Below the pieces are notes generated by a model. That model ran no database searches, was not told where the DNA came from, and saw only the letters and a program-made list of their open reading frames with translations. The position numbers and the translations under genes were made by a program. This document shows positions 1-64,000 of a DNA stretch of 64,000 nt, piece by piece. The DNA is from Phycisphaerales bacterium (GTDB taxonomy: Bacteria; Planctomycetota; Phycisphaerae; Sedimentisphaerales; Anaerobacaceae), in assembly GCA_003141315.1 (NCBI GenBank), contig PLLP01000023.1, positions 129,111-193,110 on the forward strand, in the 5' to 3' direction. Within the stretch, counting starts at the first letter, position 1; the number at the start of each line of letters is the position of its first letter.

Positions 1-2
1 GA

Positions 3-2315
3 GATATTAACAAAGACCAAAGTGTAGATTTTATTGACTTTCAATGCCTGGCAAAGTATTGGCTGGTATCTTGCGATGAACATGTATCTTCCAACGAATA
101 CGATATTTTCCCTAACGGTATTTTAACGCGTAATTCAATTGCATATCTTAACGGTGTTGAATACCCCCCTAATATGCCAAGGTACAAAACTTATGCAGTC
201 TGTGGGCCAAGTGATTTAAATATTCCTTCAACTGTTACTATACCAGGTGTTGGTAATATTCATCTTGTGCCTTACTGTATCGCAGGCGGCTATCTTTATG
301 CCAGTGAGTCCCGTCCAGATATGGGGGCATACGGAATTTACAGGTCGGCAGATGGCGTTTCCTGGACTCAAATGGCCGATAGCAATACTGTGCATGCAAT
401 AGCCAAGATATTTGGCGTTCGCGACGGTTCTATTCTTATCTCTAAATTCGATAATGGGTTCTATAGGCTATACAAGTCTTCTGATGGAGGAGCAACTCTC
501 AGTTCGCCAAAAATTACATTTGATAAATGGGCTGGCAATGCAGGAACTCCAACCTGGTGGAGTTATCACCAGGCAAAAAATGGGACCATAATGATGGATG
601 AATATCAAAGTCTTACCGGCGGGACCCGTAAGCTATGGAGGTCGGTCGATGACGGGAATAGTTTCAATATGGTTTATGAGGAGCCGAATCAAAACATAAA
701 GCATTCACATCGGATTATCAAACATGAACCTTCCGGCAGATGGCTGGTTGTGTGGGGAGACGGGGCGCTTATTAATAAAGTTTCTTACAGTGACGACGAC
801 GGCATAACATGGGCTGATTTAGAAGCCGGACCCGAGCAGAATTTTCAACCTGTTGAATTCCTTGATGTGGGAGACAGCAACCGTATTCTTTATGGGTCGG
901 ATGCGAGTGAGTTTGTAGGTTGGTATAATGTCTATACACATGAAGTAGACCCGCTTTATACCGATGGAAACTGGTATAACGGCGGAGGATATGTTTTCTC
1001 CTTGTTTTATTACAACGGTGTTTATTATGCAGGTACTTTTAATGTTACTGATTCTTCTACAATTCCCATCACGAATAGACGAGCAGCCATATTGGTTAGT
1101 AATGATTTGACCCACTGGACTGTATATCATCAATTTACCAACGGTGAACTCGGTATAACCAAAATTATTGGTGTCGTAGGCGGCAAGATTCAAGCTGCTC
1201 TGACAGTTCCGGTTAACACTCCCTATAATGACGACCATATCGACTATTATTGTTATTTTAGTCCAACAACGGTAAGTGAAGTTAATAGCGTATGTATTGA
1301 CCCCGCTACCACTAATCTTCTCAGCAATAATATCAGGGCCAGTGTCGAAACCGACGGTAGTATATCAAGCGATTGGAGTATGGGTACAGGTGCAGGGAGT
1401 GTTCTAATGGAACCATATTCCCAGGACGCCTTGCAGGGAAATAAGAGTCTAAAATGCACGGCCGAAAATACATCTGTGGGTTTCTTTTGGCCAAAAGGTG
1501 TAACTGTAAAACAGGGGGCTGTCTACAGCAGTCGCATTTCAGTAAAAGCACTTGATTATAGCCTTCCGCAGTTCTGTGGTAGATGGTTTACAATCGGCAG
1601 CAATAGAGGGAGTCCTTATTTTACGGCTTCTGCCAGCAAACACCGATGGATGGAGATGGTTTTTCCTCCGGCTGTTGGAGTAAATAAAGATATCTTGATT
1701 TGTCAGATTGGCACAACCAACCCTGTCCCTTACAGTTTTCTTTTGGACTGCGCTCAGATAGAACCGAATCATCCAAGCAGATGGCAAATACCCGGTGTGC
1801 CGAGGGCATACGAAAAGTATAATGAACCAAACAACTTCCCGTCCCTTTGGACCAACTTATTCGTCTGGTCACCCGAATCCCGTGCGGAATGGTATGCTAA
1901 TTGTGGAAACCAGTATATCAAGACCTGGTATGCTGGTCCTGGAAATTACATCGAGTTATATTTCAATCCGAATGACTGCAAGTTTTACTTACAGGCTACC
2001 GTAGATGGCTTTCTACAGAATGTAATATCTACATCCCAAAGATATAACTTTTACCGAAATTCAAACGTATGTTTTGCAGTTTCGTATGACGATGACAGCC
2101 GCTTGAATTTGTCTGTCGGTTATGCCGGCCTCTGGTCCCATAAAGCTGGCCTTGGTGCAGATATGATGGCCGGAATAATAGGGAGCCAGACTGGTAATTA
2201 TGCCGAAAACAATGTTATGTCCGGCGCACTGCTTATAGATGAGGTATATGAGAGACTGCTCGCTCCTTCTGAGATTGAAAAGTTTGATTTCACAGTATTC
2301 GCCAGTAGTCATTAA
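3..2315 (+). CDS. Secreted beta-propeller (BNR/sialidase-like) protein with dockerin-like module, 5' end outside window
   Basis: The frame is open from base 3, so the first ATG at 174 is internal and the gene starts upstream of the window. The first visible residues (DINKDQSVDF, then a helix ending LAKYWL) are the second half of a type I dockerin-like repeat. Next come Asp-box-like repeats (SADGVSWTQ, SSDGGATL, SVDDGNSF, SDDDGITW) of a sialidase/BNR-type beta-propeller, to about residue 350 after the ATG. A jelly-roll-like region (about 385-560) and a LamG/concanavalin-like C-terminal domain follow. It probably binds or cleaves extracellular glycan. I cannot identify catalytic residues, so enzyme activity is open. 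It lies 28 bases before a second secreted protein, in the same direction as the polysaccharide locus. Confidence 0.7.
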   Translation, partial: DINKDQSVDFIDFQCLAKYWLVSCDEHVSSNEYDIFPNGILTRNSIAYLNGVEYPPNMPRYKTYAVCGPSDLNIPSTVTIPGVGNIHLVPYCIAGGYLYASESRPDMGAYGIYRSADGVSWTQMADSNTVHAIAKIFGVRDGSILISKFDNGFYRLYKSSDGGATLSSPKITFDKWAGNAGTPTWWSYHQAKNGTIMMDEYQSLTGGTRKLWRSVDDGNSFNMVYEEPNQNIKHSHRIIKHEPSGRWLVVWGDGALINKVSYSDDDGITWADLEAGPEQNFQPVEFLDVGDSNRILYGSDASEFVGWYNVYTHEVDPLYTDGNWYNGGGYVFSLFYYNGVYYAGTFNVTDSSTIPITNRRAAILVSNDLTHWTVYHQFTNGELGITKIIGVVGGKIQAALTVPVNTPYNDDHIDYYCYFSPTTVSEVNSVCIDPATTNLLSNNIRASVETDGSISSDWSMGTGAGSVLMEPYSQDALQGNKSLKCTAENTSVGFFWPKGVTVKQGAVYSSRISVKALDYSLPQFCGRWFTIGSNRGSPYFTASASKHRWMEMVFPPAVGVNKDILICQIGTTNPVPYSFLLDCAQIEPNHPSRWQIPGVPRAYEKYNEPNNFPSLWTNLFVWSPESRAEWYANCGNQYIKTWYAGPGNYIELYFNPNDCKFYLQATVDGFLQNVISTSQRYNFYRNSNVCFAVSYDDDSRLNLSVGYAGLWSHKAGLGADMMAGIIGSQTGNYAENNVMSGALLIDEVYERLLAPSEIEKFDFTVFASSH

Positions 2316-2343
2316 ATTTTTGGCTTTTTAGGTTCATGCTGAA

Positions 2344-3825
2344 ATGATTTCAAAACGCCAATCACTTTGTGTTTGTGTGATGATTTTTGCATCTAATATG
2401 GCCTGTCTTGCACAACCTGAAGCAGCAGGTAAAATATATAAAGATGTGAATAATATTTCATTCCGTGGAAGCAGTGTCTCCTGGGGCATGAAAATAACAA
2501 GCTCTAATATTTCAGATGGTGCATTTTTGGTGGAAACAACCGGTGCAAGATTTGAGTATGCTTCGGGAATTCTGAAAGTATATCAGGGACTCAGCGGCAC
2601 AAAACGATTGCTGTCTACAATAGCTTTTGACCCGAATATCCTTTTTGAGCGGATAGTTGACACCGATGACCATGTCCTTTTATGGTCGGAGAAATTAAAC
2701 ATCGGGGTGTACGGCGATTCGACCTGCATCATTGCGCCGCGAACAGAACTGATAATGTCGTGCAAGGGTAATTTCAAGCCGGATTTCGAGAACCGCTATA
2801 ATGGTGAACTTCTGCTCATTGACAGCCTCGGCGGTATGGAAATCTATCCGCAGCGATATGAGGCGGGTTATGAAATTACTAATATTGAACTCGGTAAAAA
2901 AGATTGGCTCGCAAATTACCGCCTTAAGGCAAATGAGCGTGTGATGTTAGCGGCTTTTCCGGGGAAACCTTTCGACTGGGATGCTTCGTTTAAGAGCAAC
3001 GTGATAATGATGTATGGAAGCATGGGATACGGGAAAGATAATGTATACGGAGAAATGCCGCCCGAATCAGCTATTGCCCAGTGGTCCAGGAACTTACATA
3101 TAATTTATTTGTCTTACCAGGGTCTTTACAAAAACTATACCACACGGAAGTATCCATATCCAGGCGGCCCTTATACTGTGGAAAATGAAGCCGAGTTCAG
3201 GCGATTTGTCAAAACGGCACATTCTTATAACCTCAAGGTTAGCCCCTACACATCCCTGTATTACCATCAGCAGATAAAACCGGACGTGGAAGATTATTTT
3301 CAACAGGTGAAAGCTCTAAAGACAAAATTTGACATCGATGGAGTTTTCGTCGATGGATTGCTTACTGATGTTGAGGGGCATAAAATGGATGACAAGTGCG
3401 GCAAGTGGGAAATGATACGGAGATTGCGGCAGCTGTTCGGCAACGGCTCAATTGTATATCATAGCTCAAACAAAGATATTCCTTTTGACATTGTGCCAAA
3501 TGTCGATGTGTACACAACCATAACATTAACCGGTGAGAATGTTCCTTTTCAGTCAGTTGACGACGCCTATGTAAAATATGCTGTTCGTAAATACGGAATC
3601 TCCAACACCGTTGGGATGTGGATTGTAGGAAAGCATCCCGATACCATAAATTACAAATCGATTGTGGATACTGAAATATCCATGAACTGCAGAAAGATGT
3701 GGGGAAGCTATACCCCAATTGACAAAGCCCCTAACAACAATAAGTATGAATGGGGCACCAAGATTGAAGGAGGCTATTTGTATTATCTCCAGAAGCTGGA
3801 GATTTTGAGAAAACAGCAACACTAA
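2344..3825 (+). CDS. Secreted glycoside hydrolase-like protein (beta-sandwich plus TIM-barrel-like)
   Basis: The N-terminus (residues 1-24, ending ACLAQ) is a signal peptide, so the protein is exported. Residues about 25-215 look like a beta-sandwich. The rest resembles a (beta/alpha)8 barrel of the melibiase/amylase superfamily: YPGGPYTVENEAEF, then VSPYTSLYYH, then FDIDGVFVDGLL, where an aspartate ends a beta-strand as catalytic acids do in such barrels. I cannot name the GH family. The stop codon overlaps the next ATG (TAATG), so it is translationally coupled to the flippase gene. It may trim or process the polysaccharide made by the locus. The family and the substrate are inference. Confidence 0.5.
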   Translation: MISKRQSLCVCVMIFASNMACLAQPEAAGKIYKDVNNISFRGSSVSWGMKITSSNISDGAFLVETTGARFEYASGILKVYQGLSGTKRLLSTIAFDPNILFERIVDTDDHVLLWSEKLNIGVYGDSTCIIAPRTELIMSCKGNFKPDFENRYNGELLLIDSLGGMEIYPQRYEAGYEITNIELGKKDWLANYRLKANERVMLAAFPGKPFDWDASFKSNVIMMYGSMGYGKDNVYGEMPPESAIAQWSRNLHIIYLSYQGLYKNYTTRKYPYPGGPYTVENEAEFRRFVKTAHSYNLKVSPYTSLYYHQQIKPDVEDYFQQVKALKTKFDIDGVFVDGLLTDVEGHKMDDKCGKWEMIRRLRQLFGNGSIVYHSSNKDIPFDIVPNVDVYTTITLTGENVPFQSVDDAYVKYAVRKYGISNTVGMWIVGKHPDTINYKSIVDTEISMNCRKMWGSYTPIDKAPNNNKYEWGTKIEGGYLYYLQKLEILRKQQH

Positions 3826-5105
3826 TGGCATTACGCTCTTTAAAATATAACTTTATATGGGCACTTGTCGGAAACGCAATTTCAGCCTTTTGCATGTGGC
3901 TCCTGCTGGTTGTGCTTATCAAACTTGGAACCGTGGAGACGGTGGGAATATTTGCTTTGGCACAGGCAATCGCGTTGCCTATTAGCTTGTTGCTTAGTCT
4001 GAAACTTCAGGTTGTGCAGGTAACGGACGCTAAAAACGATTATGCGTTCGGCCATTATTATTCCCTTCGGATAATAACATCCTTTCTAACGGTGATCGTG
4101 GCAGGGACAGTCGGATTTATATTCTATCCCCTGGAAACCGCCTTGATTATTTTGCTGTTGGGCATCAATTATGCAATAGTGTCTGTTCGTGAAGTATTCC
4201 TCGGATTTATGCAAAAATCCGAACGAATGGACAAAATGTCCATATCTGTCGCCATGCAGGGTGTTTTGTCTCTTATTATTTTCGGTATCGTTTTCTGGGT
4301 AACTAATAGCCTGTGGCTGTCTGTTATAGGTTTAAGCATTGCCCGGCTGATTGTCGTGTTTATATACGATTTTCCAGTTGTCAGAAGATTGTCTGGTTCA
4401 ATAGGAGCAAGTTCGGTCAATTGGATGAGGCCAATATGGTCCAAGGATAAGCTTTTGAGTCTGGTGAAATTAACAATACCTCTTGGGCTTGTCGCATGGC
4501 TTGCGCAATTATTCACAAGCATACCGCGATTGGTGCTGGAAAAATACGGCGGCATTAAAGAAGTCGGATATTTTGCGGCTATTTCGTCTCTGCTTGTTGT
4601 TGGTACAATGGTGGTAGCTGCAATGAGCCAGGCAGTCAGCCCACGGCTGGCGGTTTATTATATTCAAAACAGGATTGCTTATAAATGGCTTCTGGGAAAG
4701 TTTTTGGCCGTCGGGCTTTTGCTGGGAATATTAGGAGTACTGATAAGCACATTTTTCGGCAAAATCGTCCTTACGTTTATGTTCAAGGCCGATTATGCCC
4801 AGCACAACAAAATGTTTATACTCCTTACATTCGCCGGTCTTGTGCTTTTTCTTTTCTCCGGCATGAACGTCGCTCTTACAGCAAGCAGAAAATTAGCCAT
4901 TCAATTGCCTCTGTATGCGCTTTCAACACTGGCATGCCTTGTTTTCTCTTTTCTTTTGATTCCAAAGTATGGAATGATAGGGGCAACGTGGGCGCTTATT
5001 ATATGCTATTTTATCGGGACTTTGGGATGCGCTATCTTTGTGGTTAAGGCATATTACGAAAAGGATGGCCTGCCCAAGTCAGCGGAGGAACTCAGCAATG
5101 TTTGA
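3825..5105 (+). CDS. Wzx-type polysaccharide flippase (MOP superfamily)
   Basis: This 426-residue protein has about 12 hydrophobic segments spread over its length and no large soluble domain, which is the layout of Wzx/RfbX flippases of the MOP exporter superfamily. Such proteins move undecaprenyl-diphosphate-linked repeat units across the cytoplasmic membrane. The first segment (about residues 12-33) begins right after a short basic N-terminus (ALRSLKYNFIW), as is common in Wzx. It starts at an ATG overlapping the previous stop codon. A Wzy-like polymerase lies 1.4 kb downstream, which supports a Wzx/Wzy pathway. Flippase sequences diverge strongly, so the substrate cannot be read from sequence. 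Confidence 0.85.
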   Translation: MALRSLKYNFIWALVGNAISAFCMWLLLVVLIKLGTVETVGIFALAQAIALPISLLLSLKLQVVQVTDAKNDYAFGHYYSLRIITSFLTVIVAGTVGFIFYPLETALIILLLGINYAIVSVREVFLGFMQKSERMDKMSISVAMQGVLSLIIFGIVFWVTNSLWLSVIGLSIARLIVVFIYDFPVVRRLSGSIGASSVNWMRPIWSKDKLLSLVKLTIPLGLVAWLAQLFTSIPRLVLEKYGGIKEVGYFAAISSLLVVGTMVVAAMSQAVSPRLAVYYIQNRIAYKWLLGKFLAVGLLLGILGVLISTFFGKIVLTFMFKADYAQHNKMFILLTFAGLVLFLFSGMNVALTASRKLAIQLPLYALSTLACLVFSFLLIPKYGMIGATWALIICYFIGTLGCAIFVVKAYYEKDGLPKSAEELSNV

Positions 5106-5265
5106 AAACATAAAGCAGGATTATACTCAAAGTATCAGTAAAAGGCCGAGCATGGACAGAATCACATTTCGATTCCTGCAGGATCCAGATTTCCTTGTTT
5201 TTTCTATCAGATTGACCGAAAGTACAGGAAGAAATATAGCAAATTAATTTTACAGAAAGGATGCA
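5098..5265 (+). pseudogene. Broken N-terminal fragment resembling a serine acetyltransferase-type protein
   Basis: An ATG at 5098 overlaps the end of the flippase gene and opens a 49-codon frame ending at 5247. Its start (MFENIKQDYTQS) and the segment FRFLQDPDFLVF resemble the N-terminal helical region of serine O-acetyltransferases found in polysaccharide loci. After the F-L-V-F stretch the resemblance continues in another frame (FYQIDRKYRKKYSKLI, up to about 5260), where such proteins have a basic FYR-type helix. No left-handed beta-helix domain follows, because the methyltransferase begins at 5266. I read this as a truncated, frameshifted remnant. The family call is tentative and based on short motifs. 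Confidence 0.3.
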
Positions 5266-6021
5266 ATGAAACTAGAAGACTATATAGAACAGATGAAGCA
5301 AAGTGAAGATACTTCATCATATATAGAGTTGGATAAGGATAAAGAAATTAAATACATGCAAGATCACATCTATAATTTTAAAAGAATTGCAGAATCGATA
5401 CCAACATTACCTAAGCCGGTTAGATTACTTGATATAGGACCAACTCCTTTTACGATATTTATTAAAAAGAATTTTCCTGAATACGAGATATGGGCGCTTG
5501 ACCGAACAAATCTAATGGAAAACAGGTTCAAAGAGGCGGAGATACAATTAAAAGTCTGTGATCTTGATAATGTCACTATTCCAGTTGAAGATGAGTATTT
5601 TGACATAGTCATTTTCACAGAAGTATTAGAACATATTTTTGCTCCACCAACTAGCATACTTACAGAAATAAAGAGAATTATGCGTCCTTCTGGCAAGTTA
5701 ATTCTTAGCGTTCCTAATATCGCAAACTTGTCCAGGAGGATACGATTTCTCTTTGGCGTTACACCACTTCCGAATGCCGATGGTCTATTTAAAAAGGACG
5801 GGGTACATGGACACGGTCATATTCATGAATATACCCAAAAAGAAATATTAACATTGTGCAAATCGGTCAACTTTAGAATATCAAACGTTCAAATGACACC
5901 AATAATGCCATTAGAGATGCTACAAAAAAAAGAATTCAATTTGATTAAATTTATTTATGGATGCATTACTTTTTTAGTTCCCTCATTTAGGGCGATTATT
6001 TATATTGAATGCTACAAGTAA
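5266..6021 (+). CDS. Class I SAM-dependent methyltransferase
   Basis: This is a 251-residue Rossmann-fold methyltransferase. Motif I is RLLDIGPTPFTIF (about residues 51-63), the acidic end of strand 2 is ALDRTN, and the motif IV region is YFDIVIFTEVLEHI, followed by the P-S-G-K-L-I-L-S-V-P strand typical of methyltransferase types 11 and 12. In a polysaccharide locus such enzymes usually O-methylate a sugar or cap the chain terminus. The acceptor cannot be read here. The start is supported by AAAGGATG just upstream. The gene is distinctly AT-rich compared with those after 16 kb, and together with the debris on both sides this suggests separate acquisition. Confidence 0.8.
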   Translation: MKLEDYIEQMKQSEDTSSYIELDKDKEIKYMQDHIYNFKRIAESIPTLPKPVRLLDIGPTPFTIFIKKNFPEYEIWALDRTNLMENRFKEAEIQLKVCDLDNVTIPVEDEYFDIVIFTEVLEHIFAPPTSILTEIKRIMRPSGKLILSVPNIANLSRRIRFLFGVTPLPNADGLFKKDGVHGHGHIHEYTQKEILTLCKSVNFRISNVQMTPIMPLEMLQKKEFNLIKFIYGCITFLVPSFRAIIYIECYK

Positions 6022-6468
6022 AACTACGTGTCTTGCATATACAAGACAACGTACTTTCCTTTGGTTTATCGTGTGTGATAATTTACGCGATGTATGTTCC
6101 AATCTCGACATGTTGTGGTATGATTGTGTTAGAACCGACACGAAAAGGTTCCAGTTTATCCCGATAATAATCGGGGTAGGAACCTATGGTTTTTATCCTG
6201 TTAATGTCTCATATAAAAGATGCCGATTTCTTTAGAAGCCATTTCATAACCCTCCGGACAGGCCGGTTTTGTCCCTGAAAACGCGGTTTTTCGAGGTTGT
6301 GAAATACGCTGTAGATACAAAGGCGTCAGGATATGTGTTATGAATCTAAGTTCAAATAGGTGGAATTGCTTGGACAATCATTGTCATATATCTGCTCGGA
6401 GGCATTATTTGGCGAAATGGCGGCCTTGGATTCTTTGTAAGCGGTTCTACGGCAGGAGATAATCCGAT
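6022..6468 (+). other. Degenerate non-coding gap between methyltransferase and polymerase genes
   Basis: I see no convincing gene in these 447 bases. There is a strong hairpin at 6147-6184. At about 6343-6465, in a frame without a usual start codon, a membrane-segment-like stretch (AWTIIVIYLLGGIIW, then FFVSGSTAGDN) can be read. It may be the relic of a membrane protein. An ORF of 76 codons at 6005-6235 spans the hairpin and has no recognisable feature. Confidence 0.4.
6147..6184. repeat. Inverted repeat (hairpin) in the gap
   Basis: GGTTCC at 6147-6152 pairs with GGAACC at 6179-6184. Inside these, ATCCCGAT pairs with ATCGGGGT (one G-T pair) around an AATA loop. There is no T-run directly after it, so it is more like a REP-type palindrome than a classical terminator, although it could stabilise or end the methyltransferase transcript. 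Confidence 0.5.
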
Positions 6469-7959
6469 ATGGGTATTGCGAATAAACCGATTGTCGAATA
6501 TGAAGACGGGTTCCGCCTGGAAAATCTGGATTTGCCCGCAAGACCCTGGGGGCCAATGTATGTCTCCGGTTTAATAATCTTGCTTGTGATAGCTACTTGT
6601 ATTTATCTTGTGAACAATAGTTCGGTTGCTCCTGCTTCTTTTTTGTCGGAAACCATAATCATTCTTTTGATGATGGCGGTTATTTTTATGTATAAACTGA
6701 TGCAGGAAAAACCGGTCAACTGGTTCACGCCAGATATCATATTCATGTCAATTTTTGTCGTATTCCATTTCGGTTACATCATTTTGTATGCCTTCGGCAT
6801 GGTTGCTTATGACGAAGAAGTTTTCTGGGCGCCGTCTAAAGTGCACAAGGCTGTTCTTTTTAGCTTATATTGTCTCGTTTTATTTCTTTTAGGATATGAG
6901 TTTGCGGGTAGCAGACGTAAAGAATCCAATCTTGGTTTTCTGCCGAGTATTCCTCAAGTTCCCCTTGCTATATCTGCAATCTTGATTGTCGGCTCATTTA
7001 TTATGTTTTGGATTCCTTTTTTGCGAGGAGGATTCGGGGCATTAACGACACAATATAATTCTCTTATTAACCTCGGAAACAGATTTTCTGCGGTCTCTTT
7101 AAATATTGCAGCCGTAGGCTTTGCTTTATATTGCGCTTCAAGTGTTCTGCTTTTTCATAAAGCGTTGTATGGAATTACAAAATATATCATTATCGTTTTT
7201 GTCACCGGTATTCTTATTACGGGTGACCGTGGAGGTTTTATTTATTTAGCCTCAATTCCCTTTGTTGCCTATTACTATTTCCAGAGAAAAATTAAAATAA
7301 TATCGACTGTTGCCATAGTGCTGCTGCTGTTTTTTGTTATGGCAGTTGTTGGAGTTGCCAGAACTCTAATTATTCTTAATGTCACAGAGATGTATAAAAC
7401 CTACCAAACAAGCGAGGCTGGAGGTAAAACGAATGCAGTTGTACATTCTCTGGCAGAATTCGGGGCATCTATAAAAACAGTTGTCATAGCAATGGACCTG
7501 GTTCCGAGCCACAACGATTATTGGAAGGGGAAGAGTTATTTGTATTCGGTGCAATACGTTATGCCGAATATTCTTCCTGGCGCTACTCGAGTTGCTGGCG
7601 CAAGCACAAGTCCAGCAGTGTGGCTGACAGAAACTATTTTTGGAAGCATTGCCGAGACATGGGGAAGGGGTGGCTCAATTGCAATGGAGGCATATGTAAA
7701 CTTTGGGTGTATATTGGGTGCAATGACTTTCTTGGCTCTCGGCTGGATGTATCGCATTTTGTATGAAAAAGTTCTGACTCGTCCCAATCTCTTCAATATC
7801 ACGCTTTTCTTAGGTGCTATAAGTGCTTTAGTATATTGGATAAGGCAGACAAGCATCTTGTTTACCCGAACCTTCGTGTGGGCACTTATTGTTGCTTACC
7901 TTGTAAACAGATTCTTTTGCAATCAGGAACCTTCAGGCGCCGACTATGAAACAAGCTAA
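6469..7959 (+). CDS. Wzy-like O-antigen/repeat-unit polymerase
   Basis: This 496-residue integral membrane protein has about 11-12 hydrophobic segments and a larger periplasmic loop around residues 300-400, the layout of Wzy-type oligosaccharide repeat unit polymerases. The segment ITGDRGGFIYL, an arginine-containing loop after a transmembrane helix, is like those in this group. It would link undecaprenyl-diphosphate-bound repeat units in the periplasm. A GGAG sequence lies about 12 bases before the ATG. Its place near the Wzx-like gene supports the role. Wzy proteins share little sequence, so the call rests on topology and context. Confidence 0.75.
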   Translation: MGIANKPIVEYEDGFRLENLDLPARPWGPMYVSGLIILLVIATCIYLVNNSSVAPASFLSETIIILLMMAVIFMYKLMQEKPVNWFTPDIIFMSIFVVFHFGYIILYAFGMVAYDEEVFWAPSKVHKAVLFSLYCLVLFLLGYEFAGSRRKESNLGFLPSIPQVPLAISAILIVGSFIMFWIPFLRGGFGALTTQYNSLINLGNRFSAVSLNIAAVGFALYCASSVLLFHKALYGITKYIIIVFVTGILITGDRGGFIYLASIPFVAYYYFQRKIKIISTVAIVLLLFFVMAVVGVARTLIILNVTEMYKTYQTSEAGGKTNAVVHSLAEFGASIKTVVIAMDLVPSHNDYWKGKSYLYSVQYVMPNILPGATRVAGASTSPAVWLTETIFGSIAETWGRGGSIAMEAYVNFGCILGAMTFLALGWMYRILYEKVLTRPNLFNITLFLGAISALVYWIRQTSILFTRTFVWALIVAYLVNRFFCNQEPSGADYETS

Positions 7960-8080
7960 ACCATTAGTTTTTATAAGACCTGCTATGCAATTATACGGAG
8001 TAAACATAAGTACGATAGAGTTAATAAAAGAGGTTAACAAGAGACGGATGTCAAGCAACAGCCTCTTGAACCGGAGTTAG
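7946..8080 (+). pseudogene. 44-codon N-terminal stub, probably of a glycosyltransferase
   Basis: The ATG at 7946 overlaps the end of the polymerase gene, as translationally coupled genes do. The peptide begins MKQAKPLVFIRPAMQLYGVN, a beta-strand then a loop like the first strand of GT4 glycosyltransferases, continues with a helix (TIELIKEVNKR), and stops at 8080, eight bases before the next ATG. A complete glycosyltransferase follows immediately. The stub is most likely what remains of another glycosyltransferase after replacement or deletion. It is too short to be functional on its own. Confidence 0.35.
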
Positions 8081-8087
8081 TCTATTG

Positions 8088-9272
8088 ATGTCAACACTAA
8101 GGCTGGCTTTTTTCGATTTTAACAATAATTTCGGCGGTGCACCGCAGGGAGCATTACATCTCGCAGAGCGTCTTGCAAAGGTCCATGAGGTACATATTGT
8201 CGACGTATACGGCAAGTGTGAGCCGTACCGACAGGCTATCCGTGAGGCGAACCTGCCCTATCATGTGCTGGTGCAGGATGCCAAACGTACCTATATCGGC
8301 GGTTCGGGTATAGGACGCATGGCGGCACTGAGTAGGCAGCTTCCCGACCTATGGCGAGTTCACGCATCTCTATCAACAACGATTCTGGGCATAAACCCTG
8401 ACATAGTCTGGGTAATGAATGAGAAATCACTGACATTCGTAACGATGAACCGACGATTGAAAAAATATCCATGTGCGCTCTATGTTCAGGGATGGGGAAC
8501 CCCAGATCAGGTCGGATGGCGCCTGCGATGGCTGATGAAGCACAAAGCTGCTGCAGTACTTGCGGTATCAACAGCGACGCTGTATCAATTACGAAAGGCG
8601 GGTGTGCCTGAGAGTAAACTCTTTCTTGGCTCGATGACAATTGATATTGAAGAAGTTAAACGTGATGCACAGGAGCCACCAGTGGCACCGCTGCCGGGAA
8701 ATGAACTTTCGCCGAAGATATTGATGCTGGCGGCACGGCCGGAGGTGAGGAAAGGCCATATCACGGCATATAAAGCAATCGCACGGCTCAAGTCGGCGGG
8801 GTATAATTCTGCACTGTGGTTGACCGGTAAGCTCGCGGTGGGAGCGGGGAACAATTTTGTTGAAGAACTCCATCAGCTCGCCAAAGAACTGAACATCGTG
8901 GATAATGTGTTTTTCCTCGGATGGAGAGACAATATACCCGCGATTATCAATGCTGCGGATATATGCATCCTGCCGTCACATACAGAGGGTTTTCCTCGCT
9001 CTATTCTTGAGTCGATGGTGCTCAGACGGCCGGTAATCGCAACCACGGTAGGCGGTGTGGGGGATTCAATCAAAGACGGCGAGACCGGGTTTTTGATGCC
9101 GGTAGATGATGACGAGGCTCTTGCCGATAAGATTCAATGGATTATTGCCAATCCGGAGGAAACGCAAAAGATTACCAAGCAAGGATATGACTATACGTAT
9201 CAACATTTTCATCCCGATGATCACACAAAACGAATTCTCGATATTTTTGAGAAAATCAAACGTACTCGATAG
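8088..9272 (+). CDS. GT4-family glycosyltransferase
   Basis: This is a GT-B fold, retaining glycosyltransferase of the RfaB/group 1 type, about 394 residues. The N-terminal strand runs into the donor/acceptor loop FDFNNNFGGAPQGA. The C-terminal half carries KILMLAARPEVRKGH and the family E-x7-E motif in HTEGFPRSILESM, followed by RPVIATTVGG. It would transfer a sugar from a nucleotide donor to the lipid-linked intermediate on the cytoplasmic side. I take the ATG at 8088 rather than the in-frame TTG at 8085. Base composition is more GC-rich than the flanking polymerase and cupin genes, again a sign of a mosaic locus. Confidence 0.88.
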   Translation: MSTLRLAFFDFNNNFGGAPQGALHLAERLAKVHEVHIVDVYGKCEPYRQAIREANLPYHVLVQDAKRTYIGGSGIGRMAALSRQLPDLWRVHASLSTTILGINPDIVWVMNEKSLTFVTMNRRLKKYPCALYVQGWGTPDQVGWRLRWLMKHKAAAVLAVSTATLYQLRKAGVPESKLFLGSMTIDIEEVKRDAQEPPVAPLPGNELSPKILMLAARPEVRKGHITAYKAIARLKSAGYNSALWLTGKLAVGAGNNFVEELHQLAKELNIVDNVFFLGWRDNIPAIINAADICILPSHTEGFPRSILESMVLRRPVIATTVGGVGDSIKDGETGFLMPVDDDEALADKIQWIIANPEETQKITKQGYDYTYQHFHPDDHTKRILDIFEKIKRTR

Positions 9273-9462
9273 AGAAACACATCTGTGATGAAGAGGATTG
9301 AAAGAAGGAAGCAGGCAGTTTTTATTCCGCCTCGGGCGGGCACCTTGAACCTGTACAGTTTATGGCTATGTTTTTTAAGAGCCTCTAATGCTCTATGTAT
9401 GAATTGTAAGAATAACTAAAACATGGGACAGGTATCGGATAAATTTTTTGGAGAAATTGAAT

Positions 9463-9849
9463 ATGACAAAAGTGAAAGTTTACGATGACCCTTTCTATAG
9501 TGATTACCGTGGTGAGATACATCGATACAACATCCATGGGGCAAAATATAATGTTCTTTACACTAAAAAAGGATTTATGCGCAGTGGCGACTTTCATCCA
9601 ATCCCTCAATATGATATCATTTTGAGCGGCGTCTTTGAATTAACGTTGCATCAGGATGGGAAAGATATTGTTATGCAAAAGCACCAAATGGAATTAATTG
9701 TCATTCCTCCGAATGTTCCGCACCTGTTTCGGGCATTGACAGACACCGTTATGATTGAATGGTGGCCGGGGCCGTTCGAGGCAGAATACTATGAGCCTTA
9801 CAGAAATCTGATTGATAAACAAGTTGAGGAAAATCAAACTATTAAATGA
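9463..9849 (+). CDS. Small cupin-domain protein
   Basis: This 128-residue protein is a single cupin barrel. The first motif is weak, around KGFMRSGDFHPIPQYDIILSG; the second contains IVIPPNVPHLFRA. It precedes a sugar-nucleotide dehydratase by 44 bases. Cupins at this position in polysaccharide loci include sugar-nucleotide ketoisomerases and epimerases (FdtA/WxcM type), so it may act on the 4-keto sugar made next door, but I cannot assign the reaction. The ATG at 9463 is preceded by GGAG at a normal distance. An in-frame TTG five codons upstream is less likely. Confidence 0.65.
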   Translation: MTKVKVYDDPFYSDYRGEIHRYNIHGAKYNVLYTKKGFMRSGDFHPIPQYDIILSGVFELTLHQDGKDIVMQKHQMELIVIPPNVPHLFRALTDTVMIEWWPGPFEAEYYEPYRNLIDKQVEENQTIK

Positions 9850-9893
9850 TTTAAGATATTTAATGAATCGGGATGTTCTATTAGGAATTAAAT

Positions 9894-10883
9894 ATGTTAA
9901 AAGGTAAAAAAGTATTGATAACGGGGGCAGGCGGTTTCATCGGTTCTCATATGGTGGAATATTTGGTGGAACATGAGGCCAAGGTAAGAGCGCTTGTCAA
10001 GTATAATGGACGAGGTGATTTGGGAATGCTCTCGGATGTTTCGAAGGATGTTCGAGAAAGCATCGAGATTATTATGGGCAATATTTGTGACCCTTTTTTC
10101 ATGCGAAAAGCTGTAGAGGGGTGTGATTACGTCTTTCATCTTGCCGCTCTGATTGGTATTCCCTATAGCTATGTTGCGCCCAATGATTATGTTTCTGTAA
10201 ATATCCAAGGGACGGTAAATATTCTGGAAGCATGCCGAGATGCCCAAACACCTCGTCTTGTAACTACATCGACAAGTGAAACTTATGGTACTGCGCAATA
10301 CATTCCAATCGATGAGAAACATCCACTTCAGGGTCAGTCGCCCTATGCCGCGAGTAAAATCGGTCAGGATAAAATGGTAGAGTCCTATTACAGGAGCTTT
10401 GGAATGCCTGTGGTTACGGTGAAATTTTTTAATACATTCGGACCAAGACAATCAGCGCGAGCTTTTATCCCAACGGTTATTAGTCAGGCTATAGCCTGTG
10501 ATAAATTGCGTATAGGTTCTTTAGAGCCGATTCGAGATATGACTTATGTAAAAGACAGTGTTGAAGGGTACGTAAAGGTAGGTCTTTGTGATAAAGTGAT
10601 AGGACAAGAGGTTAACTTGGGCATGGGCAAAGGAGATACGGTTGGAAAGATAGTTGAAAGAATATTAAAAATTATGGGAAAAGAAAACTTACCGATTGTC
10701 CATGACCCGGCTCGAATAAGACCTGTGAAAAGTGAGGTTATGGAATTAATAAGTGATAATTCAATAGCCCGTAAAGTGTGTGGATGGGAGCCGAAGTATT
10801 CTTTGGATGATGCGTTAAAAGAAACTATAGAATGGATTCGAAAAAATATCGATTTATTCCGACCGGATGAATATATGATTTAA
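9894..10883 (+). CDS. NAD-dependent sugar-nucleotide 4,6-dehydratase (LegB-like)
   Basis: This 329-residue extended SDR has the NAD-binding motif GAGGFIG (residues 11-17) and the catalytic pair Y151-x3-K155 in SPYAASK, with a Ser/Thr-rich stretch STSETYG before it. The combination STSETYGTA with YAASKIGQDKMVESYYRSFGMPV is typical of the dehydratases acting on UDP-GlcNAc or GDP-GlcNAc that start legionaminic or bacillosamine-type pathways (LegB group). It would give a 4-keto-6-deoxy sugar nucleotide. No DegT-type aminotransferase is visible in the window, so the next step is open. It is followed after 16 bases by a nucleotidyltransferase. Confidence 0.78.
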   Translation: MLKGKKVLITGAGGFIGSHMVEYLVEHEAKVRALVKYNGRGDLGMLSDVSKDVRESIEIIMGNICDPFFMRKAVEGCDYVFHLAALIGIPYSYVAPNDYVSVNIQGTVNILEACRDAQTPRLVTTSTSETYGTAQYIPIDEKHPLQGQSPYAASKIGQDKMVESYYRSFGMPVVTVKFFNTFGPRQSARAFIPTVISQAIACDKLRIGSLEPIRDMTYVKDSVEGYVKVGLCDKVIGQEVNLGMGKGDTVGKIVERILKIMGKENLPIVHDPARIRPVKSEVMELISDNSIARKVCGWEPKYSLDDALKETIEWIRKNIDLFRPDEYMI

Positions 10884-10899
10884 CAGGTATGGAGAAAAA

Positions 10900-11625
10900 A
10901 TGAGAAATGAAGACATACAAGTAATCGTTTTGGCGGGGGGCAAGGGAACACGGCTAAAACCCTATACAACGGTATTCCCTAAGCCATTAATGCCAATTGG
11001 CGAGATGCCCATTTTGGAAGTAGTGCTTCGGCAGCTTAAATTGTTCGGATTTGAAAAAATCACTCTTTCTGTCAATCATCTGGCAGATTTGATTAAGACT
11101 TTTTTCGGCAATGGCGGCAAGCTCGGCCTCGATATCACCTATTGTATGGAAGATGCACCGCTGGGCACGGCAGGCTCAATTTCACTGGTGAAAAATCTTA
11201 CAGAGCATTTCCTCGTTATGAATGGTGATTTGCTGACTACGTTAAATTATGCCGATCTTGCAAAGACACATATTGACTCTGGAGCTGTAGCAACTATAGG
11301 AGTATTTGAAAGAAAGGTGAACATCGATTTTGGGGTGCTGGAAGTCGATCACAATGGAGTATTGATCGATTATAAAGAAAAACCCTGTTACAAATATACT
11401 GTCAGCATGGGAGTTAACGCATTTCATAAGTCTGTATTGAACTATATCCCTAAAGCAAAGTACCTGGATATGCCAACGTTGATGATGAATCTCAAGAATG
11501 CAAATCAACGGGTTCTTACGTTTGGACCTGAATGTGAATGGCTTGATATTGGAAGACCTGAGGATTACAGGCAAGCAATAGAAAATTTCGAAAATGACCG
11601 AGATTATTATTTACGGATAAGATAA
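10900..11625 (+). CDS. Sugar-1-phosphate nucleotidyltransferase
   Basis: This is a single-domain nucleotidyltransferase of 241 residues. The signature loop LAGGKGTRLKPYT (residues 11-23) is followed by FPKPLMPIGEMP, the D-D-metal-type MNGDLLT strand, and a C-terminal EWLDIGRPEDY. It would activate a sugar 1-phosphate with an NTP to give the nucleotide sugar used by the neighbouring dehydratase and reductase. The family includes RmlA, RfbF and mannose-1-phosphate guanylyltransferases. The base specificity cannot be decided by eye. Its stop codon overlaps the next start (TAATG), giving a coupled pair with the reductase. Confidence 0.82.
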   Translation: MRNEDIQVIVLAGGKGTRLKPYTTVFPKPLMPIGEMPILEVVLRQLKLFGFEKITLSVNHLADLIKTFFGNGGKLGLDITYCMEDAPLGTAGSISLVKNLTEHFLVMNGDLLTTLNYADLAKTHIDSGAVATIGVFERKVNIDFGVLEVDHNGVLIDYKEKPCYKYTVSMGVNAFHKSVLNYIPKAKYLDMPTLMMNLKNANQRVLTFGPECEWLDIGRPEDYRQAIENFENDRDYYLRIR

Positions 11626-12548
11626 TGGTTCCCAAAATATTAGTGACCGGGGCAGGCGGTTTTACAGGACGACACATGTGTGATTTTCTTGCCGGATGCG
11701 AACAGAAATATGAAGTTATTGGTTCGGATATCACAGGCCAATCGAAACCCAATTGTGACACGATTTATCAAATCGATAATGCAAATACGTCCCAGGTTGA
11801 AAACATGGTCAGGGAAATTCGACCAGATTATATCATCAATCTTGTCGGCACATTCCGCTCTGAAGACGCCGAGTCTATATACAGGTCTAACGTTCTTTCT
11901 GTGACTTCCATCTTGGAAGCCGCACGAAAATATTCCCCCCGCGCCAAAATCATAACCTCAGGGTCGGCGGCGGAATATGGCCGCGTTGATTCCAGTCGGA
12001 TGCCCATAACGGAAGAGACCCCCTCTTTGCCTGTGATGCTGTATGGGTTAAGCAAACAGATGGCTACGCAGGCTGCGTTATATTATGCGCGAGTCCATAG
12101 TATGTGTGTGATGGTAGTTCGACCTTTTCAAATTATTGGAAACGGCGTTTCCGACAGAACTGCTCCGGGGGCTTTTGCTAAACAATTAAAAATGCTTTTG
12201 GCGGAAGGAAAAAAAGTCATTCAAACAGGTAATTTGGAAAGCTCACGGGATTTTATTGATGTTCATGATGTCGTTAAGGCGATCTGGATGTTGTGCGAAA
12301 AGCCGATGCCGGGTGAAATATTTAATCTCTGTTCAGGTTCACCGGTATGCATCAGGGACCTTCTCGAAATGATGATCAAAGAATCCGGGGCACAACTGAA
12401 AGTTGAGATTGACCCCGTACGGTTGAGGGGTAAAGCTGATGTCAGTCAAATTTACGGCAGTTATCAGAAGCTACATCGTCATTGTGGTTGGTGCCCGACA
12501 ATTTCACTGAGGGAAAGTGTAAAAATGATGTTAGATAAAGATGCATGA
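11625..12548 (+). CDS. NAD(P)-dependent sugar-nucleotide reductase/epimerase (Rmd-like)
   Basis: This 307-residue extended SDR has GAGGFTG (residues 9-15) and an active site with S112-x-A-x-x-YG and Y140-x3-K144 (YGLSK). The stretch SGSAAEYGRVDSSRMPITEE with P-S-L-P-V-M-L-Y-G-L-S-K resembles GDP-4-keto-6-deoxy-mannose reductases (Rmd). With the dehydratase and nucleotidyltransferase before it, it probably forms a short pathway to a 6-deoxy sugar nucleotide. The order dehydratase, nucleotidyltransferase, reductase, with a TAATG overlap, supports a common transcript. Confidence 0.75.
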   Translation: MVPKILVTGAGGFTGRHMCDFLAGCEQKYEVIGSDITGQSKPNCDTIYQIDNANTSQVENMVREIRPDYIINLVGTFRSEDAESIYRSNVLSVTSILEAARKYSPRAKIITSGSAAEYGRVDSSRMPITEETPSLPVMLYGLSKQMATQAALYYARVHSMCVMVVRPFQIIGNGVSDRTAPGAFAKQLKMLLAEGKKVIQTGNLESSRDFIDVHDVVKAIWMLCEKPMPGEIFNLCSGSPVCIRDLLEMMIKESGAQLKVEIDPVRLRGKADVSQIYGSYQKLHRHCGWCPTISLRESVKMMLDKDA

Positions 12549-12601
12549 TTCAAATTGTTTTAAATAAAACTGTCCTGATAAAAATCGATGACTTCCGAAA
12601 A

Positions 12602-12628
12602 CCAACACAAATGTTGGATTTTTGTTTT
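12602..12628 (+). terminator. Possible Rho-independent terminator after the sugar-nucleotide genes
   Basis: CCAACA and TGTTGG form a 6-bp stem around a CAAA loop, followed by ATTTTTGTTTT. The stem is short, so this is a moderate candidate. It lies 54 bases after the reductase stop and before a 214-base gap with no gene. Confidence 0.45.
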
Positions 12629-12762
12629 CATATTGCCCGTTCAATTGATGATGCTTGAGTCAGAGTTTTTACTAATGGAAGGAATATAGGCCGGTCAAAG
12701 ACTCTTAACGGAATTACTGAATTGGCTCAAGGCAAATCGCTATAGTAACCGGAGAACAATAC

Positions 12763-13653
12763 ATGGAAAGACCTGAACTGACGATTGGCATAAGCTTTTA
12801 CAATACGACCGATACCCTCATTGGACTGGCACAATGTATCTTCGCACAAACATTTAAAAATTGGGAGTGGATATTGATTGACGATGGTTCGACCGATGGA
12901 GGCTATGAAATTGCCAGAGCAATCAAAGACCCACGGGTACGGGTTATACGCGATGATGTAAACAGGGGACGTTCTTTCCGTTATAATTACATTACTCAAA
13001 TTGCGAGAGGAGATTTCATTGCCAGGTTCGACGCTGACGATTTATGCCATCCGACGAAATTTCAAAGGCAGGTAGAGTTCCTTAGGACACATCCCAATGT
13101 TGATTTGGTATCAACGGATCTTCTTTGTCTCGGTCCAAATGACGTGCCATTAGGCCGCCATAACATCAAAACTACTACGCATGAGGAGATTTGCAGTAAG
13201 CCATTGCAGGGATTTTGGATATCACATGCCCCTATGATGGGGCGAACCAAATGGTTCCGAGATCACCCTTATCCAGAACAATATAAAATCGCGGTGGATT
13301 ATGCGTTATTTCTCACAAGTTATTCTACCAGCCGCTTCGCTAACATTCCCGAACCGCTTTATTTTTACCGAGAGTATGAAACACACAGTTTGCGAAAATA
13401 TTACCTTACGAACGTAGCTGTCTCGCGTGCTATTAAAGAGTATGCTCCTTCATCTTTTAGCTCCATGGAAAAGCACAAGGCACGCATGGCTCGTTATCTA
13501 CGCATAGGCGCCTATGCCCTGGCGACTGTGATGGGCCTACAGAAGCGGTTGATATCGCAACGGAGCTCGCATCAGCTGAGCGAAGAAGACCGTCAAGTGT
13601 TCGAAGAGGCAATGAAGATTATAAGGAATACAAAGCCAGATACTAACCTTTAA
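12763..13653 (+). CDS. GT2-family glycosyltransferase
   Basis: This is an inverting GT-A glycosyltransferase of 296 residues. It has the N-terminal strand TIGISFYNTTDTL, the nucleotide-binding IDDGSTDGG, and the metal-binding FDADDLCHP (the D-x-D motif). A C-terminal helical tail of about 60 residues is basic and may contact the membrane. It would add one sugar of the repeat unit in the cytoplasm. It stands alone between two gaps of about 200 bases. Confidence 0.88.
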   Translation: MERPELTIGISFYNTTDTLIGLAQCIFAQTFKNWEWILIDDGSTDGGYEIARAIKDPRVRVIRDDVNRGRSFRYNYITQIARGDFIARFDADDLCHPTKFQRQVEFLRTHPNVDLVSTDLLCLGPNDVPLGRHNIKTTTHEEICSKPLQGFWISHAPMMGRTKWFRDHPYPEQYKIAVDYALFLTSYSTSRFANIPEPLYFYREYETHSLRKYYLTNVAVSRAIKEYAPSSFSSMEKHKARMARYLRIGAYALATVMGLQKRLISQRSSHQLSEEDRQVFEEAMKIIRNTKPDTNL

Positions 13654-13846
13654 TCTAAAACCAGAATATATTAAATTGAGTACCGAACACCAAAGTGGTT
13701 GACAAACAATGCAAGTCAGAGAAAAACTATTGATTGCCGATCACGTCAATACAACCTGTTTCAACAGGCAAGGCAAAAGCAGCAAAACTTAGGTTGAGCC
13801 GCTCGAACACCTGCATTTATTCAGGGAAAAAGAGGTATTCGTTCTT

Positions 13847-15013
13847 ATGAGAATTATGCACATCTCAAGAGCAGCGGAAACACTCAGTCGGTTCTTGACT
13901 CCTACTATGATTGAGCAAAAAAGATTAGGGCATTATGTGTGTGTTTGCGTTGCCCAAGGACAGGATGAATTGGTTGGGAACAAAAATGTTTCCGCTGCAG
14001 AGCATCTGCGCAAAGCAGGTATCGAAGTTTTTACCTACAATTTAAGAAGGAGTACAAATCCTGTTGGCATTCTCAAGGCCATTCTAAGAGTCAAGCGGTT
14101 GTTAGTCGAACAGCGAATAGAGGCACTGGTCTGCCATACACCTCTCTGCTCAGCTGTGGGGCGAATAGCCGCTCGTTTGGCAAAGACACCACATGTTATA
14201 TATTTTGCCCATGGATTGACCTGTGCACCAGCCCAAGGGTTTTTTTCATGGCAACTGCGATATTGGGCAGAAAAGCTTCTCGGGTCTATTACAGATGCCA
14301 TAATTGTAATGAATGATTACGATGAAAAGCTTTGCAGAACACATCATATCATAAAGAACCCCGAAAAGATATTTCGCATACCAGGGATAGGTGTAGACCT
14401 GTCGCGATATAATCCTGATAGTTCTGAACAGGCAAAAAATCAATTGGCGGCAGAATTATCCATCAGCAAAGATTGGAAAATTGTTTTATTCGTAGGAAGA
14501 ATGATTTATGAAAAGGGGGCGATGGTGCTGGCGGAGGCTGTTAAAAGGATATTAGCTCAACGAGACGATGTTTGTTCTATTTTTGTTGGCAGGGGACCGT
14601 TAACAGATGAAATTCAAAAGTTGGCAGAAACAGGAAAGATTGCATCGCATTTTAAGTTAGTGGGCTGGCGAGAAGACGTTTTTATTATGATGAAGGCTGC
14701 AGATATATTTGTGCTGCCTACTTATTATTATGAGGGACTGCCGGTTTCCATTCTTGAGGCAATGGCCTGCAGTAAGCCCGTTGTCGCCACGCAGCATCGA
14801 GGCTGTGAGGATGTGGTGGTAGATGGACAAACCGGTTTTCTTGTTCCGGTAAAACAGGCCGAACCACTTGCTGATAAACTGCTCCTCCTTCTGGACGATG
14901 AGCAGTTGCGAAGAAAAATGGGGCAGGCAGGACGGTTGCGAGTTGAACAGCATTTCGAGCTCAGTTATTGTACAAAGAAGATAGCTGAGGCACTGGAGAA
15001 GGCTATTGGTTAG
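13847..15013 (+). CDS. GT4-family glycosyltransferase
   Basis: This 388-residue GT-B enzyme has an N-terminal MRIMHISRAAETLSRFL strand-loop and FAHGLTCAPAQGF in the acceptor domain. The donor domain shows VLFVGRMIYEKGA and the E-x7-E motif in YYEGLPVSILEAM, then KPVVATQHRGCEDVV. The family is close to EpsF/CapM-like hexosyltransferases in exopolysaccharide loci. It lies 89 bases upstream of another GT4 gene of the same subgroup, and both share the stretch D-G-Q-T-G-x-L-V near the C-terminus. Confidence 0.88.
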   Translation: MRIMHISRAAETLSRFLTPTMIEQKRLGHYVCVCVAQGQDELVGNKNVSAAEHLRKAGIEVFTYNLRRSTNPVGILKAILRVKRLLVEQRIEALVCHTPLCSAVGRIAARLAKTPHVIYFAHGLTCAPAQGFFSWQLRYWAEKLLGSITDAIIVMNDYDEKLCRTHHIIKNPEKIFRIPGIGVDLSRYNPDSSEQAKNQLAAELSISKDWKIVLFVGRMIYEKGAMVLAEAVKRILAQRDDVCSIFVGRGPLTDEIQKLAETGKIASHFKLVGWREDVFIMMKAADIFVLPTYYYEGLPVSILEAMACSKPVVATQHRGCEDVVVDGQTGFLVPVKQAEPLADKLLLLLDDEQLRRKMGQAGRLRVEQHFELSYCTKKIAEALEKAIG

Positions 15014-15102
15014 CTTCACCGCAACGCCATAAAAAGCTGCTGTAAGTTCCGAGTCTGGTCATTAAGGATAAAAAAACGAGACAACCGATTAAAATTTGTA
15101 TT

Positions 15103-16254
15103 ATGTCGTCGATACCGTCCACCCTCTGGGTATTTTATCGTGGGTTGACGAAAAAACTGAAAAATTCCGGATTCATTCTCGATATATGCAGTTCCCCTGA
15201 CAAAGAACTCGATTATTTTCGGAAACAATTTGGCATAACTGTTTATCCGGTCGGCATCCATCGCCGGATAACAGTGTGGCGTGATATACTGGCGATAATA
15301 AAATTAGTCAGAATATTCAGGCGAAACAACTATGATATAGTTCACGCACACACACCCAAAGCCGGCCTGCTGGGTATGATTGCTGCAATTTTGGCGAGGG
15401 TTAAATGCCGCATTTATACGTGTCACGGCCTGCCGACGGAGACAGCATCTGGCATCAGACGGCTCGTGCTGAAATCGACCGAAAAAATCAGCTGCTCTCT
15501 GGCTCACCAGGTACTTGTGGTAAGTAAAAGCCTGTCGGAGAAACTGGTAGATTCAGGACTTTGCAAATTATCAAAGATAAAAATCCTCGGCAGCGGCAGC
15601 GCATGCGGCGTGGACCTGGAGCGTTTTAACCGCACCACCGAATTGGCTGAAAAGAGCAAAGCGATTCGAAGCATGCATTCCATTTCGCATGATGATACGG
15701 TAATAGGTTTTATCGGCCGCCTTGTGCCGGACAAGGGTATCGGTATTCTGGTTGAATCCTTTACACGATTGTATCAGTCAAACCCTGATTTCAGACTGCT
15801 TGTTATTGGTAATTTTGAGCCTCACCGCGGGCTATTGTCAGATAAAATAGTTGAGATTATAAACAATCATCCCGGAATTAGACGCAGCGAATTCACCGAC
15901 CAGATTGAATCCTATTATGCCGCTATGGATATGCTGGTTCTGCCCACGAGGCGTGAAGGATTTCCTTATACAATTTTGGAAGCATCTGCGATGAGCCTGC
16001 CGGTAATTGCTACCAAAGTGACAGGATGCATCGATGCCGTTGTGGACGGTCAAACGGGACTGCTGGTAGAACCGGACAATGCCGAGCAGCTTTACGAAGC
16101 TATGTTGCAACTCTGTAAAAATCCCCAGCTCCGCAAAAGATTCGGCCAACAGGGGCGTCAGCGGGCAGAAACACTTTTTGACTCAAAATTACTGGTTGAT
16201 AAACATATAAGTCTTTACAAGGAACTTCTCGAACTTCAAAACGGCAAAAAATGA
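15103..16254 (+). CDS. GT4-family glycosyltransferase, true start probably upstream
   Basis: This GT-B glycosyltransferase has HAHTPKAGLLGM in the acceptor domain, IGFIGRLVPDKGIG in the donor domain, and the E-x7-E motif in REGFPYTILEAS, followed by LPVIATKVTGCIDAVV. The first ATG (15103) falls inside the first conserved strand. The strand begins upstream in the same frame (PIKICIMSSIPSTLW), and the frame stays open back to a stop near 15048 with no ATG, GTG or TTG. Initiation at a rare codon such as ATT, or an altered 5' end, is therefore possible. The enzyme is otherwise complete. Confidence 0.82.
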   Translation: MSSIPSTLWVFYRGLTKKLKNSGFILDICSSPDKELDYFRKQFGITVYPVGIHRRITVWRDILAIIKLVRIFRRNNYDIVHAHTPKAGLLGMIAAILARVKCRIYTCHGLPTETASGIRRLVLKSTEKISCSLAHQVLVVSKSLSEKLVDSGLCKLSKIKILGSGSACGVDLERFNRTTELAEKSKAIRSMHSISHDDTVIGFIGRLVPDKGIGILVESFTRLYQSNPDFRLLVIGNFEPHRGLLSDKIVEIINNHPGIRRSEFTDQIESYYAAMDMLVLPTRREGFPYTILEASAMSLPVIATKVTGCIDAVVDGQTGLLVEPDNAEQLYEAMLQLCKNPQLRKRFGQQGRQRAETLFDSKLLVDKHISLYKELLELQNGKK

Positions 16255-16344
16255 ATTCGTCATGCAAGGGGTTTGCCAAATCGTCTAAGATGCTTATAAT
16301 AAACTGCCTTAAAAAACATTAAATAAAATCTTTAGAAGCGAAAT

Positions 16345-17403
16345 ATGGATAACCAAAAGAGTAAAAAGAAATCGCCGGCTCTCTTTTTCATCGCCAGCTT
16401 CCTTGCGGTTATAATAATCGCTGTAATCGCAAACCGTCAATCATCCCTCTATAAGGAAATTACCATCCCGTTGAACAACGGGATATTGAGCCTGTTCACT
16501 TACGATAATTTCCTGGCGGCAGTAAGTTTCGATAATAAGACGTATCTATTCGACTGGAACGACCTGTCTAAAAAATATCAGACAATCCCGATAAAGTACG
16601 ACCAGATGGTTTTATTAAAGAACGGCACAATTGTTTCCGTCTCAAAGTATAATGCAAAATCGGTAGCTATTACCAGCATTAAAGACAACACTAAACCGAG
16701 GGAATTTGCCCTCGATACATCGGAGAACAAAACCTTTCTAAAAATCGGCAAAAACAGAAATGAGCCGATTCTTATCATTGCAAAACCAAAATCAAATCAG
16801 ACAACCCTCACATTTTACACAATCGACCCCAACAAAGATTCTCCGCAGTATGAATTTACGATAGACTCCCCGATAGATATAAATCAAAGGATATACGCCG
16901 CTGTTTCAGATGACGAAAATCTGGTCAGTCTCTGCGGGGGCAAGGGTCCGCCGAAGGCGGGCTGGATTGCCTTATGCGATTTGAAAGAGAAAAAAATCGC
17001 CTGGGAAAACCAGTTGCCGGAACCTTCCCTTTTCTTCAACTGCGAATTTTCTCCAGATTCGAAACTGATTTATGCCAGGGGCAGCGACAGCACCGTATAT
17101 AAATTTGACGGCAATACCGGCCGGCTGGTAGGCCAATTCCTGCCGACAAAAGAGAACCGCAGCACTATTAAAAATCCGCACGTGCAGCTCGTCCAGGTAA
17201 GCAGCGACGGCGCCCTCGTCGCCGCCGTTGTATCAGGAGTTGTCTGCGTCTGGGATACCGCCACCGGCAAGAAAATATTCAATGAAACCCCCGGTCACAA
17301 GGTTATGAGCGATATAGTTTTTTCTCCGGACTCAAAATTTCTCGCCACTTCTGACTCCCGTCAGGGCGGGAAAATAAAAATCTGGCGAATTCCTGCCCAT
17401 TGA
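16345..17403 (+). CDS. Membrane-anchored WD40/YVTN-like beta-propeller protein
   Basis: The protein has a short basic N-terminus, one hydrophobic anchor (about residues 10-28) and then some 320 residues of beta-strand repeats. The C-terminal repeats are WD40-like: FNCEFSPDSKLIYARGSDSTVYKFDG, VQVSSDGALVAAVVSG-VCVWDTATGK and VFSPDSKFLATSDS-KIKIWR. The propeller would lie outside the cytoplasmic membrane. It sits between glycosyltransferases and the initiating transferase, in the same direction and 21 bases before the latter, so a scaffold or sensing role in assembly is conceivable. Its function is unknown. Confidence 0.6.
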   Translation: MDNQKSKKKSPALFFIASFLAVIIIAVIANRQSSLYKEITIPLNNGILSLFTYDNFLAAVSFDNKTYLFDWNDLSKKYQTIPIKYDQMVLLKNGTIVSVSKYNAKSVAITSIKDNTKPREFALDTSENKTFLKIGKNRNEPILIIAKPKSNQTTLTFYTIDPNKDSPQYEFTIDSPIDINQRIYAAVSDDENLVSLCGGKGPPKAGWIALCDLKEKKIAWENQLPEPSLFFNCEFSPDSKLIYARGSDSTVYKFDGNTGRLVGQFLPTKENRSTIKNPHVQLVQVSSDGALVAAVVSGVVCVWDTATGKKIFNETPGHKVMSDIVFSPDSKFLATSDSRQGGKIKIWRIPAH

Positions 17404-17424
17404 TTATCCGTTTAATCAAAAAAT

Positions 17425-18081
17425 ATGAATGAATCCAAAACAGACCGCAAAATTCAGCTCGCCCTCAAGCGGCTGTTCGATATAATGGCCGCCCTGCTGG
17501 GACTTATCCTGTTAAGCCCCCTGCTTTTGATTCTGGCAATTGCCGTTCGTATCAAAATTGGTTCGCCGGTGCTCTTTCGCCAGAACCGCCCCGGCCTGAA
17601 CGCAAAACCGTTTACAATTTACAAGTTTCGCACGATGCTTGGTTCTGCCGACGCAAAAGGCAACCTGCTGCCCGACAGCCGGCGATTGCCGCCTTTCGGT
17701 AAATTCCTGCGAAGCGCCAGTCTCGACGAACTGCCGGAACTCTTCAATTGCTTCATTGGCAATATGAGCATCGTCGGACCAAGACCGCTTATGACAAAAT
17801 ATCTCGACAGATACACGCCTGAACAGGCTCGCAGGCACGACGTTAAACCGGGCATAACAGGCTGGGCACAGATTAACGGCAGAAATACCGTATCCTGGGA
17901 AGATAAATTCAGGCTGGATGTGTGGTATGTCGATAATTGGAATCTGTTTATCGACTTTAAAATAATCCTCAAAAGTGTCGCACTGGTTTTCAAGAGAAGC
18001 GGCATCAACCAGGACGGACGCGCGACCGTGGATGAATTTATGGGCACAAAGCAAAATGAGCTTAAAGCCGGCCAAAACTAA
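17425..18081 (+). CDS. Phosphoglycosyl transferase (initiating sugar transferase, PglC/WcaJ type)
   Basis: This 218-residue protein corresponds to the catalytic core of the bacterial sugar transferase family. It has one re-entrant hydrophobic helix (about residues 13-38) preceded by KRLFDI. The core motifs FRQNRPGLNAKPF, YKFRTM, the catalytic D-E pair in SLDELPEL, GNMSIVGPRPL and PGITGWAQINGRN are all present. It transfers a sugar phosphate from a nucleotide sugar to undecaprenyl phosphate, the first membrane step of repeat-unit synthesis. It lacks the large N-terminal membrane domain of WbaP, like PglC. It precedes the acyl-modification cassette by 13 bases. Confidence 0.92.
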   Translation: MNESKTDRKIQLALKRLFDIMAALLGLILLSPLLLILAIAVRIKIGSPVLFRQNRPGLNAKPFTIYKFRTMLGSADAKGNLLPDSRRLPPFGKFLRSASLDELPELFNCFIGNMSIVGPRPLMTKYLDRYTPEQARRHDVKPGITGWAQINGRNTVSWEDKFRLDVWYVDNWNLFIDFKIILKSVALVFKRSGINQDGRATVDEFMGTKQNELKAGQN

Positions 18082-18094
18082 AGACTGATATATA

Positions 18095-19333
18095 ATGACA
18101 ACGCACAATCAGATAACCCGAATCGAACGAAAATACGGAACGCCCTTTTACATCTTCGACGAAAAGGCCTTCAGGGGAAACTACGACAATATCGCAAGAG
18201 CTTTTAAATCCAGATACCCGAAATTCATACTTGCCTACTCATACAAAACAAATTACATACCGTATCTTTGTAAAATTATAAAAGCCAAAGGCGGATTTGC
18301 GGAGGTCGTCTCCAGGCTGGAATATGACCTCGCTATAAAAGCCGGCCAGGACGGACATAAGATTATTTTTAACGGCCCGGTAAAGAAATATGAGGATATC
18401 GCTCTTGCGCTGAAAAACAAAAGCACGGTCAACCTCGATTCTCAGACAGAAGTGGATTATGTTAAAAAATACGCCTCAAAAAATCCGAAACAGCAGATAA
18501 AAATCGGTATCAGGATAAACATAAGCCTGTCCGACAAAGCAGGACAGTCGCACATCCAGGAGAAATTACCTGCCGGCAGATTCGGTTTTCAGCCCGCTTG
18601 CATCGGCAGCATAATCGAGTCGCTCTCGAAACAGAAAAACATCACGATTAACAGTCTGCACGGCCACACATCAACAACGGACAGGAGCGTCTGGTGCTAC
18701 AAAATTATCACCGAAACACTGCTCGATGTCGCCGAAAGGTATTTTCAGGACTCAATCGAATATATAAATATCGGGGGCGGAATTTTCGGATATATTCCGC
18801 CAAAAATTCGGTGGATTGATACGCCGTCCTTTGACGATTATGCACAGGCTGTCTGCGACATCCTGAAAAAACACGACTGGGTAAAAAGGAAAAAACCTTA
18901 TCTTGTGCTGGAACCGGGCATCGCTATGGTCGCCAACACAATCAGTTTTATAACGAAAGTGGTGAGCAAAAAACGAATCGGTCGGCATATCTTTGTGACG
19001 GTGAACGGCAGCGCATATAACGTCAAGCCGACGTTCCACAAAATCAATCAGCCATACAAAATAGTCAAAAGACATCCTGCCGGAAAAATCGAAAAATATA
19101 ATGTAGTCGGCTCAACCTGTATGGAAAAAGATTTCCTGCTCACAGAGATAACCGATACGGCTCTTGAGCCGGGGGATTTTATTATGATAAATAACGCCGG
19201 CGCATATACGGTGGTTCTTACCCCGCCGTTTATCAATCCTGCACCGCCGATATTAGTCAGCCGGCAAAAAGGATACAAGGTAATCAGGAAAAGACAAACC
19301 CTGAAAGATATGTTCAGTAATTATCTGTTTTGA
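18095..19333 (+). CDS. Fold-type III PLP-dependent decarboxylase (DAP/ornithine decarboxylase-like)
   Basis: This 412-residue alanine-racemase-fold enzyme resembles diaminopimelate decarboxylase. PLP would form a Schiff base with K51 in AYSYKTN, the phosphate-binding glycines are in INIGGGIFGYI, the EPGIAMVA segment follows, and the second-subunit cysteine motif is GSTCMEKDF. It decarboxylates or otherwise acts on an amino acid. It lies inside the polysaccharide locus, between the initiating transferase and the GNAT/FkbH genes, so it is more likely a dedicated tailoring enzyme than the housekeeping lysA. The substrate is unknown. Confidence 0.78.
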   Translation: MTTHNQITRIERKYGTPFYIFDEKAFRGNYDNIARAFKSRYPKFILAYSYKTNYIPYLCKIIKAKGGFAEVVSRLEYDLAIKAGQDGHKIIFNGPVKKYEDIALALKNKSTVNLDSQTEVDYVKKYASKNPKQQIKIGIRINISLSDKAGQSHIQEKLPAGRFGFQPACIGSIIESLSKQKNITINSLHGHTSTTDRSVWCYKIITETLLDVAERYFQDSIEYINIGGGIFGYIPPKIRWIDTPSFDDYAQAVCDILKKHDWVKRKKPYLVLEPGIAMVANTISFITKVVSKKRIGRHIFVTVNGSAYNVKPTFHKINQPYKIVKRHPAGKIEKYNVVGSTCMEKDFLLTEITDTALEPGDFIMINNAGAYTVVLTPPFINPAPPILVSRQKGYKVIRKRQTLKDMFSNYLF

Positions 19334-19355
19334 AAACAAAAAAAACAGGCTGCCT

Positions 19356-19892
19356 ATGGAAGAAACAAAAATCACCGGCGATAAAATCCGGCTTCGAAAA
19401 ATGGGAAAGAAGGACCTGCCCGACAAGGTAAGGTGGTATAACGACCCTGAAGTTAATAAAACTCTTTTCCTCGAAGAACCGCTTGAGCCGGGTAAAACTC
19501 TCGAATGGTTTGACAGAATCAAGGATGATGATTCACGTATAGATTTCGTAATCGACGCCGCAAATGGTAAGCCGATAGGTCTGGCGGGACTTGTCAATAT
19601 CGACCGGCTGCACCAAACCGCTGAAATCTACTGTGTTATCGGCGAGAAAGACTGGTGGGGAAAAGGCGTTATGCTCGAAGCCGAGCGACTGCTGATTAAA
19701 CAGGCCTTTGAAAAAATGGGCATTGAGAAAATCCGGGCTTATGCACACCCCTCGAATATAGCCAGTATAATAACAATGAAAAAACTCGGTTTCAAAATCG
19801 AAGGTACGTTACGAAAAGAAAAAAAGATACACGGCCAACGAACGGATGTAATTTGTGCTGGCCTTTTGAAGGAAGAGTTTAAACCATTATGA
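19356..19892 (+). CDS. GNAT acetyltransferase (RimJ/RimL-like)
   Basis: This GNAT protein of 178 residues begins ITGDKIRLRKMGKKDLP. The acyl-CoA/phosphopantetheine loop is in KDWWGKGVM, and the typical NIASIITMKKLGFKIEGTLRKE lies near the C-terminus. The layout matches N-acyltransferases of sugar-nucleotide modification, such as PseH-like enzymes. The stop codon overlaps the next start (ATGA). The C-terminal two thirds closely resemble the third GNAT-type gene of this cluster (22310). It may transfer the acyl group made by the neighbouring ACP-based genes to an amino sugar (inference). Confidence 0.8.
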   Translation: MEETKITGDKIRLRKMGKKDLPDKVRWYNDPEVNKTLFLEEPLEPGKTLEWFDRIKDDDSRIDFVIDAANGKPIGLAGLVNIDRLHQTAEIYCVIGEKDWWGKGVMLEAERLLIKQAFEKMGIEKIRAYAHPSNIASIITMKKLGFKIEGTLRKEKKIHGQRTDVICAGLLKEEFKPL

Positions 19893-20284
19893 ACCTTCAT
19901 CATATCGCTTACGTCTGTAAAAACGTGAAAAAGAAAGCAAAATCATTTTGCGAGCAGTTCGGTTTCAAAATAATATCCGGGCCTGTTGTTGATAAATATC
20001 AGGGAGTTAAAATTCTCTTTATTCAAAGCGATGACGGCACAAAAATCGAGCTTCTCGAACCTTATGGGAAAAACAGTCCCGTTAAAAAATTCCTCGACAA
20101 AGGCGGCGGATTATACCACTTCTGCTTCGAGGTCGAAAATATCGAAAAAACGCTTAAAATCATAACAGGCAACAATAAGGCCTTTGTGGTTCGGCCACCG
20201 GCAGCAGCACCTGCGATTGGAAATAAAAAGGCCGCATTTGTCGTCACCGCCGAAAAAGATATTATTGAATTTGTCGAAAAATAA
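19889..20284 (+). CDS. VOC-superfamily protein (methylmalonyl-CoA epimerase-like)
   Basis: This 131-residue glyoxalase/VOC protein has two beta-alpha-beta-beta-beta repeats. All four metal-ligand positions of the methylmalonyl-CoA epimerase group appear to be kept: His in NLHHIAYV, Glu in IELLEP, His in LYHFCFEV and Glu in IIEFVEK. It overlaps the GNAT gene by four bases and precedes the FkbH-like gene by 18. It may epimerise or isomerise an acyl thioester intermediate. That substrate is inferred from the neighbours. Confidence 0.75.
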   Translation: MNLHHIAYVCKNVKKKAKSFCEQFGFKIISGPVVDKYQGVKILFIQSDDGTKIELLEPYGKNSPVKKFLDKGGGLYHFCFEVENIEKTLKIITGNNKAFVVRPPAAAPAIGNKKAAFVVTAEKDIIEFVEK

Positions 20285-20302
20285 CATCGTCGAGATTGTT
20301 AA

Positions 20303-22048
20303 ATGAAACTATCCGCAATTGCAAAAACATTAGATTCTAACGGCTGGCTCGCCTGCAGGCGCACAGCGGAACAAATCAGACAGGCCCTGCGCGATAACAC
20401 TATCGAAGATTGCCGCAAATTAAAAATAGCTTTTGTAAGCTCATTCACAATCGACCCGTTGATTGATTTTCTTATCGTAAAAGTCGCTGAAAATAATATA
20501 GCCCTCGATACTTACAAAGGCGATTTCGGCCAAATAAACCAGGAAATCCTTAATCCTCAAAGCGGCCTTTACAGGGCCAATCCGGATTTTACTTTTCTTG
20601 CAGCCGAAGCGGCAAGTCTCGATGAAAATCCGGTCCTCGCCGCAGAACAAATAATCAGGCTCGCAACTGTTTTCAAGAACAACTCAAAAAATATTCTTGC
20701 AGTATGCACCTTTATTCCTCAGCCTGGCTGGCCCCTGCATATTCTCGAATCAGAAAATGAAAAAGATTATCAAAAGGCCAACAACCTTTTAAAAGAGAAA
20801 TTCCAGGATGACCCGCAAATACAAATTTGCGAAGTTGACTCCCTCGCATCATATTTCGGATACCAGAATGCCATGTCGCCGGAAATGATGAGTATGGCAA
20901 AGATTCCTTTCAGTGAATCTTTTCTGGAACTGCTTTCGCTGAAAATAATGGCCCATATAAAAGCCGCCCTGGGAATGACCAAAAAATGCCTTGTGCTGGA
21001 CTGCGACAACACCTTATGGGGCGGGATAATCGGCGAAGATGGTATTGATGGAATCAAAATCGGACCCGACTGGCCGGGCAGGGAATTCGTCAGTTTCCAA
21101 AAGGCCGTCCTCGAACTATACAAACAGGGCGTTATTCTCGCCGTAAACAGTAAAAATAATTACGACGATGTTATCAAGGTTCTCAGGGAACACCCGTTTA
21201 TGGTTCTCCGGGAAGAGCATTTTGCCGCCATACATATCAACTGGAATCCCAAACCAACAAATATGCCGCTGATCGCAAAAGAAATTAATATCGGCACCGA
21301 CAGTATGGTTTTTATCGACGACAACCCCGCCGAAAGAGACCTGATGGGACAAATGCTTCCCGAAGTCTTCACAATTGAAATGCCTTCCAATCCGGGCCTT
21401 TTTGAAAAAACTTTAAGAGAAACCAATTTGTTTGCCAAAGCGTTTTTAACCGAAGAAGACGCCAAAAGAGGTCAGATTTACGCCGCACAAAGATTGAGAA
21501 ATCAGCTTCAGGAAAATACGCCCACTCTCGACGACTTCCTGAAATCGCTTGAAATGGTCGTATCCATCAAATACGCGGAACAAAAAGACGCCAAAAGAAT
21601 AAGCCAATTAACAAACCGCACCAACCAGTTCAACCTTACAACAAAACGATATTCACAAACAGATATAACGGCCATCATAGAAGACAAATCAAAACGAATC
21701 TACGTGCTTTCCCTGAAGGATAAATTCGGAGACAGCGGAATGGTGGGTGTTGCCATTGTCGATTGCGCGAGCGAAAAATGGCGCATCGATTCCTTTTTAA
21801 TGAGCTGCAGGGTAATCGGCAGACAGGCGGAAGATGCTCTCGTTGACCGGATTTGCAGAGACGCAAAAGAACAGCTATGCCGGATTGTCGAAGCTGAATA
21901 TATTAAAACTGCCAAAAACAACCTCGTAGCGGACTTCTGGGACAAAAACGGCTTTAAGAAACTTGTCTCTGATAATAATACGACTAAATACCAGCTGCCT
22001 TTGAAGGAATATAAACCGAAAAATCTCAAATATCTCAAGTTCGAATAA
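20303..22048 (+). CDS. FkbH-like HAD-superfamily glyceryl-ACP synthase
   Basis: This 581-residue protein has the full FkbH layout: an N-terminal SGNH-like region (about 1-215), a HAD-IIIC phosphatase core starting DCDNTLWGG (residues 233-241) with IDDNPAERDLM further on, and a C-terminal GNAT-like domain with QLTNRTNQFNLTTKRY. FkbH enzymes take 1,3-bisphosphoglycerate, dephosphorylate it and load the glyceryl group on an acyl carrier protein, as in methoxymalonyl-ACP synthesis. A carrier protein follows after five bases and a 3-hydroxyacyl-CoA dehydrogenase (the FkbK role) comes soon after, so the same chemistry is likely here. Confidence 0.88.
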   Translation: MKLSAIAKTLDSNGWLACRRTAEQIRQALRDNTIEDCRKLKIAFVSSFTIDPLIDFLIVKVAENNIALDTYKGDFGQINQEILNPQSGLYRANPDFTFLAAEAASLDENPVLAAEQIIRLATVFKNNSKNILAVCTFIPQPGWPLHILESENEKDYQKANNLLKEKFQDDPQIQICEVDSLASYFGYQNAMSPEMMSMAKIPFSESFLELLSLKIMAHIKAALGMTKKCLVLDCDNTLWGGIIGEDGIDGIKIGPDWPGREFVSFQKAVLELYKQGVILAVNSKNNYDDVIKVLREHPFMVLREEHFAAIHINWNPKPTNMPLIAKEINIGTDSMVFIDDNPAERDLMGQMLPEVFTIEMPSNPGLFEKTLRETNLFAKAFLTEEDAKRGQIYAAQRLRNQLQENTPTLDDFLKSLEMVVSIKYAEQKDAKRISQLTNRTNQFNLTTKRYSQTDITAIIEDKSKRIYVLSLKDKFGDSGMVGVAIVDCASEKWRIDSFLMSCRVIGRQAEDALVDRICRDAKEQLCRIVEAEYIKTAKNNLVADFWDKNGFKKLVSDNNTTKYQLPLKEYKPKNLKYLKFE

Positions 22049-22053
22049 ACAAT

Positions 22054-22302
22054 ATGCACAAAAAACTGGAAAAAATATTCAATCGCGCCTTCGGTATCGA
22101 CAAAATCAACAATTCCACGTCAATAGATAACGTCGACGGCTGGGATTCAATGGCGCACGTTGCACTGATTATGGAACTGCAAAAAGAATTCAGAGTAAGT
22201 ATTTCTCCCGCGGATGCCATTGAGCTTACGAGCGTGGAAAAAATAATTCAATACCTTGAAGAAAATGCTGTCGGGGATTTAAAGAAGAAGCCCAGGGACT
22301 AA
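22054..22302 (+). CDS. Acyl carrier protein
   Basis: This 82-residue four-helix carrier protein carries the phosphopantetheine attachment serine S32 in VDGWDSMAHV. The downstream FRVSISPADAIELTSVEKIIQYLEE is the usual helix II to III region. Its position directly after the FkbH-like gene makes it the likely acceptor of the glyceryl group (FkbJ role). It is the only carrier protein in the window. Confidence 0.92.
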   Translation: MHKKLEKIFNRAFGIDKINNSTSIDNVDGWDSMAHVALIMELQKEFRVSISPADAIELTSVEKIIQYLEENAVGDLKKKPRD

Positions 22303-22309
22303 TTCTGTT

Positions 22310-22863
22310 ATGTTAAAGGCAACCAATATCAGCATTTCTTCTAACTCCGCCGGTGTGCAAATCAGGCAGCTTCGTGTCGAAGATGCCCGGCAGGTCGCCG
22401 AACTGCACATAACTGGTATACAAACGGGATTTATCAGTTCGCTGGGCATTGATTTTGTGACAGCCGTTTATCAGGCAATTGCAAAAATCAAGAACGACGA
22501 TACACGAAGGGATTTTGTCATCGAAAACAAAGACGGCCAGCCGATTGGCATTATAGGACTTGTAAAAATAGACGATATTAACAAAACAGCAGAATGTTAC
22601 TGCGTTATCAGCGAAAGGGATTTTTGGGGTAAAGGGATTGCCTCTATTGCTCATTCGATGATAATAGAATGGGTGTTCGACGCTTTGGGGCTTGAAAAAA
22701 TCTGGGCAGAGATAAGGCCGGAAAATATTGCGATAAGAAAGTTGTGGAAAAACTCGGTTTCCGGTATAAAGGTGTCCTGAGAAAAGAAAGATATATCAAG
22801 GGTAAAAGAGAAGATGTCCTTCGGATAGTACTTTTACTACAGGAATTTAAGAAAGCTTGTTAG
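22310..22863 (+). pseudogene. Frameshifted GNAT acetyltransferase with a chimera-like composition
   Basis: The first frame ends at 22780 with an abnormal tail (RKLWKNSVSGIKVS). Shifting by one base near 22737 restores a canonical GNAT C-terminus (KVVEKLGFRYKGVLRKERY, then KGKREDVLRIVLLLQEF) to the stop at 22861-22863. One extra A in the run around 22737-22742 would repair it. The first 58 residues resemble the GNAT at 25412 (IRQLRVEDARQVAELH against IRELRPEDAREAAKLH). From RRDFV onward it resembles the GNAT at 19356 (YCVISERDFWGKG against YCVIGEKDWWGKG). Either a true frameshift or a sequencing error in a homopolymer is possible. Confidence 0.7.
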
Positions 22864-22879
22864 GGAAAATTAGGCTAAA

Positions 22880-24163
22880 ATGGGATTAGACATAAAGAGC
22901 GTTGCAGTAATAGGAGCCGGCGGAAAGATTGGAAGCCTGACAGGGGGGATTTGTGCGCAGGAGGGCTTGAGAGTCTATTATTTAAGCCGCTCGCTTGAAC
23001 ACGCCAAAAAGGGGCTGAACAGGGCAATCGAACAGGCCCGTTCGGAGGTGATTGCAGATAATATAATCTGTGGCGATTATGATTCAATGCTCGCAAAAAC
23101 CATACCTTATGCAGATTGGGTAATCGAGGCAGTTGCGGAGGACGGAAACATCAAACGGCAGATGTATGCAAAGATTGAGCCTTATCTTCAGCCGAACGTA
23201 ATAATAAGCACCACTACTTCGAGCCTTCCTCTTGACAGCCTGACGGAGGGCAGGAGCAAAATCTTCAGAAAAAATTTCCTGTCTACGCATTTTTACAATC
23301 CGCCGGGAAAGATGTTTGCCTGTGAGATAGCGGCGACTGATTCTACCGACAAGGGCATCTATAATTTTATGAAGGATTTCCTGCATCAAAGACTTGGCAG
23401 GGTTGTTGTGCCGACGAAAAATTTGGAAGGTTTTGCCGGCAACAGGATTGCCTTTTTGCTATTCAACAAGATTACTCAGCTCGCCTTGGAATATGGAACC
23501 GAGATGATGGATTATCTCATAGGCCCATATACCGGCCGACTTATGCCGCCCCTTGCGACTATCGACCTTGTTGGTCTCGATATACACAAGGCAATCGTCA
23601 ACAGCCTGCATATAAACACAAACGACGAAATGCACGACTTTTTTGTTCTGCCTGCCTTTATCGATATGATGATTAAAAACGGGCTTTTGGGCAACAAGGC
23701 GGGGTCGGGCTTTTATAAAAAACTTGAAGGCGGCAGAATATTGTATTACGACCCTGCCAGCGGTGATTACATACCAGCCGTGCAGCCACACCTTGTTTTC
23801 GTCGAGCAGGCAAAGCACCTGATTCGTCTTGGAATGTACAGGGAGGCTTTCGAGATAGTCAAAAACGCCCATGAAAAAGAGGCCGATATAGTCAGGGACA
23901 TCTTATACACTTATGTCGCCTATTCATACAACCGCATAGGTGAAGTCACCGACGAACAATTTGGTATCGACGGGATTGATTCCGTTATGTCGAGCGGTTT
24001 TCACTGGGCCTGCCCGAGCCTGATGCTTAACCTGCTGGGCGGCGCGGAAGAGACGGCAGAAAAAATGCTGGAATTAGGCCTTAAAGTGCCGGACAGGCTC
24101 TACAATAAAACGGACACGATGCTTCAGATTCTCGATTCCGGAAAATACTTTGTTGCCCTTTAG
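22880..24163 (+). CDS. 3-hydroxyacyl-CoA/ACP dehydrogenase (FkbK/HADH family)
   Basis: This 427-residue protein has an NAD-binding Rossmann motif GAGGKIG (residues 12-18). The catalytic histidine H137 is in LSTHFYNPPGKMF and a Ser/Thr-rich loop STTTSSLPL is present. The two C-terminal helical domains of 3-hydroxyacyl-CoA dehydrogenases follow, with NKAGSGFYKK. It oxidises a 3-hydroxyacyl thioester to the 3-keto form. Next to an FkbH-like enzyme and carrier protein, a glyceryl-ACP-derived substrate is plausible, as for FkbK. No enoyl-CoA hydratase domain is fused, unlike FadB. Confidence 0.85.
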   Translation: MGLDIKSVAVIGAGGKIGSLTGGICAQEGLRVYYLSRSLEHAKKGLNRAIEQARSEVIADNIICGDYDSMLAKTIPYADWVIEAVAEDGNIKRQMYAKIEPYLQPNVIISTTTSSLPLDSLTEGRSKIFRKNFLSTHFYNPPGKMFACEIAATDSTDKGIYNFMKDFLHQRLGRVVVPTKNLEGFAGNRIAFLLFNKITQLALEYGTEMMDYLIGPYTGRLMPPLATIDLVGLDIHKAIVNSLHINTNDEMHDFFVLPAFIDMMIKNGLLGNKAGSGFYKKLEGGRILYYDPASGDYIPAVQPHLVFVEQAKHLIRLGMYREAFEIVKNAHEKEADIVRDILYTYVAYSYNRIGEVTDEQFGIDGIDSVMSSGFHWACPSLMLNLLGGAEETAEKMLELGLKVPDRLYNKTDTMLQILDSGKYFVAL

Positions 24164-24180
24164 TGCGTTCGAGGAAGGAT

Positions 24181-25419
24181 ATGGATAAAAAGGCAGTATA
24201 TATTCTCGGCGGTTACCAGACAGATTTTGCCCGCAACTGGTCGAGGGAGAATAAGCATATCTCTGCTATGATGCGGGAGGCCTTTCAGGGTGCTTCATAT
24301 CAGGCGAAGATTGCCCCTGCCGAAATTGATGCTGCTTTTGTTGGCAATTTTGCATCAGAGCTTTACTGCAATCAGGGTCATCTGGGTGCTTTTTTTGCCG
24401 ACCTTGATTCAGCATTAGTCGGGCTGCCGACCTGCCGTTTCGAGGCTGCCTGTGCCTCCGGCGGCGTGGCTATTCTGTCGGCAATGGCCTATATCAAGGC
24501 TGGTATATATGATTTGATTTTCGTCATAGGTATCGAGCAGATGAAGACCGTAACGCCCCTTGAAGGAGGTCGTTTTCTTGGCGCCGCCGCCTGGTACGAA
24601 AAAGAATGCCAGGGCATCGATTTTCCTTTTCCGAAACTTTTTGGCAAGCTCGGCGACGAGTATGACAAAAGATACGGCCTTGATGACAAATACCTCGCAA
24701 GAATCGCACAGATAAATTATTCCAACGCGAAGAAGAATCCGAAAGCCCAGGCCAGAGACTGGTTTATGAGCTTTGAACACGCAAAAACTATCGGCAAATA
24801 CAACTGCACAGTCAGCGGCAGGATAAAAGTTACCGACTGTTCGCAGGTAACCGATGGTGCTGTCGGACTTTTTATCGCATCGGAAAAGTTTGCTTCTGAA
24901 TACGCAAGAAAAACTAATACACTGCTGGAGAAGATGCCGCGTATTCTCGGGTGGGGACATACCACAACTCATATCGAATTTGAAGAGAAGATAGCGGACT
25001 CTGCCAGCGACGAATTTGTCCTGCCCTGGACCCGCAGGGCGATTACCGATGCCTTCAAACGTGCATCGATTAAGGACTGCTGGGACGTCGACCTCATAGA
25101 AACTCACGATTGTTTTACAACTTCCGAGTATATGGCGATAGACCATTTCGGCCTGACAAAGCCGGGCGAATCCTGGAAGGCAATCGAAGAAGGTATAATA
25201 GAAATACCAGGTAAGCTGCCGATAAATCCGTCGGGCGGTCTGATAGGCTGCGGGCATCCTGTTGGAGCAACAGGTGTAAGACAACTGCTCGATGTCTATA
25301 AGCAGGTTACCGGCAGTGCCGGCGAATATCAGGTCGATGGTGCTAAAAAAGGTGCAACACTGAATATCGGCGGAACCGCGGCTACAAATGTGTGCATTAT
25401 CATAGGTTCTTATGACTAA
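24181..25419 (+). CDS. SCP2-like thiolase / acetyl-CoA acyltransferase
   Basis: This is a thiolase-fold enzyme of 412 residues. The acylated cysteine is C91 in EAACASGGVAIL. The C-terminal elements HDCFTTSEYMAIDHFGL, NPSGGLIGCGHPVGATG and GGTAATN are all present and belong to the SCP2-thiolase-like group. It could condense or cleave a beta-ketoacyl thioester. Directly after a 3-hydroxyacyl dehydrogenase this suggests chain extension or trimming of the acyl group. The ATG at 24181 follows GAGGAAGG and is preferred over a GTG at 24163 that overlaps the previous stop. Confidence 0.87.
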   Translation: MDKKAVYILGGYQTDFARNWSRENKHISAMMREAFQGASYQAKIAPAEIDAAFVGNFASELYCNQGHLGAFFADLDSALVGLPTCRFEAACASGGVAILSAMAYIKAGIYDLIFVIGIEQMKTVTPLEGGRFLGAAAWYEKECQGIDFPFPKLFGKLGDEYDKRYGLDDKYLARIAQINYSNAKKNPKAQARDWFMSFEHAKTIGKYNCTVSGRIKVTDCSQVTDGAVGLFIASEKFASEYARKTNTLLEKMPRILGWGHTTTHIEFEEKIADSASDEFVLPWTRRAITDAFKRASIKDCWDVDLIETHDCFTTSEYMAIDHFGLTKPGESWKAIEEGIIEIPGKLPINPSGGLIGCGHPVGATGVRQLLDVYKQVTGSAGEYQVDGAKKGATLNIGGTAATNVCIIIGSYD

Positions 25420-26047
25420 TGTTTTACCGAATGACAGCGAAGTGCATATCAGGGAACTGAGGCCCGAAGATGCCCGGGAAGCAGCCAAACTTCACATATC
25501 AGGAATTCCAACGAGTTTTATTGGTTCTCTCGGTCTTGACTTTGTGACGGCCTTATACGAAGCGATTGCAACAAGTAATTATGGTTACGGCTTCGTCGCC
25601 GAGACTGACGGCAGGATAGTCGGTTTTGCAACCTTTGCGACGAATTTAAACGCCCTGTATAAGTCCGTCATCATTCACAAGGGTCCGCGCCTTGCCTTTT
25701 CTCTGGCAGTGAAGATGTTCTCTTTTAGCAGGATAAAGAAGGTATTGGAGACGCTGTTTTATCCTGCCCGGATAAAGAAAATGAACCTGCCTGAAGCAGA
25801 GTTCCTTTCGATGGTAATTATCGAAGAAGCCAGAGGCAAGGGCCTGGCGACACAAATGGTCAGGAAAGGTTTTACCGAGGCGGCAGCGCGGGGAATAGAA
25901 AAACTGAAAATCCTTGCAGCCTTTGATATAAGGCCGATAAATGCCATGTATGAAAAGTTCGGATTCACTCTTGTCGGCCGGATAGAAAATCACGGTATCT
26001 TAAGCAATGTTTACGTCGCCGACACTAATCACTTCGGGAACTGTTGA
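25412..26047 (+). CDS. GNAT acetyltransferase
   Basis: This GNAT protein of 211 residues begins with VHIRELRPEDAREAAKLHISGIPTSFIGSLG. It has the acyl-CoA loop in EEARGKGLATQMV (motif A) and the C-terminal RPINAMYEKFGFTLVGRIENHG. It overlaps the thiolase gene by eight bases, so it is coupled to it. Its N-terminal 50 residues match those of the frameshifted GNAT at 22310. A 50-residue insertion between strands (about 70-125) sets it apart from the other two acetyltransferases. The acceptor is unknown. Confidence 0.8.
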   Translation: MTNVLPNDSEVHIRELRPEDAREAAKLHISGIPTSFIGSLGLDFVTALYEAIATSNYGYGFVAETDGRIVGFATFATNLNALYKSVIIHKGPRLAFSLAVKMFSFSRIKKVLETLFYPARIKKMNLPEAEFLSMVIIEEARGKGLATQMVRKGFTEAAARGIEKLKILAAFDIRPINAMYEKFGFTLVGRIENHGILSNVYVADTNHFGNC

Positions 26048-27203
26048 CCGACTTCGTCCGGGCTCCCCGCAGGCCCTCCATTTTCAGAAAGCCCATCCGC
26101 CAGATTACAAGGGCTGACACTATAATCACAACAAGATAAACTATCGCAGCATACCTTGTGCTTATCTGGCTCATTGTAACACCAATCATCGCATAAGCCG
26201 CAGCAAGTGCATAACAAATAGCCACCGTCCTGTTCAACGGTATTCCCCTGTCAATCATCTGGTCATATATATGGCCGCGGTCAGAGACAAACAGCGGTCT
26301 CTTGTTCAGCAGCCTCCTGACAAGCGCCGTGGCAGTATCGAGAATCGGCAGGCCAAAAACAACAATTGACGCCATCCACCAGCGAGGAATATTCTCGGCA
26401 AAAAGTATCATAAGAGCCGCCAGATTAAACCCAAGCATAATAGAGCCGGCATCACCCATAAAAATCTTCGCAGGGTGCCGGTTGAAAGGTAAAAAACCAC
26501 AAACCCCTCCAAAAAGAGCCAAACAAACTATAATCCTTACAGGGTCCCCAACACTACTGAATTCCCACGTCGAAAGATGAATTGCCAGCAGCAGCTGTGC
26601 AAAGGTGATTATTGCAGTCACCCCACCGCAAAGCCCGTCGAGGCCGTCCAGCAGATTAAGTGAATTTGTTGCCCCGAGAACAAAAAAGAACACGAGAATT
26701 CCCCCTGCTGCCAGTTCTACATGGTGCGACATATGCCACCCAATGTAGCCGGCAGAATACCGAAGTGTGGGCATTATCCCGACGGCAATCAAAGTACAAG
26801 CGGCCAGAACCTGTCCCAGTATCTTTTTGCCCGGGGACAGGTCAAAAATATCATCCACAACCCCGACAAAACAGGATATTGCAGCCCCCGCAAGAATACC
26901 CAGAAGCAAAACAGTTGCCTCCTGAAGACACGCCTTGCCGACAAGGCAGTATATACCTGCTAAAACTCCCACCGTAAAACCAATCAGGATTCCCACCCCG
27001 CCGAGATAGGCCACAGGCTTCTTATGTGTCTTGACCTTGTTATCCGGACTATCGACAATGCCGAATTTTAATGCCGCTTTTTTGCACAGCCATGTCGCCG
27101 CCAGTGCGCATAAAAAAGACAGCACTATAACAGGCCAAAACTGTAATATCCAGATTAACGACCTTTTGGGACCAATAAAATTATCAAACAAAAACATACT
27201 CAT
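26025..27203 (-). CDS. Polyprenyl-phosphate GlcNAc/HexNAc-1-phosphate transferase (WecA/MraY family)
   Basis: This polytopic membrane protein of 392 residues has about 10-11 transmembrane segments. The family motifs are KTHKKPVAYLGG near the start, VVDDIFDLSPGKK (the D-D pair), NSLNLLDGLDGL, FLPFNRHPAKIFMGDAGS and the cytoplasmic RGHIYDQMIDRG. Like WecA it would transfer a HexNAc phosphate from UDP-sugar to undecaprenyl phosphate. It runs against the locus and overlaps the end of the last GNAT gene by 23 bases. With the PglC-like enzyme at 17425 the locus has two different types of initiating transferase. Confidence 0.9.
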   Translation of the reverse strand: MSMFLFDNFIGPKRSLIWILQFWPVIVLSFLCALAATWLCKKAALKFGIVDSPDNKVKTHKKPVAYLGGVGILIGFTVGVLAGIYCLVGKACLQEATVLLLGILAGAAISCFVGVVDDIFDLSPGKKILGQVLAACTLIAVGIMPTLRYSAGYIGWHMSHHVELAAGGILVFFFVLGATNSLNLLDGLDGLCGGVTAIITFAQLLLAIHLSTWEFSSVGDPVRIIVCLALFGGVCGFLPFNRHPAKIFMGDAGSIMLGFNLAALMILFAENIPRWWMASIVVFGLPILDTATALVRRLLNKRPLFVSDRGHIYDQMIDRGIPLNRTVAICYALAAAYAMIGVTMSQISTRYAAIVYLVVIIVSALVIWRMGFLKMEGLRGARTKSVNSSRSD

Positions 27204-27288
27204 ACCTGCGAAATTTTACTAATTTTATAGCAGACTATGTAGAACGATTTTAACCGCACAAATATATATATGTCCAGCCAAAAATAAT

Positions 27289-27317
27289 TTGAACATTTCC
27301 CGGCTTTCTGTTAAAAT
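27289..27317 (+). promoter_or_regulatory. Sigma70-type promoter candidate for the ATP-grasp gene
   Basis: TTGAAC (27289-27294) and TAAAAT (27312-27317) are separated by 17 bases, 58 bases before the ATG at 27375. It lies in the divergent gap after the WecA-like gene. The match is good but not tested. Confidence 0.5.
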
Positions 27318-27374
27318 CCGGTTATTGATTTGATACACCATTATTGCGATGTGTTAAAAGAGGATAGATTCATA

Positions 27375-28352
27375 ATGAAAGTTTTGCTGACCAGCGTCGG
27401 CAGGCGAGGATACCTGGTTAAATACTTTAAACAGGACCTCGATAGCGAAGGTGAAGTCTGGGGTGCTGACAGCAGCCAGTATACACCCGCTTTTAAATAC
27501 TGCGACAAAACTGCAATCCTGCCCGAAGTGAGCGAGTCGGATTATATCGATAATATCATCAGCCTCTGCAAAAATAATAAAATAGATATAGTTATTCCAT
27601 TAATTGACCCCGAACTGCAGGTGCTTTCACAGCAGCGACAGAAATTTTACGATAATGGGATATTAGTTGTCGTATCCCCCATTAAAACCATACAAATCTC
27701 TTTCGATAAATATCTTACTTATCAATTCGCCAGAGATAACGGCATCGCTGCCCCTAAATCTTTTATTGATATCGAGCTGACCCTTCAGTCAATCTCCAAA
27801 GGTCAGATGAGCTGGCCTCTGCTTGTTAAACCCAGAAAAGGAAGCGCATCTTTGGGCATATTGCTTTGCCAAAATGAAAAGCAGCTTCGGCTTGCCTTTG
27901 AAAGCTCCACTTTTCCGATGATACAACAGCATATTAAAGGCGATGAATATGGCTATGACGTCTTCTGCGATTTCGATTTCAGGCCAATCAGCGTCTTCTG
28001 CAAAAAGAAGCTTATGATGCGGGCCGGCGAAACCGACAAGGCAATCAGCACAAACGACAAAAACCTCATCGATTTCGGTTTGAAAGTCGCACAAAATCTT
28101 CAGATTTTCGGGCCGGCAGACCTCGATGTTATGGTGGATAAAGATGGTCCGAAACTGCTGGAAATAAACCCCCGCTTTGGCGGCGGCTATCCCTGCTCAC
28201 ACCTCGCCGGCGCTAATTTCCCCGCAAAACTTGTCGCCATTCGCAAGGGCCAAAAACTGGCCCCTGATATCGGCTCCTGCCCTACCGGTGTTTGTATGCT
28301 CAAGCAGGACGAAATCATCTCCTTCGAGGCAGGCAATTCCGCCTCAACATAA
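27375..28352 (+). CDS. ATP-grasp enzyme (CarB-like ligase)
   Basis: This 325-residue protein begins MKVLLTSVGRRGYLVKYF, the pre-ATP-grasp domain of carbamoyl-phosphate-synthase-like ligases. The ATP-grasp elements are PLLVKPRKGSASLGI (P-loop-like lysine region), IQQHIKGDEYGYDVFCD and KLLEINPRFGGGYP (metal ligands E and N). Members form an acyl-phosphate and then an amide bond, and several occur in surface-polysaccharide loci. It could join an amino acid or amine to a sugar carboxylate (inference). I chose the ATG at 27375, with AGAGGA upstream, over an in-frame TTG at 27330. Confidence 0.8.
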   Translation: MKVLLTSVGRRGYLVKYFKQDLDSEGEVWGADSSQYTPAFKYCDKTAILPEVSESDYIDNIISLCKNNKIDIVIPLIDPELQVLSQQRQKFYDNGILVVVSPIKTIQISFDKYLTYQFARDNGIAAPKSFIDIELTLQSISKGQMSWPLLVKPRKGSASLGILLCQNEKQLRLAFESSTFPMIQQHIKGDEYGYDVFCDFDFRPISVFCKKKLMMRAGETDKAISTNDKNLIDFGLKVAQNLQIFGPADLDVMVDKDGPKLLEINPRFGGGYPCSHLAGANFPAKLVAIRKGQKLAPDIGSCPTGVCMLKQDEIISFEAGNSAST

Positions 28353-28397
28353 CTAACCCGCTCCCGATGGAGCATTTCCAAAATTCTAAAAACGCTG

Positions 28398-31300
28398 CTA
28401 TCTTGCTGTCACACTGATTTCATCAATGTAAATGTTATCAGTAGTGTCGCTGGCTTCACAGCGGAATTTAATCTTCGCATTCGTCGGAAAATTATACTGG
28501 CCTGCCTCTGTTCCTTCAGTTATCAGCAACGTTGAATGATAAAACTGGCCATTTGCAAAATCGGTTCCGCTGACAAATTGCTTTATAGTCTGCCAGGTTG
28601 ACCCGTCATAATACATTAGCCGGAAGGATTTACCGGCTTCCATACCAATGGCTTTGTACCAAAAATCTACCTTTATCTGCGTATAATTAGGTGTGCTTAC
28701 ATCAATACCGCTAGTATGCCAGAACGACGACGCATCTCCACTGTTGGCTACAATATCTGCCGCCTGGATGCCCTCATGAGCATAATTGGGACTTACGGTA
28801 TATTTATAGATTTTGGCATTGCCGCCGCCGCTCGTATAATTGCCCCAGCCCGATTCAAAATTATCAGAAGTAAGAACTGTCCAGCTTTTGGTTGTAAAAT
28901 TCCAGACGTCGCCTGTTGTTGTGCCTAACAGGTTCCTGGCATCAATTCTCCAATAATATGTTGTTGCCGCATCCAGCGAACCTGTGTTGTAGGTTGCAGT
29001 TGTGGTATTTGTTTTATATTCAGTTTCATCCGGCGTAGAGTCTGTCCCGAAATAAACATCATAACTGGTAGCGCCACCGCCATTAGACCAGCTTAATGTT
29101 AACGGGTCTATCCGGTTAATATCGCCGCTCGCCGGATTCGGACTGGTCGCTTTTAAAGGCAGTGTCGGGGCCGTTCCTGCCTGCCCGGGAGATGGCAGGT
29201 AAGCAGCCCAGGCGTTGGGGTCGTTGCCGTATAAACTGTAATTCACCTTCGTAAGCGAATATCCCAGGCCATTTGCCCATACAGACCACGGGTCGGTTGC
29301 ACCGTCAAAATTCTCCGGATGCGAGCCATTGCTGTAGCTTACCCTGTCAATACTGATATATTTGCCAATGTCGCCCGGCATAGATATTTCGATATTTTCG
29401 CCGTCATTGTCTAACCCGCCGCTTGTCCATTGCAATTTCCGCACGCCGGCCGGCACGCCCGTATATTGCGCGTTGAAGGCGGTAAGGTTTTTTACCACCA
29501 GAAGATAGCCATGAGCCGGTATGTTCGCATCCGAAGGGAAGGTATATTCGATACCATCGGTAAATTTCCAGCAGGAGTTCGCATCGTAGAGATTAACCCT
29601 GCTTGCCGTAGTATTGTAGAGTTCGATATATTCAGCATCCCAGTTGCCCCACAATTTTTCAGGCCTGTACATAATCTCGCTTATGATAACCGGCCCGACC
29701 TTCGGGTATGCGTTTGCAGCGCTGGAGGTTTGCGAACTCATTGACACAAAGTCATAATTGCCGGTGCTTTTCAGATACCTGCCAAACGAGATATCTTTTT
29801 CGGAAGCTCCGAATTTCTGCACCTGCCGATAGCCCGTAAGAATCCCGCCGCCGTCCTTTTTGCCCGTAAGATAAACAGTCTCACCGTTTTCGCTGAGTGC
29901 GAAATATGCTCCGAAATTGCCGGCCTCGGTAAATACGACATAACCATTCGCAGGTATCGTCGTCGAAGGAATCTGATACTTTGTAAGGTTCAAATCATTA
30001 TCACTAAGGAAGAAGCCTGTAATATCTATCGGGCTGCCGGTCGTGTTGTGCAGTTCAATCCAGTCTTCAGGATACGAATCCTGATGGGCGAGCACTTCGT
30101 TTATAACCACATCGCCCCAGCGTGGACCGCTGTCAGCGGCGCCTGGCGAGCCGCCGATATTTGTGCCTGCCGACCAGCTGCCTTCCCTGCCCCAGCTGGT
30201 TTTGTCAGAATTGTTTTCATTATTGATTGTAAGCGAGTATCCCTCGCCATCCGCAATGCCGCCTGCCCAGGTATCTTTATATTCGAAGTCGAGGATAGTA
30301 TTGCCGATTGCATCTTCGAGTTTTATTCTATCGCCCGCGTTGCTGAGAGTGCCGCTGTAAACGCCCGCAACGTTGATTCCGCCGCCGTATTTTGCGGTGA
30401 ATTTGGTTAAATCTTTAACGACAACGATATACCCGCCTGCCGCAAGTGAAGTATTCGGGAATACAAAATGGATTCCCTCGGTGAACTGGGCCCATCTAAG
30501 GTTAATCGCCGAGCTGCCGATATTTTTCAGCTCGATAAATTCCGTATCTGGGTCAACGGGCGGCGATTCCTGCGGATGATACATAATCTCTGTTATCCGC
30601 AGACTGCTTTGGACGGTGTTGGTGGTAATGTTATAAACAGCTTCCGATAGTGCGCTCCACGTGCCGCCGGAGTAAGCGCGAGCCTTAACCAATACAGGGT
30701 TAGTAAGCGTAATTGCGCTGGTATATTTGGTGCCGTGAATTGCGCCTGTAAGCGGCGTCCTTGGGTCTGAGCCGTCAAGAGTATAATATATATCTCCTGA
30801 AGTTGCGGTCATCGTAAGCGATGCCGACGGGGCAACCATGCCGCCATACTGCTCAGAGCCGTTGATTTTGAATATCGGCGCAGCCACAGTCGGATACCAG
30901 CCTCTGTTTTGCAGTTGTGTAAGAACAGTAGCGGTTCGGCCGGTTATGTATGTATTCAGTACGTAGTCGATTGTGTTAAGCCAGGTATCCTTCGTAAGAG
31001 CCGGGCTGGTCTGGGCATCGCCCCAGCGTGCGGATTCAGCGATAATTGCGGAATCTATCTGGGCGGCCCTGGCGGCGAAGAGGTTCTGTGCGCCTGCAAT
31101 GGTCATCGGGCCGTTATTGAATAAAAATTTATGCACATGGTCCGCAAATTTCAGTATATATTCCGGATGAACCACAAGATACTGGTGAATCGTCTGAGGA
31201 TTAAAACCAATGCATATCTGGGACGCCCAAGGCTCAACAGGACAGCCCTCTATGAAATTCATCAGCGTAGATGCTGTGAAAGGACCTGTTCTGTCGAGGT

Positions 31301-33350
31301 CCGCACCGTAGTATTCTCCCATCATAGCGTGTTCACCGTCGTGGCGGAAAAATTTAAAGCCATCGGGGTTGGTATGATTATAAATTCCGAAGAAATTATT
31401 CGGAATTTCGTTGCCGTACCAGCCGGAGATGGGGGCATCGTAATCGCCCGTGTAAAAAATCGTTATCATATAATCAATAAGGTTATTGACATCGACAAGT
31501 CTCTCATAAGACGGATTTACCGTTCCATCGGTATTCTGTCCCTGGACTTTATAATACTTAATATCGGTTTCAAACCCGTCGAGGCAGGCCTGCCAGAGTC
31601 TCTTGTAGGCGTCGAATGTGCCGTCAACACACTCCATGCTTCTGGGCCAGCTCCTGTTGGGTTTTACCGTATCGTAATCATCGTTGGTTCCGCCGAAATA
31701 GGTAGAACCATAATTTGATTCCGGTCTTTCCTGCGTTTCATAGAGTCCCCAATAAAGGCCGTTCACATATAAGTGATAATAACGGCTCCTCGTGTAAGGT
31801 TCTCCCATCTCCCTCTGGAGGTCGCGGCAGAAAACTTCTCTTACTGCTGTGTTATAAGGGCTGCCATCCATACTCCAGGACCAGTTCTCCTCGCAGCGCA
31901 GGTCAACCCTGCTGAAACTGCTTGCGCCTTCGTCGCCGAACAGCGGGAAATTCAGCGCACCGCCGCCATATTCGCTCTCAAGGAACAATCTGAAGGCGTG
32001 CTTTGGATTACCATCCTGGCAACTTGTGACGCCTCGCATACTAAAACCGGTATTTATCTGGAAACCCCTGCTGCCGTCGGGATTAATTAATTCCACGGAT
32101 GCAGGTCTCTTCCACGCATCACCCCTTATCCAGCCCGGTTCACCATACCACCCGCAATTTACATAGAGACCGGCAGTAGTATCAAAGAGATTCTTCAAAT
32201 CCGTCACAAGAGAAATTGACGGTATTGCCAAAAGGGAATCTCTCATTTGGCCTGAGTACTCGACGCTTGTTGTAATATCAGGGTCCATTTCGTAATCAAT
32301 TCGCTGATTGTTGGTTGCGGTCGATTGACCCGGCAGAGGCCAGTTGGCATCCGGCCTCGTCGCAGGCTGATTAATAGCATTGATGAGAAAGATATATGTC
32401 TGTGTAATACTACTGCTCGGCATCCAGCCGACCTTTGATGCCGCGGCCCGCAGGCACGTTGTTTTCGTAATCTGAATCGGCGAGCTTGCATTATAAACCG
32501 TGCCGTTCGAGTCAACAGGATCTTTGCCATCAGTGGTGTAACGTATTACAGCTCCCTCGGTATCAGTTGCAAGCCTTACCTGGAAAGGCGAATCGTAAAT
32601 ACCTCTTTCCACGCTGAATTTTATATCTGCTACATTGCCGAGATAGCCTGCATTATTTCTATAGCCCGGCGTCGGAATACCCATAAACTGCCAGCTATCA
32701 CTTGCATCAGGATACCTGCCATAAGAAATATCCGATTCCTGTGGTCCAAAATCGACGCGGTCGATAACCGTCTGGCCGTCAGAAGCAAATAATCCGATGC
32801 TTTCACCATTTGCGCTTATCTTAAAATTGGTATGTCTATTGCCCTGTTCGGTATCTTCGTCCGCCCAGAATACAATATAACTATTTGCATCGACACCCAC
32901 CCCATCGGGTATCTGCCATTTCGTAGGATTGGTATCGGGTTTGTCGGTAAGGTACAAGCCGCCCAGCTCGATTCTTTTATCACTGGCATTGTAGATTTCA
33001 AGCCAGTCCGGATACGAACCCGGCTCTTCAGGGTCCTCGATTGTAGCGTGATTCGACGCCATAACCTCGTTGATAAACAACCGGCCATTAAAGTCCTGCT
33101 GCCAATGGTTAGCAAGTATGGAAAAATCGGAAAAATTAACACCGTTCACCCCGTTAAGGTCTGCACAGCCAAAACCCGAACAGCCCGAGGGGTCAAGCCA
33201 CTGCTCTGCAAAGAGTTTCAGGTCGTTAACATCCACTTTTAAATCGCCACTGAGGTCGCCTGCCGGCCAAGTGGCGGCCTTCGCTATCGACGGCAAAAAA
33301 CACATACATACAATCAACACTGTAAGCAGGCATTTACGAGGGCAGGTCAT
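28398..33350 (-). CDS. Giant secreted CotH/lamin-tail-domain protein with N-terminal dockerin-like module
   Basis: This protein has 1650 residues. A signal peptide (1-25, ending AKA) is followed by two dockerin-like repeats (about 30-88: GDLSGDLKVDVNDLKLFA, then ADLNGVNGVNFSDFS). Then come a lamin-tail domain (about 95-235), a chitobiase C-terminal-like domain with YTTDGKDP (about 245-320), a CotH-kinase domain (about 370-800) with YYHLYVNGLYWGLYETQERP and FFRHDGEHAM, a second YTLDGSDP domain, three more lamin-tail repeats (ITEIMYHP, INEVLAHQ, ISEIMYRP), an Fn3-like domain and a C-terminal jelly-roll-like domain. CotH-like proteins are protein or surface kinases in spore formers. The role here is unknown but clearly extracellular. 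GGAG precedes the ATG. Confidence 0.85.
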   Translation of the reverse strand: MTCPRKCLLTVLIVCMCFLPSIAKAATWPAGDLSGDLKVDVNDLKLFAEQWLDPSGCSGFGCADLNGVNGVNFSDFSILANHWQQDFNGRLFINEVMASNHATIEDPEEPGSYPDWLEIYNASDKRIELGGLYLTDKPDTNPTKWQIPDGVGVDANSYIVFWADEDTEQGNRHTNFKISANGESIGLFASDGQTVIDRVDFGPQESDISYGRYPDASDSWQFMGIPTPGYRNNAGYLGNVADIKFSVERGIYDSPFQVRLATDTEGAVIRYTTDGKDPVDSNGTVYNASSPIQITKTTCLRAAASKVGWMPSSSITQTYIFLINAINQPATRPDANWPLPGQSTATNNQRIDYEMDPDITTSVEYSGQMRDSLLAIPSISLVTDLKNLFDTTAGLYVNCGWYGEPGWIRGDAWKRPASVELINPDGSRGFQINTGFSMRGVTSCQDGNPKHAFRLFLESEYGGGALNFPLFGDEGASSFSRVDLRCEENWSWSMDGSPYNTAVREVFCRDLQREMGEPYTRSRYYHLYVNGLYWGLYETQERPESNYGSTYFGGTNDDYDTVKPNRSWPRSMECVDGTFDAYKRLWQACLDGFETDIKYYKVQGQNTDGTVNPSYERLVDVNNLIDYMITIFYTGDYDAPISGWYGNEIPNNFFGIYNHTNPDGFKFFRHDGEHAMMGEYYGADLDRTGPFTASTLMNFIEGCPVEPWASQICIGFNPQTIHQYLVVHPEYILKFADHVHKFLFNNGPMTIAGAQNLFAARAAQIDSAIIAESARWGDAQTSPALTKDTWLNTIDYVLNTYITGRTATVLTQLQNRGWYPTVAAPIFKINGSEQYGGMVAPSASLTMTATSGDIYYTLDGSDPRTPLTGAIHGTKYTSAITLTNPVLVKARAYSGGTWSALSEAVYNITTNTVQSSLRITEIMYHPQESPPVDPDTEFIELKNIGSSAINLRWAQFTEGIHFVFPNTSLAAGGYIVVVKDLTKFTAKYGGGINVAGVYSGTLSNAGDRIKLEDAIGNTILDFEYKDTWAGGIADGEGYSLTINNENNSDKTSWGREGSWSAGTNIGGSPGAADSGPRWGDVVINEVLAHQDSYPEDWIELHNTTGSPIDITGFFLSDNDLNLTKYQIPSTTIPANGYVVFTEAGNFGAYFALSENGETVYLTGKKDGGGILTGYRQVQKFGASEKDISFGRYLKSTGNYDFVSMSSQTSSAANAYPKVGPVIISEIMYRPEKLWGNWDAEYIELYNTTASRVNLYDANSCWKFTDGIEYTFPSDANIPAHGYLLVVKNLTAFNAQYTGVPAGVRKLQWTSGGLDNDGENIEISMPGDIGKYISIDRVSYSNGSHPENFDGATDPWSVWANGLGYSLTKVNYSLYGNDPNAWAAYLPSPGQAGTAPTLPLKATSPNPASGDINRIDPLTLSWSNGGGATSYDVYFGTDSTPDETEYKTNTTTATYNTGSLDAATTYYWRIDARNLLGTTTGDVWNFTTKSWTVLTSDNFESGWGNYTSGGGNAKIYKYTVSPNYAHEGIQAADIVANSGDASSFWHTSGIDVSTPNYTQIKVDFWYKAIGMEAGKSFRLMYYDGSTWQTIKQFVSGTDFANGQFYHSTLLITEGTEAGQYNFPTNAKIKFRCEASDTTDNIYIDEISVTAR

Positions 33351-33435
33351 TCCATATCTCCGAATTTAAAGTGAACATAAACTGCTTTTACCTTCAAACG
33401 GCACAACAACAGGAAGGGGTGTGATATTCAAGCAT

Positions 33436-33464
33436 ATAATACAATAAATCGGTTATTAAATCAA
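33436..33464 (-). promoter_or_regulatory. Sigma70-type promoter candidate for the CotH/LTD gene
   Basis: On the minus strand, TTGATT (33464-33459) and TATTAT (33441-33436) are separated by 17 bases, about 86 bases upstream of the start codon. Only sequence match supports it. Confidence 0.5.
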
Positions 33465-33582
33465 GGTTTTTCGATATTTTCGGCGGAATTGAATCAAACA
33501 GCGTTTGTCAGTCGTGCAGACGGCGTTTTTCCCCTCAATTTCGATGAATCGGCCTGCATAAGCGCGGCCGATACCGATTTTT

Positions 33583-35109
33583 CTATTTTTCCTGTTTCCC
33601 TTTTTGACCGGTAAGGCCGGCAGCCGAACGGCGGGCCATCACGCTGCGGTGGCGGCCATAAAAGGAATAGATAAACATTCCGATAAGCATCCAGACTGCC
33701 AGTCGCAGCCAGTTTGCCGACGGCAGAGAAAACATCAGAACCAGGCATAAGAACACGCCGAGGATTGGTATAACCGGCACCCACGGGCATCTGAAAGGCC
33801 TCTCCGCCTGCGGGTTGGTATGGCGCATAACCAGAACCGCAAGGCAGACGATTACAAACGCAAGCAGCGTCCCGATATTGACAAGTTCCGCAAGGATACC
33901 CAGCGGAATTAACGAACCCATCGTGCCTACCGCGATGCCGGTAAGGATAGTCGATTTCCAGGGTGTGCGAAAACGGGGATGAATGGCAGCGAAGAAACTC
34001 TGCGGAAGCAGCCCGTCCCGCGACATCGCAAGAAGCACTCTCGGCTGACTAAGCATCAGCACCAGCATCACCGATGTAATCCCAGCAACAGCGCCAAGTG
34101 AAATGATGAATTGCGCCCAATGCAGCCCTGCCCGCTGAAATGCCGCCGCTATGGGAGCATCCTTATCGATTTCGGAATAAGGAACCATCCCCGTAAGGAC
34201 AATTGTCACCGCGATGTAAAGAACTGTGCATATAATAAGCGAGGTAATGATGCCGATGGGGACATCACGCTTTGGGTTGCGGGCCTCCTCGGCGTGGGTC
34301 GATACTGAATCGAACCCGATGTAGGCAAAAAATATCATAGCAGACCCTGCGAGCATACCTAAAGGTGCGCCACCCTGCGAACTCTGGCCCCAGATTGTTC
34401 TCCCGAAGAAGCTCAATCCCGCCCAGCCGAACGGTGCAAAGGGATGCCAGTTGGCAGCTTTAACATAAAACGCCCCGACTATAATCACCATCAGGACTAC
34501 CGCTACTTTAACAACCACCATCGTGTTGTTAAAGCGGGAGCTTTCACGAATACCGATGACCAGCACAACCGTAAGTATCGCAGCGATTGCCAGCGCAGGC
34601 AGGTCGAACCAGCTTCCCGTGCTTACAAATTTGTTTGTGATTGAATTATACTCGAAAGGTGCGTTGGAAAGGACAGTTGGGATTTTAATGTGCCCCATCT
34701 TGATTAGTGCCTGGAAATATTTCGACCAGCCGTGCGATACGGTTGCCGCAGCCACGGTGTATTCGAGGATAAGGTCCCACCCGATTATCCATGCGGGTAA
34801 TTCCCCCAGCGTCGCATAAGCATAAGTGAAGGCCGACCCCGCCACCGGCGCCATCGACGCAAATTCAGCATAACACAATGCCGCAAATACGCAGGCCGTC
34901 CCCGCCACAATGAACGACACCACTAATGCGGGCCCCGCCTTTTCACTGGCGGCTATGCCGGTTATTACGAAGATGCCTGCGCCGATTACACAGCCGATTC
35001 CAAGACTCGTAAGCGACCACGGGCCAAGAACCCGCCTCAGCCGATTATCGCTCTTCATCTCCTCATGAAGCAAACTTAACGGCTTCCGCTTGAACACATG
35101 ATGAGACAT
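33583..35109 (-). CDS. APC-superfamily amino-acid permease (CAT-like)
   Basis: This 508-residue transporter has about 13 hydrophobic segments. The signature of the APC superfamily, GIGCVIGAGIFVITG, is in segment 1, and EFASMAPVAGSAFTYAYATLGE and GFDSVSTHAEEARNPKRDVP follow in the cationic-amino-acid-transporter style. It imports amino acids across the cytoplasmic membrane. The N-terminal FKRKPLSLLHEE cytoplasmic stretch is typical of the YfnA/CAT branch. It stands alone, divergent from uppP. Confidence 0.88.
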   Translation of the reverse strand: MSHHVFKRKPLSLLHEEMKSDNRLRRVLGPWSLTSLGIGCVIGAGIFVITGIAASEKAGPALVVSFIVAGTACVFAALCYAEFASMAPVAGSAFTYAYATLGELPAWIIGWDLILEYTVAAATVSHGWSKYFQALIKMGHIKIPTVLSNAPFEYNSITNKFVSTGSWFDLPALAIAAILTVVLVIGIRESSRFNNTMVVVKVAVVLMVIIVGAFYVKAANWHPFAPFGWAGLSFFGRTIWGQSSQGGAPLGMLAGSAMIFFAYIGFDSVSTHAEEARNPKRDVPIGIITSLIICTVLYIAVTIVLTGMVPYSEIDKDAPIAAAFQRAGLHWAQFIISLGAVAGITSVMLVLMLSQPRVLLAMSRDGLLPQSFFAAIHPRFRTPWKSTILTGIAVGTMGSLIPLGILAELVNIGTLLAFVIVCLAVLVMRHTNPQAERPFRCPWVPVIPILGVFLCLVLMFSLPSANWLRLAVWMLIGMFIYSFYGRHRSVMARRSAAGLTGQKGKQEK

Positions 35110-35300
35110 ACTCCTGCACCTGCCAAAAATGTCATCCTTGTTTATTTATTACCCGACGCCCAAAATCTCACATCTCAATTTTGAGATAAAATCTATAGGA
35201 ATTTTTGGAATAAAGCAATAACTAAATTTATCACAAAATCCGCTTTGAAATTCGCCAAAAAATTAGCAGATAAGCCCGCCGGCTCATTTCAGGATTTGGT

Positions 35301-35329
35301 TTGCAATCAACGGTCTGCTGATTCATAAT
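35301..35329 (+). promoter_or_regulatory. Promoter candidate for uppP
   Basis: TTGCAA (35301-35306) and CATAAT (35324-35329) are spaced 17 bases apart, 54 bases before the uppP ATG, in the divergent gap with the permease. It is a moderate match to the sigma70 consensus. Confidence 0.4.
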
Positions 35330-35382
35330 AGGCAAAGTGTAATATAAGTAATTCCTCAACCTTTTTTGGATAGTTTTAGAAT

Positions 35383-36393
35383 ATGAAACAACCTTTAGCC
35401 CGCTTTATTAAAGTCTCCCTTACTGTGCTGATTATCACTGCCGTTTTATTTTTATCATTCGCCTTCTTTAACGCAAAAAATCCAGCGCAAACCATTTCAA
35501 CTCCTTCTGAACAACCCGCCGGACGGCAAATATCAACGCCCCAGGCTGTAATACTGGGCATCGTAGAAGGCTTGACGGAATATCTGCCCGTCTCTTCCAC
35601 AGGCCATCTCATTATCGCCCAGTATTTTATGGGAATGACACGTTTCAGCGACCACATCGGCCCGCTCGGAAGGGTCATCGACAAAGACAAGATGGAAGCC
35701 ATAAACTCTTTCGACATTGTTATCCAGCTCGGTGCAATCCTGGCCGTCGTCGGGCTTTATCGAAAACGCGTCGGCCAAATGTGCGGTGGGCTTGCCGGCA
35801 AAAACTCTCAGGGATTGCGCCTTTTTTCTCTGCTGCTGGTTGCGTTCCTGCCGGCGGCAGCCGTCGGGCTTGTTCTGCACAAAAAAATTGAGCAGGAACT
35901 CTTTGGCCCGACCGCCGTCGCTTATGCCCTTGCGGCAGGCGGCATGCTGATGATTGTCGTCGAGCATTTCTGGCGAAAAAAACAAAACCGGCAGTTCGTC
36001 ACCAACGTTGACAAAATATTTTTCTGGCAGGCAGCCGCTATCGGGTTCGCCCAGGTGCTGGCTATGTGGCCGGGAACTTCGCGAAGTATGATTACCATAT
36101 TGGCTGGTTTGGTCGTCGGACTCGATATGATTACCGCTGCCGAGTTCAGCTTCCTTTTGGCCCTGCCAACGCTTGCAGGAGCTACGCTGCTGTCGGCTTC
36201 TGAGGATTGGGGAATCCTCAAGGAGGCTGCCGGCGTCGATGGCATATTGATAGGCCTGATAGTAAGCGGCATCGTTGCCGCCATTGCGATTAAAGGATTC
36301 GTCAAATGGCTGACGCATCACGGCCTTGCCCCGTTTGGCTTTTATCGCATAGCCGCCGCCATTTTCTTAATCTGGCTCGGTATCGGCAGATAA
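35383..36393 (+). CDS. uppP: Undecaprenyl-diphosphatase with N-terminal extension
   Basis: This is UppP (BacA), which dephosphorylates undecaprenyl diphosphate and so recycles the lipid carrier for peptidoglycan and surface polysaccharide. The active-site motifs GIVEGLTEYLPVSSTGHLII and WPGTSRSMITI are intact. At 336 residues it is longer than the usual ~270. There is an extra hydrophobic helix and linker at the N-terminus (about 1-50) and an insert with RFSDHIGPLGRVIDKDK before FDIVIQLGA. The extra helix could be an additional anchor. Confidence 0.92.
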   Translation: MKQPLARFIKVSLTVLIITAVLFLSFAFFNAKNPAQTISTPSEQPAGRQISTPQAVILGIVEGLTEYLPVSSTGHLIIAQYFMGMTRFSDHIGPLGRVIDKDKMEAINSFDIVIQLGAILAVVGLYRKRVGQMCGGLAGKNSQGLRLFSLLLVAFLPAAAVGLVLHKKIEQELFGPTAVAYALAAGGMLMIVVEHFWRKKQNRQFVTNVDKIFFWQAAAIGFAQVLAMWPGTSRSMITILAGLVVGLDMITAAEFSFLLALPTLAGATLLSASEDWGILKEAAGVDGILIGLIVSGIVAAIAIKGFVKWLTHHGLAPFGFYRIAAAIFLIWLGIGR

Positions 36394-36560
36394 CTTCGGT
36401 AACCCCCGCCGCAAATGCCGCTGGTGCCATATAATCAAGACTGCTGTGGGTCGATAGTGATTATAATTCATCCTCCAGCTATCTGCAAAATATCTTAAAT
36501 TCATCAACGCTTAAAAATAATTCCCTATCAAGCAATTCATCTTGAGAGCTTTTATTCGAA

Positions 36561-38609
36561 TTATCTGTCTTCGTTTGTTCCTTTGCTTTTTGCCCAGGAT
36601 TTGTATTTGTTAAATGTCTCGGCATCTTTCCAGACGTTTTGCTGCCACTGGTCACCAATGTCTATAAAATAATCTTTCGCGTCTTCCTTATCGCCCGCGG
36701 CACAGGCCATAAAGCAGGCTTGATTCAAAAATTCGGTATTCTTGAAATCAGGAAATTGTTTGGCAAAATCCTGCTGGCCCTGCTTGAAGCGTTTATAGTC
36801 AAAACCCAATTCTCTAAATTGATTCACATCGCCTCTCACAGAATGCGTCATTCTACACGCAAGCAAAAAGTAAAGAGATTGCCCTATCTCATTTTTGGTC
36901 GATTCGGCAGCCTCTCTGGCAAGCTGTTCATATTGACCGGGTTTCCCATACCATCGAGGCAGGTATGCCCAGCAATGCTCATCATAAAGGGGATAATAGG
37001 TTGGTTCAATCGCAATTCCTTTTTTGAAAGCAGTTTCAATGTCGTCCATCTTATGAAGTCCCGTCGCAGCAGAAATCCATTCTGTATAAAGGGCCGGGTC
37101 TTTGACATTTAGCTTTTCCGCTTCCTTCAACACATCCAGAGCCTTTGAAAGATGCTGTTCAAAAGGCTCCCAGGCTGTCGGCGATACTGTATCGGAGAAA
37201 CTTTTGCCGCGTATATCCCACGCTTGCGCGTCAATCGCTTTTGCAAGTGCGATTCGCGGCGTTACGGAAGCGGGGTATTTAGAAATCCATTTCTCAATTA
37301 ACTTGATATTGTCATCAAACCGCTGCTGACCAAAGCCGCATCCGAATGAATAATAAAAATGACTCAATTGCCAATGACCGTTACTGAAATGCCTTTTTTC
37401 ATTTCTAATCAGGGAAACCATTTTTTCCAATTTGTCAAAATCTTCGGTTCTCAAATACATATGTACTTCCTGCCAGTTGAACTCGTTGTTGTTGTATGTT
37501 TTGTTCTGACCAAGCATTCCTCCGTCATCGTAAATTCCGCATTTTTTGTTATTAAAGCATTTGTTGTTATCAACATTAGGTCTGGAGTACTTATCAATAC
37601 TTATGCCATGCCATTTGTTGTCGGCACAAATATTTTCACTTACAATGCCGGAAACACCATTTCTGAAACAGATGCCATTGATTCCGTTACGGCGGCAGCT
37701 ATTTCCAACAGCAGAAACTCTTATTTGACTGTTAATTTCAATTCCAGTTGTACCGTTGCCAAAGCAATTGTTGTCGCTAACATTAAACGGACTTTTTGAG
37801 TCAAACCAGATACCATTACATTTATTTTCACAACATATATTTGCGGATGCTTCTACAACTGCATTGTCTTGAATGGAAATGCCATAGGCGTTATTTTTGC
37901 ACAAATTACCGCTAACTCGGCCGTCAGCATCCTCTTTGAAATAGATTCCGCTTTTTTTATTGTTAGCACAGATATTGTTCTTTAATTCAGCATTTCCGTT
38001 GCCGGTAACAGAAATGCCGGTGGAACGGTTATTATACATTTTACAATCAATAACCGAAACCAGGTCATAATTCTTGCGGCCATTTGTAATTTTGATGCCC
38101 TGCGAAGCACTGTCGCAAACGATAAGATGATTAAGCGTTGCGCTGCTATCGTCAATCTGCACGACCGGCCATTTGCCGTCAGCTGCATCCTCCTGCTGCA
38201 TCTGCATCGGATCATAATGTTTAAGGGTTAAGCGACTGATATGAACATTTTTACACTTATTTATAGCCAATACAGGCGATATGCGCATATCACATTTTAT
38301 GACAACATTATTGCCATCTTCGCCAATCAAGTTGACGCCGTCCTTGAGCGTAAGCGATTCATCGTAGCTCCCCGGTTTGATGCGCACAATATCACCAGAT
38401 TCGGCTGCATTGATGGCATCCTGAATTTTCTGATAGTCACGACCGACCAGAAATTCCTTCTTTTTTGCAGCCTGTTCTTGTGCCGATGCTGACCGTGCAC
38501 CTTGCTCTTGTAATGGTGGAGTTTTTTTCTTACAGCCGGGCAGGATAAATCCCGATACCAGAATCAGAAACAACAGAATACAGCTTGCTCGAAGACATAA
38601 CGTTTTCAT
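36561..38609 (-). CDS. Lipoprotein with right-handed beta-helix repeats and a DUF4034/TPR-like C-terminal half
   Basis: The ATG at 38609 (AGGGAG seven bases upstream) gives a lipoprotein signal peptide ending LVSGFILPGC, with KKK after the lipobox cysteine. Residues about 55-360 are parallel beta-helix (NosD/PbH1-type) repeats of about 23 residues, each with an N-x-x-x-G-I-x-x-x-x motif (for example NICADNKWHGISID). From about 370 the protein changes to a helical part starting EDFDKLEKMVSLIRNEKRHFSNGHW, which looks like DUF4034. It may bind a polysaccharide at the outer membrane or cell surface. Function is not known. Confidence 0.7.
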   Translation of the reverse strand: MKTLCLRASCILLFLILVSGFILPGCKKKTPPLQEQGARSASAQEQAAKKKEFLVGRDYQKIQDAINAAESGDIVRIKPGSYDESLTLKDGVNLIGEDGNNVVIKCDMRISPVLAINKCKNVHISRLTLKHYDPMQMQQEDAADGKWPVVQIDDSSATLNHLIVCDSASQGIKITNGRKNYDLVSVIDCKMYNNRSTGISVTGNGNAELKNNICANNKKSGIYFKEDADGRVSGNLCKNNAYGISIQDNAVVEASANICCENKCNGIWFDSKSPFNVSDNNCFGNGTTGIEINSQIRVSAVGNSCRRNGINGICFRNGVSGIVSENICADNKWHGISIDKYSRPNVDNNKCFNNKKCGIYDDGGMLGQNKTYNNNEFNWQEVHMYLRTEDFDKLEKMVSLIRNEKRHFSNGHWQLSHFYYSFGCGFGQQRFDDNIKLIEKWISKYPASVTPRIALAKAIDAQAWDIRGKSFSDTVSPTAWEPFEQHLSKALDVLKEAEKLNVKDPALYTEWISAATGLHKMDDIETAFKKGIAIEPTYYPLYDEHCWAYLPRWYGKPGQYEQLAREAAESTKNEIGQSLYFLLACRMTHSVRGDVNQFRELGFDYKRFKQGQQDFAKQFPDFKNTEFLNQACFMACAAGDKEDAKDYFIDIGDQWQQNVWKDAETFNKYKSWAKSKGTNEDR

Positions 38610-38636
38610 ATTATGCTCCCTCACCTTTACTGGCAT

Positions 38637-38917
38637 TTCCCCACATTAAACACCTGTCTAAGCAACCAAACACTCCAATTCTACGATTATATCAATATTT
38701 TCTTTCAACACAAACGCTGAAATTTTAATGAACTTGCAGCTGTGAGAGATGAGAATAATCCGTACAACTACACTACTGTCTGACGTCAGCGGAAACGGCA
38801 CAGATTGAGACTTATAAAGTCACCATAACAAGACTGAAACCTTCTCCTAATTCAAAGGCAAATTCGTCTCATTTTGGCTGACAATGTACAACGCCTAAAA
38901 GAAAAGGCTTATGCAAC
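38637..38917. other. Gap without gene between lipoprotein gene and tRNA-Arg
   Basis: I see no gene or clear hairpin in these 281 bases. Promoters for the lipoprotein gene are presumably here, on the minus strand. Confidence 0.4.
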
Positions 38918-38991
38918 TATCCCCGATGCGATTCGAACGCATAACCTTTGGCTTCGGAGGCCAACGCGCTATCCAATTGCGCTACGGGGAC
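38918..38991 (-). tRNA. tRNA-Arg(CCG)
   Basis: On the minus strand the cloverleaf is complete. The acceptor GTCCCCG/CGGGGAT has one G-T pair. The D-arm is AGCGCAATTGGATAGCGC-like, and the anticodon stem TTGGC/GCCAA encloses loop CTCCGAA (anticodon CCG, codon CGG). The T-arm is ATGCG-TTCGAAT-CGCAT. The discriminator is A. CCA is not encoded. An ORF of 145 codons across it on the other strand is a shadow. Confidence 0.95.
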
Positions 38992-39162
38992 AAAAATTCT
39001 ACAGAACTTATTATGACAAAAACCGCAAAATTTTCAACTTAATATCCAATAACAGGCGTTTATATATTTTTAACGCACAATTCTCTGAAAAATCGAGTAT
39101 AATAAAGGGTAAGGCCGCGGACATTGCGGTGATGAAAAAAGACATAAGGCCGGGGTCTTGGT

Positions 39163-40515
39163 ATGGCAAAAAAAATCTTAATCCCTGTGATTTTAATCCT
39201 TATCGCTGCCGGCCCGGTTTGCGCAGACCCGAACGATTTAAACTTCGACGGCATCTTCGAGATGGCGCTCGATTTGCCGAGAATATATTTTCTGCTCAAA
39301 AAAGAGGCTAACGACCCGCCGCTCGAATACGAAGGCAATTTTGAGCTTAACTGGGCGTTTCTCGATACCGGCGCTTCCGGAATCCTGCTCTCGAAGGAAA
39401 CCGTTGATATGCTCGGCATTGACCTCGACCCGAACGGCGAATACATAGACGTCGGCATTGGCGGAATTGAAGCCTTCGATGTCTCCGAGCCGCTATACAT
39501 CGGCACAGATACTTTCGATGACCCCGACCCGTATAATCCGGATAACTATCTTGTGTCAGGAAAGTGGCAATTCCAGGTCAAAAGATTTTACGCGGGCGAA
39601 TGGCCTGATGAACCCATCGACCTTGTCGGCGTTCCCGCAATGGCAGGCAAAACCGTCATCTTTTATCCAGGCCAAACCAACGACCTCGGCTATTTTATCG
39701 CCGAGATAAAAGAGCCGAACGACCCCGGCATTCCGCACGTCGATTTTAATGTGCCGATAAGATTTGAAAAATACATCGCGCCGAATGACCCGATGCAAAC
39801 GCCGCCTCTGCCCGTTCTCGCATATAACCCGGTAATCGACAATGTGAAATTCGAATATAACGGCAAAACCGCTACCGCCACACTTGTGCTCGATACGGGA
39901 GGCACGGTGAGCCTGATTTCATCGGCAATAGCGAATCGCCTGGGGCTTACGGACGCAAACGGCACGCCCATCGTCACGCCGGACTTTACTATTCCTATCG
40001 GCGGCATCGGAGGCGAGGTGGAGCTGCCCGGCTATCAAATCAACAACCTGATTATTCCGACTCTCAATGGCTACAATGTCGCTTATAACAATGCAAGGAT
40101 TTGCGTTTCCGACATCGGAATGATTAACGAAGATACGAACGAATTTGTTATTCTCGACGGAATTTTCGGCAGCAATTTCCTCTGTGCTTCAGCTACGCTC
40201 GACTTGGACCTTGCTGCCACTCCTTACGACGCAATCGTACTCGACACAAAAAAAGGCCTCCTCGGTTTCGATGTCAACAGCATTTACCCGCTGCCTGCCC
40301 CTTCCAAATCCTGCTGCGGCGATAATGAACATCCCTGGCTGAAAGGCGACCTGAATCGCGACTGCAAAACCGATTTTAAGGACATACGAATCCTCGCCGA
40401 AGAATGGTTAAGCCTTTGCGACCCCCTCAACTGGAACTGCAGACAGGCTGATTTCAACCTCGACGGCACGACAGACTTCAGGGATTACGCAGGTATTCTG
40501 AATAACGGGTGGTGA
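39163..40515 (+). CDS. Secreted two-lobed aspartic protease with C-terminal dockerin-like module
   Basis: A signal peptide (1-21, ending CAD) is followed by two retropepsin/pepsin-like lobes. The first has the active-site motif AFLDTGASG (D68), with the second at LVLDTGGTVS (D244), each followed by a hydrophobic G-L-type strand (SSAIANRLGL). At the C-terminus (about 389-450) are two dockerin-like repeats: GDLNRDCKTDFKDIRILAEEWL and ADFNLDGTTDFRDYAGIL. It would cleave or bind proteins outside the cell. Bacterial aspartic proteases are usually single-lobe dimers, so a fused pair is unusual. The protease call rests on the two D-T-G motifs. Confidence 0.7.
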   Translation: MAKKILIPVILILIAAGPVCADPNDLNFDGIFEMALDLPRIYFLLKKEANDPPLEYEGNFELNWAFLDTGASGILLSKETVDMLGIDLDPNGEYIDVGIGGIEAFDVSEPLYIGTDTFDDPDPYNPDNYLVSGKWQFQVKRFYAGEWPDEPIDLVGVPAMAGKTVIFYPGQTNDLGYFIAEIKEPNDPGIPHVDFNVPIRFEKYIAPNDPMQTPPLPVLAYNPVIDNVKFEYNGKTATATLVLDTGGTVSLISSAIANRLGLTDANGTPIVTPDFTIPIGGIGGEVELPGYQINNLIIPTLNGYNVAYNNARICVSDIGMINEDTNEFVILDGIFGSNFLCASATLDLDLAATPYDAIVLDTKKGLLGFDVNSIYPLPAPSKSCCGDNEHPWLKGDLNRDCKTDFKDIRILAEEWLSLCDPLNWNCRQADFNLDGTTDFRDYAGILNNGW

Positions 40516-40604
40516 GTTTCCATTTCTGAAAATCCGGCTATTGTTTGACAATTCCCGCCTTTTTCACTATCATTACCTTTTTCGTATATACCCTGGAGTT
40601 TATG

Positions 40605-41993
40605 ATGTTTGATAAAAAAATTTATATCGAGCGAAGAAACCGGCTTAAAAAAGACGTGGATTCAGGTGTAATACTTTTTCTCGGCAACGAGGAAAGCCCA
40701 TCTAATTACCCCGATATTCATTTTCCCTTCAGGCAGGATAGCTCATTTCTATACTTTTTTGGTCTGGATTTCCCATCGCTCTATGCCGTTATCGACATCG
40801 ACAGCGGCAGCGAAACCGTATTCGGCAACGACCCCTCCGTTGAGACAATCGTCTGGACAGGCACTCAGCCGACACTGAAAAGCAAATGCCAAAAAATCGG
40901 CATCGCTCATACCGCCCCGCTCGACAGGCTCACGGACGTTCTGCAAAAGGCAATCAAACAAAAAAGGCGGATTCATTTTCTGCCGCCCTACCGGCCGGAA
41001 CATCTTATAACCCTTGAGAAGCTGCTCGGTATTCACAACAGCATTGTCGCCGGCAAGGCATCGGTCGAGCTTATAAAGGCCGTCGCCGCACAGCGATCCA
41101 TCAAGAGCGAGGCGGAAATCGGCGAGATTAACAAGGCTGTCGAGATTATTTACCAGATGCAAATGGCAGCGTTCAAAAATTCAAGGCCAGGCAAATACGA
41201 AATGGAAATTGCCGGGCTGATGGAAGGTATCGCCATATCGATGGGCGGCGCACTGGCATTTACTACAATTTTTTCCATTCACGGGCAAACGCTCCACAAC
41301 CCTTATTATTTCAACCGTATGAAAAAAGGCGATATGGCCGTCAACGACAGCGGCGCAGAAGCCGATATGCACTACGCAAGCGACATCACAAGGACTATCC
41401 CCATCGGCGGCAAATTCAGCAGCAGGCAAAGGGAAATCTACCAATTGGTCTATAATGCCCAGATAACGGCTATAAAGGCCGTTAAGCCGGGTGTGAAATT
41501 CAGGGATATTCACGTGCTTGCCTGCACGAAACTCGCCGAAGGCCTCAAAGAGGTCGGCCTTATGAAGGGTAATATCAACGAGGCTGTCGCAGAAGGCGCT
41601 CACGCATTATTTTTCCAGTGCGGACTGGGTCACATGCTCGGCCTCGATGTTCACGATATGGAAGGGCTCGGCGAAGACTATGTCGGCTACACCGATATAA
41701 TAAAAAGAAATCCGCAGTTCGGCCTGCGCTCGCTTCGCCTCGCAAAGGAGCTGCAGCCCGGCTTCTTGATAACGATTGAACCGGGAATTTACCTTATACC
41801 GGAACTAATCGACCTGTGGAAGAAGCAGAACAAACTCAGCCAATATATAAACTACAAAATGGTGGAAAAATATCGTGATTTCGGCGGAATCAGAATCGAG
41901 GACGATATTCTCGTCACCGAGACCGGCTGTAAAAACCTGAGCGCAAAAATCCCCAAAAAAATCGACGACGTCGAAAAATTAGCCGGCGATTAA
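40605..41993 (+). CDS. pepP: Xaa-Pro aminopeptidase (M24B metallopeptidase)
   Basis: Residues about 1-150 form the N-terminal creatinase-like domain and the rest is the pita-bread catalytic domain. The five metal ligands are present: D in VNDSGAEADMHY, D in ASDITRT, H in CGLGHMLGLDVHD, E in ITIEPGIY and E in GIRIEDDIL. It removes N-terminal residues followed by proline, in the cytoplasm. GGAG lies six bases before the ATG at 40605. An adjacent ATG at 40602 is also possible. A longer frame from a TTG at 40545 has no support. Confidence 0.9.
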   Translation: MFDKKIYIERRNRLKKDVDSGVILFLGNEESPSNYPDIHFPFRQDSSFLYFFGLDFPSLYAVIDIDSGSETVFGNDPSVETIVWTGTQPTLKSKCQKIGIAHTAPLDRLTDVLQKAIKQKRRIHFLPPYRPEHLITLEKLLGIHNSIVAGKASVELIKAVAAQRSIKSEAEIGEINKAVEIIYQMQMAAFKNSRPGKYEMEIAGLMEGIAISMGGALAFTTIFSIHGQTLHNPYYFNRMKKGDMAVNDSGAEADMHYASDITRTIPIGGKFSSRQREIYQLVYNAQITAIKAVKPGVKFRDIHVLACTKLAEGLKEVGLMKGNINEAVAEGAHALFFQCGLGHMLGLDVHDMEGLGEDYVGYTDIIKRNPQFGLRSLRLAKELQPGFLITIEPGIYLIPELIDLWKKQNKLSQYINYKMVEKYRDFGGIRIEDDILVTETGCKNLSAKIPKKIDDVEKLAGD

Positions 41994-42045
41994 ATCCCCG
42001 CAAATCTCGGTATCATCTTAAAAAACACCGCCCTCTCTATTGAAG

Positions 42046-42951
42046 CTAAAGGCTGTCCCGGCATAAATTGGCGAGATGTAAAAATTTTTCGGGCGGGATT
42101 GTTTGAGGCCTGCTTTGCGGGTCGATGCCGCTTTTCTCGAAAAGCTCGTCCCAATTGCTGATACCCGCAAGGTCGCCGGCGGCGTATTTCACTATCGCTT
42201 TGACCATTTTCCTGCGGTGCTGCATAAACAAACTTACGACCGCGGTAAGTATTCCGGCGTCTTTAACCTGCCCAGCCTTTTGACTGCTGCGAACAAAGCT
42301 TATCATAGCAGATTCCACCTTCGGCATCGGCCAGAACACGGCGGCGGGCAGTTTCCGTATTGCTTTAAGGTCGCCGAAACAGGATAAAATCGCGCTTAAA
42401 ATTCCGTATTCACTGTCGCCGGCCCCGGCCATCATACGCTCCGCCACTTCCCTCTGCACCGTGATATACATCGCATCCGCTAGTGGTGAGCTTGCCGAAT
42501 CCGCCGGCACAGCTCCGCAAACTAAATTGAGCATCAGCGGCGTGGCGGCGCTGTATGGCAGGTTTGAAATCAACAGGAACCTGCCGCCAAATTCCTGCCT
42601 GGCTTTTTTTATTATCCCGATAATGCCGGGGTTGATTGTGTGTTTGTCAGATAACACGTCTGTACTGATTATCTGCACATTGTCGAGGCCGGCCAATTGT
42701 CCACCGGCAATCTCGGCCAGCTTTTTGTCAATCTCGACAGCTATAACCAGGCCTGCTTCCCCCGCCAGCTCTTCCGTCAGCGAACCCGTTGCGCAGCCGA
42801 CCTCCAGCACAAAATCATCTTTAGTTAAACCAGCGGCGTCAACGAGCATCCGCATCAGGTTGCGGTCGATTAAAAAATTCTGCCCGAACCTTTTGTTCGG
42901 CCGCAAACCAGCTTCGTCGAACAATTGCTGTATCTGGCTTTTTGTCTGCAA
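42046..42951 (-). CDS. rsmA: 16S rRNA (adenine1518/1519-N6)-dimethyltransferase
   Basis: This is RsmA (KsgA), which dimethylates two adenines in helix 45 of 16S rRNA. The N-terminus FGQNFLIDRNLMR, motif I VLEVGCATGSLTEELA, and motif IV LISNLPYSAATPLM (N-L-P-Y) are all visible, together with the C-terminal helical domain. At 301 residues it has normal length. It ends near the convergent pepP-like gene and lies downstream of pdxA with a 90-base gap. Confidence 0.95.
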   Translation of the reverse strand: MQTKSQIQQLFDEAGLRPNKRFGQNFLIDRNLMRMLVDAAGLTKDDFVLEVGCATGSLTEELAGEAGLVIAVEIDKKLAEIAGGQLAGLDNVQIISTDVLSDKHTINPGIIGIIKKARQEFGGRFLLISNLPYSAATPLMLNLVCGAVPADSASSPLADAMYITVQREVAERMMAGAGDSEYGILSAILSCFGDLKAIRKLPAAVFWPMPKVESAMISFVRSSQKAGQVKDAGILTAVVSLFMQHRRKMVKAIVKYAAGDLAGISNWDELFEKSGIDPQSRPQTIPPEKFLHLANLCRDSL

Positions 42952-43019
42952 AAGAAAACGTCCTTTCGTAAATATCCCGGGATTTCTGACCAGATATCGT
43001 TTTATCCGTCCTTGCTTTT

Positions 43020-43050
43020 CTTAATTCTTAATTTTTAATTCTTAATTTTT
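43020..43050. repeat. AT-rich tandem repeat after pdxA
   Basis: The 12-base unit TTAATTCTTAAT/TTTTTAATTCTTAA occurs two to three times just past the end of the pdxA gene. Similar AT-rich strings (TTTTGCACTTT units at 60590-60630 and TTTTAAGTTTT units at 60290-60320) recur in other gaps of the window. Confidence 0.6.
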
Positions 43051-44124
43051 TTGCCGTTCATTGTATTCTGTCCGCCTGGGCGGACTGGATTCTGATTTCT
43101 GTTTTTTCGCAGCCGCCATCTTTATAGCCATTAGTATCGCCGCCTTCATACTGGCGGGGTTTGCCATATTTTTGCCCGTAATGTCGAAAGCGGTTCCGTG
43201 CGCCGGCGACGTCCGTATGATTGGCAGGCCGATAGTGATATTGACCGCATCATCAAAGGCGACAAGTTTTATCGGAATCATCGCCTGGTCGTGATACATC
43301 GCCACCACGGCGTCGAATTCGCCGTGTATCGCCCTGTAAAAAACTGTATCCGCAGGATAAGGCCCCGTGCAGTTTATGTTGTGCTGCCTCGCCAGCTCAA
43401 TCGCAGGGCTTATTATCCTGATTTCCTCATCGCCGAACCTGCCGTTCTCGCCGGCGTGCGGATTCAGCGCCGCCACTGCTATTCTCGGATTTTCGATATC
43501 GAAATAATCTCTTAACGCATCGTGCATTAAATCTATCGGGTCAAAGACACAGCCGATAGTGAACTTGTTGCGAACATCGAAAAGGGCCTCGTGAATCGTC
43601 GCAAGTGCAACCTTGAGTTTGTCGCTGACGAACATCATTACCTTTCGCTTCGATTTTGTTTTTTCTGCGAACATCTCGGTATGCCCGGGCCATTTTACGC
43701 CCGCCAGCTTCCAGCTTGTCTTGCTGATTGGCGCTGTCACAACGGCATCGATGATTTTCGCCTTCGCCGCCTCGATTGCGTCAAGGCAGAATTTGGATGA
43801 CGCCTCGCCGGAGATTTTGCCCGGCTCTTTAAGCCAGGTCGGAATCGAGAATTCATCGTAATCCGCCACGACCGCCTTGTATGGAAACTCGCGATTGATT
43901 TTCTCGTGCTGAACCCTGCCCCAGAACGGCTCAATCTCGCAGCGGTCAGCTGTCAAAAGCAGCTGCTCATTCATTCCGAATATGATGAACCGTGCCATCT
44001 TGCGGATTTCGGGTTCTGCCAGCGCCTTAACGATGATTTCCGCACCGATGCCGAGCGGGTCGCCCATCGTTATGCCCACCACCGGCTGATTCTCTATCGA
44101 ATTGTTATATGCCATCCCATTCAT
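43042..44124 (-). CDS. pdxA: 4-hydroxythreonine-4-phosphate dehydrogenase
   Basis: PdxA oxidises 4-phosphohydroxy-threonine in pyridoxal phosphate synthesis. The characteristic start VVGITMGDPLGIGAEII, the TAPISKTSWKLAGVKWPGHTE segment with metal- and substrate-binding His, LNPHAGENGRFG and HDQAMIPIKLVAF are all present. I chose the ATG at 44124, directly after the ribE stop (44129). The longer frame from 44190 runs back into ribE. The tail is basic and repetitive (KKQKSESS). It forms a pair with ribE. Confidence 0.93.
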   Translation of the reverse strand: MNGMAYNNSIENQPVVGITMGDPLGIGAEIIVKALAEPEIRKMARFIIFGMNEQLLLTADRCEIEPFWGRVQHEKINREFPYKAVVADYDEFSIPTWLKEPGKISGEASSKFCLDAIEAAKAKIIDAVVTAPISKTSWKLAGVKWPGHTEMFAEKTKSKRKVMMFVSDKLKVALATIHEALFDVRNKFTIGCVFDPIDLMHDALRDYFDIENPRIAVAALNPHAGENGRFGDEEIRIISPAIELARQHNINCTGPYPADTVFYRAIHGEFDAVVAMYHDQAMIPIKLVAFDDAVNITIGLPIIRTSPAHGTAFDITGKNMANPASMKAAILMAIKMAAAKKQKSESSPPRRTEYNERQKN

Positions 44125-44128
44125 TTTA

Positions 44129-44779
44129 TTAGAAGCCGAGTTCTCTGAGTTTTTCGATTGTAAGTTCCTGTTTCGGTAAAAGCTGCTCAAGCTGCTTCTT
44201 TATTGTCTTTACGATTAAATCAGTTTCGATATTCACCTTGTCGCCGGATTTGGCCGTTCCTAAAGTTGTCCTCTTAATCGTTTCAGGTACAATCGCCGCG
44301 CTGAAACTATCCTTATTTAATTCCGCAACCGTAAGCGAAATGCCATCGATGGCCGCCGAGCCTTTGGCAACCATATTGTCGAGCAGCGATTTTTCAGCGG
44401 CAAATGTAATATCAACAAACCCTTCCTTTTTCTCAATTTTTTTAATCACTGCAATCCCATCAACGTGGCCTAAGACGAAATGCCCGCCGAACCGGCCATC
44501 GGCAGCAACTGCCCGCTCGATATTAACATACGCCCCCGCCTTAAGTGAGCCGATAGTCGATTTGGCAAGGGTCTCGCCGCTCACATCAAAATCGGCGATG
44601 CTGCCGGCAATTTTGGCAATCGTAAGGCACACGCCGCTGACGGCGATACTGTCGCCCGCCTTGAACGCCTGCGGCGTTGCAACAAGACTGCCTAAATCGA
44701 CAGAAAGCCTCATCGCAGTACCGCCAACCCGACCGGCTGACCGAACCTGACAAAGCCCTTCTATCAAACCCGTGAACAT
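44129..44779 (-). CDS. ribE: Riboflavin synthase alpha subunit
   Basis: RibE joins two 6,7-dimethyl-8-ribityllumazine molecules to make riboflavin. The start MFTGLIEGLCQVRS, the repeated lumazine-binding barrels with VSGVCLTI and IDGISLTV, and GGHFVLGHVDG identify it, at 216 residues (family ~200-215). The second barrel starts about residue 98. No FMN riboswitch is apparent in the short divergent gap upstream. Confidence 0.95.
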   Translation of the reverse strand: MFTGLIEGLCQVRSAGRVGGTAMRLSVDLGSLVATPQAFKAGDSIAVSGVCLTIAKIAGSIADFDVSGETLAKSTIGSLKAGAYVNIERAVAADGRFGGHFVLGHVDGIAVIKKIEKKEGFVDITFAAEKSLLDNMVAKGSAAIDGISLTVAELNKDSFSAAIVPETIKRTTLGTAKSGDKVNIETDLIVKTIKKQLEQLLPKQELTIEKLRELGF

Positions 44780-44923
44780 CTCTTGACCTTTTTGCTTAAC
44801 TTGCTATTGCCAAATTTGCAAACAAGTTCTAAAATCAGTAGTTATGATTATACGCTAAAAGCCGTTGAAAATCAATTTTACAAATCGCAAAGATGTTTTA
44901 ACCTTTTTTGGCAGGAAAAAGTT

Positions 44924-45451
44924 ATGAATATCTGGTTCAAAATCGCTATCACGATAGCCGTTGTGGTAATCCTGGTTATTTTGGCCGGCAGGTTGCTGCC
45001 TTCGAATAAACCGCAGCAGCCGGAAAAAACCTTTTACGACGTAATTAAGGAAGATGACAAACGACTGAGGGCTGAGCCAAACATAAAGGAGACGACCGGC
45101 TCGAAGCCGCCTGTCGCAGGCCAGCCGCAGCAAGTCGAACAACCTGCAGTGAGCAAAGTCGAACAACCTGTTGACGAAGCCAAACTGAAATTTAAGGAGC
45201 TTTCGGAAGATGAGCAGGCCGCAGCGGAGCAGCTTTTTGAAATGGCGATGACCAGCCGCAAAATCGGCAGGCTGCCCGGACTCGCTTATGGCCAAATGGT
45301 CGATTACTGCCGGCAGATTATTCAGCGGTTTCCTGGCAGCGAGTTCGATTTCAAGGCCAAACGAATGCTCGCAGACATCCCCAAAGAATACCGCAGCCAG
45401 TACAAAATTACGCCTGAGGAAATCGACCTTTCCAAATGGCCAAGACAATGA
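44924..45451 (+). CDS. Membrane-anchored protein of unknown function
   Basis: I start it at the ATG at 44924 (GGA upstream), giving 175 residues. An N-terminal transmembrane helix (about 5-25, IAITIAVVVILVILAG) is followed by a proline/glutamine-rich linker with two QVEQP/KVEQP repeats. A C-terminal helical domain has EDEQAAAEQLFEMAMTSRK and Y-C-R-Q-I-I-Q-R-F-P-G-S-E, like a TPR/YfiO-type helix pair. The soluble part probably lies in the periplasm. The function is unknown. The frame upstream of this ATG, back to 44783, looks non-coding. Confidence 0.55.
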   Translation: MNIWFKIAITIAVVVILVILAGRLLPSNKPQQPEKTFYDVIKEDDKRLRAEPNIKETTGSKPPVAGQPQQVEQPAVSKVEQPVDEAKLKFKELSEDEQAAAEQLFEMAMTSRKIGRLPGLAYGQMVDYCRQIIQRFPGSEFDFKAKRMLADIPKEYRSQYKITPEEIDLSKWPRQ

Positions 45452-45517
45452 TAGAATGAACATAATCGCTAATGTGGCGATTGTATAGGAAAATTTAATT
45501 GCTACTGTCTTAAGAAA

Positions 45518-46369
45518 ATGGAAGTAACAACAAAACTTATACTTGGTGACTGTCGGGAAAAATTAAAGGAATTGGAAAGCAATTCCGTTGATTTGATATT
45601 AACATCTCCCCCTTATTGCGACAGCCGAAAAAAAACTTATGGCGGAATTCACCCCGACAAATACGTAGAATGGTTTCTCCCTATCTCGCAGGAATTGCTT
45701 CGTATTTTGAAACATGATGGAACATTTGTCCTGAACATAAAAGAAAGAGTTGTTGGTGGAGAACGTCATACCTATGTTCTGCAACTGATACTGGAAATGC
45801 GAAAACAGAGCTGGCTATGGACAGAAGAATTGATCTGGCACAAAAAAAATTGCTACCCCGGAAAATGGCCTAATCGTTTCAGAGACGCATGGGAAAGACT
45901 ATTACAATTCAATAAAAACGAAAAATTTAATATGTACCAGGAAGAGGTGATGGTGCCGGTAGGCAATTGGGCTGAAACGAGACTAAAAAGCCTTAGTAAA
46001 ACTGACAGAATTAGAGATAACGCCAAAAACGGCAGCGGTTTTGGAAAAAATGTCTCCAACTGGATAAACAGAGATAAAGTTTATCCAACCAATGTTCTTC
46101 ATCTTGCGACAGAATGCAATAATAAAAACCACAGCGCTGTTTTTCCCGAAGCCCTGCCTGAATGGTTCATAAAATTATTTACAAAAGAAGGCGATACTGT
46201 CCTTGACCCGTTTATGGGTTCCGGGACGACAATAGTTGTCGCACAACAAATGATAAGGGATTCGATTGGCATAGAAATTTTGCCAAAATACTATGAGATG
46301 GTAAAAAACAAAATAAAAACAACAGATCGCCATCTTTTCAGAGGAGAGAAAATCTTATGCAATTATTAA
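45518..46369 (+). CDS. DNA methyltransferase of a type II restriction-modification system
   Basis: This beta-class DNA methyltransferase has motif IV TSPPYCD (residues 29-35) at the N-terminus and motif I-like DPFMGSGTT (D230 onward) at the C-terminus. TSPPY suggests an N4-cytosine methylase, though some N6-adenine enzymes share it. Between them lies a variable target-recognition stretch of about 130 residues. At 283 residues it is complete. It overlaps the restriction endonuclease gene by 13 bases. The pair is AT-rich relative to the flanks, consistent with transfer. Confidence 0.88.
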   Translation: MEVTTKLILGDCREKLKELESNSVDLILTSPPYCDSRKKTYGGIHPDKYVEWFLPISQELLRILKHDGTFVLNIKERVVGGERHTYVLQLILEMRKQSWLWTEELIWHKKNCYPGKWPNRFRDAWERLLQFNKNEKFNMYQEEVMVPVGNWAETRLKSLSKTDRIRDNAKNGSGFGKNVSNWINRDKVYPTNVLHLATECNNKNHSAVFPEALPEWFIKLFTKEGDTVLDPFMGSGTTIVVAQQMIRDSIGIEILPKYYEMVKNKIKTTDRHLFRGEKILCNY

Positions 46370-47109
46370 TAAAAGACGTAGCTGAATACGTCAGAGGTAA
46401 TATAGGCATATTTCATACCAAACGATTGGAAAGTTTAAACGAATTAAGTCTGCACAAAGTTCTTAAACGCAAGAATCCTTATCTTTTTAAGGCCAAAAAC
46501 ATTCTTACTGCACAGGATATAGTGAAGGTGTTGTTGGATGCTTTTCTTTCGTCGCAGGAGGAAACTATCTTTGGCAGTTTTCTTGAACAGCTTGCAATAT
46601 TTGTAAATCGAAAGGTTTACAGAGGCAATAAATCATCCGCAGAAGGAATCGACCTTGAATTTGAAAAGGACGGCATCAAATATATTGTAACGGTAAAATC
46701 AGGTCCTAATTGGGGAAACAGCCGCCAGATTAAGAAAATGAAAGACGATTTTATCAAAGCCAAAAGAATTCTGAGAACTAATGCACCGCATAAAAATATT
46801 ACCGCAGTTTGTGGATGTTGCTATGGACGGGATAACAAATCGGATAAAGGTGAATACTTAAAATACTGCGGACAGCGGTTCTGGGAATTCATTTCAGGCA
46901 ATGAAAATCTCTATACACAAATTATCGAACCCCTCGGACACAAGGCAAAACAAAGGAATGAACTATTTTTCGAGTCCTATTCACAGATAATTAATAAGTT
47001 CACTTTTGAATTCAGCAGCGAATTTTGTGTAAATGGAAGAATAAACTGGGAAAAACTTGTTGAATTCAATTCTTCGATTGTACCACCGAAAAAAGCCCGA
47101 GTTAGATAA
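46357..47109 (+). CDS. Type II restriction endonuclease (PmeII-like)
   Basis: This 250-residue protein is linked to the methyltransferase by a 13-base overlap. The core SSAEGIDLEFEKDGIKYIVT with VKSGPNWGN gives a PD-(D/E)XK-like site: D99 or E101 and the T-V-K114 element, with the conserved GPNWGNS following. The layout resembles the PmeII family of type II enzymes, including NPYLFKAKN and DAFLSSQEETIFGSFLE near the N-terminus. It would cut unmodified DNA at the site protected by the partner methylase. The exact recognition sequence cannot be inferred. Confidence 0.78.
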   Translation: MQLLIKDVAEYVRGNIGIFHTKRLESLNELSLHKVLKRKNPYLFKAKNILTAQDIVKVLLDAFLSSQEETIFGSFLEQLAIFVNRKVYRGNKSSAEGIDLEFEKDGIKYIVTVKSGPNWGNSRQIKKMKDDFIKAKRILRTNAPHKNITAVCGCCYGRDNKSDKGEYLKYCGQRFWEFISGNENLYTQIIEPLGHKAKQRNELFFESYSQIINKFTFEFSSEFCVNGRINWEKLVEFNSSIVPPKKARVR

Positions 47110-47135
47110 ACAACACAACAAGGAGGTTAAGACTA

Positions 47136-48023
47136 ATGACAGCAGCATCAGCAGGAAACATACCGACAATCAATATAGAAGCATCCTGTCTGCCGGAGGC
47201 GTGGGAAAAGGCTGTGGTGGCGGTTTGGGATAACGGCTTACAAATCAAAACCCAATACGATAAACCCGCCGACCCGCCAAGCAGGGATGCAACGGTAATG
47301 GTGGCGGTCGCCGACCCGTTTGCCGAGCCGCGAATCCACAAAAATTTTCCAGGCGGGCCTGAAGAGCTCGAATCATATCGGCAGGAAGTTGTCAGCGGCA
47401 TCCACGACCACTGGATTGACCCCGCCGCCGGCAAATGGACTTATACCTATCACGAAAGACTTTTCGCATACTCGCCGGTTGAGGATATACGCAATCCGAA
47501 ATCGCCGAAACCCTTCAAAAAAGTTGACCAGATTCAGTATATAATCGACAGCCTCTCGAACGTTCACCATACCCGCCGGTCGCAGGCGATTACGTGGATG
47601 CCGACCGCCGACCCGAAGACCGACGACCCGCCCTGCCTTCAGCGAATCTGGTGCAGGCTTGTCGAAAATGCAGGCGGTTCTTTCTCCCTCAATATGAATA
47701 CGCACTGGCGAAGCCGCGACCTCTATAAGGCCTGGTTTATGAACGTCTATGCCCTTACCGAACTGCAAAGAATTATTGCCGACAAAATCTCGAAGAAAAT
47801 CGATAGGCCTGTTTCCGTCGGCAGATACGTCGATATAAGCGATTCGCTGCACATTTACGGCAGCTATTTTTCTAATGCCGCCGCCGAGATTGAAAAGATG
47901 CGCGATGGCCATTTTGAAAAACGGAGCTGGCCTTCAACGCATCCCGCTTTTAAGATGATGACCGCAGAGGCCCGCGGCAGGCTCGAAAAAGACCCCGACT
48001 GCTTCGCTAAACCAAAAAAATAA
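47136..48023 (+). CDS. thyA: Thymidylate synthase (ThyA superfamily), divergent
   Basis: ThyA methylates dUMP to dTMP with methylenetetrahydrofolate. Key elements are visible: DQIQYIIDSL then TRRSQAITW (the arginines binding phosphate), the catalytic C167 in PPCLQRIW, NTHWRSRDLYKAWFMNVYAL and DSLHIYGSY. The asparagine that discriminates dUMP from dCMP in canonical ThyA is present in FMNVYAL, so a dCMP hydroxymethylase is less likely. It differs from the E. coli type (PPCLQ rather than PCH) and is closer in style to archaeal-like members. AAGGAGG precedes the start. It follows the restriction gene by 26 bases. Confidence 0.75.
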   Translation: MTAASAGNIPTINIEASCLPEAWEKAVVAVWDNGLQIKTQYDKPADPPSRDATVMVAVADPFAEPRIHKNFPGGPEELESYRQEVVSGIHDHWIDPAAGKWTYTYHERLFAYSPVEDIRNPKSPKPFKKVDQIQYIIDSLSNVHHTRRSQAITWMPTADPKTDDPPCLQRIWCRLVENAGGSFSLNMNTHWRSRDLYKAWFMNVYALTELQRIIADKISKKIDRPVSVGRYVDISDSLHIYGSYFSNAAAEIEKMRDGHFEKRSWPSTHPAFKMMTAEARGRLEKDPDCFAKPKK

Positions 48024-48044
48024 GTTCGCGGCGGTTTAAAAAAC

Positions 48045-48078
48045 AAAAGGCCGACGGTTTTTACCATCGGCCTTTTTA
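48045..48078. terminator. Bidirectional Rho-independent terminator between thyA and ppdK
   Basis: GGCCGACGG (48049-48057) and CCATCGGCC (48064-48072) form a nine-base stem with one mismatch, followed by TTTTT and preceded by an A-rich tract. It therefore works for both convergent transcripts. Confidence 0.8.
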
Positions 48079-48095
48079 ATTCTAATCACTAATTT

Positions 48096-48131
48096 CTAAA
48101 TATCGAAGATCCGCCGCAGGCGGACTGAAAA
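48096..48131 (+). repeat. Copy 1 of a palindromic dispersed repeat
   Basis: It reads CTAAATATCGAAGATCCGCC, then GCA and GGCGGACTGAAAACTA. The CCGCC/GGCGG arms form a short hairpin. It is adjacent to the ppdK stop codon. Three further copies lie at 51.0-52.1 kb. Confidence 0.75.
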
Positions 48132-50849
48132 CTATTTATTCGCTACCGCCGCCTGTGCCGCTGCTAATCTTGCTATCGGCACCCTGAACGGCGAGCAGCT
48201 AACATAATCCATACCGACGCGGTGACAAAAATCAATGCTGTCTGGTTCGCCGCCGTGTTCGCCGCAAATGCCAACCTCGAGGTCTTTGCGTGCCTTTCTG
48301 CCCTTTTGGATGCCAATCTTAATCAGTTCGCCGACGCCTTCCTGGTCAATGCTCTGGAACGGGTCTCTTGGCAGGATATTCTTTTTGAGATAATCCGGCA
48401 AAAAGCCTCCAATATCATCACGCGAAAATCCGAAGCTCATCTGCGTAAGGTCGTTCGTGCCGAACGAGAAGAACTGCGCAACACCTGCGATTTTGTCCGC
48501 GACCATACAGGCCCGCGGAATCTCAATCATTGTGCCGAGCATGTGCTTGATTTTCTTTATGTTGTATTTCGCCAGCACCTCTTTATAGACCACATCGATA
48601 ATCGCATACTGGTCGTTAATTTCCTTAACATCACACACGACCGGGACCATAATTTCAGGATAGGGCTTTTTCCCTTCCTTCATCAGTTCCGCCGCCGACT
48701 CAAAAATCGCCCGCACCTGCATCTCGGTAATTTCGGGATAGGTGATGCCAAGCCGGACACCGCGATGCCCCATCATCGGGTTCGATTCGTGCAGATTGTC
48801 AGCCCTTTTTGCAAGCTCGTCCATCGAGATATTCAAATCTTTCGCGAGCTGTTCGAGCTTTGCTTTGTCTCTCGGCACAAACTCGTGCAGCGGCGGGTCA
48901 AGCAGCCTGATGACAACCGGGAAACCATCCATCGCTTCGATTGTCCCTTTTATATCCCTTTTGACATACGGGTAAAGTTCAGCCAGCGCCTTTTTGCGTT
49001 CTTCGAGCGTCTTCGAGACAATCATCTTTCGCAGCAGGAACAGCGGCTCATCGGCTCCCTTGCCGTAAAACATATGTTCCGTTCTAAACAGGCCGATACC
49101 TTCGGCACCGAATTGTCTTGCCCGTTTTGCATCGTCGGGCGTGTCGGCGTTTGTGCGGATTCCGAGTTTGCGAACCTTATCACAAATTTTGAGAAAGTCA
49201 TTAAGAAGCTGATTTTCCGAACCGGCTTCAATCATCGCGAGTTTGCCTTCATATACATTTCCCTTTGTGCCGTTCAATGTGAGCCAGTCGCCTTCCTTAA
49301 AAGTCTTGTCGCCAACGGTGACTGTTTTGCTCGCGAGGTCGACGTGCAGGCTTCCACATCCGACGATGCAGCACTTGCCCCAGCCTCTCGCGACAAGGGC
49401 TGCGTGGCTTGTCATACCGCCGCGAGCTGTAAGGATTGCCTCCGCAGCACGCATACCTTCGACATCCTCCGGGTTGGTTTCTTCGCGAACGAGGATTACC
49501 GATTTACCCTGCTTTTTGGATTCGACGGCATCGTGTGCTGAAAAAACAACCTGGCCTGTGGCTCCGCCCGGGCCTGCCGGCAAACCTTTTGCAATCGGTT
49601 TTACGGTCTTTTCAATTTTCGGGTCAATAATCGGATGAAGCAGTTCATCGAGCTGGCCCGGCGTGACACGCTTCACAGCCTCTTCTTTGGTTATCAGTTT
49701 TTCTTTGTGCATATCCACTGCCATTCGCACCGCGGCGGGACCATTGCGTTTGCCCACACGGCACTGGAGCATATAAAACGTACCATCCTCAATCGTAAAT
49801 TCGATATCCAGCATATCGCGGTAGTGCTTTTCGAGTTTGGTCTGCGTGGCATCGAGCTGCTTGTAGAGTTTGGGCATAAGCTTTTCGAGTGAAGTAAGCT
49901 CTTTGTTATGCTCCGATTTCGAATACTCATTTACCGGTGCGGGCGTTCTTATGCCTGCGACGACGTCCTCGCCCTGTGCGTTGACGAGATATTCGCCGTA
50001 AAAATTATTTTCGCCGTTACCGGGGTTGCGGGTGAACGCGACGCCCGTTGCGGAGCTGGTTCCCATATTTCCGAAAACCATCGCCTGAACGTTGACGGCG
50101 GTGCCCCATTCATCGGGTATGCCTTCGATTTTCCTGTAGCTTATGGCGCGTCTGCCGTTCCACGATGCGAAGACGGCGTTTATTCCGCCCCAGAGCTGCT
50201 CAACCGGATTATCGGGAAATTCTTTACCTAAAACCTCTTTAATTTTTGCCTTGAAGCTGGCGCAAAGCTTTTTCAAATCCTCAGCCGACAGGTCGGTATC
50301 GAGCTTGGCGCCCTTTTGCTTTTTTACGCCGTCCATAATTTTTTCGAGCAGTTTGCGGATGCCTTCGTCGTCTTTCGGCTCGACGCCGGCGGCCTTTTCC
50401 ATAACGACATCCGAATACATCATAATAAGCCGGCGATATGCGTCATAGACGAAACGCTCACTGCCGCTTTTCTTTACAAGGCCTGGAATCGTCTTTTCCG
50501 TAAGGCCGACGTTGAGAACCGTCTCCATCATACCGGGCATCGAACTTCGTGCGCCGGAGCGGACGGAAATAAGAAGCGGGTTTTCGGAGTCGCCGAATTT
50601 TTTACCCATAATTTTTTCGATTTTTTCCATAGCCTTCTGCACATCTTCTTTCAGGCCTTTTGGATAGGTCTTTTTGTTTTTGTAGAAGTGCGTGCAGATT
50701 TCAGTTGTGATAGTAAAGCCTGGCGGGACAGGGACGCCGAGTTTTGCCATTTCTGCGAGGTTCGCCCCTTTGCCGCCGAGCAGCTCTTTCATTTTCGCAT
50801 TGCCGTCAGCCTTGCCGCCGCCAAAGAAATACACCATTCTATTTGCCAT
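48132..50849 (-). CDS. ppdK: Pyruvate, phosphate dikinase
   Basis: PpdK interconverts pyruvate + ATP + Pi with PEP + AMP + PPi. At 905 residues it is full length. The N-terminal ATP-grasp domain has LGGKGANLAEMAKLGVPVPPGF, the central swivelling domain has the phosphorylated His H482 in GGMTSHAALVARGWGKCCIVG, and the C-terminal PEP/pyruvate barrel ends with the catalytic cysteine in VGICGEHGGEP. It is a common glycolysis/gluconeogenesis enzyme in anaerobes. A long reading frame on the opposite strand (48222-49541) is a shadow of its codon use. Confidence 0.96.
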   Translation of the reverse strand: MANRMVYFFGGGKADGNAKMKELLGGKGANLAEMAKLGVPVPPGFTITTEICTHFYKNKKTYPKGLKEDVQKAMEKIEKIMGKKFGDSENPLLISVRSGARSSMPGMMETVLNVGLTEKTIPGLVKKSGSERFVYDAYRRLIMMYSDVVMEKAAGVEPKDDEGIRKLLEKIMDGVKKQKGAKLDTDLSAEDLKKLCASFKAKIKEVLGKEFPDNPVEQLWGGINAVFASWNGRRAISYRKIEGIPDEWGTAVNVQAMVFGNMGTSSATGVAFTRNPGNGENNFYGEYLVNAQGEDVVAGIRTPAPVNEYSKSEHNKELTSLEKLMPKLYKQLDATQTKLEKHYRDMLDIEFTIEDGTFYMLQCRVGKRNGPAAVRMAVDMHKEKLITKEEAVKRVTPGQLDELLHPIIDPKIEKTVKPIAKGLPAGPGGATGQVVFSAHDAVESKKQGKSVILVREETNPEDVEGMRAAEAILTARGGMTSHAALVARGWGKCCIVGCGSLHVDLASKTVTVGDKTFKEGDWLTLNGTKGNVYEGKLAMIEAGSENQLLNDFLKICDKVRKLGIRTNADTPDDAKRARQFGAEGIGLFRTEHMFYGKGADEPLFLLRKMIVSKTLEERKKALAELYPYVKRDIKGTIEAMDGFPVVIRLLDPPLHEFVPRDKAKLEQLAKDLNISMDELAKRADNLHESNPMMGHRGVRLGITYPEITEMQVRAIFESAAELMKEGKKPYPEIMVPVVCDVKEINDQYAIIDVVYKEVLAKYNIKKIKHMLGTMIEIPRACMVADKIAGVAQFFSFGTNDLTQMSFGFSRDDIGGFLPDYLKKNILPRDPFQSIDQEGVGELIKIGIQKGRKARKDLEVGICGEHGGEPDSIDFCHRVGMDYVSCSPFRVPIARLAAAQAAVANK

Positions 50850-51018
50850 AACAAAATCTCCTTATATAAGAAAATTACATTTCCATAACCACTGCTGCGG
50901 CAAGAACTTATGATACCGCTTGCGCCGCAGCCTGTGCAAAATGAACCACGAGTATATGAAACCGGGGGGCTGTTGTCAAGCCGTGGATTAACTGGATATT
51001 TATGCTCTTCCCCACTAA

Positions 51019-51073
51019 CTAAATATCGAAGATCCGCTCCGCCGTAGGCGGATGTGGCGGACTGACAACTAAT
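51019..51073 (+). repeat. Copy 2 of the palindromic dispersed repeat (long form)
   Basis: It shares CTAAATATCGAAGATCCGC with copy 1 and ends GGCGGACTGACAACTAAT. Between them is an extra TCCGCC-GTA-GGCGGA hairpin, giving a nested palindrome. Confidence 0.75.
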
Positions 51074-51197
51074 TAAGCCACAGATGGAATTTATCCGCCA
51101 TTCTTGTGGCGGACAGATGACACAGATTAAAGAGGTTTTTTAAAAGAATTATTGTCGATGTTTGGGATTTTATGGATAAAATAGTATAGACACTGAT

Positions 51198-51220
51198 TGA
51201 CACGGATTTTTGAGGAAACT
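51198..51220. repeat. Direct repeat copy A (23 bases)
   Basis: The 23-base string starting TGACACGGATTTTTGAGG is repeated exactly at 51322-51344. It lies upstream of the small membrane-protein gene. Confidence 0.8.
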
Positions 51221-51321
51221 GGCGGAAAAGAAAAATAAGCCACAGAGAACACAGAGGGCACAGAGAAATTTAGACACGGATTAACACCGATTCCGCCTAC
51301 GTTGTAACTACGGCGGACAAG

Positions 51322-51344
51322 TGACACGGATTTTTGAGGAAACT
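51322..51344. repeat. Direct repeat copy B (23 bases)
   Basis: It is the exact second copy of 51198-51220 and is followed, like copy A, by an A/G-rich stretch (GAGAAGAAATAA). It ends 16 bases before the start codon of the next gene and includes its upstream region. Confidence 0.8.
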
Positions 51345-51359
51345 AATGGAGAAGAAATA

Positions 51360-51818
51360 ATGTCTACGCCAGAAAAACAAGTACGGGAAAAGAGATGGTG
51401 GACTATCAGGCCAAAGATAATGATATATGTTGGCATTGCTATTTTTGTTGCTGTTTTATTGTCTACAGCAGATCCACACTACTCATTGAGATTGAAAGGT
51501 ACACATCTCCAATTACGGTTTGCCAGAGATAATATAAAGGATTTTAAAGAAATTACAGGAAGAAATCCACACTCTCTTTCTGAAGTAGACCAATACGTCA
51601 AAGGCGATCCGAACAGTTTTCCTTCCTTAATAAAATTTGCAGAATTTATATCTGATGCTCACGGTAACCAGCATCAATATAATACATTAAATGGTCAAGG
51701 CGGTTTTTTTTATAATTCAGAAACAGGTGAAGTAAAGATAAATTTAACAAAACCCGTTAAGCACTACCTATGGCTCTATTTCGGCAAGGAGAGGAATGAG
51801 ATACCTTCTGAATGGTAG
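51360..51818 (+). CDS. Small membrane-anchored protein of unknown function
   Basis: The ATG at 51360 with GGAG ten bases upstream gives 152 residues. A frame starting at a GTG at 51321 is not credible because it runs through the direct repeat. There is a single transmembrane helix at about residues 20-38 (IMIYVGIAIFVAVLLS) and a soluble C-terminal domain with LKGTHLQLRFARDNIKDFKE and QHQYNTLNGQGGFFYNSETGEVKINL, which resembles the tail part of type II secretion-like minor pilins. The gene is AT-rich and surrounded by repeats. I do not recognise a family. Confidence 0.5.
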   Translation: MSTPEKQVREKRWWTIRPKIMIYVGIAIFVAVLLSTADPHYSLRLKGTHLQLRFARDNIKDFKEITGRNPHSLSEVDQYVKGDPNSFPSLIKFAEFISDAHGNQHQYNTLNGQGGFFYNSETGEVKINLTKPVKHYLWLYFGKERNEIPSEW

Positions 51819-51873
51819 AATAAATAAATCGGGGACGTTCCGTTTTTGAACCCGCGGGGGCGAATTAGTTGTT

Positions 51874-51916
51874 AGTTGTTAGTCCGCCAAAAGGACGGCG
51901 GATCTTCGATATCTAG
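51874..51916 (-). repeat. Copy 3 of the palindromic dispersed repeat (inverted)
   Basis: Read on the minus strand it is CTAGATATCGAAGATCCGCC-GTCCTTTT-GGCGGACTAACAACTA, the same end sequences as copies 1 and 2 with a different loop. Confidence 0.7.
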
Positions 51917-52010
51917 TCAGCGGAAGAGAATATAAATATCCTGTTAATCCGGTTATCCTGTCAATTTTTTCTTTTAGCGCCCTCTATGGCAGATTTGGGC
52001 ATAAGGCAAT

Positions 52011-52056
52011 TTAGTCCGCCACATCCGCCACTGGCGGAGCGGATCTGCGATATTTA
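52011..52056 (-). repeat. Copy 4 of the palindromic dispersed repeat (inverted, long form)
   Basis: Read on the minus strand it is TTAAATATCGCAGATCCGCTCC-GCCAGTGGC-GGATGTGGCGGACTAA. It has the nested extra palindrome seen in copy 2, with one substitution in the GAAGATC part. Confidence 0.7.
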
Positions 52057-52163
52057 ATCTTTACTATTTGCTATTTATTATTTATAATTTAAGGCTGTAA
52101 ATGGTGCAGGGCGCAGCGGTTTAAGCTATACGCTGAACGCTTTACGCCAAATAATGCAATTAC

Positions 52164-52238
52164 GGTGAGTGTAGCTCAGTTGGATAGAGCATCGGATTGT
52201 GGTTCCGAGGGTCGCGGGTTCGAATCCCGTCTCTCACC
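52164..52238 (+). tRNA. tRNA-His(GTG)
   Basis: The anticodon stem TCGGA/TCCGA encloses loop TTGTGGT (anticodon GTG). D-arm TAGCTCAGTTGGATAGAGC and T-arm GCGGG-TTCGAAT-CCCGT are normal. The acceptor GTGAGTG pairs with CTCTCAC with one T-T mismatch at the sixth pair. An extra G before the first pair and a C at position 73 fit the histidine identity rule (G-1:C73). A T-run follows after two bases. Confidence 0.95.
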
Positions 52239-52309
52239 CTTTTTCGTCACCCGTGACTCGTCTCTCGTCGATAGTCGCTCGTATTGACTACCCTAATCTC
52301 GGCACTATT

Positions 52310-52347
52310 TTATTGATTTTCTGCGGGAGGGGCCGGCTGGTCCGACT
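52310..52347. repeat. 38-base direct repeat, copy A (membrane-protein 3' end)
   Basis: The string from 52310 to 52347 (starting TTATTGATTTTCTGCGGGAG) is identical to 55183-55220. It ends exactly at the last base of both stop codons and encodes the same C-terminal peptide. The bases on either side differ. It is 71 bases from tRNA-His. Confidence 0.95.
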
Positions 52348-54019
52348 TTCCGCTGGGACGCTTGAAGAGACTGGCAACGGCTCCCGCTGCGAGCAACACA
52401 AAACCAAGTATTACCAGACGCCAATAGGCAAGATACTTTGCCATCACATATAACTTGACTAAAAACGGTGCAAACAGAATTGCCATAACCAGGATGTTTT
52501 TTCTGATAAACCACAGTAGACCAATAAGACATCCAGTTGCAGGCAACACGATTATGTAGAGCCAATGAATGTATTCGGGCAGCAAGTCATAAATAAAAAC
52601 AGCCAGACAAAGAGCCCCGACAACCTGAAAGGCTTTATGCAATTTTTGACCAAACAGGAGGTAAAAGATAATGCAGCCAATGCCGAAAACACCGGCAATA
52701 GTTCCAGGCTCTGTCAGGTTCAAGTTCTTTACAAAAACTGAAAAAGAATCCGACTGGGCCAATCCAATACATAGAACGGCAATTCCTGCAAGATAGCTGA
52801 ACTGGTTGCGAATGATAATTCCATAGATGATAAGTGAAACCACAAGCGTAAAAAAGCAAGCGTGAATATTCAAATCGTGCGGATGCTGCGGGGAAAATCC
52901 GACTGTAAGAATTATACCAAGCCCATATAAAAACACCGACACAAACAGTCGATACCACCGGTGATAAATGGCAACGGCAGCTATTGCCGCTCCGGATAGC
53001 GCAAAAAACACAGGTGGATAGCACACCAGCCCAAAGCCAAGCCGGTCGGATGCGACGACCGTTTTTTCACTTATAGCCAACAACATAGCGGCAAGCGGCA
53101 CAAATGATATTAAAATATCTATATATTTGAACCGCCTGCCAAGATGACGAAATATCTCAAGTGCTATTAGAGTAACCAGGGCAATCAAAGGAACGTAATC
53201 CCCAAATACGCGTTCAAGTGCAAACATATACGACATAGAATATTGATGCACACCTGACGCGACAAGCAAGATTGTCGAAAAAACATACACCATAACAGGA
53301 CTCTGGAGAAAGACCCGGTTAGTTTGTCCTGCCTGCTGCTCTTTTTCTCTCATTGCCTCTATGAGCACAATACTGCCGGCAATCAGCATAATCACCCAAA
53401 TAAACATCCATAGTTCTCTGTGGGCCAAATCCTGTGATGGACTGGTTGACACCAATCGAGCCATAATGGCAGGCCCCAAGTAGTTACATGCCATAAGAAC
53501 CATCAGACCCAATATGGAAAGTGTTCTAAAGGGGATGCGGATAAAGCGCTTCATGGAATAGAATTTCCCGAAGGCTATCGCAATTCCAAAAAGCCCCACA
53601 AACAGACTGGCAGTAATACCTTTATCTGCTGCCGACCCCAGCGCAATACTGGTTCCGACAAGAAATAAAGCTATCAAAACCACAAGAGACACTGCATCAT
53701 CAACTATCTTCTTCGACACTATCAGAATCAGAACGCCAAGCAGCGATATTTCATATATGTGAAGTGTAAAAATACAAATCAGTGCATCTTTAATAGTATC
53801 GCTGCCTGACAGTATCGGCCCCATAACCTTGACAATACCGCAAGCAACAAAGACAGCGCTTAAACAATACAGCAAACTTCCACCAGTCAGATGGTAAAAC
53901 TCTTTCCATGAATTCGGGTCAAAGATGTCACCTTTGGCTGCCGTTTTGGTCCTTTGCGGCTGCAGCAGTTCAAGTGGAGACCCACTCCCGTTTTCGTTTT
54001 TCGTATCAGGAAAATCCAT
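52310..54019 (-). CDS. Polytopic membrane protein of unknown function, C-terminus shared with rplI
   Basis: This 569-residue protein has about 14-16 hydrophobic segments and a 40-residue soluble N-terminal tail (MDFPDTKNENGSGSPLE). There is no recognisable catalytic motif; DUF2339-like proteins have a similar topology. Its last 11 residues (SDQPAPPAENQ) are identical to those of bL9 and are encoded by a perfect 38-base repeat, so its 3' end was replaced or formed by duplication of the rplI end. It is preceded by a pseudopilin-like gene on the same strand with a 73-base gap. Confidence 0.6.
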   Translation of the reverse strand: MDFPDTKNENGSGSPLELLQPQRTKTAAKGDIFDPNSWKEFYHLTGGSLLYCLSAVFVACGIVKVMGPILSGSDTIKDALICIFTLHIYEISLLGVLILIVSKKIVDDAVSLVVLIALFLVGTSIALGSAADKGITASLFVGLFGIAIAFGKFYSMKRFIRIPFRTLSILGLMVLMACNYLGPAIMARLVSTSPSQDLAHRELWMFIWVIMLIAGSIVLIEAMREKEQQAGQTNRVFLQSPVMVYVFSTILLVASGVHQYSMSYMFALERVFGDYVPLIALVTLIALEIFRHLGRRFKYIDILISFVPLAAMLLAISEKTVVASDRLGFGLVCYPPVFFALSGAAIAAVAIYHRWYRLFVSVFLYGLGIILTVGFSPQHPHDLNIHACFFTLVVSLIIYGIIIRNQFSYLAGIAVLCIGLAQSDSFSVFVKNLNLTEPGTIAGVFGIGCIIFYLLFGQKLHKAFQVVGALCLAVFIYDLLPEYIHWLYIIVLPATGCLIGLLWFIRKNILVMAILFAPFLVKLYVMAKYLAYWRLVILGFVLLAAGAVASLFKRPSGKSDQPAPPAENQ

Positions 54020-54092
54020 AACTATACCTCCATCTTCCTTTATTTTTATATTTCAGCCAGTCTGAGTTTATTATTATCCGCTAACACGCCCG

Positions 54093-54974
54093 TCATTGAG
54101 CATCCCACCCACCCGGAGGGGGCAACTTGCTGGCCCACGCCCAGGACAGATTGCCGGCAGGACCGAGGCGGCTTTTGCCGCCGTGCATAGTCTTTCTCAG
54201 CTGGTCTTCTACACTAATAAGTTCTACATGACCATCGACGAATAACACATTGCTATATCCGCGATTAAGATCTCCCCCTGGGGCCCCATGATATGTAGCG
54301 AAGCAGTTGATAGCATTCGGAGTAGGGCTTATCAGCAGAACCGTATCGTCGAGGGCTTTGGTACTCAAAGGGGCGGACAACCATGTGGCAGGTAAGGCAG
54401 AATGGTCTGGCCTGAGGCTCCAGGAATTCTCTTCTGCAAAGAAAAATACCCTGCCCGGGTCTCTAACTTCAGATTGCTTCCTTACTCCGCCATTTTCTTC
54501 AGCGCCAAGGTATCCATTCATAGTGTAATTGTATTGTGGTTCAATATCTATGTTGCGTTTATGTCCCGGGTTTTCACAAACTCTGGATTCAGTGAGGTCG
54601 CGAAAAATCGGACAAGGACGAATACTCCTCTTGTCAAAGTAAGTCCACATCTTCCCCCTGTATTCCGGAGATTTATTCATTATTTCGCCGGTTTGATTCA
54701 TGGCCATATCGTGCCATCGGCAGCCTATTGGATGAGACTCGGTATTTGATTTCGTTGTATAGAGCCATTCACCTGCTTTGGGGAAAAACTCGTCATTATC
54801 ATTTAAGTATTGTTGTCCTAAGATGCCGTACGTCTGCAAGTAGGACCCACAGATTGCCCCTGAAGACATTGTTCGTACCCTACTCAAGGCCGGCATTAGC
54901 AAGGCAAACAACAGGAAAATGACAATAATCACGCACAATAATTCCCAAATAGTAAATGCCCGCTTGGTATTCAT
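54093..54974 (-). CDS. DUF1559-like type II pseudopilin-like protein
   Basis: Coordinates are given 5' to 3' on the minus strand. The ATG at 54974 gives a prepilin-like leader MNTKRAFTIWELLCVI, with a cleavage-like site before a hydrophobic helix. An in-frame ATG at 54992 is also possible. The remainder is about 270 residues with the H-x-G-type end SNVLFVDGHVELIS that marks DUF1559 proteins, a family strongly expanded in Planctomycetes. The helix motif is TIWELL rather than the usual TLIELL. The protein probably enters a type II/IV pilus-like membrane assembly. Function is unknown. Confidence 0.8.
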   Translation of the reverse strand: MNTKRAFTIWELLCVIIVIFLLFALLMPALSRVRTMSSGAICGSYLQTYGILGQQYLNDNDEFFPKAGEWLYTTKSNTESHPIGCRWHDMAMNQTGEIMNKSPEYRGKMWTYFDKRSIRPCPIFRDLTESRVCENPGHKRNIDIEPQYNYTMNGYLGAEENGGVRKQSEVRDPGRVFFFAEENSWSLRPDHSALPATWLSAPLSTKALDDTVLLISPTPNAINCFATYHGAPGGDLNRGYSNVLFVDGHVELISVEDQLRKTMHGGKSRLGPAGNLSWAWASKLPPPGGWDAQ

Positions 54975-55182
54975 GGTTATGTTATTATTCATAACTTCGA
55001 TAAGGGTGCTATGAGTATCTGAAATTTCTATTCTCTGGCACTATACTCAAAAATATATCGAATCCTGATACCAATCAAACTTTATTCAATGGTGTCTTCT
55101 GACGCATAAAGTATTTTCTCAATGCGTCCTTGTTCCTATCTTCTCTCGCAATTTATCCGGGCTTCATTTCAGCCTTTTGTTA

Positions 55183-55220
55183 TTATTGATTTTCTGCGGG
55201 AGGGGCCGGCTGGTCCGACT
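55183..55220. repeat. 38-base direct repeat, copy B (rplI 3' end)
   Basis: This is the second copy, in the same orientation, 2,873 bases from copy A. Together they bound a segment containing the membrane protein and DUF1559-like genes. Confidence 0.95.
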
Positions 55221-55686
55221 GCTGCGGCTGTTCGGCGGGCAGGCCTTCGGCAACAACGGTGACCGTCACAACGGTCGACAGGTCATCGGCAAATCTTAAC
55301 GTCACCTCGTGCGAGCCGACAGTCTTGATATGCTCTTTGAGACTGACGATTTCCTCGGTGACATCGAGACCCTGAGCCTGCAGATTGGCGACGATTTCCT
55401 TCGGGCTGACGGAGCCGAAAAGGACGCCCTGCTCGTTTGCCTTCGATGAGATGACGGCCTCGGCGCCTTTGACGGCAACGGCAGCAGCCTCGAGACGCCT
55501 GCGTTCTTTGAGACGCCCTTCCGAACGTTTTGCCTTCTCCTGTGCCATAGTGCGGAGTATCTGCTCATCGGGCAGAATCGCTAATCTCTGCGGAAGCAGG
55601 AAGTTCCTTGCAAAACCTTCCGCAACTTCGACAACATCGCCGTAGTAACCGATTTTTTTAACGTCTTCACAAAGTAGGACCTTCAT
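55183..55686 (-). CDS. rplI: 50S ribosomal protein bL9
   Basis: bL9 binds 23S rRNA near the L1 stalk base. The N-terminal domain starts MKVLLCEDVKKIGYYGDVVEV with AEGFARNFLLPQRLA, the long connecting helix is KAKRSEGRLKERRRLEAAA, and the C-terminal domain follows. The extension after residue 150 (QPQQSDQPAPPAENQ) is low-complexity, and its last 11 residues are the same as in the membrane protein at 52310. It is the last gene of the rpsF-ssb-rpsR-rplI block. Confidence 0.95.
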   Translation of the reverse strand: MKVLLCEDVKKIGYYGDVVEVAEGFARNFLLPQRLAILPDEQILRTMAQEKAKRSEGRLKERRRLEAAAVAVKGAEAVISSKANEQGVLFGSVSPKEIVANLQAQGLDVTEEIVSLKEHIKTVGSHEVTLRFADDLSTVVTVTVVAEGLPAEQPQQSDQPAPPAENQ

Positions 55687-55793
55687 CCTTATACTCTCCT
55701 TTTTGTATATTCGTTATTCAATCATTTTTTTCTGGTTCGATCCGCACGGCACCTAATGTATCTGGACTTCTCAGTGCCGCACAAGCTCACTAA

Positions 55794-56057
55794 TTATGTC
55801 GTGAACGGCAGCAGAGCGATAAAGCGGGCTCTTTTAACCGCTCTTTTGACTTTCCTCTGGCAGCCTGCACAATTTCCGCTGCGTTTGCGGGAATAGATTT
55901 TGCCGCGATTGGTGAGCAGCCTTTTAAGCGTTTCGACATCTTTGTAGTCGATGAATTTGTCGCCTCGCCTGCAGAAGCGGCACTGCGTCCTCTCGCGAAC
56001 GCTGGTCAGGGTTGTCTTATTTCTGTTATCATTTCTCTGGTCATTTCTCTGATACAT
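55794..56057 (-). CDS. rpsR: 30S ribosomal protein bS18
   Basis: bS18 sits on the platform of the small subunit and binds bS6. The ATG at 56057 with AAAGGA upstream gives 87 residues. A further in-frame ATG at 56075 is unlikely. C-R-F-C and C-A-G-C form a zinc-binding four-cysteine set, and CRFCRRG-DKFIDYKDVETLKRLLTNRGKI is the family core. The N-terminus is short and basic (MYQRNDQRNDNRNK). Confidence 0.95.
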   Translation of the reverse strand: MYQRNDQRNDNRNKTTLTSVRERTQCRFCRRGDKFIDYKDVETLKRLLTNRGKIYSRKRSGNCAGCQRKVKRAVKRARFIALLPFTT

Positions 56058-56118
56058 TTTTGTTCCTTTAATCACTTTTTTATCAAAACAATCTGAACAT
56101 TAACTTTTTTTATTAACC

Positions 56119-56550
56119 TCAAAACGGTATATCATCGTCGCCCTTCTGCGGGATAGAGCTGTTTTCCTCTTCAGTCGCCGGCGAATCCATTTGAGCGGCT
56201 GGAGATGAGGCCTGGCCCGAACCGCCGCCGATAAATCTGAAGTTTTCGACGGTGACCCTGTGCTTGCTGTGTTTCTGGCCGTCTTTACCCGTCCATGTAT
56301 CGAAGGTGAGCCTGCCCTCGACGAAAAGCGGCGAGCCTTTTTTCATATACTTATTAACATTTTCCGCCATTCTGCCGAAAGCCCTGCAGTCAACAAAGCA
56401 GGTTTCTTCCTTTTGAGCGCCGTCCTTACTCGTCCATTTCCGGTTAGTCGCCAGACCGAAATCGACAACCGCGGTGTTAGACGGGGTGTAGGAAAGCTGC
56501 GGGTCGCGGGTAAGGTTGCCCATTAAGAGAACTTTATTGAAACTGCTCAT
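56119..56550 (-). CDS. ssb: Single-stranded DNA-binding protein
   Basis: SSB coats single-stranded DNA in replication and repair. The OB-fold core FNKVLLMGNLTRDPQLSYTPSN then AVVDFGLATNR, with KGSPLFVEGRLTFDTWTGKDG, is intact. A flexible linker precedes the acidic tip GDDDIPF, which binds partner proteins. At 143 residues it has usual length. It lies between rpsF and rpsR, the common bacterial arrangement. Confidence 0.96.
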   Translation of the reverse strand: MSSFNKVLLMGNLTRDPQLSYTPSNTAVVDFGLATNRKWTSKDGAQKEETCFVDCRAFGRMAENVNKYMKKGSPLFVEGRLTFDTWTGKDGQKHSKHRVTVENFRFIGGGSGQASSPAAQMDSPATEEENSSIPQKGDDDIPF

Positions 56551-56653
56551 AATCTGTTCCTCGTTAAACTATCCATTCTTCGCTTACCACTCTTTTTTTT
56601 CAACGCACATCTGTTTTAGAATACGGTTTCCATATCCTATATTCCACATCCGT

Positions 56654-57145
56654 CTATAAAGAGGCATCCGGTTCGGGACTGTCTTCGATTTTTTTTACCT
56701 CGATGTCAGCCGCATTTCGCCGGGGAGCTTCCTCTGCAGCCAAATTATCAGGCCTTGATGACCGTTCCGGCTCCGCCTGGCCGACTGTGCCTTCTCTTTG
56801 GGCTATCATCAGAGGAGTTTCCTTTTCCATATCTTCTTTGGTAAGATGCTCTCCCCTCAAAATCAGCACCCGCATTATTCTTTCTGAAAGCCGGATGTCT
56901 CTTTCAATCTGCGAGATTTTCAAGGTCGGGGCGGTAAAGTAGCAGAGGATATAAGTTCCCCTGGACTTTTTGTCGATGTCGTAGGTGAGTTTTCTCTCAT
57001 CCCATTTCCGGATGGAGATGATTTGCGCCTCGGCCTTTTCGAGAATAGACTTGATGAAAGAGTTAATACCTTCCCAGTCTGAAGCGGCCACTGCCGAATC
57101 GACGAGAAACATTGCCTCATAAACATTTTTTGCGACTGTTTTCAA
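56654..57145 (-). CDS. rpsF: 30S ribosomal protein bS6
   Basis: bS6 forms a heterodimer with bS18 in the small subunit. The core NVYEAMFLVDSAVA and DERKLTYDIDKKSRGTYILCYFTAPTLKISQIERDIRLSERIMRVLI matches the family. A C-terminal extension of about 55 residues after LRGEHL is charged and low-complexity (RSSRPDNLAAEEAPRRN), as in many planctomycetes. It starts 46 bases after pth. Confidence 0.93.
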   Translation of the reverse strand: MKTVAKNVYEAMFLVDSAVAASDWEGINSFIKSILEKAEAQIISIRKWDERKLTYDIDKKSRGTYILCYFTAPTLKISQIERDIRLSERIMRVLILRGEHLTKEDMEKETPLMIAQREGTVGQAEPERSSRPDNLAAEEAPRRNAADIEVKKIEDSPEPDASL

Positions 57146-57190
57146 TTCAGATACCTCCTGAAATTTTAGGAAAAATATTTTTTCATATAT

Positions 57191-57760
57191 TTAAAGAGCA
57201 TTAAATTTGTTCATAGTTTTATCGACGCCGGATTCAAGCCAGCAGAGTGCGGCATCCCTGGCGTTTTCAATCGCCTTTTCGACGAGCGGCTTCTGTTCCT
57301 CGTCGGGCGGGCTTAAAACATAATCATAAGCGTCAATCCGCTGATTCTGCCCGATACCAATCCTGATACGGCAAAAATCTTCCGTTCCGAGTTTTTCGAT
57401 AATGTCGGCAAGGCCGTTATGCCCGCCGGCAGAACCCGAAGCCCTTATCCGGATTTTTCCCGGTTCGACCCACAGGTCATCACAAACAACCAGCAGGTCT
57501 GCCGGGGTAAGCTTATAAAAACCCATCGCCGTCGCAACGGCCTCACCTGAACGATTCATATAAAGCTGGGGCTTTAACAGATAAACCGTTTTGACGCCAA
57601 ACTGAGCGACGCCGAACTTTGAGTCGAACTTTTTTTTGTTAAAATCTGTTTTCAAAGAGCCTGCCAGCAAATCAATCGCTTTGAAGCCGACATTGTGCCT
57701 TGTATCAACATATTCAGCACCGGGGTTACCGAGGCCGACGAGCATTTTCGTATCAGCCAT
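57191..57760 (-). CDS. pth: Peptidyl-tRNA hydrolase
   Basis: Pth recycles peptidyl-tRNA released from stalled ribosomes. The start MADTKMLVGLGNPGAEYVDTRHNVGF (ATG at 57760) holds the conserved N and catalytic H (RHNVGF), and LLKPQLYMNRSGEAV, VCDDLWVEPGKIRIRASGSAGGHNGL and RIRIGIG follow. A longer frame from 57859 overlaps rplY and is only its shadow. The gene is 16 bases after rplY. Confidence 0.95.
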   Translation of the reverse strand: MADTKMLVGLGNPGAEYVDTRHNVGFKAIDLLAGSLKTDFNKKKFDSKFGVAQFGVKTVYLLKPQLYMNRSGEAVATAMGFYKLTPADLLVVCDDLWVEPGKIRIRASGSAGGHNGLADIIEKLGTEDFCRIRIGIGQNQRIDAYDYVLSPPDEEQKPLVEKAIENARDAALCWLESGVDKTMNKFNAL

Positions 57761-57776
57761 AATGAAAGAATCCGGC

Positions 57777-58478
57777 TTATTCTTTTTCCTTCGACTTTTC
57801 CTTGGACTTTTCCTTTGCTTCCGGCTTCGCCTCAGCCTGTGCCTCTTCGCCCTCTTCAATCTTCTTGCCCTTGATGATTACTTCAGGACTAAGCGGCTCT
57901 GCCTGTGCTACCTGCTCTTCTGTCTTTGCTTCTTCAACGGTGGTGCAGGAAACAATGAGAGTTTCGGGGTCGCTCTTGAGCTTTGCGCCTTCAGGAAGCT
58001 GAATATCTTTCGCAAAGATATGACTGCCGACCTCGAGGTCTTTGATATTGATGGTAATTTTTTCCGGAATCTCTGTGACCCTGCACTCGACTTCGAGAGC
58101 GGAGGTGTTGGCAACGGTGACGCCGCCTTCGGCTGCGCCTTTCGCGGTCCCTTTAATCTCAATCGGGATTGTGACGGTGACCACGTCGGTAATGCTCACC
58201 CTCATCAGGTCGGCGTGAATGATAGACTTTCCGAGATGGTCATACTGAAGGTCTTTTATGATGATGCTCTCGTTCTTTTTGCCAATCTTCAGCTCCATCA
58301 GTCTCCCGCCGTGATGAATCGCCTCGCTAAAATCGTGGGCATTGAGCGTTATGGCAACAGGGTCTTTCTTGTGGCCATAAATAATCGCCGGTATCAGCCC
58401 CTGCTCTCGCAGCACCCTTGCGGAAGCGGTACCTTTCTGGTCTCTGGTTTCTGCATTAAGTGTCGTTTTTTGTTCCAT
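57777..58478 (-). CDS. rplY: 50S ribosomal protein bL25 (CTC/TL5 type)
   Basis: bL25 binds 5S rRNA. The two-domain CTC type (233 residues) is recognised by LNAETRDQKGTASARVLREQGLIPAIIYG at the start and the second beta-barrel with GVTVANTSALEVECRVTEIPEKITINI. The C-terminus ends in a K/E repeat tail (EKSKEKSKEKE). It follows prs by 27 bases in the usual prs-rplY-pth order. Confidence 0.93.
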   Translation of the reverse strand: MEQKTTLNAETRDQKGTASARVLREQGLIPAIIYGHKKDPVAITLNAHDFSEAIHHGGRLMELKIGKKNESIIIKDLQYDHLGKSIIHADLMRVSITDVVTVTIPIEIKGTAKGAAEGGVTVANTSALEVECRVTEIPEKITINIKDLEVGSHIFAKDIQLPEGAKLKSDPETLIVSCTTVEEAKTEEQVAQAEPLSPEVIIKGKKIEEGEEAQAEAKPEAKEKSKEKSKEKE

Positions 58479-58505
58479 AAAATCCTCTTAAAAAAGTAAA
58501 GTTAA

Positions 58506-59468
58506 TTAATGGTCAATAAAAAGGCTACTGACAGACTGGTCTCTGTGGATGCGTTTTATGGCCTCACCCAGCATATTAGAGACGCTAAGCACCTTTAATT
58601 TGGCGATTTTTTTGCTCTGGGAATTCAAGGGTATTGTGTCCGTGACGACAATTTCATCTATCTTTGCCTGCGAAAGCTTTTCAGGGGCATCGCCTGCAAA
58701 AACGCCGTGCGTGGCGCCGACATAAATTTTGAGAGCGCCCCGCTGCTTGAGAAGTTCCGTCGCGCTGCAGATTGTGCCGCCTGTCGCAATGATATCGTCA
58801 CACATCAGGATATTTTTGCCCTCGACCTCGCCGATGATTTCCTGCGCCCTTACTTCGCTTCCCGATAATCTTCTTTTGAAAATTATGGCGAGTTCGCCGC
58901 CGAGCCTGGATGCATATTTTGCGGCCATTTTGATACTTCCGACATCAGGCGCCACTACCGTCATATTGCTTATTTTTTTGTCGTGGAAGTATTTACTGAG
59001 GACAAGCTCACCCATCAGGTGGTCAACCGGAATATCGAAGAAACCCTGAAGCTGATGAGCATGGAGGTCGATGGTAAGGACTCTGTCGGCGCCGGCGGTT
59101 GTAATGAGATTCGCGACGAGCTTTGCGGTGATAGGCACGCGGCCTTCATCTTTCCTGTCCTGGCGGGCGTAGCCGAAATAGGGGACGACGGCGGTAATCC
59201 GCCTTGCGCTTGCGCGGCGGAGACAATCGAGATAAATCAGTAATTCGACAAGATTTTCATCGCCCGGGTTGCAGGTGGACTGGACAACATAACAATCCCT
59301 GCCCCTTACATCGTCTTCGATACGGACAGACTTCTCACCATCCGGAAAGCGGCTGATTTCCGAACCGCCGAGCGGCACCCCAAGATAGTCGCAGACCGCT
59401 GTCGCCAGCCCGATATTACTGGAGCCTGAAAATACTTTCAAATTATCATTGAGAAACATTCGGTCCAT
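58506..59468 (-). CDS. prs: Ribose-phosphate pyrophosphokinase
   Basis: Prs makes PRPP from ribose 5-phosphate and ATP. The start LKVFSGSSNIGLATAVCDYLGVPLG, RFPDGEKSVRIEDDVRGRDCYVVQST, DLHAHQLQGFFDIPVDH and the PRPP loop DDIIATGGTICSA are all intact. It is 320 residues. The start may be 59468 or the in-frame ATG at 59459, which has a better-placed AAGGA. Confidence 0.96.
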   Translation of the reverse strand: MDRMFLNDNLKVFSGSSNIGLATAVCDYLGVPLGGSEISRFPDGEKSVRIEDDVRGRDCYVVQSTCNPGDENLVELLIYLDCLRRASARRITAVVPYFGYARQDRKDEGRVPITAKLVANLITTAGADRVLTIDLHAHQLQGFFDIPVDHLMGELVLSKYFHDKKISNMTVVAPDVGSIKMAAKYASRLGGELAIIFKRRLSGSEVRAQEIIGEVEGKNILMCDDIIATGGTICSATELLKQRGALKIYVGATHGVFAGDAPEKLSQAKIDEIVVTDTIPLNSQSKKIAKLKVLSVSNMLGEAIKRIHRDQSVSSLFIDH

Positions 59469-59503
59469 CCTTTTTCCAAATTCCTCATTTTACAACTTCT
59501 ATC

Positions 59504-60286
59504 CTATAATTCTTTCCTGCTTCCTGCACAGGAACATCCTATTCTTTTGCTCATAATCCCGTTCAATTTATCAAGCTCCTCTTTCGTATTGACGCTCATT
59601 GCCTCTTCTGGTCTAACAGCCGCCACGACCGCTACCTTACAGCCTTTCTGGAGCATAATCCCGAAGACATCAGTAATGTAATATTCCTTCTGAATATTGT
59701 TATTGTTCACCTGGCCGAGCGTTTCAAAGAGCTTTCGGTTATCGAACAGGTAATAGCTTGGATTAACCTCTTTAATTTTCAATTGCTCGGCTGTGCAGTC
59801 TTTGTGTTCGACAATTCCCTTGAGACTGCCGCTGCCGTCCCTGATAATTCTGCCGTAACCGGTCGGGTCATCGAGAATAGCCGTTGCCAGGGTCGCAGTG
59901 GTCTGCCCGTTATGATTCTGCAAAAGTTCATTCAGCACTTCCGGCCTAAGGAGGGGGCCGTCGCCGCAGAGGACAAAAGTCTTTCCGGCAAAACTCTTAA
60001 GCAGCTCTTTGCAGCAAAGGACCGCGTGGCCTGTGCCTCGCTGCTCGCTCTGGAGAATCCAGGTGACATCGCTCGCATCTGCGAAACGTTTTTTCACAAG
60101 CTCTGCGCCAAAACCGATAACGACATAGATTTTGCTGATACCGACCGCCCTGCATGTGTCGAGGACGTAGGCAAGCATAGGCCTGCCGCAGACCTCCTGC
60201 AGCACTTTCGGAGTGCCCGTATTCATCCGCTTGCTCACGCCGGCGGCCAGAATTATCGCAACGGTATCTTTTAGTTTCTTTTCCAC
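59504..60286 (-). CDS. GlmU-type UDP-GlcNAc pyrophosphorylase, N-terminal domain only
   Basis: This 260-residue nucleotidyltransferase begins VAIILAAGVSKRMNTGTPKVLQEVCGRPML. LQSEQRGTGHAVLCCKELL and LCGDGPLLRPEVL are typical of GlmU. The left-handed beta-helix acetyltransferase domain of bifunctional GlmU is missing: the gene ends about residue 250 after the N-terminal domain. It would form UDP-GlcNAc from GlcNAc-1-phosphate, and the acetyl step must come from elsewhere. It starts the operon with prs, 36 bases before it. Confidence 0.82.
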   Translation of the reverse strand: MEKKLKDTVAIILAAGVSKRMNTGTPKVLQEVCGRPMLAYVLDTCRAVGISKIYVVIGFGAELVKKRFADASDVTWILQSEQRGTGHAVLCCKELLKSFAGKTFVLCGDGPLLRPEVLNELLQNHNGQTTATLATAILDDPTGYGRIIRDGSGSLKGIVEHKDCTAEQLKIKEVNPSYYLFDNRKLFETLGQVNNNNIQKEYYITDVFGIMLQKGCKVAVVAAVRPEEAMSVNTKEELDKLNGIMSKRIGCSCAGSRKEL

Positions 60287-60325
60287 AGTTTTCAGTTTTT
60301 AACTTTAAGTTTTAAGTTTTCAAAG

Positions 60326-60397
60326 CTACCCGGCCAGGACTCGAACCTGGAATAGGAGGACCAAAACCTCCTGTGTTGCCAATTACACCACCGGGTA
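60326..60397 (-). tRNA. tRNA-Gln(TTG)
   Basis: The acceptor TACCCGG/CCGGGTA is fully paired. The anticodon stem GGAGG/CCTCC encloses loop TTTTGGT (anticodon TTG, codon CAA). The T-arm has TTCGAGT. The discriminator is G and CCA is not encoded. It is 40 bases upstream of the GlmU-type gene on the same strand. Confidence 0.95.
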
Positions 60398-60776
60398 ATC
60401 TTGTATTGCGTATATCGTATTATGTATAGCGCAAAGCAAAAGCAAAGATAATCCCGTTTTTCAAAACGCAATACACACGACGCACAACGAATTTGTCACG
60501 GAGGCCTTTCAAAACCGGCCCGGCCAGGCTTCTGTCGGAGGCTTGAGTCAGCAAAGCCGTGAAACTACTGACCCCAAAAAAATTAAAAGTTCAAAAATTT
60601 TGCACTTTCAATTTTGCACTTTTAACTTCTTTTCTACCCCGTGCGACAGAGCAATTAATTTCGCACTAATATAACCTGACCGTCCCATCTTTGCAACAGG
60701 TTTTTTGAGAAAATTAGAATGCCCTTTTTCGATGGAAAACCCGCATTTTTTGGGGAAATCGGCTAACGGGCGGCGA
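60398..60776. other. Gap between tRNA-Gln and the recombinase gene
   Basis: These 379 bases carry no convincing gene. There is a low-complexity stretch with two TTTTGCACTTT units at about 60590-60630 and a GC-rich string around 60516-60545. An ORF of 96 codons (60705-60995) mostly runs antisense to the recombinase. The tRNA promoter must lie here but I cannot pick it with confidence. Confidence 0.4.
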
Positions 60777-61748
60777 TTACGGACGGGGATGGTATTTTTT
60801 GTGAATCATTCTCAATCTTTCGCCGTCAACGTGGGTATAAATCTGCGTTGTGGCGATATCGACGTGGCCAAGCATCTCCTGGATGCTTCGCAAGTCCGCC
60901 CCCCCTGCCAAAAGATGCGTTGCGAAACAGTGGCGAAGCGTATGCGGGGACAGCTTTGCGGAAAGGCCTGCCCGTGCGGCATATTTTTTGACTAATCGCC
61001 AGATTTCAATTCGGCTGAGCCCCCTGCCGGTGCGCGAGAGGAAGAGAAACTGGCTGCTGCCAATCTTTGTGGTTTCCCTGTCCGGCTGGGACCGGCCGGC
61101 GGCGAGTTTTGGACGTAAATTATATAAATATTCCGTAATCGCGGCGATGGCGGTTTTACCCAGCGGGATAACCCTTTCACGGTTGCCCTTGCCGATGCAC
61201 CGCAGGTAGCCGATATCGCGGTTTAAATCGGAGATTTTCAGATTCGCGATTTCGTTCGCACGCAGGCCCGCCGCGTAAAGCAGTTCGAGCATGGCTTTAT
61301 CCCGCAGGAAGAAAGGCTCTTTCGGGTCAGGGGTATTGAGCAGTTCCGCGACCTTATCCTTGCTGCAGACCATTGGCAGTTTTTGCCAGAGTTTCGGGCC
61401 GTCGAGCGCCGACGAAAAATCGTCTTTGATAAATTTATTGAGGGCGGCAAAACGGAGGAACATTCGAATCGCCACAAGGCTGCGTTTGACGGTAGCCTCA
61501 TCTTTACCATCTTTTGACAGAGAACGCTGGTAGGTCTGAATCAGGAGCGGCTTTAACTGCTCCAGGTTGCTGATATTGCAGGAGGAGCAGAATTCGAGAA
61601 ACCCTTTCAGGTCTCTGCCATAACCGAGGATGGAATTTTCGGAGAGCCCCGCCTCGATGTGAAGGTAGTTGAGAAAAGAGAGAACGATTTTGCCGAGAGG
61701 CAACTCCGCGATTTTTTCTTTTACAGATTGTGTCTGAAAGAGGGACAA
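60777..61748 (-). CDS. Tyrosine recombinase XerC/XerD-like
   Basis: This is a Xer-type site-specific recombinase of 323 residues, with an N-terminal SAM-like core-binding domain (FLNYLHIEAGLSENSILGYGRDLKGF) and a C-terminal catalytic domain. The active-site set is present: R in YAAGLRANEIANL, K in the IGKGNRERVIP turn, H-x-x-R in SPHTLRHCFATHLLAGGADL, the histidine of LGH and the tyrosine in TQIYTHVDGER. It resolves chromosome dimers at dif, as XerC/D. The start is a TTG; no ATG exists upstream in the frame. Xer proteins can also serve mobile elements. Confidence 0.88.
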   Translation of the reverse strand: MSLFQTQSVKEKIAELPLGKIVLSFLNYLHIEAGLSENSILGYGRDLKGFLEFCSSCNISNLEQLKPLLIQTYQRSLSKDGKDEATVKRSLVAIRMFLRFAALNKFIKDDFSSALDGPKLWQKLPMVCSKDKVAELLNTPDPKEPFFLRDKAMLELLYAAGLRANEIANLKISDLNRDIGYLRCIGKGNRERVIPLGKTAIAAITEYLYNLRPKLAAGRSQPDRETTKIGSSQFLFLSRTGRGLSRIEIWRLVKKYAARAGLSAKLSPHTLRHCFATHLLAGGADLRSIQEMLGHVDIATTQIYTHVDGERLRMIHKKYHPRP

Positions 61749-61857
61749 TTCGGTCGAAGTCCTATAAGAATTTATATTTTAATGAATAGGAAAACTTCTG
61801 TTTCGTTCAATCGATGCTTTGGTTATCGGAATTTGCGGCGATTCAGCTTTAATCCGA

Positions 61858-61912
61858 GTTTAGGGTATAGGGTGCAGGGTTTAGGGGATAGGGCACAGGG
61901 AATAGGGTTTAG
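61858..61912. repeat. Degenerate TAGGG-type repeat
   Basis: The 55 bases contain seven GGG runs separated by three to five bases (TTAGGGTATAGGGTGCAGGGTTTAGGGGATAGGG and so on; only part given here). The string is GT-rich and could form a G-quadruplex on the plus strand. It sits 67-100 bases before the STAS gene start. Confidence 0.7.
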
Positions 61913-62008
61913 TATCTCTTGCACGGCTGCTTTTCTAGTTAACCAGCAGTTCAGATAAGCCGATAAAAATATATAAATTTGGAAACAATAGATGGAAGGG
62001 CGACGAAT

Positions 62009-62344
62009 ATGGGTATTCAAAACTGGTCGGAAAATATTATACTGGTGGACCTGCCTGCTGAGCCGGAAATAACGGATGAGATGAAAACGGTAATAGAGAT
62101 GGTTCGCAACAGAGGCGACTGCGACGTGGCGATGGATTTTTCGTGCGTAGATATAATCACATCGTCGAGTCTGTCGGCAATGCTGAAGCTGCGTAAGATG
62201 CTCAGCGACTGCGGCAGACGGCTGGTGTTCTGCAACGTGGCCGCGGCAACGAGAAATGTGTTTGCAACGACGGGAATAGACGAGATATTCGAGTTTGCGG
62301 ATGACAAGTTCACGGCGCTTGCAGGACTTCAAATGGTAAATTAG
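62009..62344 (+). CDS. STAS-domain protein (anti-sigma-factor antagonist type)
   Basis: Starting at the ATG at 62009 (GGAAGGG upstream) the protein has 111 residues and is a single STAS domain: strand VDLPAEPEITDEM, MDFSCVDIITSSSLSAMLKL with the conserved Ser cluster that is phosphorylated in SpoIIAA-like antagonists, then RRLVFCNVAAATRNVFATTGIDEIFEF. It would switch partners with an anti-sigma kinase under phosphorylation. No kinase or sigma factor is adjacent. Confidence 0.82.
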   Translation: MGIQNWSENIILVDLPAEPEITDEMKTVIEMVRNRGDCDVAMDFSCVDIITSSSLSAMLKLRKMLSDCGRRLVFCNVAAATRNVFATTGIDEIFEFADDKFTALAGLQMVN

Positions 62345-62352
62345 GCACAGGC

Positions 62353-62381
62353 TTGACAAGTCCGGCAGTTTTCTATAGAAT
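62353..62381 (+). promoter_or_regulatory. Sigma70-type promoter of rnc
   Basis: TTGACA (62353-62358, perfect) and TAGAAT (62376-62381, five of six) are separated by exactly 17 bases. The start would be near 62388, giving a leader of about 205 bases before rnc. Confidence 0.8.
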
Positions 62382-62387
62382 GCATTT

Positions 62388-62592
62388 CATCTGCCTTTGT
62401 CCTGATTGAACCGGGACGCTGCGCAGAATAAATATTCCGGCGGGTTTCACCATTGAAACCCGGTAAAGCAATGAAGCATCACTGTTGAGCCGGTTACGAA
62501 AATCGTTTTAGTGAGCGGCTTTCGTAATCAGCTCGCGGAGCTTGTTCGCTGTAATACGGCGGGCAGGCCGTCAAAGAAAGCGAGTTTAAAGA
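62388..62592 (+). promoter_or_regulatory. Long structured 5' leader of rnc
   Basis: The leader contains a perfect 8-bp hairpin (CGGGTTTC-ACCATT-GAAACCCG, about 62439-62460) and a further pair of imperfect stems around 62495-62570 (GTTACGAAAATCG, GCGGCTTTCGTAAT, CAGCTCGCGGAGCTTG). RNase III of E. coli cleaves its own leader, and a similar autoregulation is possible here. Confidence 0.5.
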
Positions 62593-63297
62593 ATGGACAA
62601 GGAAGTTTTCCACCAAATCGAAAAGGCAATCGGTTACCAATTTTCGGATAAAGAGCTGCTGCACATGGCATTTACACATTCATCAGCGGTGACGGACCGG
62701 CAGATGAGCAACGAAAGGCTTGAGTTTCTGGGAGATGCTGTCCTGGGGATGGTAATCTGCCAGGAATTGTACAAACGATTTCCCGAACACCTCGAAGGGG
62801 ATATGACAAAAAGCAAGAGCCTGCTGGTATCCCGCAGTATGTGTTCACGGATAGCAAAAGAGCTCGGGGTAATAAAATTTTTGAAGGCGGGCAAGGGAAT
62901 GATGAGCAGCAAGGCGCTGGGGGGTTCAATATCCGCGGGGCTTCTGGAAGCGATTATCGCAGCAATATATATAGACGGCGGATTCGAGACGGCGAGGAAT
63001 TTTATACTTACCAACTTTACAGCCGCAATTGACGAGATTAAAGGCGAGAGCTGCCACGGCAACTTCAAGTCGCTGCTGCAGCAGTATGCGCAAAGGCAAT
63101 CTAACGCCACACCGACATACGACGTGCTTGACGAACAGGGACCAGACCATAACAAATGCTTCGAGATGCAGGCAGTTATAGAGGGCAGGCGTTTCGCAAG
63201 CGCATGGGGGACAAATAAAAAAGAGGCTGAGCAGCGGGCAGCATATAACGCACTTATCGAGCTGGGATTGCTTCCAAGCGATTGTGATGCGGAATAA
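62593..63297 (+). CDS. rnc: Ribonuclease III
   Basis: RNase III cuts double-stranded RNA, in rRNA maturation for example. The catalytic domain has the signature NERLEFLGDAVLGM (residues 40-53) and the second acidic cluster in GGSISAGLLEAIIAAIYIDGG. The C-terminal double-stranded RNA-binding domain (about 160-228) has NFKSLLQQYAQRQSNATPTYDVLDEQGPDHNKCFEMQAVIEG (only named in parts) and KKEAEQRAAYNAL. It is 234 residues, normal for the family. Confidence 0.95.
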   Translation: MDKEVFHQIEKAIGYQFSDKELLHMAFTHSSAVTDRQMSNERLEFLGDAVLGMVICQELYKRFPEHLEGDMTKSKSLLVSRSMCSRIAKELGVIKFLKAGKGMMSSKALGGSISAGLLEAIIAAIYIDGGFETARNFILTNFTAAIDEIKGESCHGNFKSLLQQYAQRQSNATPTYDVLDEQGPDHNKCFEMQAVIEGRRFASAWGTNKKEAEQRAAYNALIELGLLPSDCDAE

Positions 63298-63393
63298 CCG
63301 GACAAAAAACGAAATTTAAAAATAAAAATTCAAAATTGTGGAGCCGCTTTCGGCGGTGAGAATAATTAATAGGAGAGTTTTTGCCAGGTTTTG

Positions 63394-63636
63394 TCAGGTC
63401 ATAAAGTTAGTGACAGCAAAAATAGCAATATTCACCAATACGAGCAAACAAAGCAAAAAGGCGAGGAGGATAATGCTTTCCCTGATAAGCAGGGCAGCCG
63501 TGATTTGGGGCAGCTTAATGGTTTTATAAACAACGACACCTGCGACAGCGAGCGGGAGCAGCCAAAGAAGCTGCGCCGGATTAGTGCCAATAGCTTCCGG
63601 GGAAAGGAAGGTCGCCAAAAGGGATAAGGTTATCAT
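63394..63636 (-). CDS. Small membrane protein of unknown function
   Basis: This 80-residue protein has two hydrophobic segments (about 22-42 and 50-75). It overlaps the stop of the upstream gene by four bases (ATGA), so the two are coupled. In several planctomycetes a small two-helix protein follows a DUF6677-like gene. I do not recognise a family. Confidence 0.5.
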   Translation of the reverse strand: MITLSLLATFLSPEAIGTNPAQLLWLLPLAVAGVVVYKTIKLPQITAALLIRESIILLAFLLCLLVLVNIAIFAVTNFMT

Positions 63637-64000
63637 TTTTCCCGCCCTCCCAAAAAGTCCGGCTTTAGACAGGCAAGGTACGCCGCATTAATAACGCAGA
63701 GCAGGTTGAGCATGCCCGCAATACCGGTATAAATTTGTCCTATTTCAGCGGGTTTTCCGAAGACCTGCAGATGGTTTGCGGCAGTGATTTTGCCGAGCAG
63801 GGCAACGAGAGGCGAGTTAAGCATCTGGGCAACGTACCAGAGTTTTTCGTTGACCGGGTCGATGACTGCGATGGAGCCGACATACAGGCCGACAGCAAAC
63901 GTAAGGCAGATGGCAACAAAAATAATAACGGCCCGCTTCTTCTCATTGAGCAGGAAAAACCCGCTGCCCGGTATGCACCATCCCATCAGGGCGACAAAGA
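63633..64000 (-). CDS. DUF6677-like membrane protein, 5' end outside window
   Basis: The frame stays open beyond the end of the window (FVALMGWCIPGSGFFLLNEKKRAVIIF), so the ATG at 63986 is probably internal. The start AL-x-GW-x-x-PGSG-x-x-x-L, followed by a basic turn and a second helix, is the TM2/DUF6677-like pattern for small integral membrane proteins in Planctomycetes. Three to four transmembrane segments are visible. Function is unknown. Confidence 0.5.
   Translation of the reverse strand, partial: FVALMGWCIPGSGFFLLNEKKRAVIIFVAICLTFAVGLYVGSIAVIDPVNEKLWYVAQMLNSPLVALLGKITAANHLQVFGKPAEIGQIYTGIAGMLNLLCVINAAYLACLKPDFLGGREK

Follow-up and report, generated by a model that had tools for sequence, protein, structure and literature searches.

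Short-junction tandem duplications of 1.2 and 1.9 kb arise spontaneously at sigH of S. aureus and fuse neighbouring genes in frame (PMC3486894). These duplications were isolated at frequencies up to 1e-5 and result in chimeric genes (PMC3486894). The locus described here lies within a 64-kb window, the whole stretch of DNA that was analysed, and consists of a two-gene segment bounded by two copies of a 38-bp sequence, one at the 3′ end of rplI and one at the 3′ end of a gene encoding a polytopic membrane protein. The membrane protein most likely received the tail of ribosomal protein L9 through a real rearrangement that left this small scar.

Genomic context of the rplI locus

The minus strand of this region encodes, in order, rpsF, ssb, rpsR and rplI, followed by a spacer, a pilin-like gene and the membrane-protein gene (Table 1). 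The last two genes, in that order, are referred to as the two-gene unit. The tail of the rplI product past about residue 147 is not conserved. The membrane protein did not match any family in scans against Pfam, NCBIfam or PHROG. Its structural model is all-helical and of fair confidence (mean pLDDT 77.7), with the last 20 residues below a pLDDT of 50 and predicted to be disordered, and a PDB fold search with this protein provided no significant match. The membrane-protein alignment (A1) is composed of 14 members and contains 35 invariant columns. The pilin-like protein exhibits weak matches, below cut-off, to TIGR04294 and GspG/ComGC, and its N-terminus resembles the N-termini of PilA and geopilin in the PDB. 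The spacer between rplI and the pilin-like gene has no matching place elsewhere in the genome, and the spacer on the tRNA side likewise proved not to be a repeat.

Table 1. Coordinates of the features between tRNA-His and rplI, numbered from the first letter of the window
Feature	Position	Strand	Remarks
tRNA-His (GTG)	52165..52239	+	Identified by ARAGORN; orientation opposite to the membrane-protein gene
Spacer, tRNA-His to membrane-protein stop	52240..52309		70 bp; junction side not adjoining rplI in relatives
Repeat copy, membrane-protein gene 3′ end	52310..52347	-	Exact repeat; tail absent from homologues; probable acquired copy
Polytopic membrane protein, 569 aa	52310..54019	-	Core conserved to about residue 554; homology runs out at about residues 554-562
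Pilin-like / H-X9-DG type protein, type IV, 299 aa	54093..54992	-	Prepilin N-terminus
Spacer, rplI stop to pilin-like gene	54993..55182	-	190 bp, 36% G+C
Repeat copy, rplI 3′ end	55183..55220	-	Exact repeat; G+C 22/38; probable donor
rplI, ribosomal protein L9, 167 aa	55183..55686	-	TIGR00158 (E 2.5e-34); Pfam L9 N and C domains

The 38-bp direct repeat

Exact-repeat comparison of the window identified a perfect 38-bp direct repeat, TTATTGATTTTCTGCGGGAGGGGCCGGCTGGTCCGACT, whose two copies are identical. This is the longest exact repeat of the 64-kb window, the runner-up being 23 bp, and we estimate the chance of a 38-bp exact repeat in 64 kb at about 1e-14. Read on the minus strand, both copies are AG TCG GAC CAG CCG GCC CCT CCC GCA GAA AAT CAA TAA, which is two bases of the preceding codon followed by codons translated in the same frame in both genes as SDQPAPPAENQ and a stop. 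The identity ends exactly at the two stop codons, where the adjoining base is T (52309) beside one copy and A (55182) beside the other. The copy in the membrane-protein gene is in frame there with its own stop, and it is a direct copy of a nearby stretch, 2.87 kb from its counterpart. The sequence-only reading had described a perfect repeat that ends at both stops and gives rplI and the membrane protein a shared 11-residue tail; the repeat is as described and far beyond chance, and the tail is borne out by translation.

The 38-mer is found twice in the 2.35-Mb genome with up to 3 mismatches allowed, and with only these two copies the possibility of an interspersed repeat was dropped. An RNA element common to both 3′ ends was also dropped, as there is no stable fold (z -0.57). 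Contigs in IMG/VR contain no match to the 38-mer, the pilin-like protein or the membrane protein. Another direct repeat of the region, 36 bp in length and 89% identical (TGACACGGATTTTTGAGGAAACT...), is located at 51198-51233 and 51322-51357; it is non-coding and precedes a 165-aa orphan ORF.

Distribution of the two-gene unit

The relatives compared were class and family genomes outside the genus of this bacterium. The membrane-protein family is patchy among them, with members in 21 of 397 class genomes and 4 of 89 family genomes (counts that include the present genome). Four relatives (G037, G025, G274 and G318) encode the intact unit with its gene order kept, at about 45-57% identity, though the unit sits at other loci, beside unrelated genes, and no repeats flank it in any of the four. 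The closest homologue of the pilin-like protein (66% identity) is encoded in G011 on a contig that ends inside the gene; this gene adjoins an M48 peptidase gene and is not at rplI. None of the relatives examined carries the two-gene segment at the rplI position. This absence and the patchy distribution of the family mark the segment as an addition, specific to this lineage, where rplI ends. The earlier claim of an insertion thus holds as far as the lineage-specific addition of two genes at this place is concerned, but is not supported as regards site-specific integration as the route.

The unit is a sporadically inherited or transferred pair with no recognisable mobility genes. The unnamed membrane-protein family, often encoded beside a pilin-like gene, is sporadic in the class, and the pair in this order, unnamed and patchily inherited, may merit description as a family. 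The SDQPAPPAENQ tail is absent from every membrane-protein homologue examined; the core common to these proteins stops just before the tail and is followed by unrelated tails.

Synteny and the rplI breakpoint

The gene that comes after rplI on the same strand is dnaB in 24 of 29 relatives. The dnaB gene of the present genome is encoded on a separate contig (C18) between der and bamA, which places a breakpoint exactly downstream of rplI, given that most relatives keep the two genes together. The association of ppdK with tRNA-His is a recurrent, old and separate block; in 6 of 15 relatives tRNA-His comes after ppdK and not after rplI. The placement of rplI beside tRNA-His is new in this lineage, and precisely at this lineage-specific breakpoint lies the segment with its pair of repeats. 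The empty site predicted from the sequence, with rplI leading directly to tRNA-His, was seen in no relative compared, all of which are outside the genus; the usual arrangement in these genomes is the one with dnaB. A search near dnaB on its contig for a remnant of the old rplI-dnaB junction gave nothing above shuffles, and a scan of the contigs for rplI found one distant locus only.

An interspersed repeat, TAAATATCGAAGATCCGCC...GGCGGACT, flanks ppdK at 48097-48125, 51020-51063, 51883-51935 and 52013-52056, and its palindromic core CCGCCNNNGGCGG has 8 near-matches in the window where 1.7 are expected. The ppdK gene is oriented away from tRNA-His here and towards it in the relatives, which makes an inversion between inverted copies of this repeat plausible.

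A synteny break of this kind could also be caused by a misjoin, since dnaB is on another contig and the genome is a draft of 25 contigs. We regard an assembly error or chimeric join as very unlikely, however: 38 bp is far below read length, so no confusion is expected at the usual k-mer sizes, and two copies of the repeat must be present however the contigs are joined. Neither gene is disrupted or out of frame, and a single contig of 219 kb carries both copies.

The main rival explanation is an insertion with a duplication of the target-site type. The two-gene fragment would have entered a staggered break where rplI ends, and filling in of a 38-base overhang would have duplicated the rplI end, a course of events that we consider rather unlikely. 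It is similarly doubtful that the truncated membrane-protein gene came to run in frame into the downstream copy in this way. Such an insertion would give the same final structure from one event, and the unit is patchy and has a lower G+C content than rplI (44% vs 56%), as expected of acquired DNA. Against it, there is no transposase, the segment ends have no terminal inverted repeats, no Ku was found, and 38 bp is long for the target duplication of a transposon. The downstream side of the segment is also not the ancestral neighbour of rplI, so an insertion needs a second rearrangement.

Probable direction of copying

The G+C content of the repeat is 22/38, a richness reached by 44% of the 38-bp windows in rplI and by 6% of those in the membrane-protein gene. 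This favours rplI as the donor of the 38 bp by roughly 7 to 1, an indication and not proof, with the membrane-protein gene as the probable recipient. The two tails lie outside the conserved domains of their proteins. The putative donor is intact, as rplI keeps its L9 domains, and the putative recipient is truncated at the join, where the membrane-protein homology ends. The unrelated tails of the homologues and the predicted disorder of this tail suggest that its replacement in the membrane protein would be tolerable.

Copying in the reverse direction, from a tail native to the membrane protein onto rplI, could draw on the fact that homologue tails vary in length, up to about the size of this one, and that the homologue of G318 ends in KDLPDAKEPENV, which is loosely alike in composition. 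We judge it a very slim prospect, however, since the G+C content of the repeat fits rplI, the stretch of the rplI tail ahead of the repeat (LPAEQPQQ) runs on in the same style, and the tail sequence is common to no homologue.

Proposed site-specific integration at the end of rplI

The sequence-only reading proposed site-specific integration at the 3′ end of rplI. The repeats would then be attL and attR of a small element integrated by a tyrosine recombinase supplied in trans, and this we consider improbable. The identity that ends at the rplI stop, the intact state of rplI and the nearby tRNA gene, which lies beside the repeat as had been noticed, are consistent with such an event. A XerC/D-type recombinase is likewise encoded where it had been reported, about 5.6 kb from the repeat (60777-61748), and it is an equally improbable example of a candidate for the integration in trans, since its best matches are the housekeeping XerD/XerC models. 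Scans of both genes of the segment with Pfam, NCBIfam and PHROGs identified no integrase or recombinase, in agreement with what had been read from the sequence. The repeat has no inverted core, its best arms forming 5 of 7 pairs, which 271 of 500 shuffles equalled. The genome contains the 38-mer no more than twice; in relatives the unit lies away from rplI and is free of flanking repeats, and these genomes do not have the order rplI to tRNA-His. A search of the literature for rplI as an integration site found no papers. With no integrase, core, further copies or repeats around the unit elsewhere, site-specific integration was rejected as the best reading, and an ordinary rearrangement scar fits better than a mobile element that targets rplI.

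A narrower form of this proposal takes the repeats as the attL and attR sites of a minimal element without an integrase, which carries the pilin-like and membrane-protein genes as cargo, is moved in trans by a tyrosine recombinase and has a last gene that evolved to end inside the attachment core. We attach hardly any probability to it; if true, the same 38 bp would complete both a host gene and a passenger gene.

Proposed origin of the repeat

On a slight balance of probability, the repeat and the segment are a scar left by a non-homologous rearrangement of the chromosome that happened once, with the tail of rplI copied in. In such an event, the old rplI-dnaB adjacency would have been broken in this lineage, and the patchy two-gene unit would have ended up between rplI and the block of ppdK and tRNA-His. 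The membrane-protein gene may have lost its own variable tail and stop codon at the junction beyond the gene, and a copy of the terminal 38 bp of rplI, comprising 11 codons, the stop and 2 further bases, would then have been added to the broken 3′ end. Two routes of copying may be envisaged: template switching could have left the 38 bp as a short templated filler, or they could be what persists of a short-junction tandem duplication after deletion of its second copy. As the copy is in frame, it would have supplied the membrane protein with a stop codon and 11 residues of disordered tail, and the copying would have left rplI intact. The repeat, the absence of its tail from homologues, the broken synteny and the other loci of the unit are observed; which way the copying ran, and by what molecular route, is inferred. 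The exact end at the stop codon and the reading frame are coincidental under this scenario if the copy was not retained through selection for a stop codon. Tail duplication by gene conversion, which the sequence-only reading had held out as its alternative, comes close to the favoured scenario in its copying of the tail; the match lies in that part. No Ku was found in this bacterium, which argues against classical end-joining, and Ku-dependent joining was dropped on this ground.

The best sign that the duplication once extended further is found next to the downstream repeat, where 16 bases (52293-52308, CTAATCTC-GGCACTAT) match positions 55028-55044 (CTATTCTCTGGCACTAT) in the spacer between rplI and the pilin-like gene. 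The alignment covers 17 bases at 88% identity with one mismatch and one gap and is a weak match noted post hoc; its score is equalled at one other place only on both strands of the window. A genuine match would mean that more was duplicated at first and that about 140 bp of it was later lost. A longer, diverged duplication was dropped as a candidate, as the body side was no better than shuffles (168/300) and the stop side offered only this 17-base match, which is 138 bp off register.

The locus provides a single-case example of a rearrangement junction at which a gene can take up a new stop codon and C-terminal tail from a neighbour to which it is unrelated, in a bacterium with no Ku detected. 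It also calls for caution: a direct repeat at the 3′ end of a gene beside a tRNA is not enough on its own to identify an integration site.

Comparison with known systems

Elements with an attB at the 3′ end of a gene share with this locus a direct repeat that runs up to a stop codon and so re-forms the end of the gene, but here there is no integrase and no inverted core, and related units are located away from rplI. Insertions with target-site duplication also have direct repeats flanking a segment; this segment differs in lacking both a transposase and terminal inverted repeats, and 38 bp is unusually long.

A membrane-protein homologue in G390 and the gene adjacent to it also have identical C-terminal tails. 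At positions 3529-4299 of this locus (L071), an array of palindromic repeats, CCCCTTGATRAATCAAGGGG, extends into the homologue and a transposase gene at their 3′ ends and gives both the C-terminus LINQGNGTNPLMNQG. The transposase ORF (3722-4294) was assigned by eye to the Y1/REP-associated type. The tails there come from a palindromic REP/RAYT array (IS200-like transposase) that includes a Y1-type transposase gene, whereas the 38-bp repeat is non-palindromic, has two copies only and shows no significant fold. The G390 locus gives the membrane-protein family another instance of shared tails, unrelated to the first.

The short-junction duplications of S. aureus sigH (PMC3486894) differ from this locus in that here 38 bp of one end only remain, there is no second copy of the unit, and the seed homology is at most 2 bases (AG). 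They are like it in being spontaneous non-homologous events on a scale of 1-3 kb, in which parts of neighbouring genes are joined in frame and the donor copy stays intact. The present locus has the copy at a novel junction with an intact donor and a truncated recipient, as in scars of the short-junction or templated-insertion type, and the rplI-tail scar is an instance of this known kind.
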